Assembly (NCBI GenBank): GCA_945877365.1 | Contig: CAMCRV010000002.1 | Coordinates: 1-64,000 of the forward strand | Source of the DNA: an uncultured Clostridia bacterium | GTDB taxonomy: Bacteria > Bacillota > Clostridia > Oscillospirales > Oscillospiraceae | Direction: 5' to 3' | Length of the DNA: 64,000 bases | In this document: one piece after another, positions 1 through 64,000 of the stretch | Numbering within the stretch: position 1 is the first letter of the stretch | Layout of the letters: every line of letters begins with the position of its first letter | Notes under the pieces: generated by a model | The model's input: only the letters and a program-made list of their open reading frames with translations | Database searches by the model: none | Told to the model about the DNA's origin: nothing | Program-made: the position numbers and the translations under genes

Positions 1-22
1 CCGCATAAATACTGGGGTTTTC

Positions 23-1519
23 TTACTTGTCGTTCGGTAAGGACTTCATTGTCGGAAACAGCAGCACATCCCGGATGGTGGCGGAGTCGGTGAGCAGCAT
101 CACCAGACGGTCAACGCCGAAGCCCAGACCGCCCGTGGGAGGCAGGCCGTATTCCAGAGCGGTGACATAGTCGTAGTCCACCTGCGCGCCGGTGTTGGGA
201 TCCAGTGCCCGGCGGGCGGCAACCTGCTTTTCAAACCGCTCCCGCTGATCGATGGGGTCATTCAGCTCGGAGAAGGCATTGCCGAACTCGGTGGCGTTGA
301 TGAAATATTCAAACCGCTCGGTAAAGGCAGGATCGGTGGGCTTGCGCTTGGCAAGGGGAGAGATCTCCACGGGGTAGTCGTAGATAAAGGTAGGCTGGAT
401 CAGATTCTCCTCTACAAAAGCATCGAAGAACTCCGCCAGAATGGCACCCTTGGTGGGAATCTCCGGCAGCTCCACATTCTTTTCCTTTGCAATGGCAATG
501 GCCTCCTCGTCAGAGGAGATGGCAGCGAAGTCCACACCGGAGTACTTTTTGACAGCCTCCACCATGGTCATCCGCTCCCAGTGACCCAGATCAATGTCCT
601 TGCCCTGATAGGTGATCTGCAGGGTGCCGCAGACATTCTGTGTCACGGTTTTCATCATCTCCTCCACCAGATCCATCATGCCGCGAAAATCGGTGTAGGC
701 CTGATACAGCTCAATGGAGGTGAATTCGGGGTTGTGAGTGGCATCCATGCCCTCATTGCGGAAAATCCGACCCACCTCATAGACCCGATCCATACCGCCC
801 ACAATCAGTCGCTTCAGATACAGCTCGGTTTCAATCCGCAGCACCATGTCGATATCCAGGGTGTTGTGGTGGGTATAGAAGGGACGGGCGGAGGCACCGA
901 TCTCAAAGGGGGTCAGGATGGGGGTGTCCACCTCCAGGAAGCCCTTGGAATCCAGGAAGCGGCGCAGCTCCTGCAGAATGCGGCTACGCTTGACAAAGGT
1001 GTCCTTGACCTCGGGATTCACGATGAGATCCACATAGCGCTGGCGGTAACGGGTTTCCAGATCCGTCAGGCCATGGAACTTCTCGGGCAGGGGAATCAGG
1101 GACTTGCTCAGCAGGGTGATCTGCTTGGCGCGGACGGACATCTCCCCGGTCTTGGTACGGAAGGGCTCGCCCACAACACCCACGATATCGCCGATGTCAT
1201 ACTTCTTGAATCGGTTGAAAGCCTCCTCGCCCAGCTCGTCAATCTTGGCAAACAGCTGGATGCGGCCGGTGTTGTCCTGCAGGTCGCAGAAGGAGGCCTT
1301 GCCCATGCCACGCTTGCTCATAAGACGGCCGGCAACACGAACGGTCTGCCCCTCCAGCGCATCGAAGTTTTCCTTGATGGCGGCGGAGTCGTGGGAAAGT
1401 TCAAACTTGGTCTGGACAAAGGGGTCCAGCCCCTCAGAGCGGAGAGCTTCCAGCTTCTCCCGGCGAACCACCATCTGCTCGGACAGGGACAGCTCATTCT
1501 GGGGTACAAACTTTGCCAT
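23..1519 (-). CDS. lysS: Lysyl-tRNA synthetase, class II
   Basis: Charges tRNA-Lys with lysine in the cytoplasm using ATP. The 498-residue protein has the normal class II LysRS length. An N-terminal OB-fold that binds the anticodon is seen around residues 58-145 (VRVAGRLMSKRGMGKASF). The catalytic core carries motif 2 (residues about 250-275, VYEVGRIFRNEGMDATHNPE) and motif 3 near the C-terminus (GGLGFGVDRLVMLLT). The ATG lies 3 bp after the stop of greA, so the two genes are one transcript driven from the greA promoter. Nothing in the sequence looks damaged. The plus-strand open frame opposite it is a composition shadow. Confidence 0.98.
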   Translation of the reverse strand: MAKFVPQNELSLSEQMVVRREKLEALRSEGLDPFVQTKFELSHDSAAIKENFDALEGQTVRVAGRLMSKRGMGKASFCDLQDNTGRIQLFAKIDELGEEAFNRFKKYDIGDIVGVVGEPFRTKTGEMSVRAKQITLLSKSLIPLPEKFHGLTDLETRYRQRYVDLIVNPEVKDTFVKRSRILQELRRFLDSKGFLEVDTPILTPFEIGASARPFYTHHNTLDIDMVLRIETELYLKRLIVGGMDRVYEVGRIFRNEGMDATHNPEFTSIELYQAYTDFRGMMDLVEEMMKTVTQNVCGTLQITYQGKDIDLGHWERMTMVEAVKKYSGVDFAAISSDEEAIAIAKEKNVELPEIPTKGAILAEFFDAFVEENLIQPTFIYDYPVEISPLAKRKPTDPAFTERFEYFINATEFGNAFSELNDPIDQRERFEKQVAARRALDPNTGAQVDYDYVTALEYGLPPTGGLGFGVDRLVMLLTDSATIRDVLLFPTMKSLPNDK

Positions 1520-1522
1520 GGC

Positions 1523-1999
1523 TTATCCCTCGCGAGAGACGCTGATTACCTTCATGGTGAAGGAACCGGCGGGAGCGTTGACAATGAAGGTCTCACCGGC
1601 AGCCTTACCCACCACTGCGCGGCCGAAGGGGGAGTCGTCGGAGAGCTTGAATTCCATGGGGTTTGCCTCCTGAGAGCCGGTGATGCGGTACTCGGTGCGC
1701 TTGCCGTTGGCATCCTCCACGGTGACGGTGCAGCCCAGACCAACCCGGCCGGTGGCCTCGTTCTCGTCCTCAATAATCACGGCATGGGACAGGATGTCCT
1801 CGATTTCGGCAATGCGGCCGTAGAGCTTGGCCTGCTCATTCTTGGCGGCATCGTACTCGGAGTTTTCGGAAAGGTCGCCGTAGGAGCGAGCCTCTGCGAT
1901 CATAGCGGCGACCTCGCGCTCCCGGGTGGTCTTCAGGTAGTTCAGTTCCTTTTCCAGATCTGCCAGACGCAGGCTTGTAATCTTAAATTCCTTAGCCAT
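1523..1999 (-). CDS. greA: Transcription elongation factor GreA
   Basis: Rescues backtracked RNA polymerase by stimulating transcript cleavage in the secondary channel. The 158-residue protein has the usual GreA layout: an N-terminal coiled coil (residues about 1-75, with ARSYGDLSENSEYDAAKNEQ at the tip) and a C-terminal FKBP-like domain ending GSFTMKVISVSREG. The ATG at 1999 is chosen over an in-frame TTG two codons upstream because AAAGGA sits at normal distance from the ATG and too close to the TTG. It is first in a two-gene operon with lysS, a pairing also seen in other Firmicutes. Confidence 0.97.
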   Translation of the reverse strand: MAKEFKITSLRLADLEKELNYLKTTREREVAAMIAEARSYGDLSENSEYDAAKNEQAKLYGRIAEIEDILSHAVIIEDENEATGRVGLGCTVTVEDANGKRTEYRITGSQEANPMEFKLSDDSPFGRAVVGKAAGETFIVNAPAGSFTMKVISVSREG

Positions 2000-2041
2000 A
2001 TTCAAAATCCTTTCATATAGGTTACTCTCATAGTCCCAAAC

Positions 2042-2070
2042 ATTATAGTGGATTATTCTGGAACAGTCAA
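2042..2070 (-). promoter_or_regulatory. Sigma-A-type promoter of greA-lysS
   Basis: On the minus strand TTGACT (2070-2065) and TATAAT (2047-2042) are separated by exactly 17 bp, about 40 bp before the greA start. Confidence 0.85.
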
Positions 2071-2107
2071 GGTAAATTTCGCAAAATCGGGAGTTTGCAG
2101 AAGAAAA

Positions 2108-2132
2108 TCCGGGGCAGAAGCTCTGCCCCGGA
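2108..2132 (-). terminator. Terminator of the ArsR-YhfC-SdpI operon
   Basis: An 11-bp perfect stem (TCCGGGGCAGA / TCTGCCCCGGA) with a 3-nt loop lies just after the last gene of the operon and is followed on the minus strand by TTTTCTTCT. Confidence 0.85.
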
Positions 2133-2142
2133 GGAAAATGGA

Positions 2143-3195
2143 TTACTTCGTCTTTTGCAGGAGAGTCTCGTAGATTTCTCTGGTTTCAGCGGCATCCTTT
2201 CCGCTGAGCACCAGCGTGTTGCCGTTCACTTGCAGTACCACGCAGGCCTCCGGATTGTAGTAGGTGTATCGGGTGTAGTTTCCGAACTCCTGGTTCTCAA
2301 AGCTGCCCAGCAGAAGGCGGAAGCTGCCCACACCAAAGACCCGGCTGCCATTTACATTCCCATCCCGGTATTCCACGGACTCGATGCGGTCATAGAACAC
2401 GGTGAGGTCATCGTAGTAGCTGGCCTTGATGGTGAAATAGTTGTCGGAAAATTCCGTTTTCACGGTTCCGGTAAACAGCATCACCAGAACGAATGCCAAA
2501 ATCGCCAGACCGGCGGCAGTGCCGATTTTCCCCATGCGGGTACTCAGCTTGGGGATGGGCTTCAGCTCGGCGCCCTCTCTGACCTGCTTGCGGTAGTAGA
2601 GGTAGGAGTACAGGATTGGGACGATGGCAAGGATCACAATGCCAACCACCATTACACCGGCGTTCCAACCGGCGGGGAGGAATGCAGACAGTAGAATCAG
2701 AATGCCCCCGGCCACCCAAACCCGGCCGCCGAAGCGGTGGGTGGCGTTCCAGTTTTCCTCGCTGGCATAGGTCCAGGGGACTTTGATGCCGATGGTGTAG
2801 TTCTGCCGACATTTGGGCAGGTAGTTACCGATGGCAACAAACATCAGACCGATGGCAGCTACCATAATACCGCTGACACTGACCCCAACCCCCAGTGCAA
2901 GGGCATAGAGCATGGCGGCACAGATGTTGGACAGCACCGGCATAATCCAGAGCACAAGACGGATGGGCTTCCAGTTCTGATCCTGATTGTGGGGATCCTT
3001 TGCTGTAATCAGAATGCAGAGCCAGTGGGCTGCCAGCAGGCTCAGGGGCAGAGCGAATATCACGAACCCATCCCCCTGACCGACGACACCCCAGCGTGCT
3101 TCAGGCAGGCAGCTGCGCAGGATCAGCCCCACCAGAGTAGGGAAAAGAACCGCCAACGAGGACAGAATCAATGCACCTTTATGCTTGCGGATCAT
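2143..3195 (-). CDS. SdpI-like membrane protein with C-terminal PH-like domain
   Basis: A 350-residue membrane protein. About six hydrophobic segments lie in residues 1-245. Residues 130-185 match the SdpI family (GNYLPKCRQNYTIGIKVPWT, then NWNATHRFGGRVWVAGG). The last 100 residues are soluble and look like a bacterial PH-type domain (VFGVGSFRLLLGSFENQEFG). In Bacillus subtilis SdpI is the immunity and signalling protein against the SdpC toxin; whether this one confers immunity is inference. It is the third gene of a tightly overlapping operon (17-bp overlap with the YhfC gene) headed by an ArsR-type repressor, which parallels the sdpRI arrangement. A general DUF1648/SdpI membrane protein without an immunity role is the alternative. 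Confidence 0.8.
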   Translation of the reverse strand: MIRKHKGALILSSLAVLFPTLVGLILRSCLPEARWGVVGQGDGFVIFALPLSLLAAHWLCILITAKDPHNQDQNWKPIRLVLWIMPVLSNICAAMLYALALGVGVSVSGIMVAAIGLMFVAIGNYLPKCRQNYTIGIKVPWTYASEENWNATHRFGGRVWVAGGILILLSAFLPAGWNAGVMVVGIVILAIVPILYSYLYYRKQVREGAELKPIPKLSTRMGKIGTAAGLAILAFVLVMLFTGTVKTEFSDNYFTIKASYYDDLTVFYDRIESVEYRDGNVNGSRVFGVGSFRLLLGSFENQEFGNYTRYTYYNPEACVVLQVNGNTLVLSGKDAAETREIYETLLQKTK

Positions 3196-4021
3196 AAGCT
3201 ACCTCCTGTTTGGATACCTCAGCCCACCGGCGAAGGATTGTTCTCAGAATGACCATTGAGAGAATTGCAGTGGCAGTGAGAATGGTATAGATAATACAAT
3301 AGCCGGTAGCCAGAGTCAGTCCCTTGCCGATGTAGAGGCTGATGCCTGCGGTGCAGTCCAGCAGGGTGTGCAGGCCAAGGCAAAGAAGAATGTATTTACC
3401 CGGCTTTCCGGATGCCATGCCGTAGCAGACCATCACGCTCATGGCGGCCTGACAGACCATGGTCAGCAGCCGCTCGTAGCCCGCCAGCAGGAACATGGCA
3501 GGGGAGGTGGTCAGCAGGGCGGTACGCACCTGTTCCAGCTGGGCAACAACCTCCGGGGTGGCTGCATTCTGTGCAAGCAATGCATCGAAGGTTCCGGCTT
3601 GAATCATCACGATGTAAACAAGGTTATTGATATAAGAAATACCGATAATCACCATGGCCTCAATTCCACCGTGACCCAGACCGGCGGCCAATGCCCGCTT
3701 GGGGGTCAGGCGGCTGCCCATGACTCTGGCCGCCAGGATTCGCCCGGCCAGCTCAAACAGTCCGGCGGTTGCCGCAAGGCTGAAGGCGTAGAGCAGGGGA
3801 GAAAACTCTGCGAACCGGGTCAGCTGTGGGGACAGCAGAGCCAGGGTGGGCAGACGAATCAGCATCTGGGGAATGAAGAAGCCCAGTGCGCCGATGATCC
3901 ATGCGGAGACGATGCCCTGTTTCCGGTTGCGCAGGGCGAAAACCAGCAGAACAATCAAAGGCAGGATCAGGCTGATGAACAGGGTAACGATGCAGCTCAG
4001 AATGGTGGTATTAGGAATCAT
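3179..4021 (-). CDS. YhfC-family intramembrane protease-like protein
   Basis: A 280-residue polytopic membrane protein with about eight hydrophobic segments. The motif GLGHGGIEAMVIIG in the middle and GLHTLLDC near the C-terminus fit the YhfC family, predicted glutamic-type intramembrane proteases related to CPBP/ABI proteins. The substrate is unknown. It overlaps the ArsR-type regulator gene by 11 bp and the SdpI-like gene by 17 bp, so all three are probably translationally coupled. The placement suggests a membrane stress or peptide-toxin response, but that is inference from context. Family membership is fairly clear; protease activity is not shown. Confidence 0.75.
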   Translation of the reverse strand: MIPNTTILSCIVTLFISLILPLIVLLVFALRNRKQGIVSAWIIGALGFFIPQMLIRLPTLALLSPQLTRFAEFSPLLYAFSLAATAGLFELAGRILAARVMGSRLTPKRALAAGLGHGGIEAMVIIGISYINNLVYIVMIQAGTFDALLAQNAATPEVVAQLEQVRTALLTTSPAMFLLAGYERLLTMVCQAAMSVMVCYGMASGKPGKYILLCLGLHTLLDCTAGISLYIGKGLTLATGYCIIYTILTATAILSMVILRTILRRWAEVSKQEVAYDPQA

Positions 4022-4289
4022 TTTCAGGCTCTCCTTTCAAATCGGTGATCCAGAGCATGATCTCCTCCAGCACGGAGGTGTTCAGCTGGTAGAAGATGAA
4101 TTTTCCCTCCCGGGAATCCTGAATCAGATCCGCGTCCTTCAGAACCGAAAGGTGCCGGGACACGGCAGCGGCAGTGATCTCGAATTGGTCTGAGATCTCC
4201 CCGGCGGACTTTTTTCCTTCCTTGAGAAGATTTAAAATCTCCCGGCGGGTGGGGTCAGCCAGAGCTTTCAGGGTTTGCTGCAACCCCAT
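4011..4289 (-). CDS. ArsR/SdpR-family transcriptional repressor
   Basis: A 92-residue winged-helix regulator. It shows the ArsR signature ADPTRREILNLLKEG (residues about 10-25) and a recognition helix region EITAAAVSRHLSVLKDA. There is no CxC metal-binding motif, so it is more like SdpR than a metal sensor. The ATG at 4289 is chosen because AAAGGAGG lies 7 nt upstream; an in-frame ATG at 4295 would touch that site. It probably represses its own operon through the near-perfect palindrome at 4302-4326, which covers the transcription start. It is first gene of the ArsR-YhfC-SdpI operon. Confidence 0.92.
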   Translation of the reverse strand: MGLQQTLKALADPTRREILNLLKEGKKSAGEISDQFEITAAAVSRHLSVLKDADLIQDSREGKFIFYQLNTSVLEEIMLWITDLKGEPENDS

Positions 4290-4301
4290 TTGCATTCCTC
4301 C

Positions 4302-4326
4302 TTTAACAATTAACTTAATTGTTAAA
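4302..4326. promoter_or_regulatory. Palindromic operator of the ArsR-family repressor
   Basis: Two 12-bp arms (TTTAACAATTAA and its complement) surround a single central base. The site lies just downstream of the -10 box and upstream of the ribosome binding site, as expected for an autorepressor operator. Confidence 0.8.
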
Positions 4327-4329
4327 TAT

Positions 4330-4358
4330 AAGATACCACAACATAGAGGAATTGTCAA
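4330..4358 (-). promoter_or_regulatory. Promoter of the ArsR-YhfC-SdpI operon
   Basis: Consensus TTGACA (4358-4353) and TATCTT (4335-4330) with a 17-bp spacer on the minus strand. Such a strong promoter next to the operator suggests the operon is normally held off by repression. Confidence 0.85.
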
Positions 4359-4383
4359 GATACATTTAACAAAAAAGTAAAAT

Positions 4384-4417
4384 GAATTTCCGGGGACGGA
4401 AGTGTCCCCGGAAATTC
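4384..4417 (-). terminator. Terminator after the PPC-domain gene
   Basis: A 14-bp perfect stem (GAATTTCCGGGGAC and complement) with a 6-nt loop overlaps the stop codon of the PPC-domain gene and is followed on the minus strand by AT-rich DNA. Confidence 0.7.
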
Positions 4418-4844
4418 AGGCGTTGTGTGCAAATATCAGTTCATCATACCCGGTTTCGGCATCCTGCTCCACCCCGAAGGAGAGCCCGGGAAGTTCGGCA
4501 ATCACCAGCTCGCAGGTGGTGTTGATGATGCACCCTTCCGTCAGGTGGCCGCCGATGGTGCTCAAATCCTCCCGGGAGAGGGCAATGTGGAGGTGGCATC
4601 TGGCGGCGCTGACAGTGCCGTTGAGACTGACAATCTCACAGTGCTCTGGGATATCCTGAAGGCTGACACCGCTGGCATCCCGAACCCTTCCCTGGGAGAT
4701 ACACCCCACGGCAGACAGCACTACACCTGCCCGGATACCGGCCTGCTGCGCCAGCTGCCGGATGGAGAGGAGCAGATCCTCGCCCCGGTGGAGCCGGACA
4801 CAATGGCAGCGCATCGCGCCGGAGGAAGTAATGACAGTGTCCAT
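4416..4844 (-). CDS. PPC (DUF296) domain protein
   Basis: A 142-residue single-domain protein of the plant/prokaryote-conserved (PPC, DUF296) family. It shows the core pattern GVVLSAVGCISQGRV, then SLNGTVSAARCHLHIALS and GGHLTEGC. The histidines in HLHIALS and GGHL are the family's usual metal-binding positions. In plants the fold accompanies AT-hook DNA-binding; bacterial stand-alone members have no settled role. It lies 3 bp after the nitroreductase gene on the same strand, so the two are likely cotranscribed. Family assignment is confident; function is unknown. Confidence 0.85.
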   Translation of the reverse strand: MDTVITSSGAMRCHCVRLHRGEDLLLSIRQLAQQAGIRAGVVLSAVGCISQGRVRDASGVSLQDIPEHCEIVSLNGTVSAARCHLHIALSREDLSTIGGHLTEGCIINTTCELVIAELPGLSFGVEQDAETGYDELIFAHNA

Positions 4845-4847
4845 CGC

Positions 4848-5378
4848 TTACTCCTGAACGCTGACCAGCTCGGACAGCTCCTTGCGCTTTTTGGGACGGA
4901 GGGAATCTCCTTCGCTGGCATAGCCCAGCGTGACCACCAGACGGACAGGGCTGTCCAGATTACAGATCTTCCGGATTTTGGCATCGTCAAACCAACCCAG
5001 AATACAGGTGGAAAGCCCCTGAGCGGTGGCTTCCGCGGTGAGATAAGCCACGGCAATGCCGATGTCGATGGAGCGATAGTCGTTGTTCTTCACTCGGGAA
5101 CCCATGGCGGCGGTTTTGTTGTAGGCAGTTTCGGAGATCACCAGCAACACCGGAGCCTGAGCGGTGAATTTATTCATTCCAAGCCCCATGGTGGCGGCGG
5201 CAACCTCGGCAGCGGCTTTGCCCCGGCAAAGGGTGATGTGATAGGGCTGGGCGTTGCAGGCCGAGGGAGCCAGCTGTGCTGCCTTCAAAATGGCATCCAG
5301 CTTCTCCTGCTCCACAGGACGGTTTGCATCATAGCTGCGGCAGGACTGCCGGGTCTGCGCGATTTCCAGAAAATTCAT
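4848..5378 (-). CDS. Nitroreductase-family FMN oxidoreductase
   Basis: A 176-residue flavoenzyme of the nitroreductase superfamily, expected to bind FMN as a dimer and use NAD(P)H. The N-terminal FMN-phosphate motif RQSCRSYDANRPV and the region AAQLAPSACNAQPYHI are typical. SIDIGIAVAYLTAEATAQGL and the C-terminal LGYASEGDSLRPKKRKEL complete the fold. The physiological substrate cannot be read from sequence. It has its own consensus promoter placed directly behind the terminator of the sugar-ABC operon, and is followed by the PPC-domain gene. Confidence 0.9.
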   Translation of the reverse strand: MNFLEIAQTRQSCRSYDANRPVEQEKLDAILKAAQLAPSACNAQPYHITLCRGKAAAEVAAATMGLGMNKFTAQAPVLLVISETAYNKTAAMGSRVKNNDYRSIDIGIAVAYLTAEATAQGLSTCILGWFDDAKIRKICNLDSPVRLVVTLGYASEGDSLRPKKRKELSELVSVQE

Positions 5379-5401
5379 AGGATCAACCTCCTTTTTCTTT
5401 T

Positions 5402-5430
5402 ATTATAGGCTCTGCACAAAGATGCGTCAA
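5402..5430 (-). promoter_or_regulatory. Promoter of the nitroreductase gene
   Basis: TTGACG (5430-5425) and TATAAT (5407-5402) with 17-bp spacing on the minus strand, about 25 bp before the start codon. Confidence 0.85.
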
Positions 5431-5433
5431 CAG

Positions 5434-5464
5434 AAAAAATCCCGGGATGCAGATGCATCCCGGG
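5434..5464 (-). terminator. Terminator of the sugar-ABC permease operon
   Basis: An 11-bp perfect stem (CCCGGGATGCA / TGCATCCCGGG) with a 2-nt centre, followed on the minus strand by ATTTTTTCTG. It sits directly against the -35 box of the nitroreductase promoter. Confidence 0.9.
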
Positions 5465-5478
5465 AAGAAGATGGGAAA

Positions 5479-6327
5479 TTAGCCCTTGACGCCGCCGGCA
5501 GTCAGACCGCTGGTCAGGTTCTTTTCGATGGACATGAACAGGATCACAACGGGGATGATGGCGAAGATGGAAGCGGCGAACAGGTACTGCCACTCGATCA
5601 TGTTGTAGCCGTTGAAGATGTTGATACCTACAGTCAGCGGCTTGATGGTGTCGGTGGAGATGAGGCACAGAGCCACGGTGAATTCATTCCATGCATTGAT
5701 GAAGATGAAGATCAGGGTGGTGACGATGCCAGGAGCTGCCACAGGCAGCAGAATCTTAAACATGGCCTGCACCCGGTTGCAGCCGTCGATGGTGGCGGCC
5801 TGCTCCATTTCGGCGGAAATGCTCATGAAGGTGCCGCGCAGCAGCCAGATGGTAAAGGCCTGATTGAAGGCAGCGTTGATGAAGATCAGACCCAGCAGGC
5901 TGTTGGTCAGGCTCATGATCTGCATGACCTTGTAGATACCGATCAGCAGCACCACGGGGGCGAACATCTGGGAGACGATGATGAAGCCCAGGAATGCGGT
6001 CTGGCCCTTGAACTTCATACGGGCCAGAGCATAGGCGGCAGGAATGCCGCAGACCATGGCGATGGCGGTGGAGCCGCTGGCGATGATGATGGAGTTCAGC
6101 ATATACTTTGCCATGGGTGCTCTGTACCAGATGTCCACAAAGTTGGACCACATGGCCTTAATGGGCAGGATGGTGCCCTCCATGGCGAAGATCTCAGACC
6201 GGCTTTTCAGAGCGGTACAGACCATGACGAAGTAGGGATACAGGATGACAAGACAGACATTAATCACCACAAAGTAAAGAAGAACCCGCAGAATCGCTTT
6301 TTTCCAGTTGATATATCTGCTATCCAT
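5479..6327 (-). CDS. Carbohydrate ABC transporter permease, MalG type
   Basis: A 282-residue inner-membrane permease of the CUT1 (MalG/UgpE) family with six predicted membrane helices. The EAA coupling motif that touches the ATPase is visible at residues about 180-205 (EMEQAATIDGCNRVQAMFKI). It begins 2 bp after the stop of the MalF-type permease gene and has its own AAAGGAG site, so the two are translated together. No ATPase gene is present nearby. CUT1 transporters commonly share one MsmK/MalK-type ATPase encoded elsewhere, which is the likely case here. Substrate inferred from the divergent NahK-GalE genes is a host-glycan disaccharide. Confidence 0.93.
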   Translation of the reverse strand: MDSRYINWKKAILRVLLYFVVINVCLVILYPYFVMVCTALKSRSEIFAMEGTILPIKAMWSNFVDIWYRAPMAKYMLNSIIIASGSTAIAMVCGIPAAYALARMKFKGQTAFLGFIIVSQMFAPVVLLIGIYKVMQIMSLTNSLLGLIFINAAFNQAFTIWLLRGTFMSISAEMEQAATIDGCNRVQAMFKILLPVAAPGIVTTLIFIFINAWNEFTVALCLISTDTIKPLTVGINIFNGYNMIEWQYLFAASIFAIIPVVILFMSIEKNLTSGLTAGGVKG

Positions 6328-6329
6328 AT

Positions 6330-7223
6330 TTATTCGTCTCCTTTCTTAAGGGTGGAAACCATGTACACGCTGGCGCAGACCAGAAGGATCAGGAAGCCGA
6401 TGACGGAAACAGCGGCGGCCTCGCCCTGCTTGCCGTTGTAGAAGGCCAGTTTATACAGGTAGGTGACCAGCGTGTCGGTGCGGCTGGCAGGGTCACCCTT
6501 GGTGATGGTCCAGACGATGGGGAAGGAGTTGAAGACATAGATGATGTTCAGCACCGTGGCAACGGTGAGGCTGGGCTTGACCAGAGGCAGGGTGATGTTC
6601 CACAGCTTCTGGAAGTAGCTGGCGCCGTCCACAGTGGCGGCCTCATAGTAGGAGGCGTCGATGCTCTGCAGACCCGACAGGGCGGTGAAGCAGACGAAGG
6701 GAATGGTAACGAAGATACCACAGGCGATCTCCCAGCCGAAGAAGGCCTCGGGGGTGGGGGTCCAGTTCACATTCTGCTGAATAATGCCGAGAGATTTCAG
6801 CAGGGTGTTCAGTGCGCCGTAGTCGGTGTTGATGATGAACTTCCACACGCTGGCCTGAATGACCAGAGTGGTGGCCCAGGGGAAGACCACGATAGCACGG
6901 GCGATCTTGCGGCCTTTGAACTCGTTGTTCAGCAGGAGAGCCAGAATGAAGCCCAGAACCGTGGACAGCACCACAACCAGAATGGTCCAGATGATGGTGT
7001 TCTTCAGAACCATGCCGAATTTGGCACCCTGAAGAACCTTGGAGAAGTTGGCAAATCCGCAGAAGCCTTTCACGAGGCCGGCCTTTGTGACCTGACTGAA
7101 GGCCATACGGAACACAAATCCGATGGGAACAATGATGAAAATTGCCATCAGGATGACACTGGGCAGAATCCACAGGTAGGGCTCTGCCTTATTCAGAAGA
7201 TTATAAGGCTTGTGTTGTTTCAC
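6330..7223 (-). CDS. Carbohydrate ABC transporter permease, MalF type
   Basis: A 297-residue CUT1 permease with six predicted membrane helices. The EAA motif is at SIDASYYEAATVDGASYFQK. The GTG at 7223 is chosen as start because GGAGG lies at normal distance before it and the next residues (KQHKPYNLL) lead straight into the first helix; longer in-frame starts lack a ribosome binding site. It lies between the MalG-type permease and the binding protein gene. A terminator-like hairpin in the 170-bp gap after the binding-protein gene probably lowers permease expression relative to the binding protein. Confidence 0.93.
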   Translation of the reverse strand: MKQHKPYNLLNKAEPYLWILPSVILMAIFIIVPIGFVFRMAFSQVTKAGLVKGFCGFANFSKVLQGAKFGMVLKNTIIWTILVVVLSTVLGFILALLLNNEFKGRKIARAIVVFPWATTLVIQASVWKFIINTDYGALNTLLKSLGIIQQNVNWTPTPEAFFGWEIACGIFVTIPFVCFTALSGLQSIDASYYEAATVDGASYFQKLWNITLPLVKPSLTVATVLNIIYVFNSFPIVWTITKGDPASRTDTLVTYLYKLAFYNGKQGEAAAVSVIGFLILLVCASVYMVSTLKKGDE

Positions 7224-7327
7224 AGGGTGTACCTCCCTATCTTTCATTCGTGGGGTAACAAGTGGCGAAAATGCAGCCACTTTCAAAATGCGGCGGTTGC
7301 AGCACTTTGAAAATGGCTGCAATCAAA

Positions 7328-7356
7328 ATGGGCCGGGCCAATCAGACCCGGCCCAT
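7328..7356 (-). terminator. Attenuating hairpin between binding protein and permease genes
   Basis: A 10-bp perfect stem (ATGGGCCGGG / CCCGGCCCAT), 9-nt loop, followed on the minus strand by TTTTGATT. Its position between a solute-binding protein and its permeases fits partial termination that keeps the binding protein in excess. Confidence 0.75.
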
Positions 7357-7393
7357 CTCTTATGCGGGGATACCTTCAGGGATATGTAGGAAA

Positions 7394-8683
7394 TTAGCCA
7401 GCGATTTCAGCCTGCAGGTTGTCCAGCAGGGTCTGAACATCTTCGCCCAGCAGAGCCTGCTGCTCCACATCGATAACGCCCTGCTTCACATCAGCCCACT
7501 CAGCCTTGGCAGTGGGGTAGAACTTAGCGGAGCCAACGATGTCGATCCATGCGCCCATGGCGGGATCAGCAGCGGCGCAAGCCTCGCCGCCAGCGGAGGT
7601 AGCGGGCAGGAAGCCTTCCATCAGAACCCACTCGGAGTAGGGCTCGTCATCGTAGAAAGCGTCAACAACAGCGGTGATGGCAGCCATCTGCTCAGCGGAC
7701 TGGCCGTTGTCGAAGCACATGATGCGGTCCATAACGCCGGCGGAGACGGAGGTGCCGGAGTTGTTGGGGATAGCAGCGAAGCCATAGTTGACACCAGCCT
7801 CACCGGCCTGAGCGGACAGGGCGTTGGGAGCGATCATCATAGCCAGCTTGCCTGCGCAGAACAGATCCTGCAGGTCGTAGCGGGTGTTGTTGGCGGGATC
7901 GGAGTTGGTCAGGCCGTCCTTGACCAGACCCACAGCGTACTCAACAGCAGCCACATTCTCAGCGCAGTTCAGAATCCACTCGCCATTGTCGTCCACGAAG
8001 CCGCCGCCGTTGCCCCAGGTGTAGTAAGCAAATGCAGCCTGGCCTTCGTCGGTGGTCATATCAATGCCCCAGGGGTAGATGTCAGGGCACTTCTCCTTGA
8101 TGGTCTTGCAGGCAGCGGTCAGCTCTTCCCAGGTGGTGGGAACTTCCACGCCGGCCTCGGCCAGGATGTCCTTGTTGTAGTACATAGCACGGGCAGAAGC
8201 CAGGTCGGGAACGGCCCAGACAACACCGTCAACTACGGACTGATCCAGGAAAGCCTGATAGAACTTGGCGTAGGTCTCGGCAGAGCACCAATCCTCAGCA
8301 GGCAGCAGCAGGCCGTCAGCCTGATAGTCGGCGAAGACATCGATGTTCAGCAGGTCGGGAGCCTGACCGTTGGCGATACGGGTGTTGACGACGGTGTAGA
8401 TGTCGTTCCAGGAGACGCAGTCAACAACCAGGTCGATACCGTCGTTGGCAGCCTCGAACTTCTGCTCGAAGTCAACCCACCAGTCGCCGGTCTTGGGGCC
8501 GTACTGAGCAGCGATCATGGTAACGGTGACCTTACCGTCGGCAGCAGGAGCTGCGGGAGCGGAAGTTGCTGCGGGAGCGTCAGCCTTGGGGGCCTCGGTA
8601 GCAGCGGGGGCAGCAGAGCCGCCGCAGGCAGCCAGAGCCAGAGCCATGGAGAGCACCAGCAGCATTGCAATGATCTTCTTCAT
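7394..8683 (-). CDS. Carbohydrate ABC transporter substrate-binding lipoprotein
   Basis: A 429-residue extracytoplasmic solute-binding protein of the CUT1 family. It starts with a lipoprotein signal peptide whose lipobox is LALAACGG (cysteine at about residue 20), followed by a low-complexity Ala/Pro linker to about residue 48. The mature domain has the family pattern GQAPDLLNIDVFADYQADG and the hinge segment YYNKDILAEAGVEVPTTWEE. Aromatic residues such as YTWGNGGGF fit sugar stacking. It is first gene of the transporter operon. Divergence from nahK-galE suggests the ligand is lacto-N-biose or galacto-N-biose, but residues alone cannot prove it. Confidence 0.92.
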   Translation of the reverse strand: MKKIIAMLLVLSMALALAACGGSAAPAATEAPKADAPAATSAPAAPAADGKVTVTMIAAQYGPKTGDWWVDFEQKFEAANDGIDLVVDCVSWNDIYTVVNTRIANGQAPDLLNIDVFADYQADGLLLPAEDWCSAETYAKFYQAFLDQSVVDGVVWAVPDLASARAMYYNKDILAEAGVEVPTTWEELTAACKTIKEKCPDIYPWGIDMTTDEGQAAFAYYTWGNGGGFVDDNGEWILNCAENVAAVEYAVGLVKDGLTNSDPANNTRYDLQDLFCAGKLAMMIAPNALSAQAGEAGVNYGFAAIPNNSGTSVSAGVMDRIMCFDNGQSAEQMAAITAVVDAFYDDEPYSEWVLMEGFLPATSAGGEACAAADPAMGAWIDIVGSAKFYPTAKAEWADVKQGVIDVEQQALLGEDVQTLLDNLQAEIAG

Positions 8684-8751
8684 TTGTGTTTCCTCCTAAA
8701 AGTAGTTGTGCGAGTCTTTATATTTTTCAACAAGGACTCACATCACTTATA

Positions 8752-8779
8752 AGTATACTAGGTTCGCGAAAGAAGTCAA
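8752..8779 (-). promoter_or_regulatory. Promoter of the sugar-ABC operon
   Basis: TTGACT (8779-8774) and TATACT (8757-8752) with 16-bp spacing on the minus strand, about 70 bp before the binding-protein start. Confidence 0.75.
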
Positions 8780-8826
8780 TAATAAATTCCATAAAAATCG
8801 AGTTATTTTGGTCGAATCGCACAAAA

Positions 8827-8842
8827 TTGTATCATTATACAA
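8827..8842. promoter_or_regulatory. Inverted repeat in the divergent control region
   Basis: TTGTAT-CATT-ATACAA, 6-bp arms with a 4-nt centre, lies between the two divergent promoters and abuts the cre-like site. It may bind a local sugar regulator; none is encoded next to it. Confidence 0.4.
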
Positions 8843-8856
8843 TGAAAACGATTCCA
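8842..8856. promoter_or_regulatory. cre-like (CcpA/LacI-family) operator
   Basis: ATGAAAACGATTCCA fits every position of the Bacillus cre consensus WTGNAANCGNWNNCW. It lies about 60 bp upstream of the nahK -35 box and 60 bp upstream of the transporter promoter, so it could control both by carbon catabolite repression. A dedicated LacI-family regulator is the alternative reader. Confidence 0.6.
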
Positions 8857-8916
8857 AATTGTGCACTTTTAACTTTTCCAATTATGATAAAATGTTGGAA
8901 AAATGCTGAAAAACAG

Positions 8917-8945
8917 TTGCAACGGTGGATTTCCTATGATATAAT
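8917..8945 (+). promoter_or_regulatory. Promoter of nahK-galE
   Basis: TTGCAA (8917-8922) and TATAAT (8940-8945) with 17-bp spacing. The whole stretch 8684-9056 is AT-rich and holds only control sites. Confidence 0.8.
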
Positions 8946-9056
8946 TGGGAAAAATATGGGGTTATTTCGGCATGGTTTATATATTTCGATTCTAAGAGTA
9001 TCAAAAATCGAATTTTTCCACCATATGACCCCAAATTGGAAGGGAATGATCCGCAA

Positions 9057-10181
9057 GTGGCTAATTTTTACTACCCCGAAAAGGATGCTGTTCTGGAAGA
9101 GGTTCTGGCGGCCTATGATTTTCCGGCAACGCTGATGGGTGCCGTCCGCTATGGTCAGGGGCACATCAATGACACCTTTTGTGTTCTGTGCCAGCCTCAG
9201 GAGGGCGACTGCATCCGTTTTATCCTGCAGGGTCTGTCTCTGGCAGCCTTCCCCCATCCGGAGGAGCTGATGGAGAACTTCATCGGCATCACCTCCTACC
9301 TCCGGGAAATCATCACCCAGCAGGGGGGCGATCCCATGCGGGAGGCCCTGAGTCTGGTGAAAACCCGGGACGGAAAGGACTACTACACCGACGGCACCGG
9401 CAAGGTCTGGCGGCTCACTCCCTTCATTGAAAATACCGACTGTTTCCAGTCTGCAACCCCGGAGCTGTTTGAGGCTTCCGCCCGTTCCTTCGGCAATTTC
9501 CAGCATATGCTTCAGAATTATCCTGCCGAGACGCTGCATGAGACCATTGTGAACTTTCATAACACCGAGGATCGCTATGCCAAATTTGAGGCCGCTCTGG
9601 CTGCCGATAAGCTGGGCCGTGCCGCCGGGATCGCGGAGGAAATCCAGTTTGTGCAGGATCGCAAGGCAGACTGCTCCGTGGCTCTGGACGCTCTGCGCAG
9701 CGGCAAGCTGCCCCTCCGGGTCACCCACAACGACACCAAGCTGAACAACATCCTCATTGACCGCGCCACCGGCAAGGGCATCTGCGTCATCGATCTGGAT
9801 ACCACCATGCCCGGCCTGTCCATCAACGACTTCGGCGACTCCATCCGCTTCGGCGCCAACCACGCCAAGGAGGACGAGAAGGATCTGAGCAAGGTCAACT
9901 TTGATATTGACCTGTATGAAGTCTACACCCGGGGCTTCCTGGAGGGGGCTCAGGGGAGCCTGACCCCGGCAGAGCTGGAATACCTGCCCTGGGGTGCCCG
10001 GCTGATGACGCTGGAGTGCGGCATCCGTTTCCTCACCGACTATCTGGACGGCGACCACTACTTCCGTATCCATCGGCCTGAGCACAACCTGGATCGCTGC
10101 CGCACCCAGTTCAAGCTGGTTCGGGACATGGAGGAGCAGTTCGACGCCATGGCTGCCGTGGTGGCAAAGTACGCCAGATAA
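9057..10181 (+). CDS. nahK: N-acetylhexosamine 1-kinase (NahK/LnpB-like)
   Basis: A 374-residue kinase of the aminoglycoside-phosphotransferase fold, expected to phosphorylate GlcNAc or GalNAc at C1 with ATP. Long stretches recall Bifidobacterium NahK: AALAADKLGRAA, LPLRVTHNDTKLNNILID (catalytic loop with the Asp of HND), VIDLDTTMPG (metal-binding Asp), DFGDSIRFGA and EDEKDLSKV. The GTG at 9057 is preferred because GGAAGGGA lies upstream; an in-frame TTG at 9036 would add seven residues but lacks a site. It is followed by galE, giving two steps of the lacto-N-biose pathway. No phosphorylase or galT gene is in the window. Confidence 0.9.
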   Translation: MANFYYPEKDAVLEEVLAAYDFPATLMGAVRYGQGHINDTFCVLCQPQEGDCIRFILQGLSLAAFPHPEELMENFIGITSYLREIITQQGGDPMREALSLVKTRDGKDYYTDGTGKVWRLTPFIENTDCFQSATPELFEASARSFGNFQHMLQNYPAETLHETIVNFHNTEDRYAKFEAALAADKLGRAAGIAEEIQFVQDRKADCSVALDALRSGKLPLRVTHNDTKLNNILIDRATGKGICVIDLDTTMPGLSINDFGDSIRFGANHAKEDEKDLSKVNFDIDLYEVYTRGFLEGAQGSLTPAELEYLPWGARLMTLECGIRFLTDYLDGDHYFRIHRPEHNLDRCRTQFKLVRDMEEQFDAMAAVVAKYAR

Positions 10182-10238
10182 TCCGTTTTCAACAGCCTGG
10201 GGCTGTGATATCAAATACTTAGCTAGGAGGTAATTCCA

Positions 10239-11255
10239 ATGAACATTCTTGTTACCGGCGGCGCCGGGTATATCGGATCTCACACCTGCATCGAGCTGAT
10301 GGCAAACGGCTATGATGTCATCGTGGTGGACAATCTGTGCAACTCCAACCCCAAGAGCCTTGACCGGGTGGAGCAGCTTGCCGGAAAGAAGCCCAAGTTC
10401 TACGAGGGCGATGTCCGGGATGAGGCTCTCATGCGGAAGATCTTCGCGGAAAATGAGATCTCTGCCGTGATTCACTTCGCCGGCCTGAAGGCCGTGGGGG
10501 AGTCCGTTGCCCAGCCCTGGCGTTACTATGACAACAACCTGAATTCCACGCTGGTGCTGACCAAGGCCATGGAGGAGGCAGGGTGCAAGCGGATTATCTT
10601 CTCTTCCTCCGCAACCGTCTATTCCGGCGACAACGAGATGCCCCTGCGGGAGACCAGCCGCACCGGCAACTGCACCAACCCCTATGGTTGGACCAAGTAC
10701 ATGACCGAGCAGATTCTCTCCGGCATGGCTCACGCCGATAAGGAGTGGAGCATCGTTCTGCTGCGCTACTTCAACCCCGTGGGTGCCCATGCCAGCGGCT
10801 TGATCGGCGAGGATCCCAGAGGCATTCCCAACAACCTGATGCCCTTCATTTCTCAGGTGGCTGTGGGCCGTCGGGAGAAGCTCAGCGTCTTTGGCAACGA
10901 CTACGACACCCACGACGGCACCGGCGTCCGGGATTACATCCATGTGGTGGATCTGGCCAAGGGTCATGTGGCTGCCGTGAAGTACGCCGTGGAAAATCTG
11001 GGCTGTGAGGTGTTCAATCTGGGCACCGGCACTGGCTACAGCGTGCTGGATATGGTCAAGGCCTTTGAGGAGGCCAACGGTGTGAAGGTTCCCTATCAGA
11101 TCGTGGATCGCCGCCCCGGCGATCTGGCCACCTGCTATGCAGACCCCGCCAAGAGCCTGGAGAAGCTGGGCTGGAAGGCCGAGAAGACCCTGGTGGATAT
11201 GTGCCGGGACTCCTGGAACTGGCAGTCCAAGAACCCCATGGGCTACGGCGAATAA
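10239..11255 (+). CDS. galE: UDP-glucose 4-epimerase
   Basis: Interconverts UDP-glucose and UDP-galactose, and in many organisms the N-acetyl forms. The 338-residue short-chain dehydrogenase fold has the NAD-binding [10 protein letters not shown] at residues 7-16, the catalytic Ser-Tyr-Lys set (FSSSATVYS and NPYGWTKYM), and the family stretch [18 protein letters not shown]. It follows nahK with a strong AGGAGG site. In the lacto-N-biose pathway GalE recycles the nucleotide sugar for GalT. A strong hairpin ends the operon. Confidence 0.97.
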
Positions 11256-11270
11256 CTGTATAAAATATTT

Positions 11271-11297
11271 TGTCCCAGCTGCTTTGCAGCTGGGACA
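11271..11297. terminator. Bidirectional terminator after galE
   Basis: A 12-bp perfect stem (TGTCCCAGCTGC / GCAGCTGGGACA) with a TTT loop and AT-rich flanks on both sides separates galE from the convergent DUF3841 gene. Confidence 0.9.
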
Positions 11298-11301
11298 ATT
11301 T

Positions 11302-11901
11302 CTATTGCATTGGTTTTCCGTTGACGCTGACCACCCAATCCCGGCGAATCTGCCACAGAGCGGCCTGTAGTTTGCCGATTCCTTCCGTATTTCCCACCCG
11401 GGCAGCCTTGTGATGCCGGAACAGAAGCTCCCAGCTGTCCAGAACTCGCTGCCGCAGGTCGGGATAGAACCCGGTGAGCATGATGTCGTTTGCCCGGATG
11501 CCTCTGGCATTCAGCTCTTCCAGAAACCTGCGTTCCTCCATGGGGTCTTTACTGAGAAGATGAAATTGCAGAATCTGATTCCAGTCAAACATATCAAAAA
11601 ACAGGGCTTCCTCCACCGGAACATCCAGCGCAAGCACATAGGAGGATTTCCCGGTTTCCATCATCATCGGGTCGGCAAAAACCCAGTAGGGGAAAGCTGC
11701 CCCCTCGGGTCTGGGTACTATGGCCTGAGCTTTTTCCACGAACCAGCGATACGCGGTGAGGAAAACAGGCGCAGCAGCATCATATTTCTTTACAATATAG
11801 TCCTCTTTGCAGAAGGCGACACCATCCCGGCAGATGGCGTTCCATACGGCCTCCGTCTGGGAGGCATAGAGCCTCACGGTGTTTCCACATTTCGTACCCA
11901 T
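11302..11901 (-). CDS. DUF3841 family protein (second copy)
   Basis: A 199-residue soluble protein of the uncharacterised DUF3841 family. It shares with its upstream neighbour the pattern of an N-terminal QTEAVWNAICRDGVAF, a middle GAAFPYWVFADP, and a C-terminal DSWELLFRH followed by ALWQIRRDWVVSV. The ATG at 11901 is chosen because GGAGG lies 9 nt before it; an earlier in-frame ATG at 11934 lies on the far side of that site. It overlaps the upstream DUF3841 gene by 28 bp, which implies translational coupling. No catalytic motif is evident and the role is unknown. Confidence 0.8.
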   Translation of the reverse strand: MGTKCGNTVRLYASQTEAVWNAICRDGVAFCKEDYIVKKYDAAAPVFLTAYRWFVEKAQAIVPRPEGAAFPYWVFADPMMMETGKSSYVLALDVPVEEALFFDMFDWNQILQFHLLSKDPMEERRFLEELNARGIRANDIMLTGFYPDLRQRVLDSWELLFRHHKAARVGNTEGIGKLQAALWQIRRDWVVSVNGKPMQ

Positions 11902-12428
11902 TCTTTTTTTACCTCCCAGATGGTATTGTAGCACTCCGGACTGCCAACCTGAATATCGGGATCAAACAGGCGAAGCCAACTGTCGTGTATTTCCCGCCGG
12001 ATCTGCGGGAAGAATTCCGTAGTGCAGGCTCTGACATCGGTGGTGTTGTAGTCAGTCAGCAGCCTGCGGTGCCGCAGGGCATCGGCGTCATCTTTGGGAA
12101 TATAGGAGCAGTTCAAAATCGTTCCCCACTTGGCGATGTTGATGGGCGTGACCAGTTCCACAGGGATCTCCAGTTCCAGAAGGAGGGTGTCCGGCGTCAG
12201 CAGCATGGTGCCTGCGTGGGAGGATGACAGCCAGATAGGATAGGCAGCGCCATGGGGTTTGCTTCCGGAATTGGGGATATTGGAAGCCAGCCAGTTGTAG
12301 GCATCCTTCATCAGCTGGGAATCCTCATTCCGAAAGATCCGGTCGCCTGTGGCGTGGTAAACCCCTTCCGTCTGCAGGGTCTGCCAGACGCTTTGATGTT
12401 GTTTTGTCCATACACGCATAGTCTGCAT
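11874..12428 (-). CDS. DUF3841 family protein (first copy)
   Basis: A 184-residue paralogue of the following gene. Matching landmarks are HQSVWQTLQTEGVYHAT, GAAYPIWLSSSH, DSWLRLFDPD and TIWEVKKEWVRNV. The ATG at 12428 follows GGAGG at normal distance. The two copies are clearly diverged, so this is an old tandem duplication rather than a recent one. Function is unknown; the aromatic-rich conserved ends suggest a ligand- or protein-binding fold, but this is a guess. Confidence 0.8.
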   Translation of the reverse strand: MQTMRVWTKQHQSVWQTLQTEGVYHATGDRIFRNEDSQLMKDAYNWLASNIPNSGSKPHGAAYPIWLSSSHAGTMLLTPDTLLLELEIPVELVTPINIAKWGTILNCSYIPKDDADALRHRRLLTDYNTTDVRACTTEFFPQIRREIHDSWLRLFDPDIQVGSPECYNTIWEVKKEWVRNVETP

Positions 12429-12446
12429 AGTTCCACCTCCGTTTTG

Positions 12447-12475
12447 AGTGTAACATGAAAGCAAACTCCCGTCAA
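12447..12475 (-). promoter_or_regulatory. Promoter of the DUF3841 pair
   Basis: TTGACG (12475-12470) and TACACT (12452-12447) with 17-bp spacing on the minus strand, ending about 18 bp before the first start codon. Confidence 0.7.
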
Positions 12476-12516
12476 TACCAAAGAAAAATGGAAAAATCAG
12501 GAAGTAGAATTTCTCT

Positions 12517-12539
12517 CCTGACGGTAGAATTCTCTACAG
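12517..12539. promoter_or_regulatory. Upstream motif shared with the lysA promoter
   Basis: CCTGACGGTAGAATTCTCTA followed by CAG, with an inner dyad GTAGA-ATTC-TCTAC, lies 24 bp before the degV -35 box. A very similar block precedes lysA at 48931-48971. The regulator is unknown. Confidence 0.45.
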
Positions 12540-12563
12540 CGGCGGGTTCTCGGGAGGGTCGTA

Positions 12564-12592
12564 TTGACGAAAAGCGGAAAAAGGGATAAAAT
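12564..12592 (+). promoter_or_regulatory. Promoter of degV
   Basis: TTGACG (12564-12569) and TAAAAT (12587-12592) with 17-bp spacing, about 47 bp before the start codon. Confidence 0.8.
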
Positions 12593-12638
12593 AATACCAT
12601 CAAATCCGATGGTTTCGGTGGCAAATAAGGAGAAAAGT

Positions 12639-13502
12639 ATGAAAATCAGAGTGGTATCAGATTCCTCTTCCAATTTGTTCCGTGCTGACGGTTTTGACTA
12701 CATAACCGTCCCCATGAAGATTCTGGCAGGACAGACGGAATATGTGGACAAGCCGGGAATCAGCACCCGCCAGATGGTTGACGACCTGAAGGTGTTCAAG
12801 GGAAAGTCCGGTTCCTCCTGCCCCAACGCCGGTGAGTGGCTGGAGGCCTTTGAAGGGGCAGATGCCGTTTTTGCAATTACCATTTCCAAGAACTGCTCCG
12901 GCAGCTATAACGCCGCAGCCTCCGCAGCCCGGGAGTATATGGAGGAAAATCCCGGCAGTAAGGTCTTTGTGGTGGACAGCCTGACCGCAGGACCCGGCAT
13001 GGCCATGATTGCGGAAAAGCTCAGGGAGCTGATTTCTCAGGGACTGGAGTTTGAGCAGATCAAGGAGCGTATTCTGGACTACCAGAATCATACCCATACC
13101 GTCTTCAGCCTGAAGTCCGTGAATAATCTGGTGCACAATGGCCGGGTAAGCCATGTGGCAGGAAAAATCGTGGCAGCGCTGAATATGCGGGTCATCGGCT
13201 ATGCCAAGGGCGGCAAGCTGGAAATGGCTCACAAGCCCCGAGGCGACAAGAAGGCCGTGGAAACCATCCTCCGAATGATGGAGGAGCGGGGCTTCTACGA
13301 CGGTGCACTGGTGCGGATCTCCCAGTGCTTCCAGGAGGAGATTGCCGGGGTACTGAAGGAGCAGATTTGTGCAAAGTATCCGGCCAGTCCTGTCATCATC
13401 GAGCCTACCACCGCCCTTTGCAGCTACTATGCCGAAGAAGGTGGCCTGATTGTAGGATTCGAGGGCGCCTTCAATACCGAAAACGACAATCATCTCTTTT
13501 GA
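12639..13502 (+). CDS. DegV family fatty-acid-binding protein
   Basis: A 287-residue protein of the DegV/FakB family, which binds a fatty acid and in FakB presents it to the FakA kinase. Family marks are VVSDSSSNL at the N-terminus, SSCPNAGEWLEAF, ISKNCSGSYNAA, VVDSLTAGPGM and the C-terminal domain start SVNNLVHNGRVS. ATG at 12639 is preferred over a longer frame because AAGGAG lies just before it. It is monocistronic between its own promoter and a strong terminator. No fakA gene is near. Binding specificity cannot be read. Confidence 0.92.
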   Translation: MKIRVVSDSSSNLFRADGFDYITVPMKILAGQTEYVDKPGISTRQMVDDLKVFKGKSGSSCPNAGEWLEAFEGADAVFAITISKNCSGSYNAAASAAREYMEENPGSKVFVVDSLTAGPGMAMIAEKLRELISQGLEFEQIKERILDYQNHTHTVFSLKSVNNLVHNGRVSHVAGKIVAALNMRVIGYAKGGKLEMAHKPRGDKKAVETILRMMEERGFYDGALVRISQCFQEEIAGVLKEQICAKYPASPVIIEPTTALCSYYAEEGGLIVGFEGAFNTENDNHLF

Positions 13503-13518
13503 CGACATTGAATAAGAG

Positions 13519-13550
13519 AAAACCGGAGCAGCTTTCGCTGCTCCGGTTTT
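13519..13550. terminator. Bidirectional terminator between degV and the ABC operon
   Basis: A 14-bp perfect stem (AAAACCGGAGCAGC and complement) with a TTTC loop. The stem ends are A4/T4, so it serves both convergent units. Confidence 0.92.
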
Positions 13551-13556
13551 GGCGTT

Positions 13557-14801
13557 TTAATCCTTTTTCTTTTTGGCCTGAACACCGCTCCATGCGTGCA
13601 TCACCAGTGCCAGTGCGATAACACCATAGGAGATAAACACACGGAAGTATTCACCGATGGCGGCATCGCCGAAGAGGTTTTTACCGGCGGAGGGAGCCAC
13701 GATAAACAGCAGATGGAACAGGATACAGCCCAGCAGAGCCTGACCGTTGGTGGCCTTCCGGATGGAAGCACCGCCCACCAGAATGGCAGCACCGGCATAC
13801 AGACCCACCTGCTCGTGAGCGCCGTAGGTCTGGAAGGAGCCCATGTTCTGCACAAAGATCAGCTGACCCCAGCCTGCCAGAACCGTGGAGATCATGATGG
13901 CGATGATACGAACACGATCCACATTGATACCGGAGACATTGGCAACCGTCCGGCTCTGACCAACAGCCCGGAACTGCTGACCCAGACGGGTCTTCATCAG
14001 GGCATTGTTGAACAGGCACAGCAGAACAACCACCAGGAAGGTGACCACAGGCACGGTGACCATGGAGAACATCTGGGCAACAAAGGGAATCTGATACACC
14101 AGGCAGACACCGGCGCAAACTGCGACCGTAGTGAGGGACTGCTTTTTGCTGGAACGCTTCAGAACCAGCTGAACCAGGGCATACACCACAAACAGGGCGC
14201 AGAAGATATACAGGCCGGTTCCGAAATCCACCCGGACCAGGCCGTCCAGAGCGTATTTGAAGCCGCGGTCAGTGGACAGGTCGATGGTGTTTGCCACACC
14301 GGTGGAACCCTTGATCACCAGACCGGGAGCCTTCAGGGGAATGAGGTTGCCGAAAATGAACAGGAACAGCAGCTGATAAAGACCGTTGGCGAAATAGCCC
14401 AGAATCAGGCCGCCGATCATTTCCTGACCCTTCATCTTGTTCAGCAGGTTGCCGATGAGGTAGCCGAAGAAACCGGCAATGGGGACGGTCATCAGCATGG
14501 CAGTCAGGAAGCCGGGCAGGCCGCTGATGCCCCACTCAATGACCCACAGAGCGGAGATCTGGGCAGCCATGGCGCCGATGGTAATGGCGAAGTTGATACC
14601 CATGCCGGCGACGATGGGCAGGATCAGGGCAAGAACGATGAAGGCGTTCCGGCTCAGACGGCTAAACAGCTCGTACATCACATAGGACACCGTCTGGCCG
14701 CTGAAAGCCAGGCCGACGATACACAGGATGACGAACATGATGGTAACGGCATTGGCTCTCAGAACCTCTGCAAGATTGATTTTTTTACGCAGATCATGCA
14801 C
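13557..14801 (-). CDS. ABC transporter permease, RbsC/BMP-associated type (distal)
   Basis: A 414-residue inner-membrane permease of the branched-chain/ribose (BPD_transp_2) family with about ten hydrophobic segments. The family stretch GQSRTVANVSGINVDRVRII is followed by the loop LIFVQNMGSFQTYGAHEQ. The GTG at 14801 is chosen because GGAGG sits 8 nt upstream; a GTG three codons earlier overlaps that site. It overlaps the larger permease gene by 8 bp. The two permeases likely form a heterodimer served by the ATPase upstream. Confidence 0.88.
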   Translation of the reverse strand: MHDLRKKINLAEVLRANAVTIMFVILCIVGLAFSGQTVSYVMYELFSRLSRNAFIVLALILPIVAGMGINFAITIGAMAAQISALWVIEWGISGLPGFLTAMLMTVPIAGFFGYLIGNLLNKMKGQEMIGGLILGYFANGLYQLLFLFIFGNLIPLKAPGLVIKGSTGVANTIDLSTDRGFKYALDGLVRVDFGTGLYIFCALFVVYALVQLVLKRSSKKQSLTTVAVCAGVCLVYQIPFVAQMFSMVTVPVVTFLVVVLLCLFNNALMKTRLGQQFRAVGQSRTVANVSGINVDRVRIIAIMISTVLAGWGQLIFVQNMGSFQTYGAHEQVGLYAGAAILVGGASIRKATNGQALLGCILFHLLFIVAPSAGKNLFGDAAIGEYFRVFISYGVIALALVMHAWSGVQAKKKKD

Positions 14802-16656
14802 GAGAATCACCTCCGGACTTGGTCAGGGCATACAGGATGATGCCGTTGGAAATCAAAATACGCAGGGTCTCGGAAATGGTGGAACCGGGAACCAGCACAT
14901 TTGCAACAGGCATACCCAGCGTCAGAACACCCTGGAACAGGAAAGTACCGATGAGAACATGGCTGATTTTGCAGCGGGTGGTAGAGGCACCGCCGATGAG
15001 GATGGCGGAAGCGGCCACGAAGGCCATCTGCCGGGGAGCGGTGTACAGCTGCATAAAGCCATAGCTCTGGGAGTAAACCAGAATACTGACGGCGCCCAGA
15101 ACCGTGGAGAACACGGTGCCCACAATGCGCATCTTGTCTACATCGATGCCGGAAGCCTGCGCAAACCGGGGGTTATTGCCCACGGCCTGCATGGCAATGC
15201 CGGTCTTGCTCCGGGAGAACAGCCACACGATGCCGCAGCACAGTGCCACGAACAGCAGCAGACCCGTGGGAACCTCAAAGCCGCCGATCTTGAAGGCCAG
15301 GAAGTTATTGAGGATGTGCTTGAAGTTGGTGGAATCCAGACCGATGGTGTTCCGAAGACCGGTGCCCAGAGGCCAGCGCAGCTTCAGAGACTGGAAGGGG
15401 AGAACCAGCCATGCAATACACATCAGAGAGACGATGGAGAAGCCCACATAGGTGGTGACGGACATTTCCTCACCCTTCAGGCGGTTCAGCATCAGCGCGT
15501 ACAGATAACCACACACGGCAGCAATGACACTGCCCACCACAATGGCGAACAGGAAGCCGCCCCAGCCGGGGATACCCAGCTCGATGGTCAGCAGGCCGCC
15601 GATGAGACCGGCCACCAGACCGATGGGAAGACCCAGGTTCAGGCTGATGCCGCACTGGATGCCGGGAACCATGGCCAGAACCATGACGGCGTTCATGCCC
15701 ATACGCACAACGGTATTGCTCAGCAGCGTGGACAGGGACAGATCGTACCACAGGGTCATGAAGCACAGCAGGATGAAGAACACACCGATGATAACACGGG
15801 GAATACCCAGCTTGGCGACCAGCACTTCGTAGAACACTGTCAGTGCTGCCACAACCAGAAGAGCCAGAGCGGTGTAGATCAGATCATCGGAGTGGCGGAT
15901 GAGATAGCCGCCTGAAGAGGACTTTGTACCCAACTGCTCCAGATATCGGTCGTACTGGGTATCGAAGCTGTCACCGGGCTGATAGACGATGGCGTCAATG
16001 GTTTCCTGCAAAGATGCTAGAGCCTCGTCATCCAGAACGGGATAAATCACCTTCAGGGCTTCGCCCATGCCGATGTAGGCACCATCCACAACGGCCTCGG
16101 CATCCAGCATTTCCTGGGTGGGAACAAAGCCGCTCATGTCCACCTCAACGGTTTCCTCCTCGGGGACATCCTTACCGGCGGCCAGCAGGGCTTCCCGCTC
16201 GGCCTCCATCTTGGCCTTGGCTTCCTCATAGTGGGCGTCGATATAGGCCTGCTTTGCGGCCTCCTCCAGCGCACCGTGGGCAGCCAGAGCAGCGGTGTAA
16301 TTGTCAATAGCAGTCAGAAGCTCGGGGGTAGCCACCACGCCCTGAGAGAACTCGGCGTTTTCATACTTTGCCCGGGTGTCCTCTTCGGCCTTCTTGACGG
16401 CATCCCGGATAGCGGACATTCCGCCGCCTTCAGCCTTGGCCTTGGCCTGAGCCTCTTTCTTGGCAATGTTCACATAGCTCTCCACCACACCGTCGCCGGT
16501 GGCGTTGAGCAGGGTACGCACACGAAGATCCCCAAGAATAGCATCGCCGGAGGCGTTGTTCTTTTTGGGAAGATTCACAGCGCCAAGCACCAGAAGCACA
16601 ACACAGGCAAGGCACAGCACGGCAGCAATGATTCGTCTGGTTTTATTCGTCGTCAT
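14794..16656 (-). CDS. ABC transporter permease with large N-terminal extracytoplasmic domain
   Basis: A 620-residue permease, about 250 residues longer than usual for the family. A first helix (residues about 9-27, AAVLCLACVVLLVLGAVNL) is followed by roughly 200 hydrophilic, Ala/Glu/Lys-rich residues likely to form helices or coiled coil (QAKAKAEGGGMSAIRDAVKK and EAKAKMEAEREALLAAGKD). From about residue 255 the normal permease core follows, with GNNPRFAQASGIDVDKMRIV near the end. The extra domain faces outward and could contact the DUF3798 lipoprotein or the cell wall; this is inference. It starts 5 bp after the ATPase gene. Confidence 0.88.
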   Translation of the reverse strand: MTTNKTRRIIAAVLCLACVVLLVLGAVNLPKKNNASGDAILGDLRVRTLLNATGDGVVESYVNIAKKEAQAKAKAEGGGMSAIRDAVKKAEEDTRAKYENAEFSQGVVATPELLTAIDNYTAALAAHGALEEAAKQAYIDAHYEEAKAKMEAEREALLAAGKDVPEEETVEVDMSGFVPTQEMLDAEAVVDGAYIGMGEALKVIYPVLDDEALASLQETIDAIVYQPGDSFDTQYDRYLEQLGTKSSSGGYLIRHSDDLIYTALALLVVAALTVFYEVLVAKLGIPRVIIGVFFILLCFMTLWYDLSLSTLLSNTVVRMGMNAVMVLAMVPGIQCGISLNLGLPIGLVAGLIGGLLTIELGIPGWGGFLFAIVVGSVIAAVCGYLYALMLNRLKGEEMSVTTYVGFSIVSLMCIAWLVLPFQSLKLRWPLGTGLRNTIGLDSTNFKHILNNFLAFKIGGFEVPTGLLLFVALCCGIVWLFSRSKTGIAMQAVGNNPRFAQASGIDVDKMRIVGTVFSTVLGAVSILVYSQSYGFMQLYTAPRQMAFVAASAILIGGASTTRCKISHVLIGTFLFQGVLTLGMPVANVLVPGSTISETLRILISNGIILYALTKSGGDSRA

Positions 16657-16661
16657 ACTGC

Positions 16662-18263
16662 TTAACCTTCTTTCTTGTTGTGGTCGGAGGGCTTGATGCC
16701 GGACATGGCAAGACCAAAGTCCGCATCAGAAGCACTGGGGGCAAGGATGTCCACCAGCTTTCCTTCAGAAACAATGGCAATTCTGTCGGAGATACTGCGC
16801 AGCTCCTGCAGCTCGGAGGAAACAATGACAATGGTCATGCCCTGCTCCCGGTTCAGCTTTACCAGAGTCTCCAGCACCAGCTTTTTTGCGCCGATATCGA
16901 TGCCGCGGGTGGGCTCAGAGACAAACAGGAACCGGGGGGACATACACAGGGCCCGGGCGATACAGACCTTCTGCTGATTGCCGCCGGACAGAGTGCCGGA
17001 AGCCTGAGTAGGACCGGTGCAGCGGATATCCAGCTCCTGAATCATTTCTTCTGCGGTTTTGCGGATCTGACTGCTGTTCTTCAGGGTAAAGGGGCCGATC
17101 TTGTTCAGATAGTTTCCCTTCACCTGCATGGCATTGAACACGATATTATCTTCAATGGACTGATCCAGCAGCAGACCCACAGCTTTCCGGTCTTCGGAGA
17201 CCATGGCAATACCGGCGTTCAGTGCCTCCTTGGTATCGCCTGCCTTCAGCGGCTGCCCGAACAGCTCCACAGAGCCTTCCATATCATATAGGCCGAGGAC
17301 ACCGTTGGGAATACCCAGCTTGCCCTGACCGGCCAGGCCGCCAATGCCCAGAATCTCGCCCTCGTAGATGTCCATGGTAATTCCACGAACCTGTTCGCCG
17401 GGCATGTTCACCTTCAGATCCTGCAGGTGCATGGCAACGGTATCAAAATGTGCAGACCGGGGTTCGGCGTGAACCACGGACTCACCCTTTCTGCCGATCA
17501 TCAGTTCTGCCAGCTCCACGATGGAGGTATCCTTGGCAGACCGAGTAGCGGCCAGCTTGCCGTCCCGGAGAATGGTGATGCTGTTGGATGCGGCCATAAC
17601 CTCATCCAGACGGTGGGTGATAAAGATGATTGCAATGCCGCTTTCCGCAATGGACTTCATGACGGAGATCAGCTGAGTAGCTTCAGACTCGGTCAGAACT
17701 GCGGTAGGCTCGTCAAAAACCAGCAGCTTCATACCGGTTTTGTCAATTTCCCGGGCGATTTCCACGAACTGCATATAGCCAACGGGGAGACCCTTAACCA
17801 AAGTGTCCTCGCTGATGCTCATGCCGACGCTGTCCAGTGCCTTCCGGGAGTCGGCGGACATACTGGGCATATCCAGTGTCTCCAGATTCTTGCCCAGAAT
17901 GCGGCTGACGGGATTTGCCTTGGTGATTTCACGGTTCAGCTTGATGTTCTCTGTAATTGTAAAGCCGGGCAGCAGCATAAACTCCTGGTGAACCATGCCG
18001 ATGCCCTTGGTCATGGCGTCCTGAGGGGAGGCGATGTTCACTTTGCTGCCGTTTATGAAGACTTCACCCTCAAAGCCGCCGGTGCTGTGAATCACGGGCA
18101 TACCGAACAGGGTGTTCATCAGGGTGGATTTGCCTGCGCCGTTTTCGCCGAGCAGGGCATGAATCTCACCGGGCTTCACTGCAAGAGAAACATCACTCAG
18201 AACTGTATTGTTGCCATACCGCTTGGTAATGTGTTTCATTTCCAGCACATATTCGCTCTGCAT
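16662..18263 (-). CDS. ABC transporter ATP-binding protein with two ATPase domains
   Basis: A 533-residue tandem ATPase of the sugar/nucleoside (RbsA/MglA) type. Domain 1 has a canonical Walker A (GENGAGKST) and Walker B (LLVFDEPTAVL) but a degenerate signature (LPVGYMQ instead of LSGGQ). Domain 2 has a weak Walker A (GLAGQGKLG), an intact signature (LSGGNQQKV) and a Walker B in which the usual Asp is Ser (FLFVSEPTRGID). Asymmetric sites are normal for this family, though the Ser is less usual. It is transcribed after the DUF3798 lipoprotein gene and before two permease genes. Confidence 0.93.
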   Translation of the reverse strand: MQSEYVLEMKHITKRYGNNTVLSDVSLAVKPGEIHALLGENGAGKSTLMNTLFGMPVIHSTGGFEGEVFINGSKVNIASPQDAMTKGIGMVHQEFMLLPGFTITENIKLNREITKANPVSRILGKNLETLDMPSMSADSRKALDSVGMSISEDTLVKGLPVGYMQFVEIAREIDKTGMKLLVFDEPTAVLTESEATQLISVMKSIAESGIAIIFITHRLDEVMAASNSITILRDGKLAATRSAKDTSIVELAELMIGRKGESVVHAEPRSAHFDTVAMHLQDLKVNMPGEQVRGITMDIYEGEILGIGGLAGQGKLGIPNGVLGLYDMEGSVELFGQPLKAGDTKEALNAGIAMVSEDRKAVGLLLDQSIEDNIVFNAMQVKGNYLNKIGPFTLKNSSQIRKTAEEMIQELDIRCTGPTQASGTLSGGNQQKVCIARALCMSPRFLFVSEPTRGIDIGAKKLVLETLVKLNREQGMTIVIVSSELQELRSISDRIAIVSEGKLVDILAPSASDADFGLAMSGIKPSDHNKKEG

Positions 18264-18291
18264 TCCTTGTGTTCCTCCTTTTATAACTGGT

Positions 18292-18327
18292 AAGCGGGTC
18301 CGCCCGAAAAATCGGGTGGACCCGTTT
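18292..18327 (-). terminator. Attenuating hairpin after the DUF3798 gene
   Basis: A long stem (about 16 bp with one mismatch; AAACGGGTCCACCCGA against TCGGGCGGACCCGCTT) lies between the lipoprotein and ATPase genes. It probably gives higher lipoprotein expression, as in the other transporter of this window. Confidence 0.7.
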
Positions 18328-18411
18328 ACGGATATTGTTTTTGCCTCAAATCACCGGTTCATCTCAACGGGACTTGTAAGAGAACCCTCTTGGGATCGAG
18401 GAATCCAGCTA

Positions 18412-19635
18412 TTAGCCCAGATAGTCGTTGAAGTCGACAGGAGCCAGCAGGATGGTGTAGTAGTTGTCGAAGGTGGTGCCTTCGCTGTTGGTGAAGTTGG
18501 CGATCTTGGCACCTTCAACCTTGGCATTCAGCATTTCGGCCAGCTTGGCAGAGTCGTTTCTCTCGGTGATGGTGCCCTCAGCGTAGGCCTTGGCGTACTC
18601 AACACCCACCTCGATGATGGTCATAGCAACGGGGGAAGCCCAGGTGGAGAAGCGGCCGACAGCGCCATGCTCATTCAGCTTGGCAGCGATCTGCTTCAGA
18701 GCCTCGGTGTCGTCACCGCCCAGCTCCAGCTCGAGACCCAGAGTAGCGGGGAAGGCATGGTAGGGGCTGGGGCAGCAGGGCTGGGGATAGTAAGCGTTGG
18801 GCTCATCCAGGCAGGCAGCCTGCAGAGAGGGCTGCATACCACAGTTGGTGGTGAAGAAGGCAACCTTCTTGCCCTCATACTTGGCCAGCTGCTGGGGGAC
18901 ATCCTCCAGAATGAACTGCTGGGAAGCGGACAGGCCAGCCTCAGCGGTGGGGTCGGGAGCGGTGACATCAACCAGCTGGATGCCCAGAGCGTCAGCGTTC
19001 TCCTGCAGCAGGTTGTGACGGCCAACGATCAGCTCCATAGCCATGTGACGGGGGAAGGAGTAGTGGATGAACACATCAATGCCCCACTTTGCGCAGGTCT
19101 CCATGATGGTGTCGCCCTGAGCGACTTCGTCAGCGTACATGACAATGTCAGCAGCGGCGGAGATAACGGCGGGATCTTCCTGAGGAGTGCCGGCGATCAG
19201 CAGGATGTCGTCGCGGCCCATCTCACGAACCTTGTCGAAGCCAGCCTTTGCGCCGGGAACAGCCTGGCACATGACAATGGCCTTAACATCGGGGTCGGAA
19301 GCGAAGGAGACGATCTGGGAAACGGTGGTCTCCATCTCGGACATGAAGTTGTCGGGGTAGGTAGCAGTGACAATGTGCTCGGGGCCGTAGGTGGCCAGAG
19401 CCTTCTCAGCAGCGCGGAACTCCTCCTCGCCCTGAGAGACGGTGCCGGTCAGAATGGCGACCTTCCAGTTGTCGGAGCCGGCGGCCTCAGCAACAGCGGC
19501 AGCGGTGCTCTCAACGGGGGCAGCAGCGGGAGCCTCGGTGGCGGCGGGTGCAGCGGGAGCCTCAGTCTTGGCGCCGCAGCCGAACAGGCCCAGAGCCAGA
19601 GCGAGGACCAGCAGCAAGCTAATCATCTTTTTCAT
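18412..19635 (-). CDS. DUF3798 domain lipoprotein, presumed ABC substrate-binding protein
   Basis: A 407-residue exported lipoprotein. The signal peptide ends in the lipobox LGLFGCG (cysteine near residue 20), then an Ala/Pro/Glu linker runs to about residue 52. The mature part begins NWKVAILTGTVSQGEEEFR, as in periplasmic-binding folds, and contains a Cys/Pro-rich segment YYPQPCCPSPYHAFPATLG. I assign it to the DUF3798 family, whose ligand is not established. It heads an operon with the ATPase and two permeases, so a binding-protein role is the natural reading. It has its own promoter and a strong AAGGAGG site. Confidence 0.82.
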   Translation of the reverse strand: MKKMISLLLVLALALGLFGCGAKTEAPAAPAATEAPAAAPVESTAAAVAEAAGSDNWKVAILTGTVSQGEEEFRAAEKALATYGPEHIVTATYPDNFMSEMETTVSQIVSFASDPDVKAIVMCQAVPGAKAGFDKVREMGRDDILLIAGTPQEDPAVISAAADIVMYADEVAQGDTIMETCAKWGIDVFIHYSFPRHMAMELIVGRHNLLQENADALGIQLVDVTAPDPTAEAGLSASQQFILEDVPQQLAKYEGKKVAFFTTNCGMQPSLQAACLDEPNAYYPQPCCPSPYHAFPATLGLELELGGDDTEALKQIAAKLNEHGAVGRFSTWASPVAMTIIEVGVEYAKAYAEGTITERNDSAKLAEMLNAKVEGAKIANFTNSEGTTFDNYYTILLAPVDFNDYLG

Positions 19636-19700
19636 AATTCAAACCTCCTTGATTGTCTCCACGATAAAAACAGATATCCCTATCGGAAGAACTTGGTGGT

Positions 19701-19729
19701 ATTGTAACACATAATTCATAAAAAAGCAA
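19701..19729 (-). promoter_or_regulatory. Promoter of the DUF3798 ABC operon
   Basis: TTGCTT (19729-19724) and TACAAT (19706-19701) with 17-bp spacing on the minus strand, in AT-rich DNA. Confidence 0.7.
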
Positions 19730-19735
19730 ACATTT

Positions 19736-20232
19736 TTCAAAAAATTTTTGACTTTGTAGTATTATCCAAAAACAGAATCGATATTCCGGTAAAAACATAG
19801 ATTGTAATGACAAAGGGGACTGCAGTCTTATGGATTTCCGGGAAAAGGGATTGAACCCGTGGGAATCAAAAGCTAAAAAAACGGAACTTTATAAAGATAA
19901 TTTGATTTTCTGGGGGAAAAAGAAGATATAACGGCAATATTGATAGTAAAAAATGTATATATTACGATTATAATGAAATTGAACACAGACGCGTCTTTCA
20001 TTTTTGCAGGAGAATATGCCGTCTAATGACGGATATCTGCCATTTTTTGAAATACGGAAAATGATATTATCCAATTGAGAGAACGGTGTTCTTTTGCTTG
20101 CTCCGGATGCCCACAGGCGATGCATAAACAATGTCCACGCACCGGAGACATATCAGCATAACATGGCGTATTAAAACAGAGGCATCTGATATCTAACAAG
20201 TTGACCTGCTTACGACAGGGACCGATGAGATT
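19736..20232. other. AT-rich intergenic region without a recognised gene
   Basis: About 500 bp upstream of the DUF3798 promoter. No open frame has both a ribosome binding site and recognisable protein content. The right-hand part leads directly into the tandem array. Confidence 0.6.
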
Positions 20233-20760
20233 GTCGAACACCAAATGGTGTTGGAACTTTTGTGGTGGGGGAGGACGGATTCGGTGCTGTCTCTCCCGAT
20301 GGGAGAGACATAATGTGTCATGCCCGTCCAGCCGGGCATGAGCCATCGTCCACCGGACGATGGCAATTTCTGGTTCGAATCCGTCCTTAAATACAAAAAT
20401 TCCAACACCAAACGGTGTTGGAATCTTTGTGGTGGGGGAGGACGGATTCGGTGCTGTCTCTCCCGATGGGAGAGACATAATGTGTCATGCCCGTCCAGCC
20501 GGGCATGAGCCATCGTCCACCGGACGATGGCAATTTCTGGTTCGAATCCGTCCTTAAATACAAAAATTCCAACACCAAACGGTGTTGGAATCTTTGTGGT
20601 GGGGGAGGACGGATTCGGTGCTGTCTCTCCCGATGGGAGAGACATAATGTGTCATGCCCGTCCAGCCGGGCATGAGCCATCGTCCACCGGACGATGGCAA
20701 TATATGGTTCGAATCCGTCCTTAAATACAAAAATTCCAACACCAAATGGTGTTGGAACTT
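20233..20760 (-). repeat. Tandem array of 167-bp cloverleaf units behind tRNA-Tyr
   Basis: Three almost identical units of exactly 167 bp (hairpins starting at 20233, 20400 and 20567) plus a fourth terminator hairpin at 20734. Each unit holds a terminator hairpin (TTCCAACACC with complement), a copy of the last 21 nt of tRNA-Tyr including CCA, and a 114-nt cloverleaf: an 11-bp outer stem (GGACGGATTCG / CGAATCCGTCC) enclosing three hairpins. In the third unit these are 20623-20643, 20653-20674 and 20677-20697, with outer arms 20607-20617 and 20710-20720. The left-most terminator copy is partly decayed. Copies differ only at a few bases. It codes for no convincing protein. Confidence 0.93.
20734..20757 (-). 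terminator. Terminator of the tRNA-Thr/tRNA-Tyr transcript
   Basis: Perfect stem TTCCAACACCA / TGGTGTTGGAA, followed on the minus strand by TTTTTGTATTT. It lies 6 nt after the CCA end of tRNA-Tyr. The same hairpin recurs in each tandem unit. Confidence 0.88.
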
Positions 20761-20763
20761 TTG

Positions 20764-20848
20764 TGGTGGGGGAGGACGGATTCGAACCATCGAAGCGAAA
20801 CGCAGCAGATTTACAGTCTGTCCCCTTTGGCCACTCGGGAACTCCCCC
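20764..20848 (-). tRNA. tRNA-Tyr (anticodon GTA)
   Basis: An 85-nt class II tRNA with encoded CCA. The acceptor stem is GGGGGAG / CTCCCCC, the anticodon loop reads ACTGTAAAT, a long variable arm (TGCGTTTCGCTTCGA region) is present as expected for Tyr, and the T arm is GATGG-TTCGAAT-CCGTC. It is the second gene of a two-tRNA transcript. Confidence 0.96.
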
Positions 20849-20877
20849 ATATACATTTTTCTGTTACAGGCTCTGCT

Positions 20878-20953
20878 TGGAGCCGGTAGACGGACTTGAA
20901 CCCCCGACCTACTGATTACAAATCAGTTGCTCTACCGACTGAGCTATACCGGC
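20878..20953 (-). tRNA. tRNA-Thr (anticodon TGT)
   Basis: A 76-nt tRNA with encoded CCA. The acceptor stem is GCCGGTA / TACCGGC, the D arm carries AGCTCAGTCGGTAGAGC, the anticodon loop reads ATTTGTAAT and the T loop GTTCAAGTC. It is upstream of tRNA-Tyr with a 29-bp gap. Confidence 0.96.
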
Positions 20954-20973
20954 GGCTCAAACAGAACACACTT

Positions 20974-21001
20974 ATTATAGCATGACAACGGCATTTGTCA
21001 A
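20974..21001 (-). promoter_or_regulatory. Promoter of the tRNA-Thr/tRNA-Tyr unit
   Basis: Perfect TTGACA (21001-20996) and TATAAT (20979-20974) with a 16-bp spacer on the minus strand, about 20 bp before tRNA-Thr. Confidence 0.88.
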
Positions 21002-21075
21002 GCGTTAATTTCAAAAAACAGAGATAAATTTTGAAAACAGGATATTATATTATAAAAACCACGGATTATGCAGGA

Positions 21076-21101
21076 AATCCCCGGGCTTTAGCCCGGGGAT
21101 T
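21076..21101 (-). terminator. Hairpin after the secreted-protein gene
   Basis: An 11-bp perfect stem (AATCCCCGGGC and complement) with a 4-nt loop, 6 bp after the stop codon. The following T tract is poor, so termination may be partial. Confidence 0.6.
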
Positions 21102-21107
21102 GTGGAA

Positions 21108-21857
21108 TTAATATTTGATGAAATCGGCTTCAATTTCAACCTTGAAGGAGGGCATTTCAAACCAGTAGCTCTGTCCGGTGACTCTCTTGTGACGGGTCAG
21201 CTCGCTGCGGCTGCCATCGGGACGCACCTTGTAGAAGTGTACCTGACCCAGTCTGTAGCCGCTGGCAGGCTCAATTTCCACATTGATCTTATCCCGGTAG
21301 GGGGCAGTCTCCTCTTTGATGATGACTTTGCCGCCTTCGCTGTCCTTTACAGTGATGTCATAGTATACAATGACATCTCCGCAGACATCGCAGTAGCGAT
21401 CCCGGTCGCCGTCATAGTGCCAGTTGATGGCCACAAAATTCTCCTTGCAGACAGGGCAGTACTTCCAGTGGTTGGTGGCATCGCCATACCAGCCGTACAG
21501 CCTGTGGGCGTGGGGGGTATAGACAAGTGCATAGTAAGAGTTATATACTTTTATGGAGCTGGAGAACTTCAGCGCAGCGTCAGGATTTGTAATGGCTCCC
21601 AAATTTGCGATTCCCTGCAGATCGTATTTTTCTCCGTCCAGATGAATCAGGCTGTCGTAGTCACTGGTTTTGATGGTCGTGCCATTGGAAACTTCCACAG
21701 ACCCTAAAAACTGGTCAACATCGCTCAAAGACGGATTTCTTTTTGTTGTCGTCACGCCGGCCAAATAAGAGTCTGCAAAAGAAGCCAGAGGCAGAATGGA
21801 CAGAGCCATAATTACCACCAGCGCGAAGGCCAGAATCCGAACCATATTCTTTTTCAC
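21108..21857 (-). CDS. Secreted protein with Cys/His cluster and bacterial-repeat-like C-terminus
   Basis: A 249-residue exported protein of unknown function. GTG at 21857 is the start because AAGGAGG lies 7 nt before it; the ATG two codons earlier is too close. A signal peptide (residues 1-28, LALVVIMALSILPLASFAD region) is followed by an unassigned domain. Residues about 118-160 hold a histidine/cysteine cluster (HAHRLYGWYGDATNHWKYC, then CKENFVAINWHYD and CDVCGD) that could bind zinc. The last 75 residues look like the repeat domain often found in Clostridia surface proteins (GGKVIIKEETAPYRDKINVE). No anchor is present, so it is probably released. It stands alone. Confidence 0.75.
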   Translation of the reverse strand: MKKNMVRILAFALVVIMALSILPLASFADSYLAGVTTTKRNPSLSDVDQFLGSVEVSNGTTIKTSDYDSLIHLDGEKYDLQGIANLGAITNPDAALKFSSSIKVYNSYYALVYTPHAHRLYGWYGDATNHWKYCPVCKENFVAINWHYDGDRDRYCDVCGDVIVYYDITVKDSEGGKVIIKEETAPYRDKINVEIEPASGYRLGQVHFYKVRPDGSRSELTRHKRVTGQSYWFEMPSFKVEIEADFIKY

Positions 21858-22006
21858 AGTCATTCCTCCTTACGAAAATCAATCTGTATTCAGAGTGTAC
21901 TCCAAGACAATGAGAAAGTCAAGGGAAGATTGAAAGAAAGCAAAAAGTCTTTTTGTACAGTTCTGACAGACGGCAGCCCCGGCAGTGCACCGGGGCTGCA
22001 TGAAAA

Positions 22007-24796
22007 TTACAGCTGGATATCCATTTTGGAGATAACAGCGGCACAGCGGGGGCACAGACCTTCGGCGTTGGCGTTCTGAGAATGCATCCAGCAGCGAGGG
22101 CACTTCTCGCCCTTGGCCTCGGACACACCGATGGTCAAACCGGGGAAGTTGACGCCGCAGCCCACCTCGGCACCCTCTTCGGCGGCGCCCCAAGCGCAGT
22201 CGGAGACTATTAACAGCTCGGCAAGATTCTTGCCTTCACAGGCCTTCTTCAGAGTCTCATCCTCGGAAGACAGGGTGACATGGGCTTCCAGAGCCTTGCC
22301 GATGCGCTTGTCGGCACGAGCCTTTTCCAGAACGCCGTTGACATCCTGACGCAGCTTCATAACCACAGCCCAGTTCTCCATGGCATCGGCATCCAGGGCG
22401 TAGGCCTCAAAGCCCTCGGGCATCTGGTTTAGCAGGATATTCCGGCTGTCGTCACCTTCACGGTGGGGCATGGACTGCCAGATTTCGTCGCAGGTGAAGG
22501 CCAGAATGGGAGCAAAGAGCTTGGCCATAGCGTCCAGAATCAGGAACAGGGCGGTCTGGGCGGAGCGGCGGCGCAGGCCGTCCTTCTCCTCACAGTACAG
22601 ACGGTCTTTGAGAATATCCAGATAGAAGCTGGACAGCTCCACCACGCAGAAATCGTTGATGGCATGGGTGACCAGATGGAACTCATAGTTGTTGTAGGCC
22701 TTCCGGCAGTACTTCACCAGAGCGTCCAGCTTGGTCAGAGCCCAGCGATCCAGCTCCTCCATGTCAGAGGCAGGAACCAGCTGGTTGGGATCAAACTCGT
22801 TCAGGTTGCCCAGGCAGTACCGGGCGGTGTTGCGGAATTTCAGGTAGTTCTGGGCGATCTGCTTGAAGATCTCCTTGGAGCAGCGGACATCGGCGTGATA
22901 GTCGGAGGAGGCTGCCCACAGGCGGACGATGTCTGCACCGAATTCCTTAATGAGGTCGGCAGGATCCACACCGTTGCCCAGAGACTTGTGCATGGCGCGA
23001 CCCTGACCGTCCACGGTCCAGCCGTGGGTGAGAACCTGCTTGAAGGGAGCACCCTGATCCAGTGCGCCCACGGAGGTCAGCAGAGAGGACTGGAACCAGC
23101 CCCGATACTGGTCGGCGCCTTCCAGATACACATCCGCAGGCCACAGCTCCGGAGTGCGGTGCATCAGAGAGGCGTAGTGAGTGGAGCCGGAGTCAAACCA
23201 GCAGTCCAGGGTGTCTGTTTCCTTGCTGAAGGTCTTGCCGCCGCAATGGGGGCAGGTGAAGCCATCGGGAATCAGCTCCATGGCCTCTTTTTCAAACCAG
23301 ATGTTGGAGCCAAACTCATCAAACAGCCTGGAGATCTTTTCGATGGATTCGGCAGTAGAGACGGGCTTGCCGCAGTCTGCGCAGTAGAACACAGGGATGG
23401 GCAGACCCCAACGGCGCTGACGGGAAATGCACCAGTCGGCGCGCTCCCGGATCATGCTGACCATACGGTCGCCGCCCCAGCCGGGGAACCACTGGACATT
23501 CTCGATGGCCTCGATGGCCTTGTCCTTGAAGGATTCCACGGAGCAGAACCACTGGGGGGTGGCCCGGAAAATCACGGGCTTCTTGCAGCGGTCGTGGTGG
23601 GGGTAGGAGTGGACAATCTGCTCAGAGGCGAACAGCACGCCGCTCTGCTTCATGTCTTCCAGAATGACGGGGTTGGATTCCTCGGTCTTCATTCCGGCAT
23701 ACTTGCCGGCGTAGTCGGTGTGGCGGCCATAGTCGTCCACAGGCACCACCAGCTCCATGCCGTAGCGCATACAGGTCTGGTAGTCATCGGCACCGAAGCC
23801 GGGAGCGGTGTGGACACAGCCGGTACCGGAATCCATGGTGACATACTCGGCGTTTACCAGCCGGGAGGTCTTGTCCATGAAGGGATGCTTTGCCAGCATA
23901 TTCTCAAAGAAGGCGCCGGGATAGGTGGCAACCACCTGATAGTTTTCAAAGCCGCCCATGTGCATGGTCTTGTCCATCAGAGCCTCTGCCATGATATAGG
24001 TTTCACCGTTTTCGGCCTTCACCAGAACATAGCTGTCCCGGGGGTGCAGGCAGATGGCCAGGTTGCCGGGGAGAGTCCAGATGGTGGTGGTCCAGATGAC
24101 GAAGAAGGTCTTGCTCAGATCGAAACCTGCCAGCTTGCCCAGATCGTCATGGATGGGGAACTTGACATAGACGGAGGTACAGGGATCGTCCTGATACTCA
24201 ATGTCGGCCTCGGCCACGGCGGTGGCGCAGAAGGGGCACCAGGTCACGGGCTTCAGACCCTTGTAGATGTAGCCCTTGTCAAACATCCGGCCGAAGACCT
24301 TGACCTCCTGCGCCTCGAAATGCTTGTCCATGGTGCGATAGGGATGCTCCCAGTCGCCCACGACGCCCAGCCGCTTGAAGCCGCCCATCTGCTTCTGGAT
24401 GAAATCCTCCGCAAACTCGGAGCAGGCCTTCCGGAATTCGGGTACGGACATATCCTTGTTCAGCTTCTTCTTGGAGGTTTCAATGGCACGCTCGATAGGC
24501 AGGCCGTGGTTGTCCCAGCCGGGGACATAGGGGGTGTAATAGCCCATCATGGCATGGCTGCGGACGATGAAGTCCTTCAGGGTCTTGTTCAGGGCATGAC
24601 CCATGTGGATATAGCCGTTGGAGAAGGGAGGGCCGTCATGCAGAACAAAGGGGGGCAGAGCCTTATTCTTTTCCAGCATGGCGTTATAAAGATCCTGATC
24701 TTCCCAGCTCTTCAGCATACCCGGCTCCCGGGCGGGCAGACCGGCCTTCATGGGGAAGTCGGTCTTGGGGGTGATAATGGTATTTTTGTATTCCAT
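22007..24796 (-). CDS. ileS: Isoleucyl-tRNA synthetase
   Basis: Charges tRNA-Ile and edits mischarged Val. The 929-residue protein has the class I HIGH motif as HMGH (FSNGYIHMGHALNK, residues about 57-70), the CP1 editing domain, a KMSKS variant (AMHKSLGNG), and a C-terminal zinc finger with two Cys pairs (CPRCWMHS and CPRCAAV). ATG at 24796 (MEYKNTIITPKTDF) is chosen because GGAAGGA precedes it; upstream in-frame codons lie inside the T-box leader. Expression is controlled by that leader. The gene stands alone between the T-box and the secreted-protein gene. Confidence 0.98.
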   Translation of the reverse strand: MEYKNTIITPKTDFPMKAGLPAREPGMLKSWEDQDLYNAMLEKNKALPPFVLHDGPPFSNGYIHMGHALNKTLKDFIVRSHAMMGYYTPYVPGWDNHGLPIERAIETSKKKLNKDMSVPEFRKACSEFAEDFIQKQMGGFKRLGVVGDWEHPYRTMDKHFEAQEVKVFGRMFDKGYIYKGLKPVTWCPFCATAVAEADIEYQDDPCTSVYVKFPIHDDLGKLAGFDLSKTFFVIWTTTIWTLPGNLAICLHPRDSYVLVKAENGETYIMAEALMDKTMHMGGFENYQVVATYPGAFFENMLAKHPFMDKTSRLVNAEYVTMDSGTGCVHTAPGFGADDYQTCMRYGMELVVPVDDYGRHTDYAGKYAGMKTEESNPVILEDMKQSGVLFASEQIVHSYPHHDRCKKPVIFRATPQWFCSVESFKDKAIEAIENVQWFPGWGGDRMVSMIRERADWCISRQRRWGLPIPVFYCADCGKPVSTAESIEKISRLFDEFGSNIWFEKEAMELIPDGFTCPHCGGKTFSKETDTLDCWFDSGSTHYASLMHRTPELWPADVYLEGADQYRGWFQSSLLTSVGALDQGAPFKQVLTHGWTVDGQGRAMHKSLGNGVDPADLIKEFGADIVRLWAASSDYHADVRCSKEIFKQIAQNYLKFRNTARYCLGNLNEFDPNQLVPASDMEELDRWALTKLDALVKYCRKAYNNYEFHLVTHAINDFCVVELSSFYLDILKDRLYCEEKDGLRRRSAQTALFLILDAMAKLFAPILAFTCDEIWQSMPHREGDDSRNILLNQMPEGFEAYALDADAMENWAVVMKLRQDVNGVLEKARADKRIGKALEAHVTLSSEDETLKKACEGKNLAELLIVSDCAWGAAEEGAEVGCGVNFPGLTIGVSEAKGEKCPRCWMHSQNANAEGLCPRCAAVISKMDIQL

Positions 24797-24831
24797 TGGA
24801 TTTCGATCCTTCCATAAAGTATTTGGGGTAA

Positions 24832-25070
24832 ATAAAAAGCCTTTGTCCCTTAGATAAGAGACAAAGGCTGTTGACCTCTGCGGTACCACTCTTGTTCCGG
24901 CTTGCGCCGACACTCAAAGGCACGGTATCGGGTGCCAGACGGCGCAGCCTACAGATGATTCCTTCGGTGCGCTGCTCCGGGGTGATACAGAAGAAACCCT
25001 GCCTGCTGCCTTGCACCTGCCGGCAGCTCTCTGAAGGTGGTGGAATCTCTGCGTGTCCCCATCATAGCAT
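24832..25070 (-). promoter_or_regulatory. T-box riboswitch leader of ileS
   Basis: The roughly 240-nt minus-strand leader contains the T-box core (AGTGGTACCGCAG, 24890-24878) and a terminator (AGCCTTTGTC / GACAAAGGCT, 24869-24838) followed by TTTTTA. Two ATC triplets upstream, in GTATCACC and GAATCATC, are candidates for the isoleucine specifier; I cannot decide between them by eye. Uncharged tRNA-Ile should favour the antiterminator and switch ileS on. A TATGAT -10 box at 25066-25061 marks the likely start. Confidence 0.92.
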
Positions 25071-25083
25071 TGAGGGTATTTTG

Positions 25084-25770
25084 TTATTTGCCCAGGTCGT
25101 AGTTCCGGCCGAACTGCAGGTTCAGGCTGGAGAACTTGCTGGTGGCGGCATCGGTGACAGGGGGCTTGGGAGGTGCCTTGGGAGCCTCGTCGTTGGTGGT
25201 GCCCACCAGAGCCTCCAGATTCATGGCGATCTCATCAGCCACATCGCTGGGGTTGACGCTCTCGGCTGCGGGAGCGGTCTTGGGTGCGGGTGCAGCCTTG
25301 GGAGCGCTGGGAGCGGGAGCGTTGGCCACCTTGATCCGATCCAGAGCCTGAATGCAGGTGCGCAGCTGCTCCTGCAGCTCATTGATCTTGGCGGCGGCAG
25401 TTCTCCGGGCTTCCTCCACCCGGGCGTTCTCGGCAGCCACCAGAGCATCGCTGTTGCGGGTATTCTCAGCGGCCAGCGTGCTGGCGTTGTTCATCATCTG
25501 AGCGCACTTCATCTCAGCCTCGCGAACCATCTTGTCGCAGGTCTTCTGGGCGTTGAGAACGGCATCCTTCATGGCTGCCTCATTCTTGCGGTACTCCTCC
25601 AGCTTGCCCACCAGAACACGCATCTTGCTCTTGAGCAGGCCGTTCTCCTTGTACAGTGTAACATAGTCCTCGGTCAGGGGCTCCAGGAACTCATCGACCT
25701 GCTGCATATCGTAGCCGCCGAACTTGGCTCTGGAAAAGGAAATCTGATCGATCTGCTGCGGTGTAAACAT
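25084..25770 (-). CDS. divIVA: DivIVA domain protein
   Basis: A 228-residue cytoplasmic coiled-coil protein that binds curved membrane at division sites and poles. The N-terminal DivIVA signature is FTPQQIDQISFSRAKFGGYD followed by VDEFLEPLTEDY. Residues 30-140 are long heptad-rich helices. A Pro/Ala linker (residues about 145-175) leads to a short C-terminal tail. It is the last gene of the yggS-sepF-divIVA run, 24 bp after sepF, which is the standard Firmicutes division cluster. Confidence 0.92.
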   Translation of the reverse strand: MFTPQQIDQISFSRAKFGGYDMQQVDEFLEPLTEDYVTLYKENGLLKSKMRVLVGKLEEYRKNEAAMKDAVLNAQKTCDKMVREAEMKCAQMMNNASTLAAENTRNSDALVAAENARVEEARRTAAAKINELQEQLRTCIQALDRIKVANAPAPSAPKAAPAPKTAPAAESVNPSDVADEIAMNLEALVGTTNDEAPKAPPKPPVTDAATSKFSSLNLQFGRNYDLGK

Positions 25771-25794
25771 AATAATGTTCCCCCTTATTGTATT

Positions 25795-26358
25795 TTAGAT
25801 ATAGCTTTCCACTTCTGCCTGCAGGGTTTCCAGATCCCCCACGATATCCATGTTGTGGGGGCAGAACAGGTAAGCGGACTGAGCAATCTTTTTCACATCG
25901 CCGTCCAGTGCGTAGACACAGCCGGACAGGAAATCCACCACCCGGCGAGCCATGGCCTTGTCCACATTCTCCATGTTGACGATGACAGCCTTCCGGTTGC
26001 GAAGATCATCGGCAGCCTTGGAGGTATCGTTGAAGCTGCCGGGACGGAACAGGACAACCTCCTGCTTGTTGGCAGCACCCCGGTTCAGAACTGTGCCGGT
26101 GAAGCCGGTGGCGGGTGCGGAAGAAACGGCAGGGCCGGCAGACAGATTGCTGAAGCCGAAGGAATCCTCCTCCTCTTCTTCCTCATCCTCCATCACAGGG
26201 GTGCTGGCAGGGGCGGGAGCAGCGCTGCGGCGGGGGCTGCGGCGGGCAGGCTGTGCAGGCTCGTCGTAATCATCCTCGAACTCGTCCTCGTCGTAGTCAT
26301 CATATTCATCGTCTGCATAGGGCTGCGCAAATTTCTTCACATTATCCCATAAACTCAT
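25795..26358 (-). CDS. sepF: Cell division protein SepF
   Basis: A 187-residue FtsZ partner that anchors the Z ring to the membrane. An N-terminal amphipathic start (MSLWDNVKKFAQPY) is followed by an acidic, then Pro/Ala/Arg-rich linker (to about residue 90). The DUF552 domain follows, with FNDTSKAADDLRNRKAVIVN and a FLSGCVYALDGDVKKI ending. ATG at 26358 is chosen because TAGGAGG precedes it; the longer frame has no extra conserved residues. It lies between yggS and divIVA. Confidence 0.95.
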   Translation of the reverse strand: MSLWDNVKKFAQPYADDEYDDYDEDEFEDDYDEPAQPARRSPRRSAAPAPASTPVMEDEEEEEEDSFGFSNLSAGPAVSSAPATGFTGTVLNRGAANKQEVVLFRPGSFNDTSKAADDLRNRKAVIVNMENVDKAMARRVVDFLSGCVYALDGDVKKIAQSAYLFCPHNMDIVGDLETLQAEVESYI

Positions 26359-26387
26359 TTCTGTATATCCTCCTAAGTACAATCACA

Positions 26388-27098
26388 TCATCTTTGATGA
26401 ATCTTGGCGTAGTCCCTGGCACCGAAGATTGCGGTGCCGATGCGGATCATGGTGCTGCCGCACCGGATCGCATCCTGATAATCGCCGGACATGCCCATAG
26501 ATAGACACTTTACCGTCACATTATCGTACTTTTTGGCCTTAATGTCAACAGATAAGTGGGAGATTTTTTGAAAATATTTCAGATTATCTCCGGAATTTTG
26601 GGAAATTGGAGGAATTGCCATGAGACCTTTCACACAAATGTTTGGAAAATCACCGATTTTTTCCAGCAGGGGAAGAATTTCCTCCTCCCGGAACCCGGAC
26701 TTGCTTTCCTCCTGACCGATGTTGATTTCCAGCAGAATGTCCTGCACGATGCCCTGCTTCCGGGCTTCGGCGTCGATGGCGCAGAGCAGGCGGAGGCTGT
26801 CCACGCTCTGAATCAGCGCCACCTTTCCCACCACCTGCTTTACCTTGTTGGTCTGCAGGTGACCGATGAAATGAACAGGTGCACCGTCGTAGGCGTGCTG
26901 AGCCAGCTTCTGGGTCAGCTCCTGCACCCGGTTTTCACCGCAGCAGTCCACCCCGGCGGCGATAGCCTGTCGGACGGCCTCGGCATCGTTCATTTTCGTG
27001 GCGGCGCACAGCTGAATTTCCTTGGGATCCCGGCCTGCGGCCAGGGCGGCTTTTTCCAGCTCCCGACGGATGGCGGCAACATTTTCGGCAATGCTCAT
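26388..27098 (-). CDS. YggS/PLPBP family pyridoxal-phosphate-binding protein
   Basis: A 236-residue alanine-racemase-fold protein that holds pyridoxal phosphate and helps vitamin B6 homeostasis without known catalysis. The PLP lysine is in CAATKMND (usual AVSKT). Other family marks are CGENRVQEL, HFIGHLQTNK and CLSMGMSGDYQDAI. It lies 30 bp before sepF. The 314-bp gap separating it from hfq is hairpin-rich, so it may have its own transcript. Confidence 0.95.
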   Translation of the reverse strand: MSIAENVAAIRRELEKAALAAGRDPKEIQLCAATKMNDAEAVRQAIAAGVDCCGENRVQELTQKLAQHAYDGAPVHFIGHLQTNKVKQVVGKVALIQSVDSLRLLCAIDAEARKQGIVQDILLEINIGQEESKSGFREEEILPLLEKIGDFPNICVKGLMAIPPISQNSGDNLKYFQKISHLSVDIKAKKYDNVTVKCLSMGMSGDYQDAIRCGSTMIRIGTAIFGARDYAKIHQR

Positions 27099-27150
27099 AG
27101 AATTTCCTTCTTTCTCTGTAATTGGGAAGATGTGAAATGAGAAAACGGGG

Positions 27151-27404
27151 AAAGGCGATGGTTCGTATCCACTGCCTCACCGTGTCGAAAAGCCTCGCAG
27201 AGTTTGCCGCTTTTGCGGCAAATAAAGTTTCAATTATTTTCGGTCAGGGCGTGTACCTGACCGAAAATTCATCTCAGGCTGCAAGTGTGGGTTTCGTTTT
27301 CCAAAGGGAAACGAAACCTGCGCGCAGCAGACTGCAAGAACCCGACGGAAAAGCCCGAAGGGATTTTTCGTCGAATAAAGGCGACGGTTCGCTACCGTCG
27401 CCTT
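27151..27404 (-). other. Hairpin-rich noncoding region between hfq and yggS
   Basis: The 314-bp gap has no gene. It holds at least five hairpins: 27203-27222 (8 bp), 27236-27268 (13-bp perfect stem with 7-nt loop), 27291-27317 (12 bp with one wobble), 27343-27373, and 27378-27404 (10 bp). The block 27151-27378 is bounded by near-identical direct repeats (AAAGGCGATGGTTCG and AAAGGCGACGGTTCG). The last hairpin may end the hfq transcript. The rest could be a small inserted repeat or a structured RNA. Confidence 0.6.
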
Positions 27405-27412
27405 CATCCGGA

Positions 27413-27646
27413 TTATGCAGGGGTGGCTGCGGCTTTCAGGGGCTTCATGGGTGCCAAGGTGGATATGGCGTGCTTGTAGATCATCTGCTGCTTATTCCCC
27501 TCAGAGACCAGCAGCACCACGAAGCTGTCAAATCCGGTGATTACTCCCCGGAGCTGGAAGCCGTTCATCAGGAACAGCGTCACCGGCACATGATCCCGGC
27601 GGCATTCCTTCAAAATGGCATCCTGTAAATTCAGTTGTTCAGACAT
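27413..27646 (-). CDS. hfq: RNA chaperone Hfq
   Basis: A 77-residue Sm-like protein that forms hexameric rings and binds small RNAs and mRNAs. The Sm1 region is [20 protein letters not shown] (Gln/Asp near the proximal face) with [16 protein letters not shown]; the Sm2 region is [14 protein letters not shown], where YKH is the clostridial form of the YKHA motif. It follows miaA by 32 bp, the same miaA-hfq neighbourhood found in many bacteria. It is followed by the hairpin-rich gap. Confidence 0.96.
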
Positions 27647-27678
27647 AAGTATACCTCTTTTCTTTTGTTTTGGTATCC

Positions 27679-28632
27679 TCAGTCTATCATATTCCGGTTG
27701 TCGGTTTCCTGAAGAACCTGTCGGGCTCTTTGAAGAATTTCTTCTGCTCCGTCACCGGGGGTGCGGATCAGCCAGTGGATGTCCTTGTTCCGGCGGAACC
27801 AGGTCAGCTGCCGCTTGGCATAATGGCGGCTGGACTGACGCACCAGATCCGCCGCTTCGTCGATGGTGCACCGGCCTTCCATGGCATCCAGGAATTCCTT
27901 GTAGCCAATGGCCTGCATGGCGGTGCATTTTTCCGGGATTCCTCTGTCCAGAAGCTCCCGGATTTCCTGAAGCAGTCCCTGCTCCAGCATCAGCCCTACC
28001 CGAAGGTCAATGCGCCGGTACAGATCCTTCCGGTCTGCAAAATCCAGACCCAGCCAGACCGGCCGGAATCTGGGAGGGATGGCCTGGGTCTTCCGGTTGT
28101 GGGCGGTGATGGTTTCTCCGGTTTCATAGTAGACCTCCAACGCCCGGATGATGCGCTTCCGGTCGGAAAGGTGCAGCCTGGCGGCGGCATCGGGGTCGAT
28201 GATGCGCAGCTGATCCAGCATGAATTCCATTCCCACCCGGTCTGCCTGCGCCTCCAGCTTTTCCCGCATCCCGGTGGAGGGGAAGGGAGCAAAGGCGTTG
28301 CCCCGGATCAGAGAATCCATGTAAAGACCGGTGCCCCCGGCGATGACGGCGGTTTTTCCCCGGGCAAGAATGTCCTCCACAATGGGAGTGGCCATTTCGC
28401 AGTAGCGGCTGACGGAAAAATCCTCGTCAGGCTCTGCCACATCGATCATGTGGTGGACGATTCCCTGCTTCTCCTCTGAACTGGGCTTGGCGGTGCCGAT
28501 GTTCATGTATTTATAAATCTGCATGGAGTCGCAGTTCACCACTTCGCCGTTTACCAGCTTGGCAATCTCTACTGCCAGCGCGGTTTTTCCCGAGGCGGTG
28601 GGGCCTGCGATACAGATGATGTTGTCCGTCAT
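27679..28632 (-). CDS. miaA: tRNA dimethylallyltransferase MiaA
   Basis: Adds the isopentenyl group to A37 of tRNAs reading UNN codons, giving i6A, the substrate of MiaB. The 317-residue protein has a P-loop (AGPTASGKT) at its N-terminus, [19 protein letters not shown], and [15 protein letters not shown] at 28632 is chosen because AAGGAG lies 6 nt before it; the mutL stop is 14 bp upstream. MiaB, which completes the same modification, is encoded at the head of this same gene run. Confidence 0.97.
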
Positions 28633-28646
28633 AGGCGGCTCCTTCA

Positions 28647-30581
28647 TCAGCTTCGTTTGAATTGTTTTTCCAGCTGCTTTTTGCTCAGACTGATGCAGAT
28701 GGGTCTGCCGTGGGGGCAGTATTTCAGATCCTCTCTTGCCATTACCTGCTGAGCCAGAGCCAGAAGCTCCTGAGGGTCGTTGTTCCAGCCCGCCTTGATG
28801 GCAGCCTTGCAGGCCACGGTGTGCAGGATTTCGTCCCGGACGGAATCCGCCCGTTCCCTGCGGCCGGACAGCAGGTTGTCGGCCATGGTTTCCAGAGCCT
28901 CTGCTGCCATATCGGGGCTGAGATCCATGGGAATTTGACGGAGCAGAACCGTGTTTTCTCCGAATTCCTCGATTTCAAAGCCCACCTCATCCAGCATCTG
29001 CCGGTTTGCCAGCAGCTCTGCGGCGGCAGTGGGATTCAGATTGACAGGGATGGGAGCCAGAAGCGCCTGAGAGGAGATGGCCTCCTGATTGGCCTTCAGC
29101 TTTTCAAAGAGAATCCGCTCGTGGGCGGCATGCTTGTCAATGAGGAAGGCATCCTCACCCTGTTCCACCAGAATGTAGGAGCGATACAGCTCTCCCACCA
29201 GCCGCCAGGGGATTTCTTCCGGCATGGGCAGGGCAGTCTGCTCCGGCTCTTCCGGTGTTTCAGGGGGAACCTGCTTTTCAGGGGGGCGTTTCTCTATGGG
29301 CTTGGGTGATGGGACGGGAGCAGCATTGGCAGGACGGGGAATGGTCACCGGCTCCCGAAGGGGGAGGGAAGGGGAGCGTTCCATTTTCTGCAGGGTGGCG
29401 GCAGCTGCCGCAGGACTGGGCTGGGGAGCCTCCTTCAGAGCGGAGGAGAAGGCCTTATATTCCTCCGCAGACATGGTGCGGTAGAAGTCCTTTTTGGCAG
29501 GCATGGCCGATGCTGCGGCAATTTCCGTCTTTGCCGCCGGAACTGCCTGCTTTGGTGCCGGGGTTTCCTGCCGGAAGTGCATCTGGGGTCTGTCGGGGGT
29601 CTTGTTCAGCGCCCCCAGAACACCGTAGTGAATGCAGTCAAACACGGCCTTCTCATTTAAGAATTTGACCTCTGTCTTGGCCGGATGGACATTCACATCC
29701 ACGGCATGAGCAGGCAGTGTCAGATGCAGAACGCAGCCGGGGAACTTGCCCACCATGATCTGATTGCGGTAGGCCTCCTCCAGAGCGGACATCAGCAGCC
29801 GGGATTTCACCGGCCGGTCGTTGACAAAGAAGGTCTGCATACTCCGGCTGGGCCGGGCATCCGTAGGGCGAGTGACAAAGCCGGACAGGGAGTATTCCTC
29901 CCAGCGGCTCTCCACGGCCACCATCTTGGCGCAGTCCCGGCCGTAAATGCAGTACATGGCGGCCTGCAATCCTCCGTTTCCCGGGGTGGACAGCACTTCC
30001 TTTCCATCCTTCAGAAAACGGAAGGCCACCTCCGGATGAGCCAGCGCCTGCAGCTGCACGGCGGAGGCAACCCGGCTGCCCTCCACGGTATCGGCCTTCA
30101 TGAATTTCATCCGGGCAGGGGTGTTGAAAAAGAGATCCCGGATCACAATGGTGGTGCCCTCGGGGCATCCCACCTCGGATTCCTCGACAATGTTTCCAGC
30201 CTCCAGCATCAGACTGGTGCCACTGAGACTCCCAGCGGTTTTGGTCATCAGCTCAATGCGGCTGACGGAGGAAATCGCCGCCAGAGCCTCCCCCCGGAAG
30301 CCCATGGTGGCAATGGCCGCCAGATCCTCCGCGGTGCGGAGCTTGGAGGTGGCGTGGCGGAGAAAGGCCGTCCGGGCATCCTCCCGGGACATTCCGCAGC
30401 CGTTGTCGGTGACCCGGAGGAAGGTCATGCCTCCGTCCCGGATTTCCAGAGTGACCTTGGAGGCTCCGGCGTCCACAGCGTTTTCCAGCAGCTCCTTGGC
30501 CACGGAGGCAGGCCGCTCCACCACCTCACCGGCGGCAATGAGATTGGCGATATGAGGGGAAAGCTGAATGATTTTGGACAT
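28647..30581 (-). CDS. mutL: DNA mismatch repair protein MutL
   Basis: The 644-residue matchmaker of mismatch repair. The N-terminal GHKL ATPase has ELLENAVDAGASKVTLEIRD, DNGCGM and MGFRGEALAAISSV. A Pro-rich linker spans residues about 335-435. The C-terminal dimerisation/endonuclease domain has LIDKHAAHERILFEKL, the DxHAxxERxxxE-type metal motif of MutL proteins that nick DNA, and CPHGRPICISL at the end. It follows a CPBP-protease gene by 4 bp and lies between mutS and miaA. Confidence 0.97.
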   Translation of the reverse strand: MSKIIQLSPHIANLIAAGEVVERPASVAKELLENAVDAGASKVTLEIRDGGMTFLRVTDNGCGMSREDARTAFLRHATSKLRTAEDLAAIATMGFRGEALAAISSVSRIELMTKTAGSLSGTSLMLEAGNIVEESEVGCPEGTTIVIRDLFFNTPARMKFMKADTVEGSRVASAVQLQALAHPEVAFRFLKDGKEVLSTPGNGGLQAAMYCIYGRDCAKMVAVESRWEEYSLSGFVTRPTDARPSRSMQTFFVNDRPVKSRLLMSALEEAYRNQIMVGKFPGCVLHLTLPAHAVDVNVHPAKTEVKFLNEKAVFDCIHYGVLGALNKTPDRPQMHFRQETPAPKQAVPAAKTEIAAASAMPAKKDFYRTMSAEEYKAFSSALKEAPQPSPAAAAATLQKMERSPSLPLREPVTIPRPANAAPVPSPKPIEKRPPEKQVPPETPEEPEQTALPMPEEIPWRLVGELYRSYILVEQGEDAFLIDKHAAHERILFEKLKANQEAISSQALLAPIPVNLNPTAAAELLANRQMLDEVGFEIEEFGENTVLLRQIPMDLSPDMAAEALETMADNLLSGRRERADSVRDEILHTVACKAAIKAGWNNDPQELLALAQQVMAREDLKYCPHGRPICISLSKKQLEKQFKRS

Positions 30582-30585
30582 GGCG

Positions 30586-31284
30586 TTACCTCAGTCTGTA
30601 GATGCCCACGGCATTGACCAGGGCGTGAATGACGATAGGGGCAAAGATGGTCTCTCCCCGGATGCAGCTCCATGCCAGACACAGTCCGGCAGGCAGATAT
30701 TGCAGCATACACAGCAGAATATCCACAGGGGAGTAGCTGCCCAGAAAGCCGACGATGTGAATCAAAGCAAAGGCCAGCATGGAAATCAGGTAGGCCGCCC
30801 AGGGGGATTTGCTGTAGAGGTTGCGAAAGATCACACCCCGGAACAGACACTCCTCCACCGGGGGCACCAGAATCACGGTGCCGATGAATACCAGATACCC
30901 GTTCTGCCGTCCCATGGCGGCAATGGAGGCATCGTTGGCGTTGGAAAAGCCGGGGGCCAGCTGGCCGATCAGCCAGTTAATTACAACCGAGCAGGCGGAG
31001 TAGGCAACATAGCCCAGAATCACGCCCTCGCAAAATAACCCGGGGTGGCGGAAAACCTGGCTGGCAGATCTGCCGAGAAAGTCGTGGAAAAGGAACAGAA
31101 CCGCCAGAAAGTTGATGAGAAAAAAGGTAAAGTTCAGCTCCCCGGCGGAAAGGGGACTGCCCAGCGCGGCATTCCCCAGCTGCAACAGCTGAGGCAGCAG
31201 AAACAGCTGGAAGGCGAAGTACAGCCCTCCCCAAACGGTTTCCCGGCTGTTGGGGCAGGGGCTGGAATTGCGGTATCGGCTCAT
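30586..31284 (-). CDS. CPBP-family intramembrane glutamic protease-like protein
   Basis: A 232-residue membrane protein with about six to seven hydrophobic segments. The paired motifs of the CPBP (ABI/Rce1-like) family are present: EECLFRGVIFRNLYS (EExxxR) in the middle and LAFALIHIVGF (FxxxH) after it, plus the third His in IVIHALVNAVG. The substrate is unknown. It sits between mutS and mutL with gaps of 3 and 4 bp, so it is cotranscribed with mismatch repair genes, an unusual place for this family. Confidence 0.88.
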   Translation of the reverse strand: MSRYRNSSPCPNSRETVWGGLYFAFQLFLLPQLLQLGNAALGSPLSAGELNFTFFLINFLAVLFLFHDFLGRSASQVFRHPGLFCEGVILGYVAYSACSVVINWLIGQLAPGFSNANDASIAAMGRQNGYLVFIGTVILVPPVEECLFRGVIFRNLYSKSPWAAYLISMLAFALIHIVGFLGSYSPVDILLCMLQYLPAGLCLAWSCIRGETIFAPIVIHALVNAVGIYRLR

Positions 31285-31287
31285 AGA

Positions 31288-33891
31288 TTACTCCAACATT
31301 TTTCTGAGTTTGTAAAGCTCGTTCATGGCTTCAATGGGGGTCAGGGTCTCCACGGAAATGCTCCGCAGTGCCTGACAGACCTGCTGGGAAGTAAGATCCA
31401 GCATGGAAATCTGTTCCTCCGGCTCCTTGGGAGTGGCAGGGGTGGGCACGCTGCCGGAATCCTCCAGCTCCGCCAGAATCTCCCGTGCCCGGGTGATGAC
31501 AGCGTTGGGGAGCCCGGCCAGCTTGGCAACCTCGATGCCGTAGCTGTCGTCGGTGGCGCCGGGAACGATTTTCCGCAGGAAAATCATCTGCTCACCCCGT
31601 TTTTTCACGGCGATGTTGTAGTTTTTCACATTGGGGAGCTTCTCCTCCATGGCGGACAGCTCGTGGTAGTGGGTGGCAAACAGAGTTTTCGCCCCCAGAC
31701 GCTTGGGATTGGCGGCGTATTCCAGCACCGCTCGGGCAATGCTCATGCCGTCGTAGGTAGAAGTGCCCCGGCCGATTTCGTCCAGAATCAGAAGACTCCG
31801 GCTGGTGGCGTATTTCAGAATGGAGGCCACCTCCGTCATCTCCACCATAAAGGTGGACTGACCGGAGGCCAGATCGTCGCTGGCGCCGATTCGGGTGAAC
31901 ACCCGATCCACAAGGCCGATGGTGGCGCTTCTGGCGGGGACAAAGGAGCCCATCTGCGCCATGAGAACAATGAGAGCCACCTGACGCATATAGGTGGATT
32001 TACCTGCCATATTGGGGCCCGTGATGATGGCAACCTGATTTTCCAGTCCATCCAGATGAGTGTCGTTGGGGACAAACAGGCTGTCTTTCAGCATGGCCTC
32101 CACCACGGGGTGACGGCCGTCGGTGATGGAAATTTCCTGCCCCAGCGTGATCTGAGGACGGCAGTAGCCCCGCTGAACGGCCACGGCAGCCAGACTGCAC
32201 AGGGCATCGGCGGCAGCCACCGCGGCGGCGGCCTGCTGCACCCTAGATGCCTGCTGAGAAAGATGCTCCCGGAGCTGGGTAAAGATCTGGTATTCCAGTG
32301 CCGTCAGCCGATCCTTGGCGGTGAGCACCTGATTTTCCAGCTCCTTCAGCTCCTGGGTGATGTAGCGCTCGCAGTTGGCAAGGGTCTGCTTGCGGATGTA
32401 GTTTTCCGGCACCTGATCCATAAAGGACTTGGATACCTCAATATAATACCCGAATACCCGGTTAAAGCCCACCTTCAGGGTGCGGATTCCGGTTTTTTCC
32501 CGTTCGGAGGCTTCAATGGCGGCGATGGTGCCGGAGCCGCCTTCCATAATATCTCTCAGCCGGTCGGCTTCTTCGCTGGCGCCCTTGCGGATGATGCCGC
32601 CCTCCCGGATGGTCAGGGGGGGATCGTCCACAATGGTCTTTTCAATCATTTCCGCGCAGTCGTCCAGAGGATCAATGGCCTGTTCCAGCTTTTGCAGCAG
32701 GGAGGAGGAGGCCTTGCCCAGCTGTGCCTTCACAAAAGGCAGCGCCCGAAGACCCCGGGCAAGCCCCAGAAGATCCCGGCAGTTGACGGTGCCGGTGACC
32801 ACCCGGGTCATCACCCGTTCCAGATCCGTCACATCCCGAAGGGCTTCTTCCAGTTCACCCCGGAGAATCACATCGTCCACCAGATCCTCCACAGCCTCCT
32901 GTCGACGGGTGATCTCCAGAGGATCCAGCAGGGGCTTTTCCAGCCAGCTGCGGAGCATCCGCCCTCCCATGGCGGTGTGGGTCTTATCCAGCACCCACAG
33001 CAGGGTGCCTTTTTTCTCCTTGGAGCGCATGGTCTCCGTCAGCTCCAGATTCCGCCGGGCATCCAGATCCAGCTCCATGAATTTGCCGGTGGTGTAGTAT
33101 TGCAGCTGGCGGATGTGCGCCAGACTGTTTTTCTGAACAAACAGCAGGGTTTGCAGCAGAGCTCCCGCGGAAACCACGGCGGCAGGCAGACCGGCAATGC
33201 CCATCTGGACAAGGGTCGCCCCAAAGTGGGATTCCAGCAGGGACTCGGCTTTTTCAAACCGGAACAAATCCGGGTCGCCCTCGTTGACGCAGCAGCGCAG
33301 ACGGTGAAAAATGGCATCGGAAATGACCTCGCAGTCCGCACCGGCGCCGAAGCGGATCACTTCGCTGGGGGCAAAACGACCCAGCTCCGAGGCCACATTT
33401 TGGGGATCGGTGCAGACGGTGACGAAAAACACGCCGGTGGAAACATCGCAGAAGGAAAGGCCAAATTTGCCCCCTTCTGCATAGATGCAGCCGATGTAGT
33501 TGTTCCGGCTCTCCTCCAGCATACAGCTTTCGGTGACGGTGCCGGGGGTGACAATCCGGGTGATTTGCCGCTCCACCAGTCCCTTTGCCAGAGCCGGATC
33601 CTCCATCTGCTCGCAGATGGCTACCTTGTAGCCCTTCTGCACCAGCCGGGCGATATAGGAATCCACGCTGTGATAGGGCACGCCGCACATGGGGGTCTGT
33701 TCTTCTCTGGGCTTGCCCCGATCCCGGGTGGTGAGGGTCAGATCCAGCTCCCGGGCAGCCAGCTTGGCATCCTCGTCGAACATCTCATAGAAGTCGCCCA
33801 GACGGAAAAACAGGATGCAGTCCTGATTGCGCTCCTTGATGGCGTGGTACTGCCGCTGCATGGGGGTCAGTTCATTAACAGCTTTGGCCAT
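31288..33891 (-). CDS. mutS: DNA mismatch repair protein MutS
   Basis: The 867-residue mismatch sensor. The N-terminal mismatch-binding domain has the Phe-x-Glu motif (FFRLGDFYEMFDEDA, residues about 28-42). Core domains follow, and the ATPase has Walker A (TGPNMAGKSTYMRQ), Walker B region LLILDEIGRGTSTYDG and the trans His in LFATHYHEL. It follows miaB by 31 bp and precedes the CPBP gene by 3 bp. Length and motifs are those of MutS1. Confidence 0.98.
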   Translation of the reverse strand: MAKAVNELTPMQRQYHAIKERNQDCILFFRLGDFYEMFDEDAKLAARELDLTLTTRDRGKPREEQTPMCGVPYHSVDSYIARLVQKGYKVAICEQMEDPALAKGLVERQITRIVTPGTVTESCMLEESRNNYIGCIYAEGGKFGLSFCDVSTGVFFVTVCTDPQNVASELGRFAPSEVIRFGAGADCEVISDAIFHRLRCCVNEGDPDLFRFEKAESLLESHFGATLVQMGIAGLPAAVVSAGALLQTLLFVQKNSLAHIRQLQYYTTGKFMELDLDARRNLELTETMRSKEKKGTLLWVLDKTHTAMGGRMLRSWLEKPLLDPLEITRRQEAVEDLVDDVILRGELEEALRDVTDLERVMTRVVTGTVNCRDLLGLARGLRALPFVKAQLGKASSSLLQKLEQAIDPLDDCAEMIEKTIVDDPPLTIREGGIIRKGASEEADRLRDIMEGGSGTIAAIEASEREKTGIRTLKVGFNRVFGYYIEVSKSFMDQVPENYIRKQTLANCERYITQELKELENQVLTAKDRLTALEYQIFTQLREHLSQQASRVQQAAAAVAAADALCSLAAVAVQRGYCRPQITLGQEISITDGRHPVVEAMLKDSLFVPNDTHLDGLENQVAIITGPNMAGKSTYMRQVALIVLMAQMGSFVPARSATIGLVDRVFTRIGASDDLASGQSTFMVEMTEVASILKYATSRSLLILDEIGRGTSTYDGMSIARAVLEYAANPKRLGAKTLFATHYHELSAMEEKLPNVKNYNIAVKKRGEQMIFLRKIVPGATDDSYGIEVAKLAGLPNAVITRAREILAELEDSGSVPTPATPKEPEEQISMLDLTSQQVCQALRSISVETLTPIEAMNELYKLRKMLE

Positions 33892-33922
33892 AAACTTGGT
33901 TCCTTTTCTATAAAATCAGGGG

Positions 33923-35755
33923 TTATTTCTGATAAACTACCTCAAAATACTCGCAGACGCATTCCATATCCTCAGTAAAGTCCATGCCGAAATCCTCCCG
34001 GCATTCCCGGGTAAAGACCTGGGTGTGGGCTTCCTTCCAGTAGGACAGGGACTTATCTCCCTCCCCCTCGATGAAGGCGTATTCCTCCGAAATGTCCTTG
34101 AAAGGTGTGGTCTCCACCCTGATAATCCGGGTGATGCACCGGGGCAGTCCCTTGCCGTCCAGAATCACGGAATACTGCCCAACCTGAGGAATGGGTTCTT
34201 TTTCCAGTTCATACAGGCATTTCAGTCCTGTGGTTGCCCGCTTGTCTCCCCGGAGCAGGGCGGCGAGAATTTCATCTGCCATTTCCGGATAGCCGTAGCT
34301 GTAGGCATCGTATTCCGGGATATCCAGCCCGGATTCCCGGACAAACTGGGCAATCCGATCCTCACCGGTGAGGCTCCAGGTGGTGGCTCCGGTGATGGTC
34401 AGATACCGGAAAGAGCCGATGAGACCATCTTCTCCGGCAAAGCGCACCAGCCGTCCGCCCTCGGTGCGGGCGGTAAGCAGATCGCCGTCTCTGCCGTCAA
34501 TAAGGCAGCGCAGCGTTCTGCCGATGTAGCGATTGTGAATCTCCTGAGAGATCTCGTTCTGGACAGCACAGAGCCGGTCGAACCGGCGGTTTTTCTCCTC
34601 CTTGGGGGTAGGGTCCTCCAGTGCGGCGGCAGGGGTGCCGGGTCGGGGGGAGAAGATGAAGGTGAACAGAGCGTCGTACTGTACCGTCTGAATCAGAGAG
34701 ATGGTCTCCTCGAACTCCTCCTCGGTCTCCCCGGGGAAGCCCACAATCACATCGGAGGTCAGCACCAGCTCCGGCATGACGGATTTGGCGTAGTTGACAG
34801 CTTCCAGATACTTCTCCCGGTCATAGTGCCGGTTCATGGCCTTCAGCACCTGGCTGGAGCCGGACTGGAAGGGAAGGTGCAGCTGTTTGGCAATCTTGGG
34901 GTACTTTGCCATGGTGTCGAAGAGCTTGGGGGAGGCGTCTCTGGGATGGCTGGTCATAAACCGGATTAAGAAATCCCCGGGCAGCTGGGCAATGGCAGTC
35001 AGCAGGTCGGCAAAGTCCATGCCGCCCTCCAGATCCTTGCCGTAGGAGTTGACATTCTGCCCCAGCAGGGTGATTTCTTTGGCTCCGTTTTCAATGAGCT
35101 GCCGGCACTCTGCCAGAATATCCTCCGGCTTCCGGCTGCGCTCCCGACCCCGGACATAGGGGACGATGCAGTAGGTGCAGAAGTTGTTGCAGCCGTACAT
35201 GATGGACACCCATGCCTTCAGGGAGGAATCCCGCACCTGCGGGATGCCTTCGGCGATGGAGCCGGGCTCGTCTGCCACGAAGAACTGCCGTTTTTTCCCG
35301 GTGAGCACCCGGAAGAGAATCTCCGGGAACTGCCACAGGTGATGGGTGGAGAAAACCCCGTCCACATGGGGGAAGCTCTTCTGAATCCGGTCGCAGACCT
35401 TTTTTTCGCCTGCCATGCAGCCGCACAGGAAAATTTTCTGCTCAGGGTGGCGGCGCTTGGTGTGGGTCAGGGCACCCAGATTGCCGAAGACACGCTGCTC
35501 GGCGTGCTCCCGGATGGCACAGGTGTTCATCACCACCACATCGGCTCCCTCGGCCTGCTGCACCATGGCGTAGCCGCTCATGGTCAGGTATCCCCTCAGT
35601 TTTTCGGAGTCGGCTTCATTCTGCTGGCATCCGTAGGTCTCCACATAGGCGGTGGGGGTGCGCCCGGCCTGCTGCCAGAGGGCGGCGATTTGATCGCAGA
35701 AGGCAAACTGGCTGTCAAGCTGAGCCTGTGCTATGACGGTGGTTTTTGTATCCAT
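33923..35755 (-). CDS. miaB: tRNA methylthiotransferase MiaB fused to an ASCH domain
   Basis: Residues 1 to about 480 are a complete MiaB, the radical-SAM enzyme that turns i6A37 of tRNA into ms2i6A37. The N-terminal cluster cysteines lie in VETYGCQQNEAD, MNTCAIREHAEQ and FLCGCMA. The radical-SAM triad is in YGCNNFCTYCIVPYVRGRE, and a TRAM domain covers residues about 405-465. The remaining 130 residues are a complete ASCH domain (KRATTGLKCLYELEKEPIP, GQYSVILDGKGLPRCI, EGEGDKSLSYW, ECVCEYFEVVY). The usual MiaB is 440-480 residues, so this is a fusion in one frame without a visible break. ASCH domains bind RNA or act on acetylcytidine. Its operon also holds miaA. Confidence 0.93.
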   Translation of the reverse strand: MDTKTTVIAQAQLDSQFAFCDQIAALWQQAGRTPTAYVETYGCQQNEADSEKLRGYLTMSGYAMVQQAEGADVVVMNTCAIREHAEQRVFGNLGALTHTKRRHPEQKIFLCGCMAGEKKVCDRIQKSFPHVDGVFSTHHLWQFPEILFRVLTGKKRQFFVADEPGSIAEGIPQVRDSSLKAWVSIMYGCNNFCTYCIVPYVRGRERSRKPEDILAECRQLIENGAKEITLLGQNVNSYGKDLEGGMDFADLLTAIAQLPGDFLIRFMTSHPRDASPKLFDTMAKYPKIAKQLHLPFQSGSSQVLKAMNRHYDREKYLEAVNYAKSVMPELVLTSDVIVGFPGETEEEFEETISLIQTVQYDALFTFIFSPRPGTPAAALEDPTPKEEKNRRFDRLCAVQNEISQEIHNRYIGRTLRCLIDGRDGDLLTARTEGGRLVRFAGEDGLIGSFRYLTITGATTWSLTGEDRIAQFVRESGLDIPEYDAYSYGYPEMADEILAALLRGDKRATTGLKCLYELEKEPIPQVGQYSVILDGKGLPRCITRIIRVETTPFKDISEEYAFIEGEGDKSLSYWKEAHTQVFTRECREDFGMDFTEDMECVCEYFEVVYQK

Positions 35756-35793
35756 GGGGATTCTCCTTAAAATCTATAGTCTCCTAACTATAT

Positions 35794-35822
35794 ATAATAC
35801 CATTCTTCAGTCTCTTTTGCAA
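35794..35822 (-). promoter_or_regulatory. Promoter of the miaB-mutS-mutL run
   Basis: TTGCAA (35822-35817) and TATTAT (35799-35794) with 17-bp spacing on the minus strand, about 40 bp before the miaB start. Confidence 0.75.
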
Positions 35823-35877
35823 GGGCAATCCGGGAAGAAAAAACAGGGTCGGAAATGTAAACAATCTGTGTTTTGCC

Positions 35878-35906
35878 TTGCAATCCCGGGACAATCATGG
35901 TAAAAT
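35878..35906 (+). promoter_or_regulatory. Promoter of the zinc-ribbon/parvulin gene
   Basis: TTGCAA (35878-35883) and TAAAAT (35901-35906) with 17-bp spacing, 44 bp before the ATG. Confidence 0.75.
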
Positions 35907-35949
35907 ACTTCCGCTTATATTCCCAATGTGGGAGAAATGAGGATTGAAA

Positions 35950-37536
35950 ATGGAAAAATGCAAGTTTTGTGATGCTCAGCTGGAGGAAGGCAGCACCGTC
36001 TGCCCCGGCTGCGGTAAAGATAATGCTGCACAGCAAGCACCTGTGGAGGAAACCCCGGCAGCGGAGACTGTAGCCGAACAGGAGACTGCCGAGGTGGAGC
36101 AGCCTGCGGCAGCGGAGGGGACTGCGGACACTCAGCCGGCTTCCGAAGCAGAGGCCACTTCCGCAGATCAGCAGCCTGAAAATCAGGAGGAAAATGAGAC
36201 AGCTCCCGCAGAGCAACAGTCTGAAAAGCAGGAGGATGCCAAATCCGAAGCTCCTGCCGCCAAAACCGGCCTGTCCGCCGGAAAGCTGGCGCTGGCAGTT
36301 GCGGCGGTTGTGGTTGTAATTGCCGTTGTGGTGGCTCTGGTATTTGGCGGCAAGGTGAAGGAGCCTGCCCAGGAGACTCCCACCGAGGAAACGGCTGCGG
36401 AGGTTCAGCCCACCATCCCTGCCGATGGGAACCCCGATGACGAGACCTGCAAGGGTACCTATACCATCACCGATGAGGCTGCCGAAGCCGATGCCGACAA
36501 GATTGTGGCGAAAATTGGCGACCACACCCTGACCAATGGTCAGCTCCGGGTGTTCTACTGGCAGACCGTCACCAACTACCTGTCCTCCAACACCGGCAGC
36601 TATATGATGTACTACGGCGGACTGGATATCACCCAGCCGCTGGACACCCAGCGCTGCATGGAGGACGAGAATCTGACCTGGCAGCAGTTTTTCCTGAAGG
36701 AGGCTCTGAATGCATGGAAGAACTATGTGGTTCTGTCCGAAAAGGCAGCGGAGTCCGGTATGGAGATGGAGGCGGATGCCAAGGCATATCTGGATTCCAT
36801 CGAGGACAACCTCACCCAGCTGGCTCAGAGCTATGGTCTGGAAAACGCTCAGGAGCTGCTGAAGGTCAATCTGGGTGCGGGTGTGAACATTGAGGACTTT
36901 GCCAACTTCCAGCGGCTTGTCATCAACGGCAACCTCTACTATGATGATTTCCAGGCAGGCATCAACCCCACTGCCGAGGAGCTGGATGCATTCTTTGCCC
37001 AGCACGAGGAGGACTATGTTGCCAGCGGCATCACCAAGGATGGAGACTTTGTGGATGTGCGTCATGTGCTCATCAGCCCGGAAGGCGGCACCACCGACGA
37101 AAACGGCACCACTACCTACTCCGATGCGGAGTGGGAGGCCTGTGAGACAAAGGCACGGGAGCTGATGAACAGCTGGACGCTGGGTGACCGCAGCGAGTCC
37201 AGCTTTGCAGCCCTTGCCCAGTCCGCCTCTCAGGACCCCGGCTCTGCCTCCAACGGCGGCCTGTATCAGAATGTCCGGGAGGGACAGATGGTTCCCGAGT
37301 TCAACGACTGGTGCTTTGATGAGAAGCGGGAGCCTGGCCACAGCGGCATTGTAAAGACCGACTACGGCTATCACCTGATGTACTTTGTGGGACGCACCCC
37401 CATCTGGGAGTACTACACCCGTCAGGACTATATTCTGGACAAATCCAATGCCATGGTGCAGGAGCTGATTGGCAGGCAGAGTGTGGATGTGGACTACGGT
37501 GCCATCACCCTGGGTCTTGTGAATCTGGCAGGATAA
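35950..37536 (+). CDS. Membrane-anchored peptidylprolyl isomerase with N-terminal zinc ribbon
   Basis: A 528-residue protein. It opens with a cytoplasmic zinc ribbon (CKFCDAQLEEGSTVCPGCG, residues 4-22). An acidic, Pro/Gln/Ala/Glu-rich linker follows to about residue 110, then a membrane helix (about 116-138, LALAVAAVVVVIAVVVALVF). The outside part resembles SurA/PrsA foldases: a helical N-domain, then a parvulin rotamase (DVRHVLISPEGG, ending KTDYGYHLMYFVGRTP). ATG at 35950 is chosen over TTG at 35944 by spacing from GAGG. The foldase role on exported proteins is inferred from the family. It is monocistronic. Confidence 0.85.
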   Translation: MEKCKFCDAQLEEGSTVCPGCGKDNAAQQAPVEETPAAETVAEQETAEVEQPAAAEGTADTQPASEAEATSADQQPENQEENETAPAEQQSEKQEDAKSEAPAAKTGLSAGKLALAVAAVVVVIAVVVALVFGGKVKEPAQETPTEETAAEVQPTIPADGNPDDETCKGTYTITDEAAEADADKIVAKIGDHTLTNGQLRVFYWQTVTNYLSSNTGSYMMYYGGLDITQPLDTQRCMEDENLTWQQFFLKEALNAWKNYVVLSEKAAESGMEMEADAKAYLDSIEDNLTQLAQSYGLENAQELLKVNLGAGVNIEDFANFQRLVINGNLYYDDFQAGINPTAEELDAFFAQHEEDYVASGITKDGDFVDVRHVLISPEGGTTDENGTTTYSDAEWEACETKARELMNSWTLGDRSESSFAALAQSASQDPGSASNGGLYQNVREGQMVPEFNDWCFDEKREPGHSGIVKTDYGYHLMYFVGRTPIWEYYTRQDYILDKSNAMVQELIGRQSVDVDYGAITLGLVNLAG

Positions 37537-37554
37537 TCTCTATATTATAATGTA

Positions 37555-37581
37555 GGGCGTGCTGCTTTTGGCAGCACGCCC
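37555..37581. terminator. Bidirectional terminator between the parvulin gene and dus
   Basis: An 11-bp perfect stem (GGGCGTGCTGC and complement) with a 5-nt loop lies between two convergent genes. Confidence 0.85.
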
Positions 37582-37586
37582 CTTTG

Positions 37587-38507
37587 CTATTTGAATTCAA
37601 GCGTATGGAAAATCTCCGAGCAGATGCTGTTGTATTCGCCAAGCTCCGTGGATTTGCGCAGGCGTTTGAAGAGCTTTTCCCCTCCCGGAAACCGGCTTTG
37701 CAGAAGCCCCCAGTGCTCCTTCAGCCGGAACATGGCATTGCGGCTGCTGCCGAAGGCCGCGGCATACGCTTCCATCAGCTCTGCCATGTAGCTTTCCAGA
37801 AGCCGGATATCCGTGCCGCCGCAGAGCATTCCGGGGTCGGCAATCAGCCCCCGGCCGATCATCACGGATTGCAGGCCGGGAAAGGCTTCCTGAAGCTTCG
37901 CCGCCTGAGAAGGAGAGGAAATATCTCCGTTGAAGCACAGGGGATTGGCGCTGTTTTCCCACGCCCATTGAAACATTTCTCCGTCAGCGCTGCCGCTGTA
38001 GAACTGCCTTCGGACTCTGGGGTGGATGGTAAGCTCCCGGATGGGATAGCGGTTGAATACTTCCAGCAGAGCGTAAAACTCCTCGGGAGCTTCCAGTCCC
38101 AGCCGGGTTTTGACGGATATGGCAATGGGAGTTTTTTCAAAAACCTCCCCCAGAAACCGATCCAGAGTTTCCGGGTTTCCCAGCATTCCGCTGCCCTTGC
38201 CCTTGGCCACCACCGTCCCGGAGGGGCAGCCGCAGTTGAGATTCACTTCGTCATAGCCCCGATCCAGACACACCTGCGCGGCCCAGAGAAAGCTGTCGCT
38301 GTCCCTGGTCAGCACTTGGGGGACGGCGCGGAAGGGGACGCCGTCTGCCGCAGGCAGCTCCCGTTCCTCCCGGGGGGTGAGCCGCCGGTGGACGGTGGGG
38401 GAGAAGAAGGGCATATAATAAGTATCCACACCGGGAAAATATTTATGGTGCACCTGCCGGAAAATGCTGTCGGTAAGCCCCTCCATGGGGGCAAAGTAGT
38501 ATTTCAT
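37587..38507 (-). CDS. tRNA-dihydrouridine synthase family protein
   Basis: A 306-residue FMN enzyme of the Dus family, which reduces uridines in the tRNA D loop using NADPH. The N-terminus FAPMEGLTDSIFRQ and the catalytic cysteine region EVNLNCGCPSGTVVAKGKGS are diagnostic. The phosphate-binding part is FNGDISS and VMIGRGLIADPG. ATG at 38507 follows GAAGGTG at a normal distance. Which uridine it modifies cannot be read. It is separated from RNase J by a terminator. Confidence 0.93.
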   Translation of the reverse strand: MKYYFAPMEGLTDSIFRQVHHKYFPGVDTYYMPFFSPTVHRRLTPREERELPAADGVPFRAVPQVLTRDSDSFLWAAQVCLDRGYDEVNLNCGCPSGTVVAKGKGSGMLGNPETLDRFLGEVFEKTPIAISVKTRLGLEAPEEFYALLEVFNRYPIRELTIHPRVRRQFYSGSADGEMFQWAWENSANPLCFNGDISSPSQAAKLQEAFPGLQSVMIGRGLIADPGMLCGGTDIRLLESYMAELMEAYAAAFGSSRNAMFRLKEHWGLLQSRFPGGEKLFKRLRKSTELGEYNSICSEIFHTLEFK

Positions 38508-38526
38508 AAACGCACCTTCTACGGAA

Positions 38527-38558
38527 AAGCCGCACATCCCACGGGGAATGTGCGGCTT
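38527..38558 (-). terminator. Terminator of the RNase J gene
   Basis: A stem of about 14 bp (AAGCCGCACAT plus CCC against GGG plus ATGTGCGGCTT) lies after the stop codon and is followed on the minus strand by TTTTCC. Confidence 0.8.
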
Positions 38559-38567
38559 GTTTCATTT

Positions 38568-40223
38568 TTATACCTCCATGATCACGGGCAGAATCATGGG
38601 ATTGCGCTTGGTGGTCTTGTACAGGTAGCCGCTGATGTCGTTCTTGATGGCGGACTTGATGGCGGACCAGTCTCGAACACGCTTGCGCTGGCACCGCTCG
38701 ATGGCCTCCAGCGCCACAGTGCGCAGCTCCTCCATCAGCTCCTCGGATTCCTTGACATAGATAAAGCCTCTGGTGATGATATCCGGGCCGGTGATGATGC
38801 TGCCGTCCTCGCTGGACAGGTTCAGGCACACCACGATCATGCCGTCCTCCGCCAGATGCTTCCGATCCCGGAGCACCACGCTGCCCACATCGCCTACGCC
38901 GATGCCGTCCACAAAGACCTTGCCTGCGGTGACGGCGCCGTTGACCTTGCAGCTCTTGGTGGTGAACTCAAATACCGTACCCAGCTCGCCGATATGGATG
39001 TTTCTGGGCTGCATACCCATGGACTGAGCCAGTTTGCTGTGGATCTGCAGCATCCGCTGCTCGCCGTGGACGGGCAGGAAGAACCGGGGCTTCACCAGAC
39101 CGTGGATGATCTTCAGCTCCTCCTGACAGGCGTGACCGGAGACATGAAGTCCCTCGCTCTTTTCATAGACCACATCCGCGCCCTTGCGGTACAGCTCATT
39201 GATGATCCGGGAAATGGCCTTTTCATTGCCGGGAATGGCGGAGGCGGAAATGATAATCCGGTCGCCGGAGGTAATCTCCACCTGTTTGTGGGTGTTGAAG
39301 GCCATCCGGAACAGGGCGGACATATTCTCACCCTGAGAGCCGGTGGAGACAATGACCACCTTGTTTTTGGGCAGACTCTTGATGGCATTCAGATCCACCA
39401 GCGTACCGGGCTTCACTTTGAGGTAGCCCAGCTCCTGCGCCACCTTGATCATGTTTTCCATGCTCCGTCCGGTGACGGCCACCTTGCGGCCGTGGCGCTG
39501 GGCGGTTTCCAGAACGGCGCGGAGCCGGTGCATATTGGAGGCGAAGGTAGTGACGATGATCCGTTGGTCGCAGTTCTTGAACTGCCGATCCAGAGAACCT
39601 GCCACAACGGACTCGCTGGGGGTGTAGCCTGCCCGTTCCACATTGGTGGAATCTGCCAGCAGAGCCAGAACGCCCTCATTGCCCAGCTGACCGAAGCGAG
39701 CCAGATCAATCATGCCGTCGGAGGCGGTGGGGTCAATTTTGAAGTCGCCGGTCATCACCACCGTGCCCACCGGGGTTTTGATGGCAAAGGCCACAGCGTC
39801 GGCAATGGAGTGGTTCACATGGATGAACTCCACGCTGAAGCAGCCTGCCTTTACCACATCCCCGGGCTTGTGGGTCACCAGCTTGACCTTGTCTGCCAGA
39901 CGGTGCTCCTCCAGCTTCAGCTTGATGAGGCCGTTGGTCATGGCGGTGCCGTGAATGGGGCAGCTGAGCTGCCGCATGGCATAGGGAATGGAACCAATGT
40001 GATCCTCGTGCCCATGGGTGATGAACATACCCCGCAGCTTTTTGCTGTTCTGCACCAGATAGCTGAAGTCGGGGATCACCAGATCCACGCCATACATATC
40101 TTCATCGGGGAAACCGACACCGCAGTCCACCACGATCATGTCCTTGCCGTATTCCAGAACGGTGATGTTTTTTCCGATTTCATCCAGACCGCCCAGAGGG
40201 ATAATTTTCAGTTTTTCTGCCAA
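38568..40223 (-). CDS. Ribonuclease J
   Basis: A 551-residue metallo-beta-lactamase-fold RNase with 5' exonuclease and endonuclease activity, central to Firmicutes RNA decay. The start is TTG at 40223 (MAEKLKIIPLGGLDEIGKN) since AAAGGAG lies 8 nt upstream; longer open reading has no family similarity. Metal-binding motif HGHEDHIGSIPY is at residues about 75-86. The beta-CASP region includes STGSQGENMSALFRM, and HVSGHACQEELK follows. The mRNA has a leader of about 200 nt, so post-transcriptional control is possible. Whether J1 or J2 is not decided. Confidence 0.96.
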   Translation of the reverse strand: MAEKLKIIPLGGLDEIGKNITVLEYGKDMIVVDCGVGFPDEDMYGVDLVIPDFSYLVQNSKKLRGMFITHGHEDHIGSIPYAMRQLSCPIHGTAMTNGLIKLKLEEHRLADKVKLVTHKPGDVVKAGCFSVEFIHVNHSIADAVAFAIKTPVGTVVMTGDFKIDPTASDGMIDLARFGQLGNEGVLALLADSTNVERAGYTPSESVVAGSLDRQFKNCDQRIIVTTFASNMHRLRAVLETAQRHGRKVAVTGRSMENMIKVAQELGYLKVKPGTLVDLNAIKSLPKNKVVIVSTGSQGENMSALFRMAFNTHKQVEITSGDRIIISASAIPGNEKAISRIINELYRKGADVVYEKSEGLHVSGHACQEELKIIHGLVKPRFFLPVHGEQRMLQIHSKLAQSMGMQPRNIHIGELGTVFEFTTKSCKVNGAVTAGKVFVDGIGVGDVGSVVLRDRKHLAEDGMIVVCLNLSSEDGSIITGPDIITRGFIYVKESEELMEELRTVALEAIERCQRKRVRDWSAIKSAIKNDISGYLYKTTKRNPMILPVIMEV

Positions 40224-40512
40224 ATAAAATACTCCTTTCAATTTTTTTGCCCGAAAATGGACAAAACAACGAAGCAACCGCTTTCCGGGAAAACCGACCC
40301 TGAATCGCCGCATCCCGAAAAAAACGCCTGCATTTCCTATGTTAGATCTTCCGGAGAAGATCGTTCTTTCTAAAAGTACCAAGACAAAAGGTCTCAGAAC
40401 AGTTGCCCGGGTCTGCCCATCCCGGCGCATTCCATGATAGTATAACACAGAAATGTGAAAAAGTATACAATTATTTTTCGCGATGAGGAAGCCTGTTTTT
40501 CCGGAAAAGCAG
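40224..40512. other. Intergenic leader/control region between RNase J and gdpP
   Basis: About 290 bp without a gene. A TATACT box near 40443 on the minus strand with a weak -35 may start RNase J transcription, giving a leader of roughly 200 nt. The leader holds a 7-bp hairpin (GATCTTC / GAAGATC, near 40346) and A-rich stretches. No riboswitch class is recognised. Confidence 0.45.
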
Positions 40513-40541
40513 TTGCACCATTGGCACGGATTTGCTATAAT
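40513..40541 (+). promoter_or_regulatory. Promoter of the gdpP-rplI-dnaB run
   Basis: TTGCAC (40513-40518) and TATAAT (40536-40541) with 17-bp spacing, 48 bp before the gdpP start. Confidence 0.82.
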
Positions 40542-40588
40542 AGCGAATATCGTGGATTATTATGACCATTGAGAAGGAGGCAGAACCC

Positions 40589-42565
40589 GTGAAGGATAAC
40601 TTGGGAAGATTGCTGCGCCCCGGTGTGGGGATCTATTTTGTGGTGATGGCCATGTTCTGCGCCTTTACCCTGCTGGCAGGAAACTATTGGCTGGCAATCG
40701 CGGAGTCCTGCGTTACCATGCTGGTTTTTGCAGTGTATCTTTTCAACCGGAAGCGCCGGGACAGAAAGATCCAGCGGTATCTCGCCCAGGCGGAGAATAC
40801 GCTGGAATCCATCGGACGGGGAGAATGTCCCTTCCCTGCGGTGCTGGTTCGTCTGGCAGACGGAGGCATTGTGTGGACAAACAGCCGCTTCAGCCGCCTG
40901 ACGGGTATCGCCGATACCATGATGGAGCACGAGCTGGAGGAGGTGCTGCCGGACTTCTCCACGGACTGGCTGGCCTCGGGCAAAACGGAGTCTGCCAAGG
41001 ATGTGACCATTGATGACCGCCGCTACCGGGTATACGGAACCACCATCCGGGCAGAGGACAGCCGGGGCACCATTCTGGGCATCCTGTATCTGTGCGACCT
41101 GACGGAGCTGTATCAGGTGCGGGACGAGTATATCCGCTCCCGTCCTGTGGTTGCCATCATTCTCATCGACAACTATGAGGAGCTGACCAAGAATCTGTCG
41201 GAGAGCGCCATTTCCACCTTAAACGCCAAGCTCAACGATGCTATCACCAAGTGGACGGAGCAATATGACGGCCTGCTTCGGAAGCTGGAGCGGAACCGGT
41301 TCCTGTTTATCTTTGAAAAGCGGGATCTGCTGCGGGCTACGGAGAATAAGTTTTCCCTTCTGGAGGAGATCCATGAGGTTCTCAGTCCCTCTGGTCTGGC
41401 TGCCTCCATTTCCATCGGTCTGGGGGTGGACGGCGCCAACTTCGATGAGAGCTACAACTTTGCTGCCCTGGGCATCGAAATGGCTCTGAGCCGCGGCGGT
41501 GATCAGGCCGTTGTGAAGGATCGTTTCAACTTCACCTTCTACGGCGGCCGGAATCAGGAAGCCGCCTACAGCAGCAAGGTTCGTTCCCGTGTCACTGCCA
41601 ACTCCCTGATGGAGCTGATCGGCCAGAGCAGCCGGGTGTTCATCATGGGACACAGAAACGCCGATATGGATGCCCTGGGTGCGGCTATGGGCATCAGCTG
41701 CCTGTGCCGGAAGCGGGGCAAGAAGGCCAATATCGTCCTGGATTTGGAAAACAACGCCGCCCAGCGCCTGTTGGAGCAGATCTTTCAGGTGCCGGAATAC
41801 CAGGATGTGTTTTTGTCCGGACAGGAGGCCATGCTTCAGTGCGACAACCGCAGTATTCTGGTGGTTGTGGATACCAATCGCCCGGATCAGGTGGAGTACC
41901 AGCCTCTGCTGGAAGCCATTTCCAAGATCTGTGTGGTGGATCACCACCGCCGGGCAGCGGATTTCATCGATCCCGTGGTGCTGAGCCTGCATGAGACCTA
42001 TGCCTCCTCCGCGTCGGAGCTGGTGGCGGAGCTGATGCAGTATGTGGTGGAAAAGCCGGATGTGCTGCCCATCGAGGCCAAGAGCCTGCTGGCAGGCATC
42101 TGTCTGGATACCAAGTTCTTCAATGTCCGCACCGGTGACCGCACCTTTGAGGCGGCGGCAGCTCTGCGCCGTATGGGCGCCGACACCACGGAGGTGAAGA
42201 TGCTGCTGCAGAACGACTTCCAGGACACTATGGAGAAATACCGCATCATCAAGGCGGCGCGTCTGTACCGGGACGAGATTGCCATTGCGGCCCTCAACAG
42301 CCCAACCAGCCGGATTCTGGCTGCGCAGGCGGCGGACGAGCTGCTGAACATCTCCGGTATCTCCGCCTCCTTCGTTCTGTACGACGATGGCGACCGGGTG
42401 ATTGTATCCGCAAGAAGCATTGGCACTGCCAATGTGCAGATGATTCTGGAGCCTCTCGGCGGCGGCGGCAACGCTGCCACAGCCGGCGCCCAGATTCAGA
42501 ATACCACGGTCAAGGATGCTCTGGATATGCTGGTGGCATCCATCGATCAGTTCTATGATAAATAA
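40589..42565 (+). CDS. gdpP: Cyclic-di-AMP phosphodiesterase GdpP
   Basis: A 658-residue membrane enzyme that hydrolyses the second messenger c-di-AMP. Two N-terminal helices lie within residues 12-55. A PAS-like region (residues about 80-150) and a degenerate GGDEF domain (SISIGLGVDGANF) follow. The DHH phosphoesterase domain has MGHRNADMDALGAAMG, VVDTNRPDQ and VVDHHRRAADFID, and DHHA1 ends with GGGGNAATAGAQ. GTG at 40589 is preferred because GAAGGAGG precedes it. It heads the gdpP-rplI-dnaB gene run, an order conserved in Firmicutes. Confidence 0.96.
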   Translation: MKDNLGRLLRPGVGIYFVVMAMFCAFTLLAGNYWLAIAESCVTMLVFAVYLFNRKRRDRKIQRYLAQAENTLESIGRGECPFPAVLVRLADGGIVWTNSRFSRLTGIADTMMEHELEEVLPDFSTDWLASGKTESAKDVTIDDRRYRVYGTTIRAEDSRGTILGILYLCDLTELYQVRDEYIRSRPVVAIILIDNYEELTKNLSESAISTLNAKLNDAITKWTEQYDGLLRKLERNRFLFIFEKRDLLRATENKFSLLEEIHEVLSPSGLAASISIGLGVDGANFDESYNFAALGIEMALSRGGDQAVVKDRFNFTFYGGRNQEAAYSSKVRSRVTANSLMELIGQSSRVFIMGHRNADMDALGAAMGISCLCRKRGKKANIVLDLENNAAQRLLEQIFQVPEYQDVFLSGQEAMLQCDNRSILVVVDTNRPDQVEYQPLLEAISKICVVDHHRRAADFIDPVVLSLHETYASSASELVAELMQYVVEKPDVLPIEAKSLLAGICLDTKFFNVRTGDRTFEAAAALRRMGADTTEVKMLLQNDFQDTMEKYRIIKAARLYRDEIAIAALNSPTSRILAAQAADELLNISGISASFVLYDDGDRVIVSARSIGTANVQMILEPLGGGGNAATAGAQIQNTTVKDALDMLVASIDQFYDK

Positions 42566-42591
42566 AAATGATTCAATAAAGGAGAAGCGTT

Positions 42592-43038
42592 ATGAAAGTG
42601 ATTTTGCTGCAGGATGTGAAGGGAAAGGGTAAGAAGGGTCAGATGCTGGAGGTTTCCGACGGCTACGCCAGAAATTTCATGCTGCCTAAAAAACTGGCAA
42701 TTGAAGCCACTCCCGATGCCATCAATACCATGCGCATGAATGATAAGGCCACCCAGGAGCGGATTGCCCGGGAAAAGGCAGAGGCTCTTGCTGTTTCCAA
42801 GCAGCTGCGGGAGCTGACCGTGACCGTCACCGCCAAGGGCGGCGGCAGCGGCCGTCTCTTCGGCTCCATCACCAATGCCGAAATTGCGGAGGCTCTGGAA
42901 AAGCAGGCCGGCATCAAGCTGGACAAGCGCAAGCTGGTGCTGAATGAGACCATCAAGAATGTGGGCACCTACACCGTGACCTGCAAGCTGGGCTATGAGA
43001 TTACCGCCCCTCTGTCTGTGAAGATCGAAGAGGTGTAA
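42592..43038 (+). CDS. rplI: 50S ribosomal protein L9
   Basis: A 148-residue large-subunit protein. The N-terminal domain [17 protein letters not shown] and [13 protein letters not shown] binds 23S rRNA, a long helix connects, and the C-terminal domain contains [15 protein letters not shown]. It lies 26 bp after gdpP with AAAGGAG, and 42 bp before dnaB. Confidence 0.98.
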
Positions 43039-43080
43039 GGCTCTTCTGGCCTGTAAATTCTGAGAGAAGGAGAACCAAGC

Positions 43081-44421
43081 ATGGATGAAGAACTGCTTTC
43101 CCGGCAGCAGCCCCAGTCTCTGGAGGCGGAGCAGGCTGTTTTGGGTTCGATCCTCATTGACAGCCGTTGCATCACCGATGTGGTGGGCATTGTCCGCCCG
43201 GAGGATTTTTACCTGCAGCAGAACCGGGAGATTTTTGAAGCCATCTATACCATGTTCAACTTCTCCCAGACCATCGACCCGGTGACGGTGCTGGATAAGC
43301 TGAAGGAGCTGGGTTACTATCACGACAATTCCCGGGACTACATTTTGCAGCTGATGGAGATTACCCCCACCGCTGCCCATGCAGTCCGATATGCCAATAT
43401 TGTCCGGGAAAAGGCCATGCTCCGGGGGCTGGGTCAGGCGGCCTCCGATATCACCGAAATGGTGTATGAGGAAGTGGGCACTGCCAGCGAAATGCTGGAA
43501 TCCGCGGAAAAGAAAATCTATGCTCTGCGCAAGGGAGAGCATGGGGATTCTCTGGAGCATGTGGGCACCGTCCTGCACCGGGTGTTTGATACCCTGACGG
43601 AGCTGAGCCAGTCCGAATCTCCCATTCCCGGCCTGTCTACAGGTTTGCGGGATCTGGACACCAAGATCAACGGCCTGAACAAGTCCGATCTGGTGCTGGT
43701 GGCAGCCCGCCCAGCCATGGGTAAGTCCACCTTCTCTTTGAATATCGGACTGAATGTGGCAAAAAAGTATAAGAAAACCGTGGCTCTTTTCAATCTGGAA
43801 ATGTCCCGGGAGCAGCTGGTGCTGCGCCTGATGTCCAGTGAGAGCTTTGTGGAGCTGCAAAAGCTGGTTACCGGCAAGCTCAGTGACGAGGATTGGGTCA
43901 AGCTGTGCATGGCCTCCGCCGCCCTGAGCCAGACGGATATCCGGGTGGACGACAATCCTACCGTCACTGTGGCGGAGATGAATGCCAAGCTCCGGCGTCT
44001 GGACAATCTGGGGCTGGTGATCATCGACTACCTCCAGCTGATGAACGGCTCCGGCTATGGAAAATCCTCCGGAGAGAATCGCGTGCAGGTGGTGGGCGAG
44101 ATCTCCCGTTCTCTGAAGATCATGGCCAAGGAGCTGAATGTCCCGGTGATCTGTCTGAGCCAGCTGTCCCGTGCGGTGGAGAGCCGGACGGACAAGCGGC
44201 CCATCATGTCCGACCTCCGGGAATCCGGTGCCATCGAGCAGGATGCGGATGTGATCATGTTCCTGTACCGGGATGAATATTATAACCCCAATACGGAGGA
44301 TAAGGGCGTTGCCGAGTGCATCGTCTCAAAAAACCGTCACGGCGAGACCGGCACGGTGAAGCTGCAGTGGATTCCCCAGTTCCAGACCTTTGCCGACCGG
44401 GAGTGGAAGCATGCTGAATAA
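43081..44421 (+). CDS. dnaB: Replicative DNA helicase DnaB
   Basis: The 446-residue hexameric helicase at the replication fork. The N-terminal domain begins PQSLEAEQAVLGSILID. The RecA-like C-domain has a Walker A (ARPAMGKSTFSLNIG), Walker B (LGLVIIDYLQLM) and SQLSRAVESRTDKRPIMSDL with the arginine finger region. No intein is present. It overlaps the tilS start by 11 bp. Confidence 0.98.
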   Translation: MDEELLSRQQPQSLEAEQAVLGSILIDSRCITDVVGIVRPEDFYLQQNREIFEAIYTMFNFSQTIDPVTVLDKLKELGYYHDNSRDYILQLMEITPTAAHAVRYANIVREKAMLRGLGQAASDITEMVYEEVGTASEMLESAEKKIYALRKGEHGDSLEHVGTVLHRVFDTLTELSQSESPIPGLSTGLRDLDTKINGLNKSDLVLVAARPAMGKSTFSLNIGLNVAKKYKKTVALFNLEMSREQLVLRLMSSESFVELQKLVTGKLSDEDWVKLCMASAALSQTDIRVDDNPTVTVAEMNAKLRRLDNLGLVIIDYLQLMNGSGYGKSSGENRVQVVGEISRSLKIMAKELNVPVICLSQLSRAVESRTDKRPIMSDLRESGAIEQDADVIMFLYRDEYYNPNTEDKGVAECIVSKNRHGETGTVKLQWIPQFQTFADREWKHAE

Positions 44422-45682
44422 GCTCTATGCCTTCATCCGGCAGCAGGGGTTGATAAACCGGGGAGATACGGTGATCTGTGCCCTCTCCGGCGGAGCCGAT
44501 TCCGTGGCGCTGCTGTATGCTCTGTATCTGCTGCGGGACAGGCTGGGAATCCGGCTGGAAGCGGCACATTTTAACCACTGTCTCCGGGGAGAGGAATCCC
44601 AAAGGGATGAGAATTTTGTCCGGGAGCTGTGTGAAAAGCTGGATATACCCCTGAACATTTCCCGGGGAGAGATTGTCCCGGGACAGAAGGGACTGGAAAA
44701 TGCCGCCCGGGAGGCAAGATATGCCTTCCTGTGCTCCCTCCCCGGCAAAATTGCCACAGCCCATACAGCAGATGACAACGCAGAGACGGTGCTGATGCGC
44801 CTGATCCGGGGCACGGGGCTGAGAGGGCTGGGGGGAATTCCTCCGGTGAACGGCTGCGTTATCCGCCCCATGCTCACAGTGACCCGGCAGGATGTGGAGG
44901 GCTTTCTCAGGGAACATGACCTTCCTCATGTGGAGGACAGTACCAATGCCGGGGATGCTTTCCTGCGCAACCGGCTTCGTCATCATGTAATGCCCCTGCT
45001 GAAGCAGGAAAACCCCAGACTTGCAGAAAACCTTTCCACGATGGCTTTGCGGCTGCGGCTGGATGAGGATGCCCTCTCCCAACAGGCTGGTTTTTCACAG
45101 ATCCCCCCGGTCTCCCGGCTTCGGCAAATGCCCCCTGCGGTGCGCAGCCGGGTGCTGGAACAGTTTTTACGGGAAAACGGTGTCCGGGAACCGGAGCAGA
45201 CGCATATTGCCCAGGCGGAGGCACTGGTGTTTTCGGATAATCCCTCTGCCCGCATCACCTTCCCCGGGGGCATTGCCGTCACCCGGTGCTATGATACGCT
45301 GGAAGCAGGGGAGCAGAAGAGAGAGATTTCCCCGATGGTATTGGATGGTGTTTTGGATCTTCCCCGGCTGGGTCTTCGGATTATCTGCACCCCGGCGCAG
45401 AAAACCCTGAATACACCATATGCATTCACCGTCTGTCCCGAAGGAGAAATCATCGTCAGGAGCCGGCAGGCAGGGGACAAAATCCGCCTGCCCGGGGGAG
45501 AAAAGAGCCTGAAAAAGCTGTTTATTGACCGGAAAATTCCGGCAAACCAGAGAAATCAGATTCCGGTTCTGGAAGATTCCCGGGGGATTCTGGGAGTGTA
45601 TGGCATCGGCGCAAACTTGCACCGCCATTCGGGTTCCAGCCCGGCAATGACCATCCGCTTTGAGAGCATACCGAAAGAATAG
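44411..45682 (+). CDS. tilS: tRNA(Ile)-lysidine synthetase
   Basis: Converts C34 of the CAU-anticodon tRNA-Ile to lysidine, so that it reads AUA. The 423-residue protein has the PP-loop SGGADSVALL at residues about 25-34, ahFNHCLRGEESQRDE, and TAHTADDNAETVLMRLIRGT. The C-terminal TilS domain ends near LFIDRKIPANQRNQIP. ATG at 44411 overlaps the end of dnaB, so translation is likely coupled. Next comes hpt, matching the tilS-hpt-ftsH order of Firmicutes. Confidence 0.97.
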   Translation: MLNKLYAFIRQQGLINRGDTVICALSGGADSVALLYALYLLRDRLGIRLEAAHFNHCLRGEESQRDENFVRELCEKLDIPLNISRGEIVPGQKGLENAAREARYAFLCSLPGKIATAHTADDNAETVLMRLIRGTGLRGLGGIPPVNGCVIRPMLTVTRQDVEGFLREHDLPHVEDSTNAGDAFLRNRLRHHVMPLLKQENPRLAENLSTMALRLRLDEDALSQQAGFSQIPPVSRLRQMPPAVRSRVLEQFLRENGVREPEQTHIAQAEALVFSDNPSARITFPGGIAVTRCYDTLEAGEQKREISPMVLDGVLDLPRLGLRIICTPAQKTLNTPYAFTVCPEGEIIVRSRQAGDKIRLPGGEKSLKKLFIDRKIPANQRNQIPVLEDSRGILGVYGIGANLHRHSGSSPAMTIRFESIPKE

Positions 45683-45698
45683 GGAGGCAGAAAAAACA

Positions 45699-46241
45699 AT
45701 GGAAAACGATATTTTGAAGATCTTGATCTCCGAGGAGGAGCTTCACAGCCGGATTGCCCAGCTCGGTGAGGAAATCACCCGGGACTATGCCGGCAAGGAT
45801 CCGGTGATTCTGGGTGTGCTGAAGGGCGTCGTGGTGTTCTATGCGGATATGATTCGCCAGATCCGGGTGCCCTGCCAGATGGATTTCATGTGCCTTTCCT
45901 CCTATCACGGAACCCAGTCCACCGGGAATATGGTGGTCAGGCAGGATATGTCCGTGGATGTTACCGGCCGCCATGTGCTGATTTTGGAGGATATTTTTGA
46001 TACAGGCAGCTCGCTGGACTATACCTATCGCCATGTTTGCAGCAAGAACCCTGCCTCCATTCGGATCTGTACCCTGCTGGATAAGCCGGAGCGCAGAAAG
46101 CCCGGCATCACTCTGGTGCCGGATTATGTGGGCTTCACCATTCCCAATGAGTTTGTGGTGGGCTATGGACTGGACTTTAATGAGCACTACCGGAATCTGC
46201 CCTATGTGGGGGTTTTGAAGCCGGAAGCATATCAGAAGTGA
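45699..46241 (+). CDS. hpt: Hypoxanthine phosphoribosyltransferase
   Basis: Salvages hypoxanthine and guanine with PRPP. The 180-residue protein has the PRPP-binding motif VLILEDIFDTGSSLDY and the flexible-loop region CLSSYHGTQSTGN. Near the C-terminus VGFTIPNEFVVGYGLDFNE contacts the base. ATG at 45699 follows AGGGAGG. It lies 16 bp after tilS and 19 bp before ftsH. In B. subtilis the Hpt-TilS pair also regulates ftsH. Confidence 0.97.
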   Translation: MENDILKILISEEELHSRIAQLGEEITRDYAGKDPVILGVLKGVVVFYADMIRQIRVPCQMDFMCLSSYHGTQSTGNMVVRQDMSVDVTGRHVLILEDIFDTGSSLDYTYRHVCSKNPASIRICTLLDKPERRKPGITLVPDYVGFTIPNEFVVGYGLDFNEHYRNLPYVGVLKPEAYQK

Positions 46242-46260
46242 AATAAGGAGAAAACCCGAT

Positions 46261-48141
46261 TTGAAAAACCGTAGATTCATACCATTCATCGTCTATGCCC
46301 TGGTGATGCTCCTGGTGATGAGCTGGGCCTCCGGCCTGTTTACCCAGCGGCAGGATGACCTTGCCTATTCGGAGCTAGTCAGCCTCTTCCGCAAGGAGCA
46401 GGTCAAGAGCTTCGTGGTGCGCGATCAGGCTATCTCTCTGACACTGCACAGCCCATACAATGGAAAAACCAACCTGATTGCCACGCTGGCAGATCCGGAG
46501 AGCTTCCGGCAGGAGATGATGCCGCTGCTGATGGAGCAGAGCGAGGCTGGAATTCTGGAGAGCTATGACTTCAATCCGGAAAAGACCCTGAGCCCTTATG
46601 ACTTTATCCTGCCCCTGGTGATTGTCGGACTGATCCTGCTGTTTGTGTGGGGCTTCCTGATGGGTCGGATGAACAACAATAACCCCATGGCAAACTTTGG
46701 CAAGGCACGAACGGTACTGGGAGTGCCGGACGGCAAAAAGGTCACCTTTGACGATGTGGCCGGCGCGGACGAGGAGAAGGAAGAACTGGCAGAGGTGGTG
46801 GATTTCCTCCGGGATCCCGCCAAGTACACCGCCATGGGTGCCCGGATTCCCCATGGAATCCTTCTGGTTGGCCCCCCCGGCACCGGTAAGACCCTGCTTG
46901 CCCGGGCTGTGGCAGGGGAAGCGGATGTCCAGTTCCTGTCCATTTCCGGTTCTGACTTTGTGGAGATGTATGTGGGCGTGGGCGCCAGCCGTGTCCGTGA
47001 CCTGTTTGAACAGGCCAAGAAAATCGCTCCTGCCATTATTTTCATCGACGAGATCGATGCCGTCGGCCGCAAGCGTGGCTCCGGCCTTGGCGGCGGACAC
47101 GACGAGAAGGAGCAGACCCTGAACCAGATGCTGGTGGAGATGGACGGCTTCGGCCGGACAGACGGGGTCATTGTTCTGGCAGCCACCAACCGCCCGGATA
47201 TTCTGGATCCGGCGCTGCTGCGCCCCGGCCGGTTTGACCGGCAGATTCATGTGGGTCGCCCGGATGTGAAAGGCCGTGAGGATATCCTGAAGGTTCATGC
47301 CCGGGAGAAGAAGCTGGCAGAGAATGTGGATTTGAAGGTCGTGGCTCGGGCCACCTCCGGCTTTACCGGAGCGGATCTCGGCAACCTTCTGAATGAAGCT
47401 GCCATTCTGGCAGCCCGGATGAACCGTCCGGTGCTGACCATGGAGGATATCAACGAGGCCATGATGAAGATTCTGGCCGGACCTGCCAAGCACAGCCGGG
47501 TTCAGACCCGCCGGGATCTGAAAACCACAGCCATCCACGAGGCCGGTCATGCCGTGGCTACCTACTGCCTGCCCACTCAGGATCCGGTGCGGTATATCAC
47601 CATTGTCCCCAGAGGCCAGTCTCTGGGCTCCACCTGGAGCCTGCCCCAGGACGATTCCTTTAATATGACCCGGAATCAGATGTATGAGGAAATTGTCACG
47701 CTGCTGGGCGGACGGGTGGCGGAGGATCTCTTTGTGGGGGATATCTCCGTTGGCGCCTCCAATGATATCGACCGGGCTACCAAGCTGGCTAAGGATATGG
47801 TGGCCAGATACGGTATGTGTGAGCGGCTGGGCACCGTCTCCTATCTGGAAGGCGGCGAGGTCTTCATCGGCCGGGACTACCAGACCACCAAGAGCTACTC
47901 TGAGGAAGTGGCAGCCACCATCGATCAGGAGGTCAAGAGCCTCATTGATAAGGCCTATGCCCAGTGCCGCCAGATTCTGTCGGACAATGCGCAGAAGCTC
48001 CACGAGGTTGTGGACTTCCTGCTGGATAAGGAATCCATGAGCGGCGAGCAGTTTGCCGCCCTGATGGAGGGTCGCCAGATCGGCGAGGCTTCCGCAACCA
48101 CATTGCTGGATTTCACCGTGGAAGAAAAAACCGAGGAATAA
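46261..48141 (+). CDS. ftsH: ATP-dependent zinc metalloprotease FtsH
   Basis: A 626-residue membrane AAA protease. Two N-terminal helices (residues about 8-27 and 110-130) flank an outside loop. The AAA domain has Walker A ([12 protein letters not shown]), Walker B ([15 protein letters not shown]) and a second region of homology ([19 protein letters not shown]). The zinc site is HEAGHAV. It starts with TTG, supported by AAGGAG 9 nt upstream. A strong hairpin follows the stop. Confidence 0.98.
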
Positions 48142-48147
48142 CAAGAT

Positions 48148-48174
48148 GCCGGAATGGAAGTGATCCATTCCGGC
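48148..48174. terminator. Terminator after ftsH
   Basis: An 11-bp perfect stem (GCCGGAATGGA and complement) with a 5-nt loop between convergent ftsH and the hemolysin III gene. Confidence 0.85.
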
Positions 48175-48181
48175 GTCATCT

Positions 48182-48853
48182 TTACAGGACATACAGGAAA
48201 ATGCACAGCCATTGCAGTACAGCCCCCAGCACCACGAAAACATGGAAGATGCTGTGCATCCATTTCCGCTTTTTCCCCAGACCATACAGGATGGAACCTA
48301 CAGTGTAGGCAATTCCTCCCAGAAGCAGCAGGGTAAACCCAGCACTTCCCAGAACCTCCATAGTTTGCCGCCAGAAGGGGATCACCGCCCAGCCCAGCAC
48401 CAGATAGCAGATCATGGAAAAGACGCGATAGTTGTGCAGGTCAATGGCGGTGAACACCGTAGCCAAAGCCGCCATGCCCCACTCAATGCCGAAAAGCGTC
48501 CAGGCGATGCCGGGATACTGAGGCCGCAGGCCGCACAGAAGAACCGGGGTGTAGGTTCCGGCGATGAGGAAATAAATGGTGCAGTGGTCGATGACCTGAA
48601 GCACCTTCTTCCCCAGATTGGGTCTCATCCCGTGGTAGACACTGGAAATGGTAAAGACCAGAAGCATACTGCTGCCATAGATGGCGCAGCTGACGATGCC
48701 CCAGCCGTTTGCCCGGAGGGAAGAACGGAGGATGCAGCTCAGCAGGGCGGTGATGCCGATGAGCGCACCCAGAATATGGGTCAGCATATTGGCAAGCTCT
48801 TCCCCTCTGGTATAGGCTGGCAGAGCCCGTTGTGACAGTTTTGTGCGTTTCAT
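48182..48853 (-). CDS. Hemolysin III / PAQR-family membrane protein
   Basis: A 223-residue protein with seven predicted helices, of the YqfA/hemolysin III (PAQR-like) family. ATG at 48853 (MKRTKLSQRALPAYTRGEEL) follows AGGAGG. Family motifs are ANMLTHILGALIG with the first conserved His, SSVYHGMRPN, VIDHCTIYFLIAGTYTP, and C-terminal KRKWMHSIFHVFVVLG. The three histidine positions form a metal site in PAQR receptors. Activity in bacteria is not established, and the name hemolysin should not be taken literally. Confidence 0.9.
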   Translation of the reverse strand: MKRTKLSQRALPAYTRGEELANMLTHILGALIGITALLSCILRSSLRANGWGIVSCAIYGSSMLLVFTISSVYHGMRPNLGKKVLQVIDHCTIYFLIAGTYTPVLLCGLRPQYPGIAWTLFGIEWGMAALATVFTAIDLHNYRVFSMICYLVLGWAVIPFWRQTMEVLGSAGFTLLLLGGIAYTVGSILYGLGKKRKWMHSIFHVFVVLGAVLQWLCIFLYVL

Positions 48854-48930
48854 GGAAAAACCTCCTGAATCATTTTCCTCAGAATAGCAGGAAAGTCCGG
48901 GAGAAACCACCCACAGTCCGGAGAATCCCA

Positions 48931-48971
48931 CCTGACGGAGAAATTCTCCCCCAAAGAGATTTTCTCTACAG
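48931..48971. promoter_or_regulatory. Upstream dyads of lysA, shared with degV
   Basis: CCTGACGGAGAAATTCTCC contains the dyad GGAGAA-A-TTCTCC (48937-48949), followed by AGAGA-TTT-TCTCT (48955-48967) and CTACAG directly before the -35 box. CGGAGAA also recurs just upstream at 48919-48925. The degV upstream region has the same block. Confidence 0.5.
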
Positions 48972-48973
48972 GG

Positions 48974-49002
48974 TTGACAAGAGGGACTGAAAGGATTACA
49001 AT
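48974..49002 (+). promoter_or_regulatory. Promoter of lysA
   Basis: TTGACA (48974-48979) and TACAAT (48997-49002) with 17-bp spacing, 33 bp before the start codon. Confidence 0.85.
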
Positions 49003-49034
49003 TTCCAAAAGAAAAATGAGTCGGAGGAGAAAAG

Positions 49035-50297
49035 ATGAAGAAAACCCCCTTTATTACCCTGGAAAAGGCGAAGGAAATCGCCGCCCAGATCCCGACACCC
49101 TTCCATGTGTATGACGAGGCGGGCATCCGCCGCAATGCCCGGGCGTTGAAGGAGGCTTTTGCATGGAATAAAGGCTTCAAGGAGTACTTTGCCGTCAAAG
49201 CAACCCCCAATCCCTTTATCATCAAGATTTTGCAGGAGGAGGGCTGCGGCTGTGACTGCGCCACCTACACCGAGCTGGTGCTGGCAGAGGCCGCAGGTGT
49301 CACCGGGCACAATGTGATGTTCTCCTCCAATGTGACCCCGGAGAAGGATATGCGCAAGGCTCTGCAAATGGGGGCCTATATCAATCTGGACGATGCCACC
49401 TATGTGGATTTTCTGGCTCAGATGGGGGATGTGCCGGAGACGGTCTGCCTGCGGTATAATCCCGGTGGCTCCTTCAGCCTGGGCAATACCATTATGGATA
49501 TGCCCCGGGATGCCAAGTACGGCATGACGGAGGATCAGATGGCCGGTGCCATTTTGCGCCTGATGGAGCTGGGAACCAAGCATTTTGGCCTGCACGCGTT
49601 TCTGGCCTCTAACACCGGCACCAATGAATACTACCCGGAACTGGCTTCTCAGATGTTCCGTCTGGCTGTCCGGCTGCGCAACGCCACCGGCGCCCATATC
49701 GCCTTTATCAACCTCTCCGGCGGCATCGGCGTGGACTACCGCCCGGAGCAGCCCAGCTGCGATATCCGGGTTATCGGTGAGGGTGTCCGCAACCGCTATG
49801 AGAGTATTCTGAGGCCCCAGGGGATGGATGACATTGCTATCTTTACCGAGTTGGGTCGCTTTATGCTGGCGCCCTATGGTCACCTGATCTCCACGGTGCT
49901 GCACCAGAAGCACATCTACCGGGAGTATGTGGGTCTGGATGCCTGCGCCGCCGACCTGATGCGTCCTGCCATGTATGGCGCTTACCATCACATCACGGTT
50001 TTGGGCAAGGAAACCGCCATTCTGGATCATGTCTACGATGTTACCGGCGGCCTGTGTGAAAATAATGACAAGTTTGCTGTGGAGCGCAGCCTGCCTGCCA
50101 TCCAGATCGGGGATATCGTGGCCATTCACGATACCGGTGCCCACGGCCATTCCATGGGCTACAATTACAACGGCAAGCTCCGCAGCGCCGAGGTGCTGCT
50201 GCACCCCGACGGTTCCTTCCAGATGATCCGCCGGGCGGAGACAGCTGCGGACTATTTTGCCACACTGGATTTCGCAGGGCTGGAGTACAAGTGGTAA
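49035..50297 (+). CDS. lysA: Diaminopimelate decarboxylase
   Basis: Last step of lysine synthesis, converting meso-diaminopimelate to lysine with pyridoxal phosphate. The 420-residue fold III enzyme has the PLP lysine in EYFAVKATPNPFI, CDCATYTELVLAEAAG, and the phosphate-binding LSGGIGVDYRPEQ. The C-terminal half has TELGRFMLAPYGHL and DACAADLMRPAMYGAYHHI, with the active-site Cys in DACAAD. It is monocistronic with its own promoter and terminator. Related decarboxylases exist, but these residues fit LysA. Confidence 0.9.
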   Translation: MKKTPFITLEKAKEIAAQIPTPFHVYDEAGIRRNARALKEAFAWNKGFKEYFAVKATPNPFIIKILQEEGCGCDCATYTELVLAEAAGVTGHNVMFSSNVTPEKDMRKALQMGAYINLDDATYVDFLAQMGDVPETVCLRYNPGGSFSLGNTIMDMPRDAKYGMTEDQMAGAILRLMELGTKHFGLHAFLASNTGTNEYYPELASQMFRLAVRLRNATGAHIAFINLSGGIGVDYRPEQPSCDIRVIGEGVRNRYESILRPQGMDDIAIFTELGRFMLAPYGHLISTVLHQKHIYREYVGLDACAADLMRPAMYGAYHHITVLGKETAILDHVYDVTGGLCENNDKFAVERSLPAIQIGDIVAIHDTGAHGHSMGYNYNGKLRSAEVLLHPDGSFQMIRRAETAADYFATLDFAGLEYKW

Positions 50298-50310
50298 CTT
50301 GTACGAAATA

Positions 50311-50336
50311 GCCAAAAAGCGGGGCGCTTTTTTGGC
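50311..50336 (+). terminator. Terminator after lysA
   Basis: A hairpin (GCCAAAAAGCG region with AGCG-GGG-CGCT core) followed by TTTTTT directly after the stop codon. Confidence 0.75.
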
Positions 50337-50389
50337 AGTTCGGCGGCAGGGTGTTGAAAAAAATTCATACTTTTTCCAGTAAAGTGTGC

Positions 50390-50395
50390 TATAAT
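50390..50395 (+). promoter_or_regulatory. Extended -10 promoter of the CBS gene
   Basis: TGC-TATAAT gives an extended -10 box; the -35 region (ATACTT at 50367-50372) is weak. Confidence 0.6.
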
Positions 50396-50448
50396 GGTAT
50401 AGGCGGCATGGTGAGCTGCAATTCGCCGCCCACCGAAAAGGAGAATCT

Positions 50449-50868
50449 ATGAAGCAGAATAATATCTTGTTTTTTCTGACACCCAAGGCAATGTGTGCGT
50501 TTCTTTACGATGATTTTACCATGCGGCAGGCGCTGGAAAAGATGGAAGCTGCCAGCTATTCCGCCCTTCCCATCCTGAATCACCGGGGGGAGTATCGGGG
50601 CACCTTAACCGAAGGCGACCTCCTGTGGGCTATGAAAAATATCTGTCAGATGGATCTGCGTCAGGCGGAGTGCCACCGAATTATGGAAATCTCCCACAGA
50701 AAGGACAATGTGCCCGTCCGAGTCACCACCTCCATGCAGGATCTGGTGGAGCGGGCCTCTACCCAGAATTTTGTACCGGTGGTGGACGATAAGGATACCT
50801 TCATTGGTATTGTCACCCGCCGCGCCATCATCAAATACTGCCAGCAAACCCTGTTCCCCGAAGACTGA
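50449..50868 (+). CDS. Stand-alone CBS-pair protein
   Basis: A 139-residue cytoplasmic protein made of two CBS motifs (a Bateman module), which usually bind adenine nucleotides. The first is FTMRQALEKMEAASYSALPI with GEYRGTLTEGDLLWAM, the second DLVERASTQNFVPVVDDKDT with FIGIVTRRAIIKY. Similar proteins in Firmicutes (for example the c-di-AMP-binding CbpA/DarB class) act by binding partners. Which nucleotide binds here is unknown. It has its own promoter and a terminator downstream. Confidence 0.88.
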   Translation: MKQNNILFFLTPKAMCAFLYDDFTMRQALEKMEAASYSALPILNHRGEYRGTLTEGDLLWAMKNICQMDLRQAECHRIMEISHRKDNVPVRVTTSMQDLVERASTQNFVPVVDDKDTFIGIVTRRAIIKYCQQTLFPED

Positions 50869-50909
50869 TACATAGCAGAATTGCTGCGTGAATGCCAGGT
50901 ATAACAGTT

Positions 50910-50944
50910 TAACCTCCGTATGGCTGCGGCCATATGGAGGTTTT
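50910..50944 (+). terminator. Terminator after the CBS gene (repeated hairpin type)
   Basis: AACCTCCGTATGG-CTGCGG-CCATATGGAGGTTTT forms a 13-bp stem with one mismatch and a T run. A near copy occurs at 60798-60831. Confidence 0.8.
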
Positions 50945-51049
50945 CTGTGTTTATAGCTCGTATTCTTGTTCCACCTGCTTTCCGGAGGGAACCTTCTTCT
51001 CACCGATTCTGCCGCAAGGCAGCAGGGAAATACAGGCATAAAATTACCT

Positions 51050-51076
51050 ACTTTCCTATTGACAAGATAGGAAAGT
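51050..51076. promoter_or_regulatory. Operator-like inverted repeat over the mnmA promoter
   Basis: Perfect 10-bp arms ACTTTCCTAT / ATAGGAAAGT separated by 7 bp. The -35 box lies inside it, so a bound protein would block transcription. A regulator of sulfur or Fe-S genes of the Rrf2 type is a reasonable guess, given mnmA and the cysK-like remnant. Confidence 0.65.
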
Positions 51077-51087
51077 GAGAGTATGAT
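51059..51087 (+). promoter_or_regulatory. Promoter of the small ORF and mnmA
   Basis: TTGACA (51059-51064) and TATGAT (51082-51087) with 17-bp spacing. Confidence 0.82.
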
Positions 51088-51118
51088 ACCAGCATCACAG
51101 AGAAAGGAAGGGGAGAAT

Positions 51119-51256
51119 ATGCCTGACATTTATACCCCGTCATGGGCTTCGCAGGCGCACCAGATGAATAAGGGCAAGACCGTCATGGCGCGGCTGCCGG
51201 ACACCGGCGACAGGTATCTTTCCACACCGCTGTTGGAGGACGAAGCCTATGGATAA
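51119..51256 (+). pseudogene. 45-codon ORF, probable internally deleted cysteine synthase (cysK)
   Basis: A short frame with a strong ribosome binding site (GGAAGGGGAG). Its last 28 residues (KGKTVMARLPDTGDRYLSTP and LLEDEAYG) closely resemble the C-terminal tail of O-acetylserine sulfhydrylase, and its first residues MPDIYT recall the CysK N-terminus. The roughly 260 residues between, including the PLP lysine, are missing while the frame is kept. The stop overlaps the mnmA ATG by 8 bp, so the remnant now acts as a translated leader. A genuine leader peptide is the alternative. The resemblance is from memory of the family, not from a search. Confidence 0.55.
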
Positions 51257-52328
51257 GGCATTGATAGCTATGAGCGGCGGTGTGGATTCCTCTGTGGCGG
51301 CATTTCTGACAAAGAATCAGGGATTGTCCTGCATCGGCTGCACCATGAAGCTCTACAGCAATGCGGATATCGGTCTGGAGCATGGCCGCACCTGCTGTAC
51401 GCTTGAGGATGTGGAGGATGCCCGAAGCATTGCGTACCGGCTGGGGATGCCATACTATGTGTTCAACTTTACCCGGGATTTTCAGGAGCAGGTGGTAAGT
51501 CGGTTTGTGCAGGCCTATGAGATGGGCATGACCCCCAATCCCTGCATCGAGTGCAACCGCTGCATGAAGTTTGAAAAGCTGTATCACAGGGCGATGGTTC
51601 TGGGCTGCCGGTATCTGGTGACGGGTCACTATGCGCGAATCGAGTACGATGGAAGCCGATATCTGCTGAAAAAGGCAGTGGATCCGGGGAAGGATCAGAG
51701 CTATGTGCTCTACTCCATGACGCAGGAACAGCTTGCCCACACCCTGTTTCCCCTTGGGGAATTGCGGAAAGCACAGGTGCGAAAGCTTGCAGCGGAAAAC
51801 GGTTTTTGCAATGCGGAAAAAGCGGACAGCCAGGACATCTGTTTTGTCCCGGATGGAGATTATGCCGGATTCATTGAGCGATACAGGGGGAAGCCTTCTC
51901 CGGAAGGAGACTTCCTGGATACAGCCGGAGCTGTTATCGGTCGGCACCGCGGCATCGTGCATTACACGGTGGGGCAGAGAAGGGGACTGGGTCTGTCGTT
52001 CGGGAAACCCATGTATGTGAAATCCATTGATGCCGGGAATAACACGGTCACGCTGGGAGAAAACCGGGAGCTGTACAGCAGCACGGTTACAGCAGAGAAT
52101 TTTCACTGGATTTCCGGCAGCATCCCGGACAAGCCCCTTCGCTGCAAGGCGAAGATTCGCTATCGCCAGCCGGAACAGGATGCGGTCGCTGTGCCCTTCG
52201 GCGATGGGAGTGTTCGTATTCTCTTTGACAAGCCCCAGCGAGCGCCGACTCCGGGGCAGGCGGCGGTGCTGTATGCCGGAGATATTGTCCTGGGAGGAGG
52301 CACCATCCGCACCGAAACGAAATCATGA
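51249..52328 (+). CDS. mnmA: tRNA-specific 2-thiouridylase MnmA
   Basis: Adds sulfur to U34 of Lys, Glu and Gln tRNAs, using a cysteine desulfurase as sulfur source. The 359-residue protein starts with the PP-loop AMSGGVDSSVAAFL. The first catalytic cysteine is in NPCIECNRCMKFEKL and the second in DSQDICFVPDGDYAGF. GHYARIEYD and VGQRRGLGLS are also typical. Its ATG overlaps the end of the small cysK-like frame (ATGGATAA), so it is translationally coupled to it. No desulfurase gene is adjacent. Confidence 0.96.
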   Translation: MDKALIAMSGGVDSSVAAFLTKNQGLSCIGCTMKLYSNADIGLEHGRTCCTLEDVEDARSIAYRLGMPYYVFNFTRDFQEQVVSRFVQAYEMGMTPNPCIECNRCMKFEKLYHRAMVLGCRYLVTGHYARIEYDGSRYLLKKAVDPGKDQSYVLYSMTQEQLAHTLFPLGELRKAQVRKLAAENGFCNAEKADSQDICFVPDGDYAGFIERYRGKPSPEGDFLDTAGAVIGRHRGIVHYTVGQRRGLGLSFGKPMYVKSIDAGNNTVTLGENRELYSSTVTAENFHWISGSIPDKPLRCKAKIRYRQPEQDAVAVPFGDGSVRILFDKPQRAPTPGQAAVLYAGDIVLGGGTIRTETKS

Positions 52329-52336
52329 AAAAGGAC

Positions 52337-52370
52337 AGCACGGAAGGCCGGCTTTAAGGCCTTCCGTGCT
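52337..52370. terminator. Bidirectional terminator between mnmA and the lipoprotein gene
   Basis: A 13-bp perfect stem (AGCACGGAAGGCC and complement) with an 8-nt loop; it is followed by GATTTTTATG on the plus strand. Confidence 0.88.
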
Positions 52371-52397
52371 GATTTTTATGTGATTTGATGGAGCCGC

Positions 52398-54212
52398 TTA
52401 TCCGGCATAGGCCATAGACTGTGCCAGATACTGCTCCCATGGGAAGGTTTCCCGGGACTTCCGCAGGCCAAAGGCCCGGCGGATTCCGGTGCACAGCGCT
52501 TCCAGCTTTCTTTGCATAATGGCTGCGGAAAAGATTTCCCCGTTATTTGGCATCATGGCACAGGCCATCACGGCTCCACGGTCTTCCTTGGGGGAGTTCA
52601 TGGCCTGACGGTTGGCAAAGGCCATGGTTTCTCCCCGGAGATATTCCTGGGAAACATCCTCCGTGGATTGACCAAAAGCGTATTGGAAGCCGGCTGGGTT
52701 CAGAGTATCCCATTGATCCAATGCTACGGACTTGTTCAGGATGATGGTATCCATCAGCTGATAGAGCTGACTGTACAGGGCGTATTCCACCGCATCCCCG
52801 GCGGAGATGGCAATGCAGACCCGATTGTTTTCCCAGAACAGAGCACCGCTCAGGCTCTGGGGATTCCCGGATCCCGCAGAAGCCTGTACCTGCCGAACCA
52901 GCAGCAGAGTGATTCCCCCAAAGTGCTCCGTCAGAGTTTGCAGCATCTGCCCTGGGTATTGGGAGAGGCAAGCCTCCACCCGATCCAGCTGATCGGAAAG
53001 GACATCCACCAGATGCTCCGGCTCAAGATCATAAACAGGGGAGGACAGGGCGGCAGCTTCCTCATGAATCAGCACTTCCACACCGTAACTGGCGGTGATT
53101 TGCTCTGCCTGCGACCGGCAGACCTGAAGCCCTGTCAGATCCGGGTTGTCCCGGCTGTGATAGGGGGCGGCAGCACTGTCCCCGGTTTCGGCAGGCAATT
53201 GTTGGCAGTCCCAGCAGTAGAGAATGAACCGCTGCTCCTGCCGGGTCAGAATGTAAGTATGCCCAAGGTCTGCGGCCTGAATCTGAACGATTTGTCCGCA
53301 GACAGGCAGAGTCAGGTCGGCAATGCGGCTTCCGGCAGAGAGGTCATACAGTGCTATGGTATAGCCTTCAACCCCAAAGCCTGCCGCTGCCACACTGTGG
53401 AGGGCGGGAAGAAACCAGAAGCTCTCTGCCTGGATTTCCAGAAGGCTGGGGGACTCCATGGCTCTGCCAAACAGGCATGGCCGGGTAATCCCATCTGTGA
53501 TCCGGGCGAAGTACCACTGGGAGCCGGAATAGAACTGAATATCCTGAGATTTCCCTAAAATACTTCCGTCCTCAGCAGAAAGAAACAGTGTGCTGCCTTC
53601 TGCGTCACATTCCAGAACCCGACCGTCAAAGTGGAGACCCCGCAGAGTGATGGGGCTGTTTCCGTTTTCCCGGACAATCCGGTTGATCCCGGAGCCTAAG
53701 TCCAGCTCCCGTACAGCGGTTCCGGCACAATAGTACAGCAACCGCTCATCCGGGGTGAGCAGCGGAGGACTTTCCGCATCCGGCGGGAATGGAATTCGGC
53801 GGATCTCCTGAAAGTCCCTGTCCAGACAGATCAGCTCCCGTTGGCTGGGATACCACAGATGATCGCCTATTATGCAGACGGAAGGGTCATCCGGTGGAAG
53901 GTGAAGATTCAGAGTACAGGAGGCTGCGGCATACAGATTGCTGCCGGTAAGCCGGGTCAGCATGGTGCCATCCTCGGATTCCGAAAAAAGAAGGACATCT
54001 TCTCCCCAGATTTCGAACTGTACATCCGCATGGTTTTCCAGCGGATAGGTCCGCACACAGCCCGTGGCCAGCTCCATGTCGCTGTCGGGCTGATAATAGC
54101 CCACGCTCTGAACCGGCTGGGAGGAAACCACATCCGCAGGTTCCGCATCCCGGGACAGGGCACATCCCGTCAGCAGCAGGCAGGCCAAAATGGGGAACAG
54201 AAGGCTTCTCAT
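52398..54212 (-). CDS. Large lipoprotein of unknown function
   Basis: A 604-residue exported protein. The signal peptide ends in the lipobox LLLTGCA (cysteine at about residue 16). Residues about 40-375 have short repeated strand patterns typical of a beta-propeller (GDHLWYPSQRELICLDRD, DERLLYYCAGTAVRELDLG). The C-terminal 200 residues recall putative metallopeptidase-like domains of clostridial lipoproteins (WDTLNPAGFQYAF, PKEDRGAVMACAM, MQRKLEALCTGIRRAFGL), but the expected HExxH segment reads YSQLYQLMD, so activity is unlikely. ATG at 54212 follows AAGGAG. It begins one base after the small DUF6472-like gene. Confidence 0.75.
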   Translation of the reverse strand: MRSLLFPILACLLLTGCALSRDAEPADVVSSQPVQSVGYYQPDSDMELATGCVRTYPLENHADVQFEIWGEDVLLFSESEDGTMLTRLTGSNLYAAASCTLNLHLPPDDPSVCIIGDHLWYPSQRELICLDRDFQEIRRIPFPPDAESPPLLTPDERLLYYCAGTAVRELDLGSGINRIVRENGNSPITLRGLHFDGRVLECDAEGSTLFLSAEDGSILGKSQDIQFYSGSQWYFARITDGITRPCLFGRAMESPSLLEIQAESFWFLPALHSVAAAGFGVEGYTIALYDLSAGSRIADLTLPVCGQIVQIQAADLGHTYILTRQEQRFILYCWDCQQLPAETGDSAAAPYHSRDNPDLTGLQVCRSQAEQITASYGVEVLIHEEAAALSSPVYDLEPEHLVDVLSDQLDRVEACLSQYPGQMLQTLTEHFGGITLLLVRQVQASAGSGNPQSLSGALFWENNRVCIAISAGDAVEYALYSQLYQLMDTIILNKSVALDQWDTLNPAGFQYAFGQSTEDVSQEYLRGETMAFANRQAMNSPKEDRGAVMACAMMPNNGEIFSAAIMQRKLEALCTGIRRAFGLRKSRETFPWEQYLAQSMAYAG

Positions 54213-54213
54213 A

Positions 54214-54390
54214 TCATTGTCTCCTTGCCAGGGTATAGTCATCACCCTGACGGTAGTAAGGGCAATGCTGATTTGGGGAGCTGATGATACGGTATACCTC
54301 GTCTTCATCCAGATCCATCATGCAGTAGTATTCATCAAACTCCTCATCATAATCATAATACCAGCAGCTGTCGCATTGTGTCGGATCCAT
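54214..54390 (-). CDS. Small Cys/Asp-rich protein (DUF6472-like)
   Basis: A 58-residue soluble protein. It has four cysteines in two clusters (DPTQCDSCWYYDYDEEFDEY and NQHCPYYR) plus CMMDLDEDE in the middle, suggesting a small metal-binding fold. It resembles the uncharacterised DUF6472 family. ATG at 54390 follows AAGGAGG. It is cotranscribed with the lipoprotein gene, whose ATG is 1 bp past its stop. Its role is unknown. Confidence 0.75.
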   Translation of the reverse strand: MDPTQCDSCWYYDYDEEFDEYYCMMDLDEDEVYRIISSPNQHCPYYRQGDDYTLARRQ

Positions 54391-54436
54391 GGTGCACCTC
54401 CTTTCAAACAAGAAATAATTTTTGAATTCGGCAAAA

Positions 54437-54459
54437 AAGGCAGGGAATATCCCTGCCTT
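54437..54459 (-). terminator. Terminator after the DUF1643 gene
   Basis: A 9-bp perfect stem (AAGGCAGGG / CCCTGCCTT) with a 5-nt loop, followed on the minus strand by TTTTGCC. Confidence 0.82.
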
Positions 54460-54471
54460 ACTGAATGGAGT

Positions 54472-55083
54472 TCAGAAGTTCCCAAGATATGCCGTTACAT
54501 CAAAGGGTTTCAGCTTCTCGTCTTTACGCAGATACAGGGGGTGATGGGGGTGCCCCTTTTTGGTGACGGCTCCGGCGCAGTACCACTGGGCACCGAACTG
54601 CTCTCCCAACGCCACCAGATCCCGGACACAGTCCGGCAGATACCGCCGCTTTTCAATGACTGCACCCCATGCCGCCCAGACGGCAGGTTTTTGGGAGATG
54701 GAGAGGATATAACGAAACGCCTCCAGGTTTTCCCTGTGGAGGATTGGGTTGCAGACCTTCTCCATGTCGTCCGGGGAGGTGGCTCGCTGGGCATAGACAT
54801 TGAACATGAGGAAGCTGTCAAATCCGTTGCCTAGGGCAATTCGCTCCACGGATTTCAGGGTATTGTCCAGCGCATCGGGGCGGGCAGTGGAGGGGTTGAC
54901 CCCAATGCAGATCAGAGGATTCACGCCCCGGGTTCCCAGTATGTACCGGTATTCCGAATAGAAGTTGGGGGCGTAGATCCATTTGGCAATGTCATAGTCC
55001 GCACTTGGCGTATTGGCGGCATCCAGTGCCTGCTGAAAGCGCACCAGCTCCAGCGTATCTGTGGTGCAGCTGGGAATGTGCAT
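54472..55083 (-). CDS. DUF1643 family protein
   Basis: A 203-residue soluble protein. The DUF1643 hallmark GVNPSTARPDALDNTLKSVE is at residues about 62-81, followed by FLMFNVYAQRATSP and AAWGAVIEK, and a C-terminal KKGHPHHPLYLRKD. The pattern is shared by this widespread but uncharacterised family. The ATG follows immediately after the stop of the membrane-protein gene, so translation is coupled. Function is unknown. Confidence 0.88.
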   Translation of the reverse strand: MHIPSCTTDTLELVRFQQALDAANTPSADYDIAKWIYAPNFYSEYRYILGTRGVNPLICIGVNPSTARPDALDNTLKSVERIALGNGFDSFLMFNVYAQRATSPDDMEKVCNPILHRENLEAFRYILSISQKPAVWAAWGAVIEKRRYLPDCVRDLVALGEQFGAQWYCAGAVTKKGHPHHPLYLRKDEKLKPFDVTAYLGNF

Positions 55084-55659
55084 TTATTCCACCTCCGGAT
55101 GAGGGAACCACCAGCTCCGGCTGGGGTCGTGGAAGGAACAGCTTTCGGGGTTGGTTCCTGTCTGCCGGCACCAGCCGGCGAAGGCCATGTCCAGGAAGGG
55201 GAAGGTTCCCTCCATGGCGGCAGAGAGTGTCAGGGCAGTGCCGTCAGACAGCTGAAGCTCGATGACGGTGTTTCCGCCGGTGACCACATACAGAGACTGC
55301 CCCTGAATATCCTCATAGCGGTAGAGCCGGCTCTTCTTGCCAAAGGCGCAGACAAGGAAACTCTCCTGATCATAGAAGATGCCAAAGCCCAGATAGTAGC
55401 CCAGCAGCCACGCGCCCATCACCGCCACCATGCCGCCGCCGAAAAGCAGCACCCTGTCGGAGCCGAAGCCCAGACAGACGGAGAGAATTCCCAGCACCAG
55501 CAGGATTACGCCGAAGCTGCCGTACCGCTTGTTGGCGCGAACTGCCAGACCGGAGCGGTGCTGCACCTTGCTGCGGAACAGCCGACTGAAACCCTTGTCC
55601 GCCAGAAAACAGAGGCCGAAAACAAGAACGGCAATGACGAGGATACTGAAAACGCCCAT
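55084..55659 (-). CDS. Membrane protein with PH-like C-terminal domain, unknown function
   Basis: A 191-residue protein with an N-terminal helix (residues 4-22), then two more (about 48-65 and 72-92), and a soluble C-terminal half. That half (YEDIQGQSLYVVTGGNTVIE) looks like the small PH-type beta domain common in Firmicutes membrane proteins. ATG at 55659 follows AAAAGGAG. It lies 14 bp after the 5-formyl-THF cyclo-ligase gene and directly before DUF1643. I do not recognise a named family. Confidence 0.72.
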   Translation of the reverse strand: MGVFSILVIAVLVFGLCFLADKGFSRLFRSKVQHRSGLAVRANKRYGSFGVILLVLGILSVCLGFGSDRVLLFGGGMVAVMGAWLLGYYLGFGIFYDQESFLVCAFGKKSRLYRYEDIQGQSLYVVTGGNTVIELQLSDGTALTLSAAMEGTFPFLDMAFAGWCRQTGTNPESCSFHDPSRSWWFPHPEVE

Positions 55660-55673
55660 GGAATTCTCCTTTT

Positions 55674-56207
55674 TTACTCCCATAGCACCCGGTCTGCCGG
55701 GTGGTCAAATTGATTTGTCTCCAAGTGCTCCACCATTTGAAAGTCATAGCACAGGGCGATGGTGGGATGCTCCGTCTCCCGGGACAGGAAACGGTCATAA
55801 AATCCACCGCCATAGCCCAGCCGATTCCCGGAATGGTCAAAGGCAAGCCCGGGAAGAATGACCAGCGCGGTGGGATCTTCGGCCGGGGGACAGAAGGGGG
55901 CAGGCTCCCGGATTCCCCGGTAGCCCGGAACCGTATCCGCCAAAGAGTCAATGAAAAAGAACCGCATCTGCCCGTTGGCAACCCGGGGAAGGGCCACCCG
56001 TTTTCCCTGCGCCAGAGCAGCTTTCAGCAGGGGAAGCAGGCGAACCTCCTGGTTGAAAGGGTAATAGCCATAGATTGCAATTGCCTGCCGGTAGGCCGGC
56101 TCCTTTTCCAGCCGGGATACCAGAATCCGGCTGCGCCGTATAATCTCCGACTCCGGCAGGGCTTCCTTCTGCTGCCGGATCAACCTGCGCAGCTGCTGCT
56201 TAGTCAT
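55674..56207 (-). CDS. 5-formyltetrahydrofolate cyclo-ligase
   Basis: Converts 5-formyl-THF to 5,10-methenyl-THF with ATP, returning folate to the one-carbon pool. The 177-residue protein begins KQQLRRLIRQQKEALP and has PFNQEVRLLPLLKAALAQGK. The signature GLAFDHSGNRLGYGGGFYDR (residues about 125-144) is diagnostic. ATG at 56207 overlaps the stop of the XRE regulator gene by 8 bp. It is in a run XRE, cyclo-ligase, membrane protein, DUF1643. Confidence 0.95.
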   Translation of the reverse strand: MTKQQLRRLIRQQKEALPESEIIRRSRILVSRLEKEPAYRQAIAIYGYYPFNQEVRLLPLLKAALAQGKRVALPRVANGQMRFFFIDSLADTVPGYRGIREPAPFCPPAEDPTALVILPGLAFDHSGNRLGYGGGFYDRFLSRETEHPTIALCYDFQMVEHLETNQFDHPADRVLWE

Positions 56208-56853
56208 CGGTTTGCAACTCCTGCTTGGGAACCCGGAACAGCCGGAACCACAGGGTGATGGCAATTTCCCCGGGAATTCCCAGCAGAAACAGCTTCCACA
56301 TCTGGAAATGCAGGAACAGCAGGAAGGACAGATATAGAGCCAGAAGGGTGCTCCATACGATTACGGAGATCAGCACCCGGTTCCACCGGAAATCCCGCCA
56401 CGCAGAGCGCAGACTCAGCAGCACGATGGCATTGATGGGAATGGCATAAATGAAGGCAATCCAGCTGCAGGGAATTCCAAAGGAGGAGATTACCACAAAA
56501 AACAGCAGGGCGATGAACCACACCAGAGTGCTGGACAGCGCCAGAATCACATTTTTGTTGGCCTTGCGTTTCAGAGCCTTTTCCGAAACCTGGGACATGG
56601 CCTTTTCCAGACTGCCCGGATTACCGGGCAGGGCGTTGGGGTCAGACAGAAGATCGTCGACGGAGACCTCGAACAGCTCTGACAGCTGCACCAGTGTCAG
56701 AATATCCGGCATGGAGTCTCCCCGTTCCCATTTAGAGACAGCTTTATCGGAATAATTCAGCTTCTCTGCCAGTCCAACCTGAGTCAGTCCTGCATTCTTT
56801 CGCTGAAGTGCAATGTTGGTGCCGATTTGGCGCTTCAGTTTTTCCAGATCCAT
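56200..56853 (-). CDS. XRE-family regulator with C-terminal membrane helices
   Basis: A 217-residue protein. Residues 5-60 form a Cro/CI-type HTH (NAGLTQVGLAEKLNYSDKAV, WERGDSMPDILTLVQLSELF). The C-terminal part from about residue 95 holds three to four hydrophobic segments, so the DNA-binding domain is tethered to the membrane. The ligand and targets are unknown. It heads the run with the cyclo-ligase gene and has its own promoter. Confidence 0.88.
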   Translation of the reverse strand: MDLEKLKRQIGTNIALQRKNAGLTQVGLAEKLNYSDKAVSKWERGDSMPDILTLVQLSELFEVSVDDLLSDPNALPGNPGSLEKAMSQVSEKALKRKANKNVILALSSTLVWFIALLFFVVISSFGIPCSWIAFIYAIPINAIVLLSLRSAWRDFRWNRVLISVIVWSTLLALYLSFLLFLHFQMWKLFLLGIPGEIAITLWFRLFRVPKQELQTDD

Positions 56854-56882
56854 GGTATTCCTCCGAGTCTGTAATCTCTCTT

Positions 56883-56911
56883 ATTCTAGCACAGGATGGC
56901 GGTTAATGCAA
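56883..56911 (-). promoter_or_regulatory. Promoter of the XRE regulator operon
   Basis: TTGCAT (56911-56906) and TAGAAT (56888-56883) with 17-bp spacing on the minus strand. Confidence 0.7.
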
Positions 56912-56983
56912 ATAAAAAAGCTGCCGTCGGGACGGCAGAAAAGCCGGAAAATACGGAAAAGCCGAAGCCCCGGGGCTTCGGCT
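56912..56983 (-). terminator. Tandem terminators after the BlaI-type gene
   Basis: Two hairpins in series on the minus strand: a perfect 24-bp palindrome AGCCGAAGCCCC/GGGGCTTCGGCT (56960-56983) followed by TTTTCC, then CTGCCGTC-CC-GACGGCAG (56921-56938) followed by CTTTTTT. The second abuts the XRE promoter. Confidence 0.88.
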
Positions 56984-56989
56984 GAAACA

Positions 56990-57358
56990 CTACGCTTTTT
57001 TCTCCTGAATCATGCGGGAAACCGCTTCCAGATCCTGGGTGGTGATTTCAGGACGGTTCAGCAGAGCGGCAAACAGTCCCTGAATCTGGGGTTTGTACCT
57101 GTGGGAGAAAATGGTATTGGCAAAATACTCCTCCCGTGTCATGGTAGGAATAAATAAACGACCATAGGTCTTGCTGCGCTTTACCAGTCCGGCTTCCCGG
57201 ATGGCCTCCTTTTGCAGCAGTCCGTTGAGAAGAATATGGACAGAGCTGTCCTTCCAGCTCTTTTCTTCCGAGCTGGCAAGCAGGTCAGAACGAGACATTG
57301 GAACCTTCTTCTCCCAAAGGACATCCATGATTTCCATTTCACTTTTTGTCAATTCCAT
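56990..57358 (-). CDS. BlaI/MecI/CopY-family repressor
   Basis: A 122-residue winged-helix protein. The N-terminal half (LTKSEMEIMDVLWEKKVPMS, then WKDSSVHILLNGLLQKEAI) matches BlaI/CopY repressors, including the recognition helix and the LxxLxxKG-like end. The C-terminal half is the dimerisation arm. No BlaR1/MecR1 sensor protease is encoded next to it, so the signal is unknown. An imperfect dyad overlapping the -35 box suggests autorepression. Confidence 0.88.
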   Translation of the reverse strand: MELTKSEMEIMDVLWEKKVPMSRSDLLASSEEKSWKDSSVHILLNGLLQKEAIREAGLVKRSKTYGRLFIPTMTREEYFANTIFSHRYKPQIQGLFAALLNRPEITTQDLEAVSRMIQEKKA

Positions 57359-57389
57359 GATTAGCTCACCTCGCCTTCTGTTGCGGATT

Positions 57390-57418
57390 ATTATACCTCA
57401 ATTTACAGAATTTGTCAA
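57390..57418 (-). promoter_or_regulatory. Promoter and dyad of the BlaI-type gene
   Basis: TTGACA (57418-57413) and TATAAT (57395-57390) with 17-bp spacing. The -35 box is one arm of the dyad TTGACA-AATTC-TGTAAA (57418-57402), whose ACA/TGT halves recall BlaI-type operators. Confidence 0.72.
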
Positions 57419-57569
57419 TTCAAAACGATAGAAAAATTGCAAAAAACTATATTTTCTGATAAAGCGAGGGTACTGAGGAATGAAAATTGTTTTATGAGTG
57501 TGAGAAAGACTATGACCTGACCGAAAACCTGCATTTTTCTGCCGGCGATGAACAGACTGTGAAACACTG

Positions 57570-58424
57570 TCATTCGGGGAAGAAATCCCGCAGATTCTTC
57601 CGGACTTCCGAAAGGTCTGCCGCCAGCACGCACATTTTGTCAATGGTTCTGTAGCGGTAGGTTCCTTCCGCCGGGATGCAGCGGCTGGTTATGCTGCTGC
57701 GGTGAAGTATGGGAAACAGATCTAAGGCCAGCTGAACCACCTGCCCGGTTTCCATATCCGTGGACAGCATGGGCAGAGCCTGATTCATTACGGAAAGAAG
57801 GGTGGGCAGGCTGGCCTGCCGCTGCGCCTGAAGCAGGGAGTGAAGGAGCTTGCGCTGGCGGCCTGTCCGGCTGAAATCTCCGTCGGAATCCAGATCCCGG
57901 ATCCGGACATAGGCCAGAGCCTGCAGCCCATTGAGGGTATGGAGCCCCTCGGTCAGGCTCCCTCCCGTGGCGGTGTTGACAGCCTGAGCCTCATCGGCGC
58001 GCAGCTGGACGGTTACACCGCCCAGGGCGTCAATCACCTGGGGAAACTGGGAAAAGTCCACTTCAAATACCCCCTCCGGCTGCAGTCCCAGATTTTTATG
58101 CAGTGTCTTTTTCAACAAAGCCGTTCCGCCGAAGGCGTAGGCTGCATTGAGCCGGTTCCAGCCATAGCCGGGAATGGCGACATAGAGATCCCGCAGAATG
58201 GAGGTCATCACAATTTCCTTTTTGCCAGGGCAGAAGGAGCAGAGGATCATGCTGTCGGATCGGGCGTTTTTTTCTCCGGGGCGCCGATCCAGACCTACCA
58301 GCAGAATGTGTCTCCAGCCGTTCCTGGGGGTCTCGCCCCCTGCGGCATAACCGGGAAACGCAAGAGAAATACACAGAACGCAGCAAAGCATCAGCACAGC
58401 CGACAGCCGGAATAGTCGATTCAC
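57570..58424 (-). CDS. LCP (LytR-CpsA-Psr) family protein
   Basis: A 284-residue exported enzyme of the family that transfers undecaprenyl-linked polymers to peptidoglycan. A signal/anchor helix covers residues 5-27. The LCP core starts LLVGLDRRPGEKNARSDSMI, with conserved Arg/Asp in ARSD and SILRDLYVAIPG, AFDFSQFPQVIDALGG-like FSQFPQVIDALGGVTV, and ALAYVRIRDLDSDGDFSRTG with the catalytic Arg cluster. It starts with GTG behind GGGGAG. The polymer attached is unknown. It is monocistronic and divergent from rarA. Confidence 0.88.
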   Translation of the reverse strand: MNRLFRLSAVLMLCCVLCISLAFPGYAAGGETPRNGWRHILLVGLDRRPGEKNARSDSMILCSFCPGKKEIVMTSILRDLYVAIPGYGWNRLNAAYAFGGTALLKKTLHKNLGLQPEGVFEVDFSQFPQVIDALGGVTVQLRADEAQAVNTATGGSLTEGLHTLNGLQALAYVRIRDLDSDGDFSRTGRQRKLLHSLLQAQRQASLPTLLSVMNQALPMLSTDMETGQVVQLALDLFPILHRSSITSRCIPAEGTYRYRTIDKMCVLAADLSEVRKNLRDFFPE

Positions 58425-58552
58425 AGTTCATCTCTCCCCAATGATCGTATGTATACAGTGTGTCCCACATTCGGGAAAAAAATCACGAGCATCCTTGCGA
58501 ACAAATTTTTGTATTATCAAAAAATAGGGATGCATTTTTCCGGGTACTGTGG

Positions 58553-58558
58553 TATAAT
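58553..58558 (+). promoter_or_regulatory. Extended -10 promoter of rarA
   Basis: TGG-TATAAT forms an extended -10 box 22 bp before the start codon; no good -35 box is present. Confidence 0.6.
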
Positions 58559-58580
58559 TGGGAAAAAGGAGGTGGCGCGG

Positions 58581-59840
58581 ATGTACCAGCCCCTGGCAGA
58601 TCTTCTGCGGCCCCAGACTCTGGATGAGGTCTACGGGCAGGAGCATATTCTGGGAGAGGGAGCCATCTTGCGGCGGCTGATCGACTCCGGGAATATTCCC
58701 AATATGGTGTTTTACGGCCCCAGCGGCACGGGGAAAACCACGGTCGCCAATATCATTGCCAAACAGACCAACCGCACGCTGTACAAGCTCAATGCCACTA
58801 CAGCTTCCACGGCGGATATCAAGGAAATCGTCTCTCAGCTGGATACCTTTCTGGCCCCCAACGGTGTGCTTCTCTATCTGGATGAGATTCAGTCCTTTAA
58901 TAAAAAGCAGCAACAGTCCCTGTTGGAGCATATTGAAAACGGCAAAATCACCCTGATCGCCTCCACCACGGAGAATCCCTATTTCTATGTGTTCAATGCC
59001 ATTCTCAGCCGGTCTACGGTGTTTGAATTCAAGCAGATCGATGCCGCCGCCGCGCTGAAGGCGGTGAAGCGGGCGGTTGCCTACATGGAGCAGCGCACTG
59101 CCCTGAAGGCCTCGGCCGAGGAAGGAGCACTGGAATACATCGCCGGCTGCTGCGGCGGAGACATTCGCAAGGCTCTGAATGCAGTGGAGGTGCTGTTTTC
59201 CGCCGGACAGCCGGAAAACGGGATTCTGCCCCTGACATTGGAGGATGCCAGGGCTGTCACCCAGAAAAGCGCCATCCGCGCCGACCGGGACGGAGACAAC
59301 TATTATGATCTGCTTTCCGCTCTGCAAAAGTCCATCCGCGGCTCCGACCCGGATGCCGCCTGCCATTATCTGGCCCGGCTGCTGGAGGCCGGGCAGCTGC
59401 CCTCCGCCTGCCGCCGTCTGATGGTGATTGCGGCGGAGGATGTGGGGCTGGCCTTTCCCCAGATCATTCCCATTGTCAAGGCGGCGGTGGATATGGCTCT
59501 GATGCTGGGAATGCCGGAGGCTCGTATCCCGTTGGGAGATGCCGCCGTTCTCATGGCCACCAGCCCCAAGTCCAATTCCGGTCATATCGCCCTGGATGCT
59601 GCGCTGGCGGATATCCGCAAGGGAAAGTCCGGGGATTTCCCCCGGCATCTGCAAAATGTCCACGCCGATTCCTATACCATGGAACGGGAGCAGGGGTATC
59701 TGTATCCCCATAATTACCCGAATCATTGGGTAAAGCAGCAATATCTGCCGGATGAGCTGGTGGGAACCCACTATTATGAATACGGCCCTAACAAGCTGGA
59801 GCAGGCGGCCAAGCAGTATTGGGATGCCATCAAAAAGTAG
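58581..59840 (+). CDS. rarA: Replication-associated recombination protein RarA (MgsA)
   Basis: A 419-residue clamp-loader-like AAA ATPase that acts at stalled forks. It begins PLADLLRPQTLDEVYGQEHI, has Walker A (YGPSGTGKTTVANI), Walker B (LYLDEIQSFNKKQQQ), sensor region IASTTENPYFYVFNAILSR and the C-terminal MgsA domain (RIPLGDAAVLMATSPKSNS). ATG at 58581 follows AAGGAGG; a longer open frame upstream is not coding. It is followed by a DUF951 gene. Confidence 0.96.
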   Translation: MYQPLADLLRPQTLDEVYGQEHILGEGAILRRLIDSGNIPNMVFYGPSGTGKTTVANIIAKQTNRTLYKLNATTASTADIKEIVSQLDTFLAPNGVLLYLDEIQSFNKKQQQSLLEHIENGKITLIASTTENPYFYVFNAILSRSTVFEFKQIDAAAALKAVKRAVAYMEQRTALKASAEEGALEYIAGCCGGDIRKALNAVEVLFSAGQPENGILPLTLEDARAVTQKSAIRADRDGDNYYDLLSALQKSIRGSDPDAACHYLARLLEAGQLPSACRRLMVIAAEDVGLAFPQIIPIVKAAVDMALMLGMPEARIPLGDAAVLMATSPKSNSGHIALDAALADIRKGKSGDFPRHLQNVHADSYTMEREQGYLYPHNYPNHWVKQQYLPDELVGTHYYEYGPNKLEQAAKQYWDAIKK

Positions 59841-59855
59841 AACAGGAGACTTTCC

Positions 59856-60044
59856 ATGGATATTCGTGTCAATGATATTCTCACCATGAAAAAGGCCCAT
59901 CCCTGCGGGGAGAAGCGGTGGCTGGTGCTGCGCACCGGGGCGGACTTTCGTCTGCGGTGCATGGGCTGCGGCCATGAGCTGATGACCCCCCGGTTCAAGG
60001 CGGAAAAAAACATCCGGGCGGTGGAACGCCCGGCAGGAGAGTAA
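59856..60044 (+). CDS. DUF951 family small protein
   Basis: A 62-residue basic protein of the DUF951 family, found widely in Firmicutes. The whole length fits: VNDILTMKKAHPCGEKRWLV, RTGADFRLRCMGCGHELMTP. The CxxC with one more Cys suggests a zinc site, and the fold may bind nucleic acid. It lies 15 bp after rarA. Function is not established. Confidence 0.92.
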   Translation: MDIRVNDILTMKKAHPCGEKRWLVLRTGADFRLRCMGCGHELMTPRFKAEKNIRAVERPAGE

Positions 60045-60050
60045 CATTTA

Positions 60051-60074
60051 CCCCGGAGGCTGCGGCCTCCGGGG
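60051..60074. terminator. Terminator between DUF951 and the convergent membrane-protein gene
   Basis: A 10-bp perfect stem (CCCCGGAGGC / GCCTCCGGGG) with a 4-nt loop 6 bp after the DUF951 stop. Confidence 0.75.
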
Positions 60075-60084
60075 CATCTGCGTG

Positions 60085-60486
60085 TTAATACTTCCTTCTC
60101 AGAATCAGATAGCTGACCCAGTACAGGAACACCATCAGGCATACGCTGCCGCTGGCAAAGGGAACCAGATCCCCCCGGTCGGCTACCATCAGGATAATGG
60201 CGGCAACGGCGGCAATCATCAGGTGCAGGTAGCCTGCCCAGGACCAGGCCTTCAGGCTGATGTAGCGGTTGCGTTCGTCGTTGTTCTGGGTGTCAATGGC
60301 TTCCTTGTAGGCCTTATCCGTCCTGTAGCGGAACTGCTTCCACAGGAAAATACCGCCTACAACGATCAGAGCGGTGCCCAGCCCGGACCAGTATTCATTC
60401 ACATGGCCCAGATAATTGCCGATGAGCAGGCCTGCGCCCAGAAGAATTTCAAGGACATTTGCAGCAATACGCATTTTGGTTTTCAT
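60085..60486 (-). CDS. Four-helix membrane protein paired with HTH regulator
   Basis: A 133-residue protein with four predicted membrane helices (about residues 10-28, 35-50, 82-102, 108-127) and a charged cytoplasmic middle (DTQNNDERNRYISLKAWSWA). That middle recalls DUF2178-like proteins that sit beside small HTH regulators in Firmicutes. It begins 2 bp after the HTH gene stop, so the pair is coupled. Its function is unknown; a target or modulator of the regulator is possible. Confidence 0.78.
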   Translation of the reverse strand: MKTKMRIAANVLEILLGAGLLIGNYLGHVNEYWSGLGTALIVVGGIFLWKQFRYRTDKAYKEAIDTQNNDERNRYISLKAWSWAGYLHLMIAAVAAIILMVADRGDLVPFASGSVCLMVFLYWVSYLILRRKY

Positions 60487-60488
60487 GA

Positions 60489-60701
60489 TTATCCCTCCAG
60501 ATTGGTTTCTTCGTCGAAAAGGAAGACCTCTTCGATGGTCATGTCAAAGAATTTTGCGATTTTGTGGGCCAGAAAAATCGAGGGGTTATACCGCCCGGTT
60601 TCCAGCGAGCTGATGGTCTGTCGGGAAACACCCAGCAGCTTGGCGAACTCCTCCTGCCGGATGCCCCGCTCTTTGCGGATCTGTTCAATTTTGTTTTTCA
60701 T
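60489..60701 (-). CDS. Small Cro/CI-type HTH regulator
   Basis: A 70-residue protein that is almost entirely one HTH domain (RKERGIRQEEFAKLLGVSRQ, TISSLETGRYNPS), like YozG/YgzD-type regulators. ATG at 60701 follows AAGGAGG. Two matching dyads, one over the transcription start (60717-60734) and one over the -35 box (60763-60780), make autorepression very likely. It is cotranscribed with a membrane protein gene. Confidence 0.92.
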   Translation of the reverse strand: MKNKIEQIRKERGIRQEEFAKLLGVSRQTISSLETGRYNPSIFLAHKIAKFFDMTIEEVFLFDEETNLEG

Positions 60702-60716
60702 AGGGCACCTCCTTTT

Positions 60717-60734
60717 TGTAAAGTTCACTTTACA
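60717..60734. promoter_or_regulatory. Operator O1 of the HTH regulator
   Basis: Perfect dyad TGTAAAGT-TC-ACTTTACA (8-bp arms) lies between the -10 box and the ribosome binding site. Confidence 0.8.
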
Positions 60735-60739
60735 CTCGT

Positions 60740-60768
60740 ATCCTATCACATCCAAATTGAAATGTCAA
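60740..60768 (-). promoter_or_regulatory. Promoter of the HTH/membrane-protein pair
   Basis: TTGACA (60768-60763) and TAGGAT (60745-60740) with 17-bp spacing on the minus strand. Confidence 0.82.
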
Positions 60769-60780
60769 GTGTACTTTACA
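60763..60780. promoter_or_regulatory. Operator O2 of the HTH regulator
   Basis: TGTCAAGT-GT-ACTTTACA is the same dyad with one mismatch and contains the -35 box. Its centre is 46 bp from the centre of O1. Confidence 0.75.
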
Positions 60781-60797
60781 AAAAAATCTCAGAAAAA

Positions 60798-60831
60798 AAC
60801 CTCCGTATGCTGCGGTCATACAGAGATTTTT
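60798..60831. repeat. Second copy of the CBS-gene terminator hairpin
   Basis: AACCTCCGTATG-CTGCGGT-CATAC plus GAGATTTTT closely matches the hairpin at 50910-50944 and gives GTATG/CATAC pairing. An outer AAAAATCTC / GAGATTTTT stem encloses it. Confidence 0.65.
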
Positions 60832-60835
60832 GCGG

Positions 60836-60896
60836 GATGCTCCCGATGGGAGAGGATAGGTGTGGGTCCGTGCATTTGCCCGGCAAACCGGGTGCA
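60836..60896. repeat. Diverged single relative of the cloverleaf hairpins
   Basis: CTCCC-GAT-GGGAG (60840-60852) with the same GAT loop as the array, followed after about 25 nt by GCCCGG-CAAA-CCGGGT (60878-60893). The order and loop match two of the three hairpins at 20273-20720. It abuts the stop codon of the hydrolase gene. Confidence 0.5.
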
Positions 60897-60897
60897 G

Positions 60898-61641
60898 TCA
60901 ATCGGATATCAGTTCATCCATTTTCTGAACATATTGCTTCGGGTGGTTTAAACTCAGCTCACCATGATAATAACCCGACAGTGTTTCCAGCCTGGAGTTG
61001 GGGATCATCTCGTGAAGAAGCCTGGCAGATTTTTGCATGATTCTCGATTCTCTGCTTCCCACTGCTACCAGCACCTTTGCCTGACAGCCGCGGATTCCCT
61101 CTTTCAGTTCATAGTTGGAATTCGCTTTCAGAAATGCAATCATGTTTTCTTTTGTGATCGCGACACTGTCACGATAATAATCGTCAAAGAAAGACTTCTG
61201 AATATGCAGGGATCTGAATTGGGCTTTGGCAAACCATTTTTGCCGAATCAATGGATAACACATTGAAAATGTGGGCTCAATCAGTGCAAATATTGCTTTC
61301 ATCGGCAAAACAAGGGCACTTTCGATGATTGCATATTTACAGATGTCATTCCGTTTGGAAAGCATTTCCACAAGAATCTGCCCGCCCAGAGACAGACCAC
61401 AGATCATAAACACCTTCCCGGAACAGTTCTTGTCAATGTATTCCAGAATGCGATTGGCATTGTCCTCAATAGAAGTAAACTTTTGATCACTTCCGCTGTG
61501 TCCATCCAGCACCGGAATCACAATGTGGTATCTATCCTGCAGCTGTTTTACCTCTTCGATATAATTCCAGGGAGCCAGTCCGCCGCCATGCAAAAACAGG
61601 ATCGTATTATTATGATGTAACCCATATTCTTCATATTGCAT
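60898..61641 (-). CDS. Alpha/beta hydrolase family protein
   Basis: A 247-residue cytoplasmic hydrolase. LFLHGGGLAPWNY gives the oxyanion region, GLSLGGQILVEML the nucleophile elbow with Ser at about residue 88, and HGELSLNHP the C-terminal His. A helical cap lies between about residues 115 and 185. Codon use is more AT-rich than its neighbours, which hints at transfer. Substrate cannot be read. ATG at 61641 follows GGAGGTAGT. Confidence 0.88.
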   Translation of the reverse strand: MQYEEYGLHHNNTILFLHGGGLAPWNYIEEVKQLQDRYHIVIPVLDGHSGSDQKFTSIEDNANRILEYIDKNCSGKVFMICGLSLGGQILVEMLSKRNDICKYAIIESALVLPMKAIFALIEPTFSMCYPLIRQKWFAKAQFRSLHIQKSFFDDYYRDSVAITKENMIAFLKANSNYELKEGIRGCQAKVLVAVGSRESRIMQKSARLLHEMIPNSRLETLSGYYHGELSLNHPKQYVQKMDELISD

Positions 61642-61699
61642 TTTACTACCTCCACAGGCACCGGTTTTTGCCTGAATCTGCTTTTTCCGCAAAAGATTT

Positions 61700-62260
61700 T
61701 TACCCGCGGGCGATTTTCTCCCGGGTCTGCTCCCGGAGGAGCTGGCGAAGCTGGGTGAGGTACTCGGAAAACTGCACCCGATCCTGTGCATAGGTCTGGT
61801 TCAGCTCATATTCCAGGGGAAGCCAGGTGGAGAGGTCGGAGCGGTTGTGCTGGAAAACGGCCTCCAGCCCATCCAGAGCCTTATAGATTTTGGCTTCCTC
61901 CGTCTGTCTGGCCTCCATCTCCCGGAAAAGCTCCCGGAATTCTGCGGAAATGTCCCCGGGAAGACTGTCTATCCACCCGTTCAGCAGTGCCTGTTCCCGT
62001 TCTTCTTCCTCGGCGTTCTTTTCAAAGGTGGGGATGTCCCCGGTGAAGCACTCACCCAGATCGTGAATCAGACACATCCTGATCACCTTGTCCATGTCCG
62101 CCCCCGGGAATTCGTGCCGCAGAAGCAGAGCCATCAGGGTCATCAGCCAGCAGTGCTCCGCTACGCTCTCCCGGCGGCCCTTCTCGGTGTAGCAGTGCCG
62201 GGTGGTGTCCTTGAGCCGGACTGCCACCTCCATAGCCTTCAGAAGCTCCTTTGGTTCCAT
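61700..62260 (-). CDS. HD-domain hydrolase (YfbR-like)
   Basis: A 186-residue metal-dependent phosphohydrolase. The HD-domain metal ligands are visible as His in ESVAEHCWLMT and the HD pair in MCLIHDLGECFTGDIP. A distal Asp is in KALDGLEAVFQHN. The layout resembles YfbR 5'-nucleotidases acting on deoxynucleoside monophosphates. ATG at 62260 follows AGGAGG; the long upstream frame is a shadow of spoIIGA. It is monocistronic and divergent from spoIIGA. Confidence 0.88.
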   Translation of the reverse strand: MEPKELLKAMEVAVRLKDTTRHCYTEKGRRESVAEHCWLMTLMALLLRHEFPGADMDKVIRMCLIHDLGECFTGDIPTFEKNAEEEEREQALLNGWIDSLPGDISAEFRELFREMEARQTEEAKIYKALDGLEAVFQHNRSDLSTWLPLEYELNQTYAQDRVQFSEYLTQLRQLLREQTREKIARG

Positions 62261-62284
62261 AAAAAATCCTCCTGTTTTTTTCTC

Positions 62285-62313
62285 AGTATACCATAAAGAG
62301 CGGCTTTCTGCAA
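62285..62313 (-). promoter_or_regulatory. Promoter of the HD-hydrolase gene
   Basis: TTGCAG (62313-62308) and TATACT (62290-62285) with 17-bp spacing on the minus strand. Confidence 0.75.
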
Positions 62314-62437
62314 TGCCATTTGGAATCTCAAACAGAAAACCGGGGGACGGGGAAGGAACTTGCGGTGCGCCTGTGCACCGGTTACGACCTGCTTCTCTCC
62401 CGGCAGAGAGTATACTGTTTCCGAAAGGGGGGACAGG

Positions 62438-63208
62438 GTGCGCGTTTATCTGGATGGAATTCTCCTGCTGAATTTTCTGGTGGATCTGCTGCTTCTGCTG
62501 GGGACAAACCGGCTCTCCGGTTTTCCAGCGGAGCCAAGACTGGTGTGGGCGGCTCTGATGGGGGCAGTCTTTGCTGCCTGCTGCGTCCTGCCGGGGTTCC
62601 GGTTTCTGGGAAATTTCTTCTGGCGGTTGGTGAGCCTGCTGCTGATGGGAAGCGTGGCCTTTGGCTGGAACCGAAGCGCCATCAGGCGCACCTGTATCTT
62701 TGCCATTCTTTCCATGGCGCTGGGGGGACTGGCTCTGAATCTGCACAGAATCAGCTTCCCGGCTCTGATTCTGGGTGCAGCGGGAACCTGGGCAATCTGC
62801 TATGGCGCAGTGGGAGGCAGGATCGGAGGACGGGAGTATGTCACGGTGGAGATTCCTGTGGGGGGAGATGTCCTTTCCGTGGTTGCGCTGAAGGACACCG
62901 GAAACCACCTGCGGGATCCTGTCACCGGAGAGTCCGTGTTGGTGGTGGCGGGGGAGATTGCCGCCCGGCTCACCGGGCTGACACCCAGCCAGCTTTCCGC
63001 ACCGCTGGAAACCCTGGGGGCCAATCCCCGGATGGGACTGCGGCTGATACCTTATCATGCCGTGGGGCAGGAGAATGGGATGCTGCTGGGAAAACGGTTT
63101 GCAAATGTGAAAATGGGAGGAAGACGGAAAAGTGTGCTGGTGGCCTTTGCCCCGGAGGGACTGGGGCAGGGGGAGGGATATCAGGCGTTGACGGGAGGGA
63201 TTGTATGA
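62438..63208 (+). CDS. spoIIGA: Pro-sigma-E processing protease SpoIIGA
   Basis: Membrane aspartic protease in the sporulation septum that cleaves pro-sigma-E in the mother cell when signalled by SpoIIR. The 256-residue protein has about five N-terminal helices (starting [20 protein letters not shown]) and a cytoplasmic protease half. The active-site Asp is D153 in [15 protein letters not shown]. The start is GTG at 62438 behind AAGGGGGG. It overlaps sigE by 4 bp (ATGA), the classical spoIIG operon. Confidence 0.94.
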
Positions 63209-63915
63209 TGGATTGGTTACGCGCTCTTCTGGAATTTCTGGAAGGAAAAGGGGAGAGGGGGATCTTCTACATCGGGGGCAGTGATGTACTGCCTCCACCC
63301 CTGAAGGGGGAGCAGGAGCAGCAGGTGCTGGAGGCGCTGGAACAGGGGGAGGAATGGGCGAAGCAGCGGCTTGTGGAGCACAATCTGCGGCTGGTGGTCT
63401 ACATTGCCCGACGGTTTGAGAACACGGGCATCCATCTGGAGGATCTGATCTCCATCGGCTCCATCGGACTGATCAAGGCGGTGAACACCTACCGTCTGGA
63501 CAAGAAGATCCGGCTGGCCACCTACGCCAGCCGCTGCATCGAAAATGAGATACTCATGTTCATCCGGAAAACCGCCAACCAGAAGCAGGAGATTTCTCTG
63601 GATGAGCCCATCAATCTGGACGGGGATGGCAACGAGCTGCTTCTGGGGGACATTCTGGGCACCGAGGAGGATATGATCCTTCGTCCGTTGGAGGAGGATG
63701 TGGACTTAATGGTATTGCGCCAGTCCCTGCGGGAGCTGCCGCCCCGGGAACGGGAGATCATGAATATGCGCTATGGGCTGGAAGGGCAGAAGGAGCTGAC
63801 CCAGAAGGAGGTAGCCCAGAAAATGGGGATTTCCCAGTCCTATATTTCCCGCCTGGAAAAGCGGATTCTTCAGCGGCTTCGCAAGGAGTTTCTCAGACAG
63901 ACCAGCTGCGCCTGA
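63205..63915 (+). CDS. sigE: Sporulation sigma factor E
   Basis: Mother-cell-specific sigma factor for early sporulation, made as an inactive precursor. The 236-residue protein begins with a short pro-sequence ([20 protein letters not shown]) before [12 protein letters not shown], which matches the SpoIIGA cleavage site YIGGSEALPPPL of Bacillus. Region 2 is [20 protein letters not shown] with [14 protein letters not shown], and region 4 is [17 protein letters not shown]. The pro-sequence is a few residues shorter than in Bacillus. It is coupled to spoIIGA. Confidence 0.97.
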
Positions 63916-63944
63916 CTTTGGTATGAGAAACAAGAATCCCTCTA

Positions 63945-63973
63945 TTGAAATTGGCAGAATACCGTGGTATAAT
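63945..63973 (+). promoter_or_regulatory. Promoter reading out of the window
   Basis: TTGAAA (63945-63950) and TATAAT (63968-63973) with 17-bp spacing. It has the form of a housekeeping promoter. The next gene after spoIIGA-sigE is often sigG, but it is outside the window. Confidence 0.75.
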
Positions 63974-64000
63974 CAGTAAAAACCAGTATCGATATTCTTT

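Follow-up and report, generated by a model that had tools for sequence, protein, structure and literature searches.

Structured tRNA-linked repeats with locally matched arms behind tRNA genes in gut Oscillospiraceae

INTRODUCTION

The closest described systems are the tRNA-linked repeats (TLRs) of Escherichia coli. According to PMC8144298, which names Egan and Landy 1978 and Rudd 1999 as sources, these repeats have been known since 1978, the last 18–19 bp of each are identical to the 3′ end of the upstream gene, and they were without known function until the RrA/B/F study of 2021. The same study describes RrA, RrB and RrF as structured elements that follow a first terminator, lie between two terminators and finish with a copy of the upstream gene's 3′ terminus; these RNAs arise by read-through, are released by processing and interact with Hfq and CsrA. 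It also describes 3′ETS-leuZ, an RNA from the trailer of a tRNA precursor that acts as a sponge for sRNAs. Phages and islands that integrate at tRNA genes likewise insert in the gene, leave it whole and duplicate its 3′ end.

Here we analysed an array of 167-bp repeats in a 64,000-nt stretch of DNA from an uncultured Clostridia bacterium, the whole of which is called the window below. Like the TLRs, among them RtT of the tyrT operon (RF00391), the repeats lie directly behind a tRNA gene, end in a copy of the 3′ end of that gene, are rich in hairpins and occur as one to several tandem units, with a unit of 178 bp at tyrT versus 167 bp here. They differ in frequency, PMC8144298 giving 22 TLRs at ten loci (one to five at each) against about 16–17 of the 38 surveyed tRNA genes here. 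RrA, RrB and RrF differ in lying between T1 and T2 of rRNA operons and in being linked to 5S rRNA, and 3′ETS-leuZ has neither a tail copy nor tandem units. Integrating phages and islands bring an integrase and a tail of their own, whereas here about 140 bp without any gene are involved and both tails are those of the host; since the 167-bp units are too small for an integrase and both tails are local, a reading as an integrase-mobilized island fails.

We conclude that the elements form a real family of tRNA-bound structured repeats, a variant of the TLRs and not a new category; new relative to E. coli are the different phylum, the unusual pervasiveness and the sharp boundaries in the T-loop. 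Our preferred reading, to which we give a probability of roughly 55%, is that structured cassettes insert at the T-loops of tRNA genes, move from one such gene to another and owe their transcription to read-through. A second family of tRNA-linked repeats, unrelated in sequence and in another phylum, opens their origin and function to comparative study, which is aided by many copies and by many empty and filled sites per genus, and it offers new material on how such repeats arise and act. Three points can be tested: that the arms are bounded at C56 and T54, that the inverted arm matches the local tRNA, and that cores are exchanged from one tRNA to another.

RESULTS AND DISCUSSION

Layout of the array in the window

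The array spans positions 20237–20784 and consists of three near-identical 167-bp units and one partial unit (TRF: period 167, 3.3 copies, 97% matches), which bears out the three units behind tRNA-Tyr reported in a sequence-only reading of this DNA. That reading had placed the array behind a tRNA operon; it is indeed downstream on the strand of the genes, with the correction that both tRNA genes, tRNA-Thr and tRNA-Tyr, lie on the minus strand, as do all features described below. A promoter-like site of the operon (TTGACA, 16 nt, TATAAT) at 20974–21001 agrees with the consensus at 12 of 12 positions and is called by consensus match only, in a scan that found two such sites where 1.3 were expected. 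It is followed by tRNA-Thr(tgt) at 20878–20953 and by an intact tRNA-Tyr(gta) at 20764–20848, both found by ARAGORN and Rfam. The original 3′ tail of tRNA-Tyr, from C56 to A76 by sequence and boundary positions, occupies 20764–20784, and this gene is the source of both arms of the units.

Each unit runs, on the minus strand, from a terminator-type hairpin directly after the CCA through an inverted copy of the tRNA-Tyr T-arm (hereafter the antitail) and three hairpins, H1, H2 and H3, to the 21 3′-terminal nt of tRNA-Tyr (C56 to A76) repeated in direct orientation. In unit 1, the terminator-type hairpin starts at the CCA end (20727–20764, an inverted repeat), the antitail is the reverse complement of the T-arm (20710–20721, from inverted repeats), and H1 with triloop GGT (20676–20698), H2 with loop GCTGGA (20652–20675) and H3 (20622–20644) were placed by the predicted fold, together with the sequence for H1 and H2 and with inverted repeats for H1 and H3. 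The closing tail copy, identified by sequence, lies at 20597–20617, and 12 nt of it pair with the antitail. Altogether 18 nt of this unit (20704–20721) are complementary to 20773–20790 in tRNA-Tyr, a length that is in part fortuitous, as the consensus CCAT of the elements is matched by this tRNA. Unit 2 comprises a terminator-type hairpin (inverted repeat, 20560–20597) and a structured part (20430–20556, with antitail 20543–20554, hairpins and tail copy 20430–20450, supported by inverted repeats), and unit 3 a terminator-type hairpin (inverted repeat, 20393–20430) and a structured part (20263–20389, with antitail 20376–20387, hairpins and tail copy 20263–20283, supported by the fold). Both structured parts score 126.5 bits with R1, a covariance model that we built from eight units. 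A truncated terminator hairpin after the last tail copy (20234–20263, by inverted repeat and sequence) ends the array.

The outer stem described before is present and perfect, with 12 pairs rather than 11 (20272–20283 with 20376–20387, 92 nt between), and it encloses three perfect hairpins of 10, 9 and 10 pairs, where lengths of 8–9 bp had been given. What had been missed is that the stem is not an independent sequence, its 3′ arm lying within the tail copy of tRNA-Tyr and its 5′ arm being the inverted T-arm, and that tRNA-linked repeats share this layout. A single unit is predicted to fold into exactly the four-way structure that had been proposed (−73.9 kcal/mol, z −8.99, none of 200 shuffles equally good). 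The terminator that each unit was said to carry was also recovered as three terminator-type inverted repeats. A consensus scan listed terminator-like sites at these hairpins on the plus strand only; the minus-strand hairpin is followed by TTTTTG, but the stem takes in the T-run, a possible reason for the scan having missed it.

At the gathering score, Rfam reported only the two tRNAs in the window and no family for the units. A protein-coding reading, for which open reading frames of up to 151 aa cross the repeats, was rejected on the compensatory changes in the hairpins and the lack of a conserved frame in view, and a CRISPR reading was likewise rejected. The gene downstream of the array (18412–19635, minus strand) encodes a DUF3798 protein (PF12683, E 5.6e-106).

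Position behind tRNA genes and local origin of both arms

The searches with R1 gave 186 matches, or 171 after overlapping antisense matches were dropped, and deduplication left 151 elements. Of these, 109 lay downstream of a same-strand tRNA gene at a distance of up to 900 nt, including 83 within 80 nt, and 26 isoacceptors were represented; of the other 42 elements, 21 had less than 300 nt of upstream sequence. Position is thus not random with respect to tRNA genes, in line with the link to tRNA genes that the sequence-only reading had proposed to count. The same counts bear on the REP type of mobile palindrome, which that reading had also considered and which we took as REP- or BIME-like palindromes moved by a RAYT (Y1) transposase: the elements are short, palindromic, repeated and non-coding, as such a family would be, but they sit at tRNA tails instead of being scattered, and Y1_Tnp (PF01797), present in 76 of 136 genomes of the genus, was found in none of four genomes rich in elements (G000, G078, G011 and G118, with 34, 18, 14 and 20 matches, respectively). 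We regard this explanation as extremely improbable.

A survey independent of the model covered nearly all tRNA genes of three genomes, one tRNA-Gly per genome being dropped because its T-loop was off pattern. A local tail copy (at least 14 of 17 matches) was found behind 16 of 38, 15 of 40 and 13 of 41 tRNAs, compared with 0.1% when the tails of other tRNAs were used (n = 13,076), and a local inverted T-arm (at least 10 of 12) behind 16 of 38, 19 of 40 and 16 of 41, compared with 12.4% for the other tails (n = 13,076). For the direct copy, the tail of the element's own tRNA beat the best of 25 other isoacceptors in 81 of the 109 elements. Our first, unanchored score for the antitail ranked the local tRNA first in 43 of 109 (mean 12.7 for local versus 12.6 for the best other) and was uninformative because the T-loop is common to all tRNAs, so it was replaced by a test anchored on the T-loop. 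With this test, usable for 106 of the 109 elements, the antitail matched 3.92 of five T-stem positions of the local tRNA, against a permutation mean of 2.58 and a maximum of 3.08 in 2000 permutations, and T-loop positions 57–60 were complemented exactly in 89 of 93 elements, 13 of the 106 having been dropped for want of a right copy.

Both arms begin abruptly within the T-loop. Among 103 direct copies chosen at 14 of 17 matches or more, identity was 0.99 at C56 and 0.35 at position 55, and faded to 0.67 at A76. Among 102 units chosen for at least six of seven matches at positions 54–60, complementarity of the antitail was 1.00 at position 54, 0.55 at 53 and 0.27 at 52, and outward it fell from 0.95 at 62 to 0.85 at 63 and 0.55 at 65, and to near chance in most of the acceptor.

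Where T-stem positions of the tail copy had drifted from the tRNA (n = 16), the antitail followed the tRNA at 12, the copy at two and neither at two, and hence nothing visible suggests that the closing stem is preserved in order to pair with the copy. Selection for that stem explains the pattern less well than does copying, or ongoing correction, from the tRNA. The pattern would also be explained if the elements were a passive by-product of replication, formed by template switching at terminator hairpins and T-arms, with quasipalindrome correction keeping the hairpins paired without selection on an RNA. Every part of an element is a hairpin or a local copy, and the antitail is local, as this account expects. 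Constant loops and linkers over 26 isoacceptors nevertheless need a shared ancestor, the elements were found in two genera only among 394 genomes of the order (in a search of low sensitivity), and no inverted copy extends into the tRNA body except behind tRNA-Pro(ggg), the mean local score being 7.2 against 7.1 in controls. On this balance we consider a passive by-product rather improbable. An origin by fold-back of a whole tRNA was tried and rejected: the inverted body copy behind tRNA-Pro(ggg) in G078 and G011 was modest (scores 14 and 11), other loci reached 14 and 13, and one control reached 53, presumably from a neighbouring gene. The unit at these two tRNA-Pro(ggg) loci (L240 and L269) is built differently, seemingly with inverted pieces of the anticodon and D-arms.

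Inner hairpins under constraint

Pairing in the inner hairpins persists although the sequence differs between elements. Both partners had changed in 17 of 31 pairs in a set of eight sequences, and covariation was 0.456, against 0.145 in shuffled and at most 0.089 in slid alignments; the number of further pair types was not unusual (126 of 500). Across the 151 elements, which were found and aligned with a structure model that favours pairing, the 5′ arm of H1 occurred in 65 versions, the pairs of H1 being Watson-Crick in 97.1% and GU in 1.2%, and the Watson-Crick share was 90.7% in H2 and 82.6% in the closing stem. The loops were far more constant, with the triloop GGT of H1 in 111 elements and the loop GCTNGA of H2 in 96. 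The hairpins therefore evolve with compensatory changes, whose absence from relatives had been named in advance as evidence against a structured RNA. Intermediates with G-U outnumbered those with A-C in the model-fitted alignment (32 versus 17 distinct helices, P 0.022; H1 alone, P 0.34), which weakly suggests that the folded strand is the tRNA-sense strand.

Such constraint would be expected of a functional RNA that is made by read-through and acts in trans, as an sRNA, a protein sponge or an antisense or decoy matched to the tRNA, with the copies kept for the use of the cell. The tRNA-like decoy RNA suggested in the sequence-only reading comes near to the E. coli case of an RNA made by read-through, and by analogy such a product could exist here. 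The strong signal of compensatory change in H1 and H2, together with their constant loops, argues for this explanation, as do the complementarity of the antitail to the cognate T-arm (in the window the partly fortuitous 18 nt) and the binding of Hfq and CsrA reported for the E. coli RNAs in PMC8144298. Arguing against it, presence at a given locus varies between species, many tRNAs have no cassette, several types of core exist, and a stringent-response role of the E. coli tyrT repeat has been withdrawn, as stated in PMC8144298. We judge a trans-acting RNA maintained for the cell to be unlikely.

Filled and empty sites

The preferred reading, insertion of cassettes at T-loops, is best illustrated at tRNA-Tyr, where one genome has a filled site (G009, L006) and another an empty one (G030, L014), with flanks that align over 1268 columns (81%). 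The DNA right after the CCA of the empty gene aligns with the DNA right after the direct copy of the filled gene. The filled site thus has 139 bp extra together with a whole tRNA and a new terminator, the old tail and terminator being pushed downstream, where the displaced tail has mutated; the same picture would equally be given by loss through exchange between the two tails. The locus of the window is empty in G004, which shares its flank, and further similar empty sites were found. Taken together, our comparisons show what appears to be inserted DNA with sharp T-loop boundaries, a whole tRNA and two arms that match the local tRNA. The earlier suggestion of a recombination substrate was partly right, in that units seem to be inserted at, or lost from, tRNA T-loops.

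The tRNA-Thr(ggt) locus was not counted as a clean pair of empty and filled sites, since its shared flank holds a phage integrase and the shared tail and terminator may belong to an island. Here the integrase gene follows the tail copy in G000 and the tRNA itself in G078 (L131, L220), and the tail copy may have served as an attachment site. This arrangement would suit a role of the elements as landing pads or decoy attachment sites, whose tail copies divert integrating phages and islands from the tRNA, and several elements lie behind a tRNA 3′ half produced by a split at the anticodon loop, which resembles a phage attachment site. Such splits, however, fall in the anticodon loop of the tRNA and not in the tail copy, so that the tRNA is not spared, and a decoy would need neither a hairpin core nor an inverted arm. 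We therefore hold a decoy role to be very unlikely. The cassettes behind a tRNA 3′ half that starts in the anticodon loop are at L174 (4800–5400), L187 (100–650) and L215 (500–1100, a viral contig), and another lies behind a shorter 3′ part of a tRNA at L210 (450–1000); in these four cases the integration of a phage or island apparently divided the tRNA gene and left the tail and cassette at the far end.

Seven cassettes inside operons, behind tRNA-Thr, tRNA-Arg(tct) and tRNA-Gly, had the antitail 16–20 nt after the CCA, and six of the seven lacked a T-run; in the 93 other cassettes a T-run was present in 84 and the median distance was 48 nt. Three further units flagged as operon-internal departed from the 16–20 nt pattern.

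Movement of cores between tRNA genes

Near-identical cores occur behind different tRNAs. For 30 of 50 cores in the three surveyed genomes, the closest relative was found behind another tRNA of the same genome, against 17.3 expected; for three of 50 it was found in another genome behind the same tRNA, against 1.2 expected. This within-genome pattern was not repeated in a second clustering on more genomes, where the 62 nearest neighbours were in another genome behind another tRNA (38), in another genome behind the same tRNA (19) or in the same genome behind another tRNA (5); this wider set is partly redundant, some genomes being present twice under two labels, which favours the second class. Both inheritance in place and movement of cores seem to occur.

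The sharpest case is given by tRNA-Ala(cgc) of G013 and tRNA-Lys(ttt) of G015, whose cassettes share the same terminator and the same core with an odd seven-base loop, and whose antitails differ at the single position where the two tRNAs differ. Over 13 pairs of similar cores behind different tRNAs, five of which involve one element (L209), the antitail followed its own tRNA at 27 positions, that of the partner at four and neither at seven. The terminator moved with the core in only one of the 13 pairs, and in the wider set there was a slight excess of similar terminators for the same tRNA.

A cassette is made up of a terminator hairpin, an antitail covering tRNA positions 54 to about 65, a core of two or three hairpins and a tail copy from C56 to A76. 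On the reading that we prefer, cores would pass between the tRNA genes of a genome, with the new host tRNA serving as template for their flanks. Template switching from one T-loop sequence to another may be the mechanism; as the T-loop sequence is common to nearly all tRNAs, this could work without a dedicated enzyme. Tandem units would then multiply by unequal exchange between tail copies. By analogy with RrA/B/F of E. coli, an RNA would be made by read-through from the tRNA promoter, and it is predicted to fold as a closed, multi-branched unit in which the antitail and the tail copy mask each other, so that the tRNA would be left undisturbed by the cassette. The benefit for the cassette, that its tRNA stays whole, is clear enough.

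Comparison with E. coli K-12

Among 55 tRNA and 5S genes of E. coli K-12, surveyed in 15 stretches, a tail copy was found behind 13. The terminator comes first in lysV, lysQ, proK and rrnB, followed by the hairpins and then the tail, and in the lysT, argQ and proK repeats the predicted fold is closed by a stem of local antitail and tail. The local antitail beat all non-local tails in two of the 13, was near the top in five more and gave no signal in six. RtT was found in 4680 of 5426 E. coli genomes. The RF00391 model gave no match at E ≤ 1 in four genomes, and E. coli was the sole positive of 14 controls; RtT as a homologue was accordingly rejected, the one match in the window scoring 21.4 bits against a cut-off of 45 and being absent from the sister units.

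A broader and more tentative idea, possible but in our view doubtful, is that the long-known tRNA-linked repeats and the present elements are members of one class of gene-less mobile cassettes, which would dock at T-loops, rewrite both arms to match each new tRNA, stay harmless, and have at least two origins, one in Enterobacteria and one in gut Oscillospiraceae.

Spread in the genus and beyond

The search of relatives with a covariance model, as the sequence-only reading had advised, gave R1 matches in 87 of 101 sampled genomes of the genus (E ≤ 0.01). The 34 matches in the source genome (G000) correspond to 33 places, one being the antisense of another. By our tally, 24 of these places lie behind an intact tRNA gene on the same strand, covering 17 kinds of tRNA; six are at the ends or starts of contigs, and three have tRNA-Val tails on one contig (C13) with no tRNA in view. 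The number of units per locus is three in the window and one to three at the other loci inspected. Outside the genus, R1 matched a single other genus, represented by two genomes, in a set of 394 from the order; that search scored nine candidates per genome and gave five positives, three of them from the home genus, and its sensitivity was low, since three home-genus genomes scored nothing. Among 41 genomes of the family, which included one further genome of the home genus, none but G000 had a match. An exact pattern recovered 42 stretches in a named genome collection, assigned to Oscillospiraceae, Clostridia, Clostridiales, Eubacteriales or Bacillota, apart from one labelled ‘uncultured bacterium’; one of the 42 is from Candidatus Faecousia faecipullorum. 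Our assignment of the home genus is to Faecousia or its near vicinity. In a partial literature library, consisting mostly of titles, no title described such elements in Oscillospiraceae, and they are not described in the accessible parts of two surveys of structured RNAs (PMC8040213 and PMC2864571).

Five contigs of the source genome (C24, C28, C11, C50 and C44) end or start in or near these arrays, which indicates that short-read assemblies break there and that copy numbers are lower bounds. A practical point is that the units in or near which contigs of this genome so often end carry tRNA tails.

A second type of core, GAAAGGC ... CCGGNGG ... GCCGTGG, was seen at six loci (L006, L007, L009, L244, L249 and L252) in the same frame of tail, terminator and antitail behind Tyr, Ser and His tRNAs, and R1 finds it weakly or not at all. 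A gene ahead of the elements with Val tails in L133 was considered as a recombinase and dropped, as it matched no Pfam family. Finally, tail copies also occur alone in short tandem runs (L258, 1–700; L215, 500–1100), as four copies spaced 65 nt apart behind tRNA-Val(cac) and as units of about 31 nt behind the end of a tRNA-Lys.
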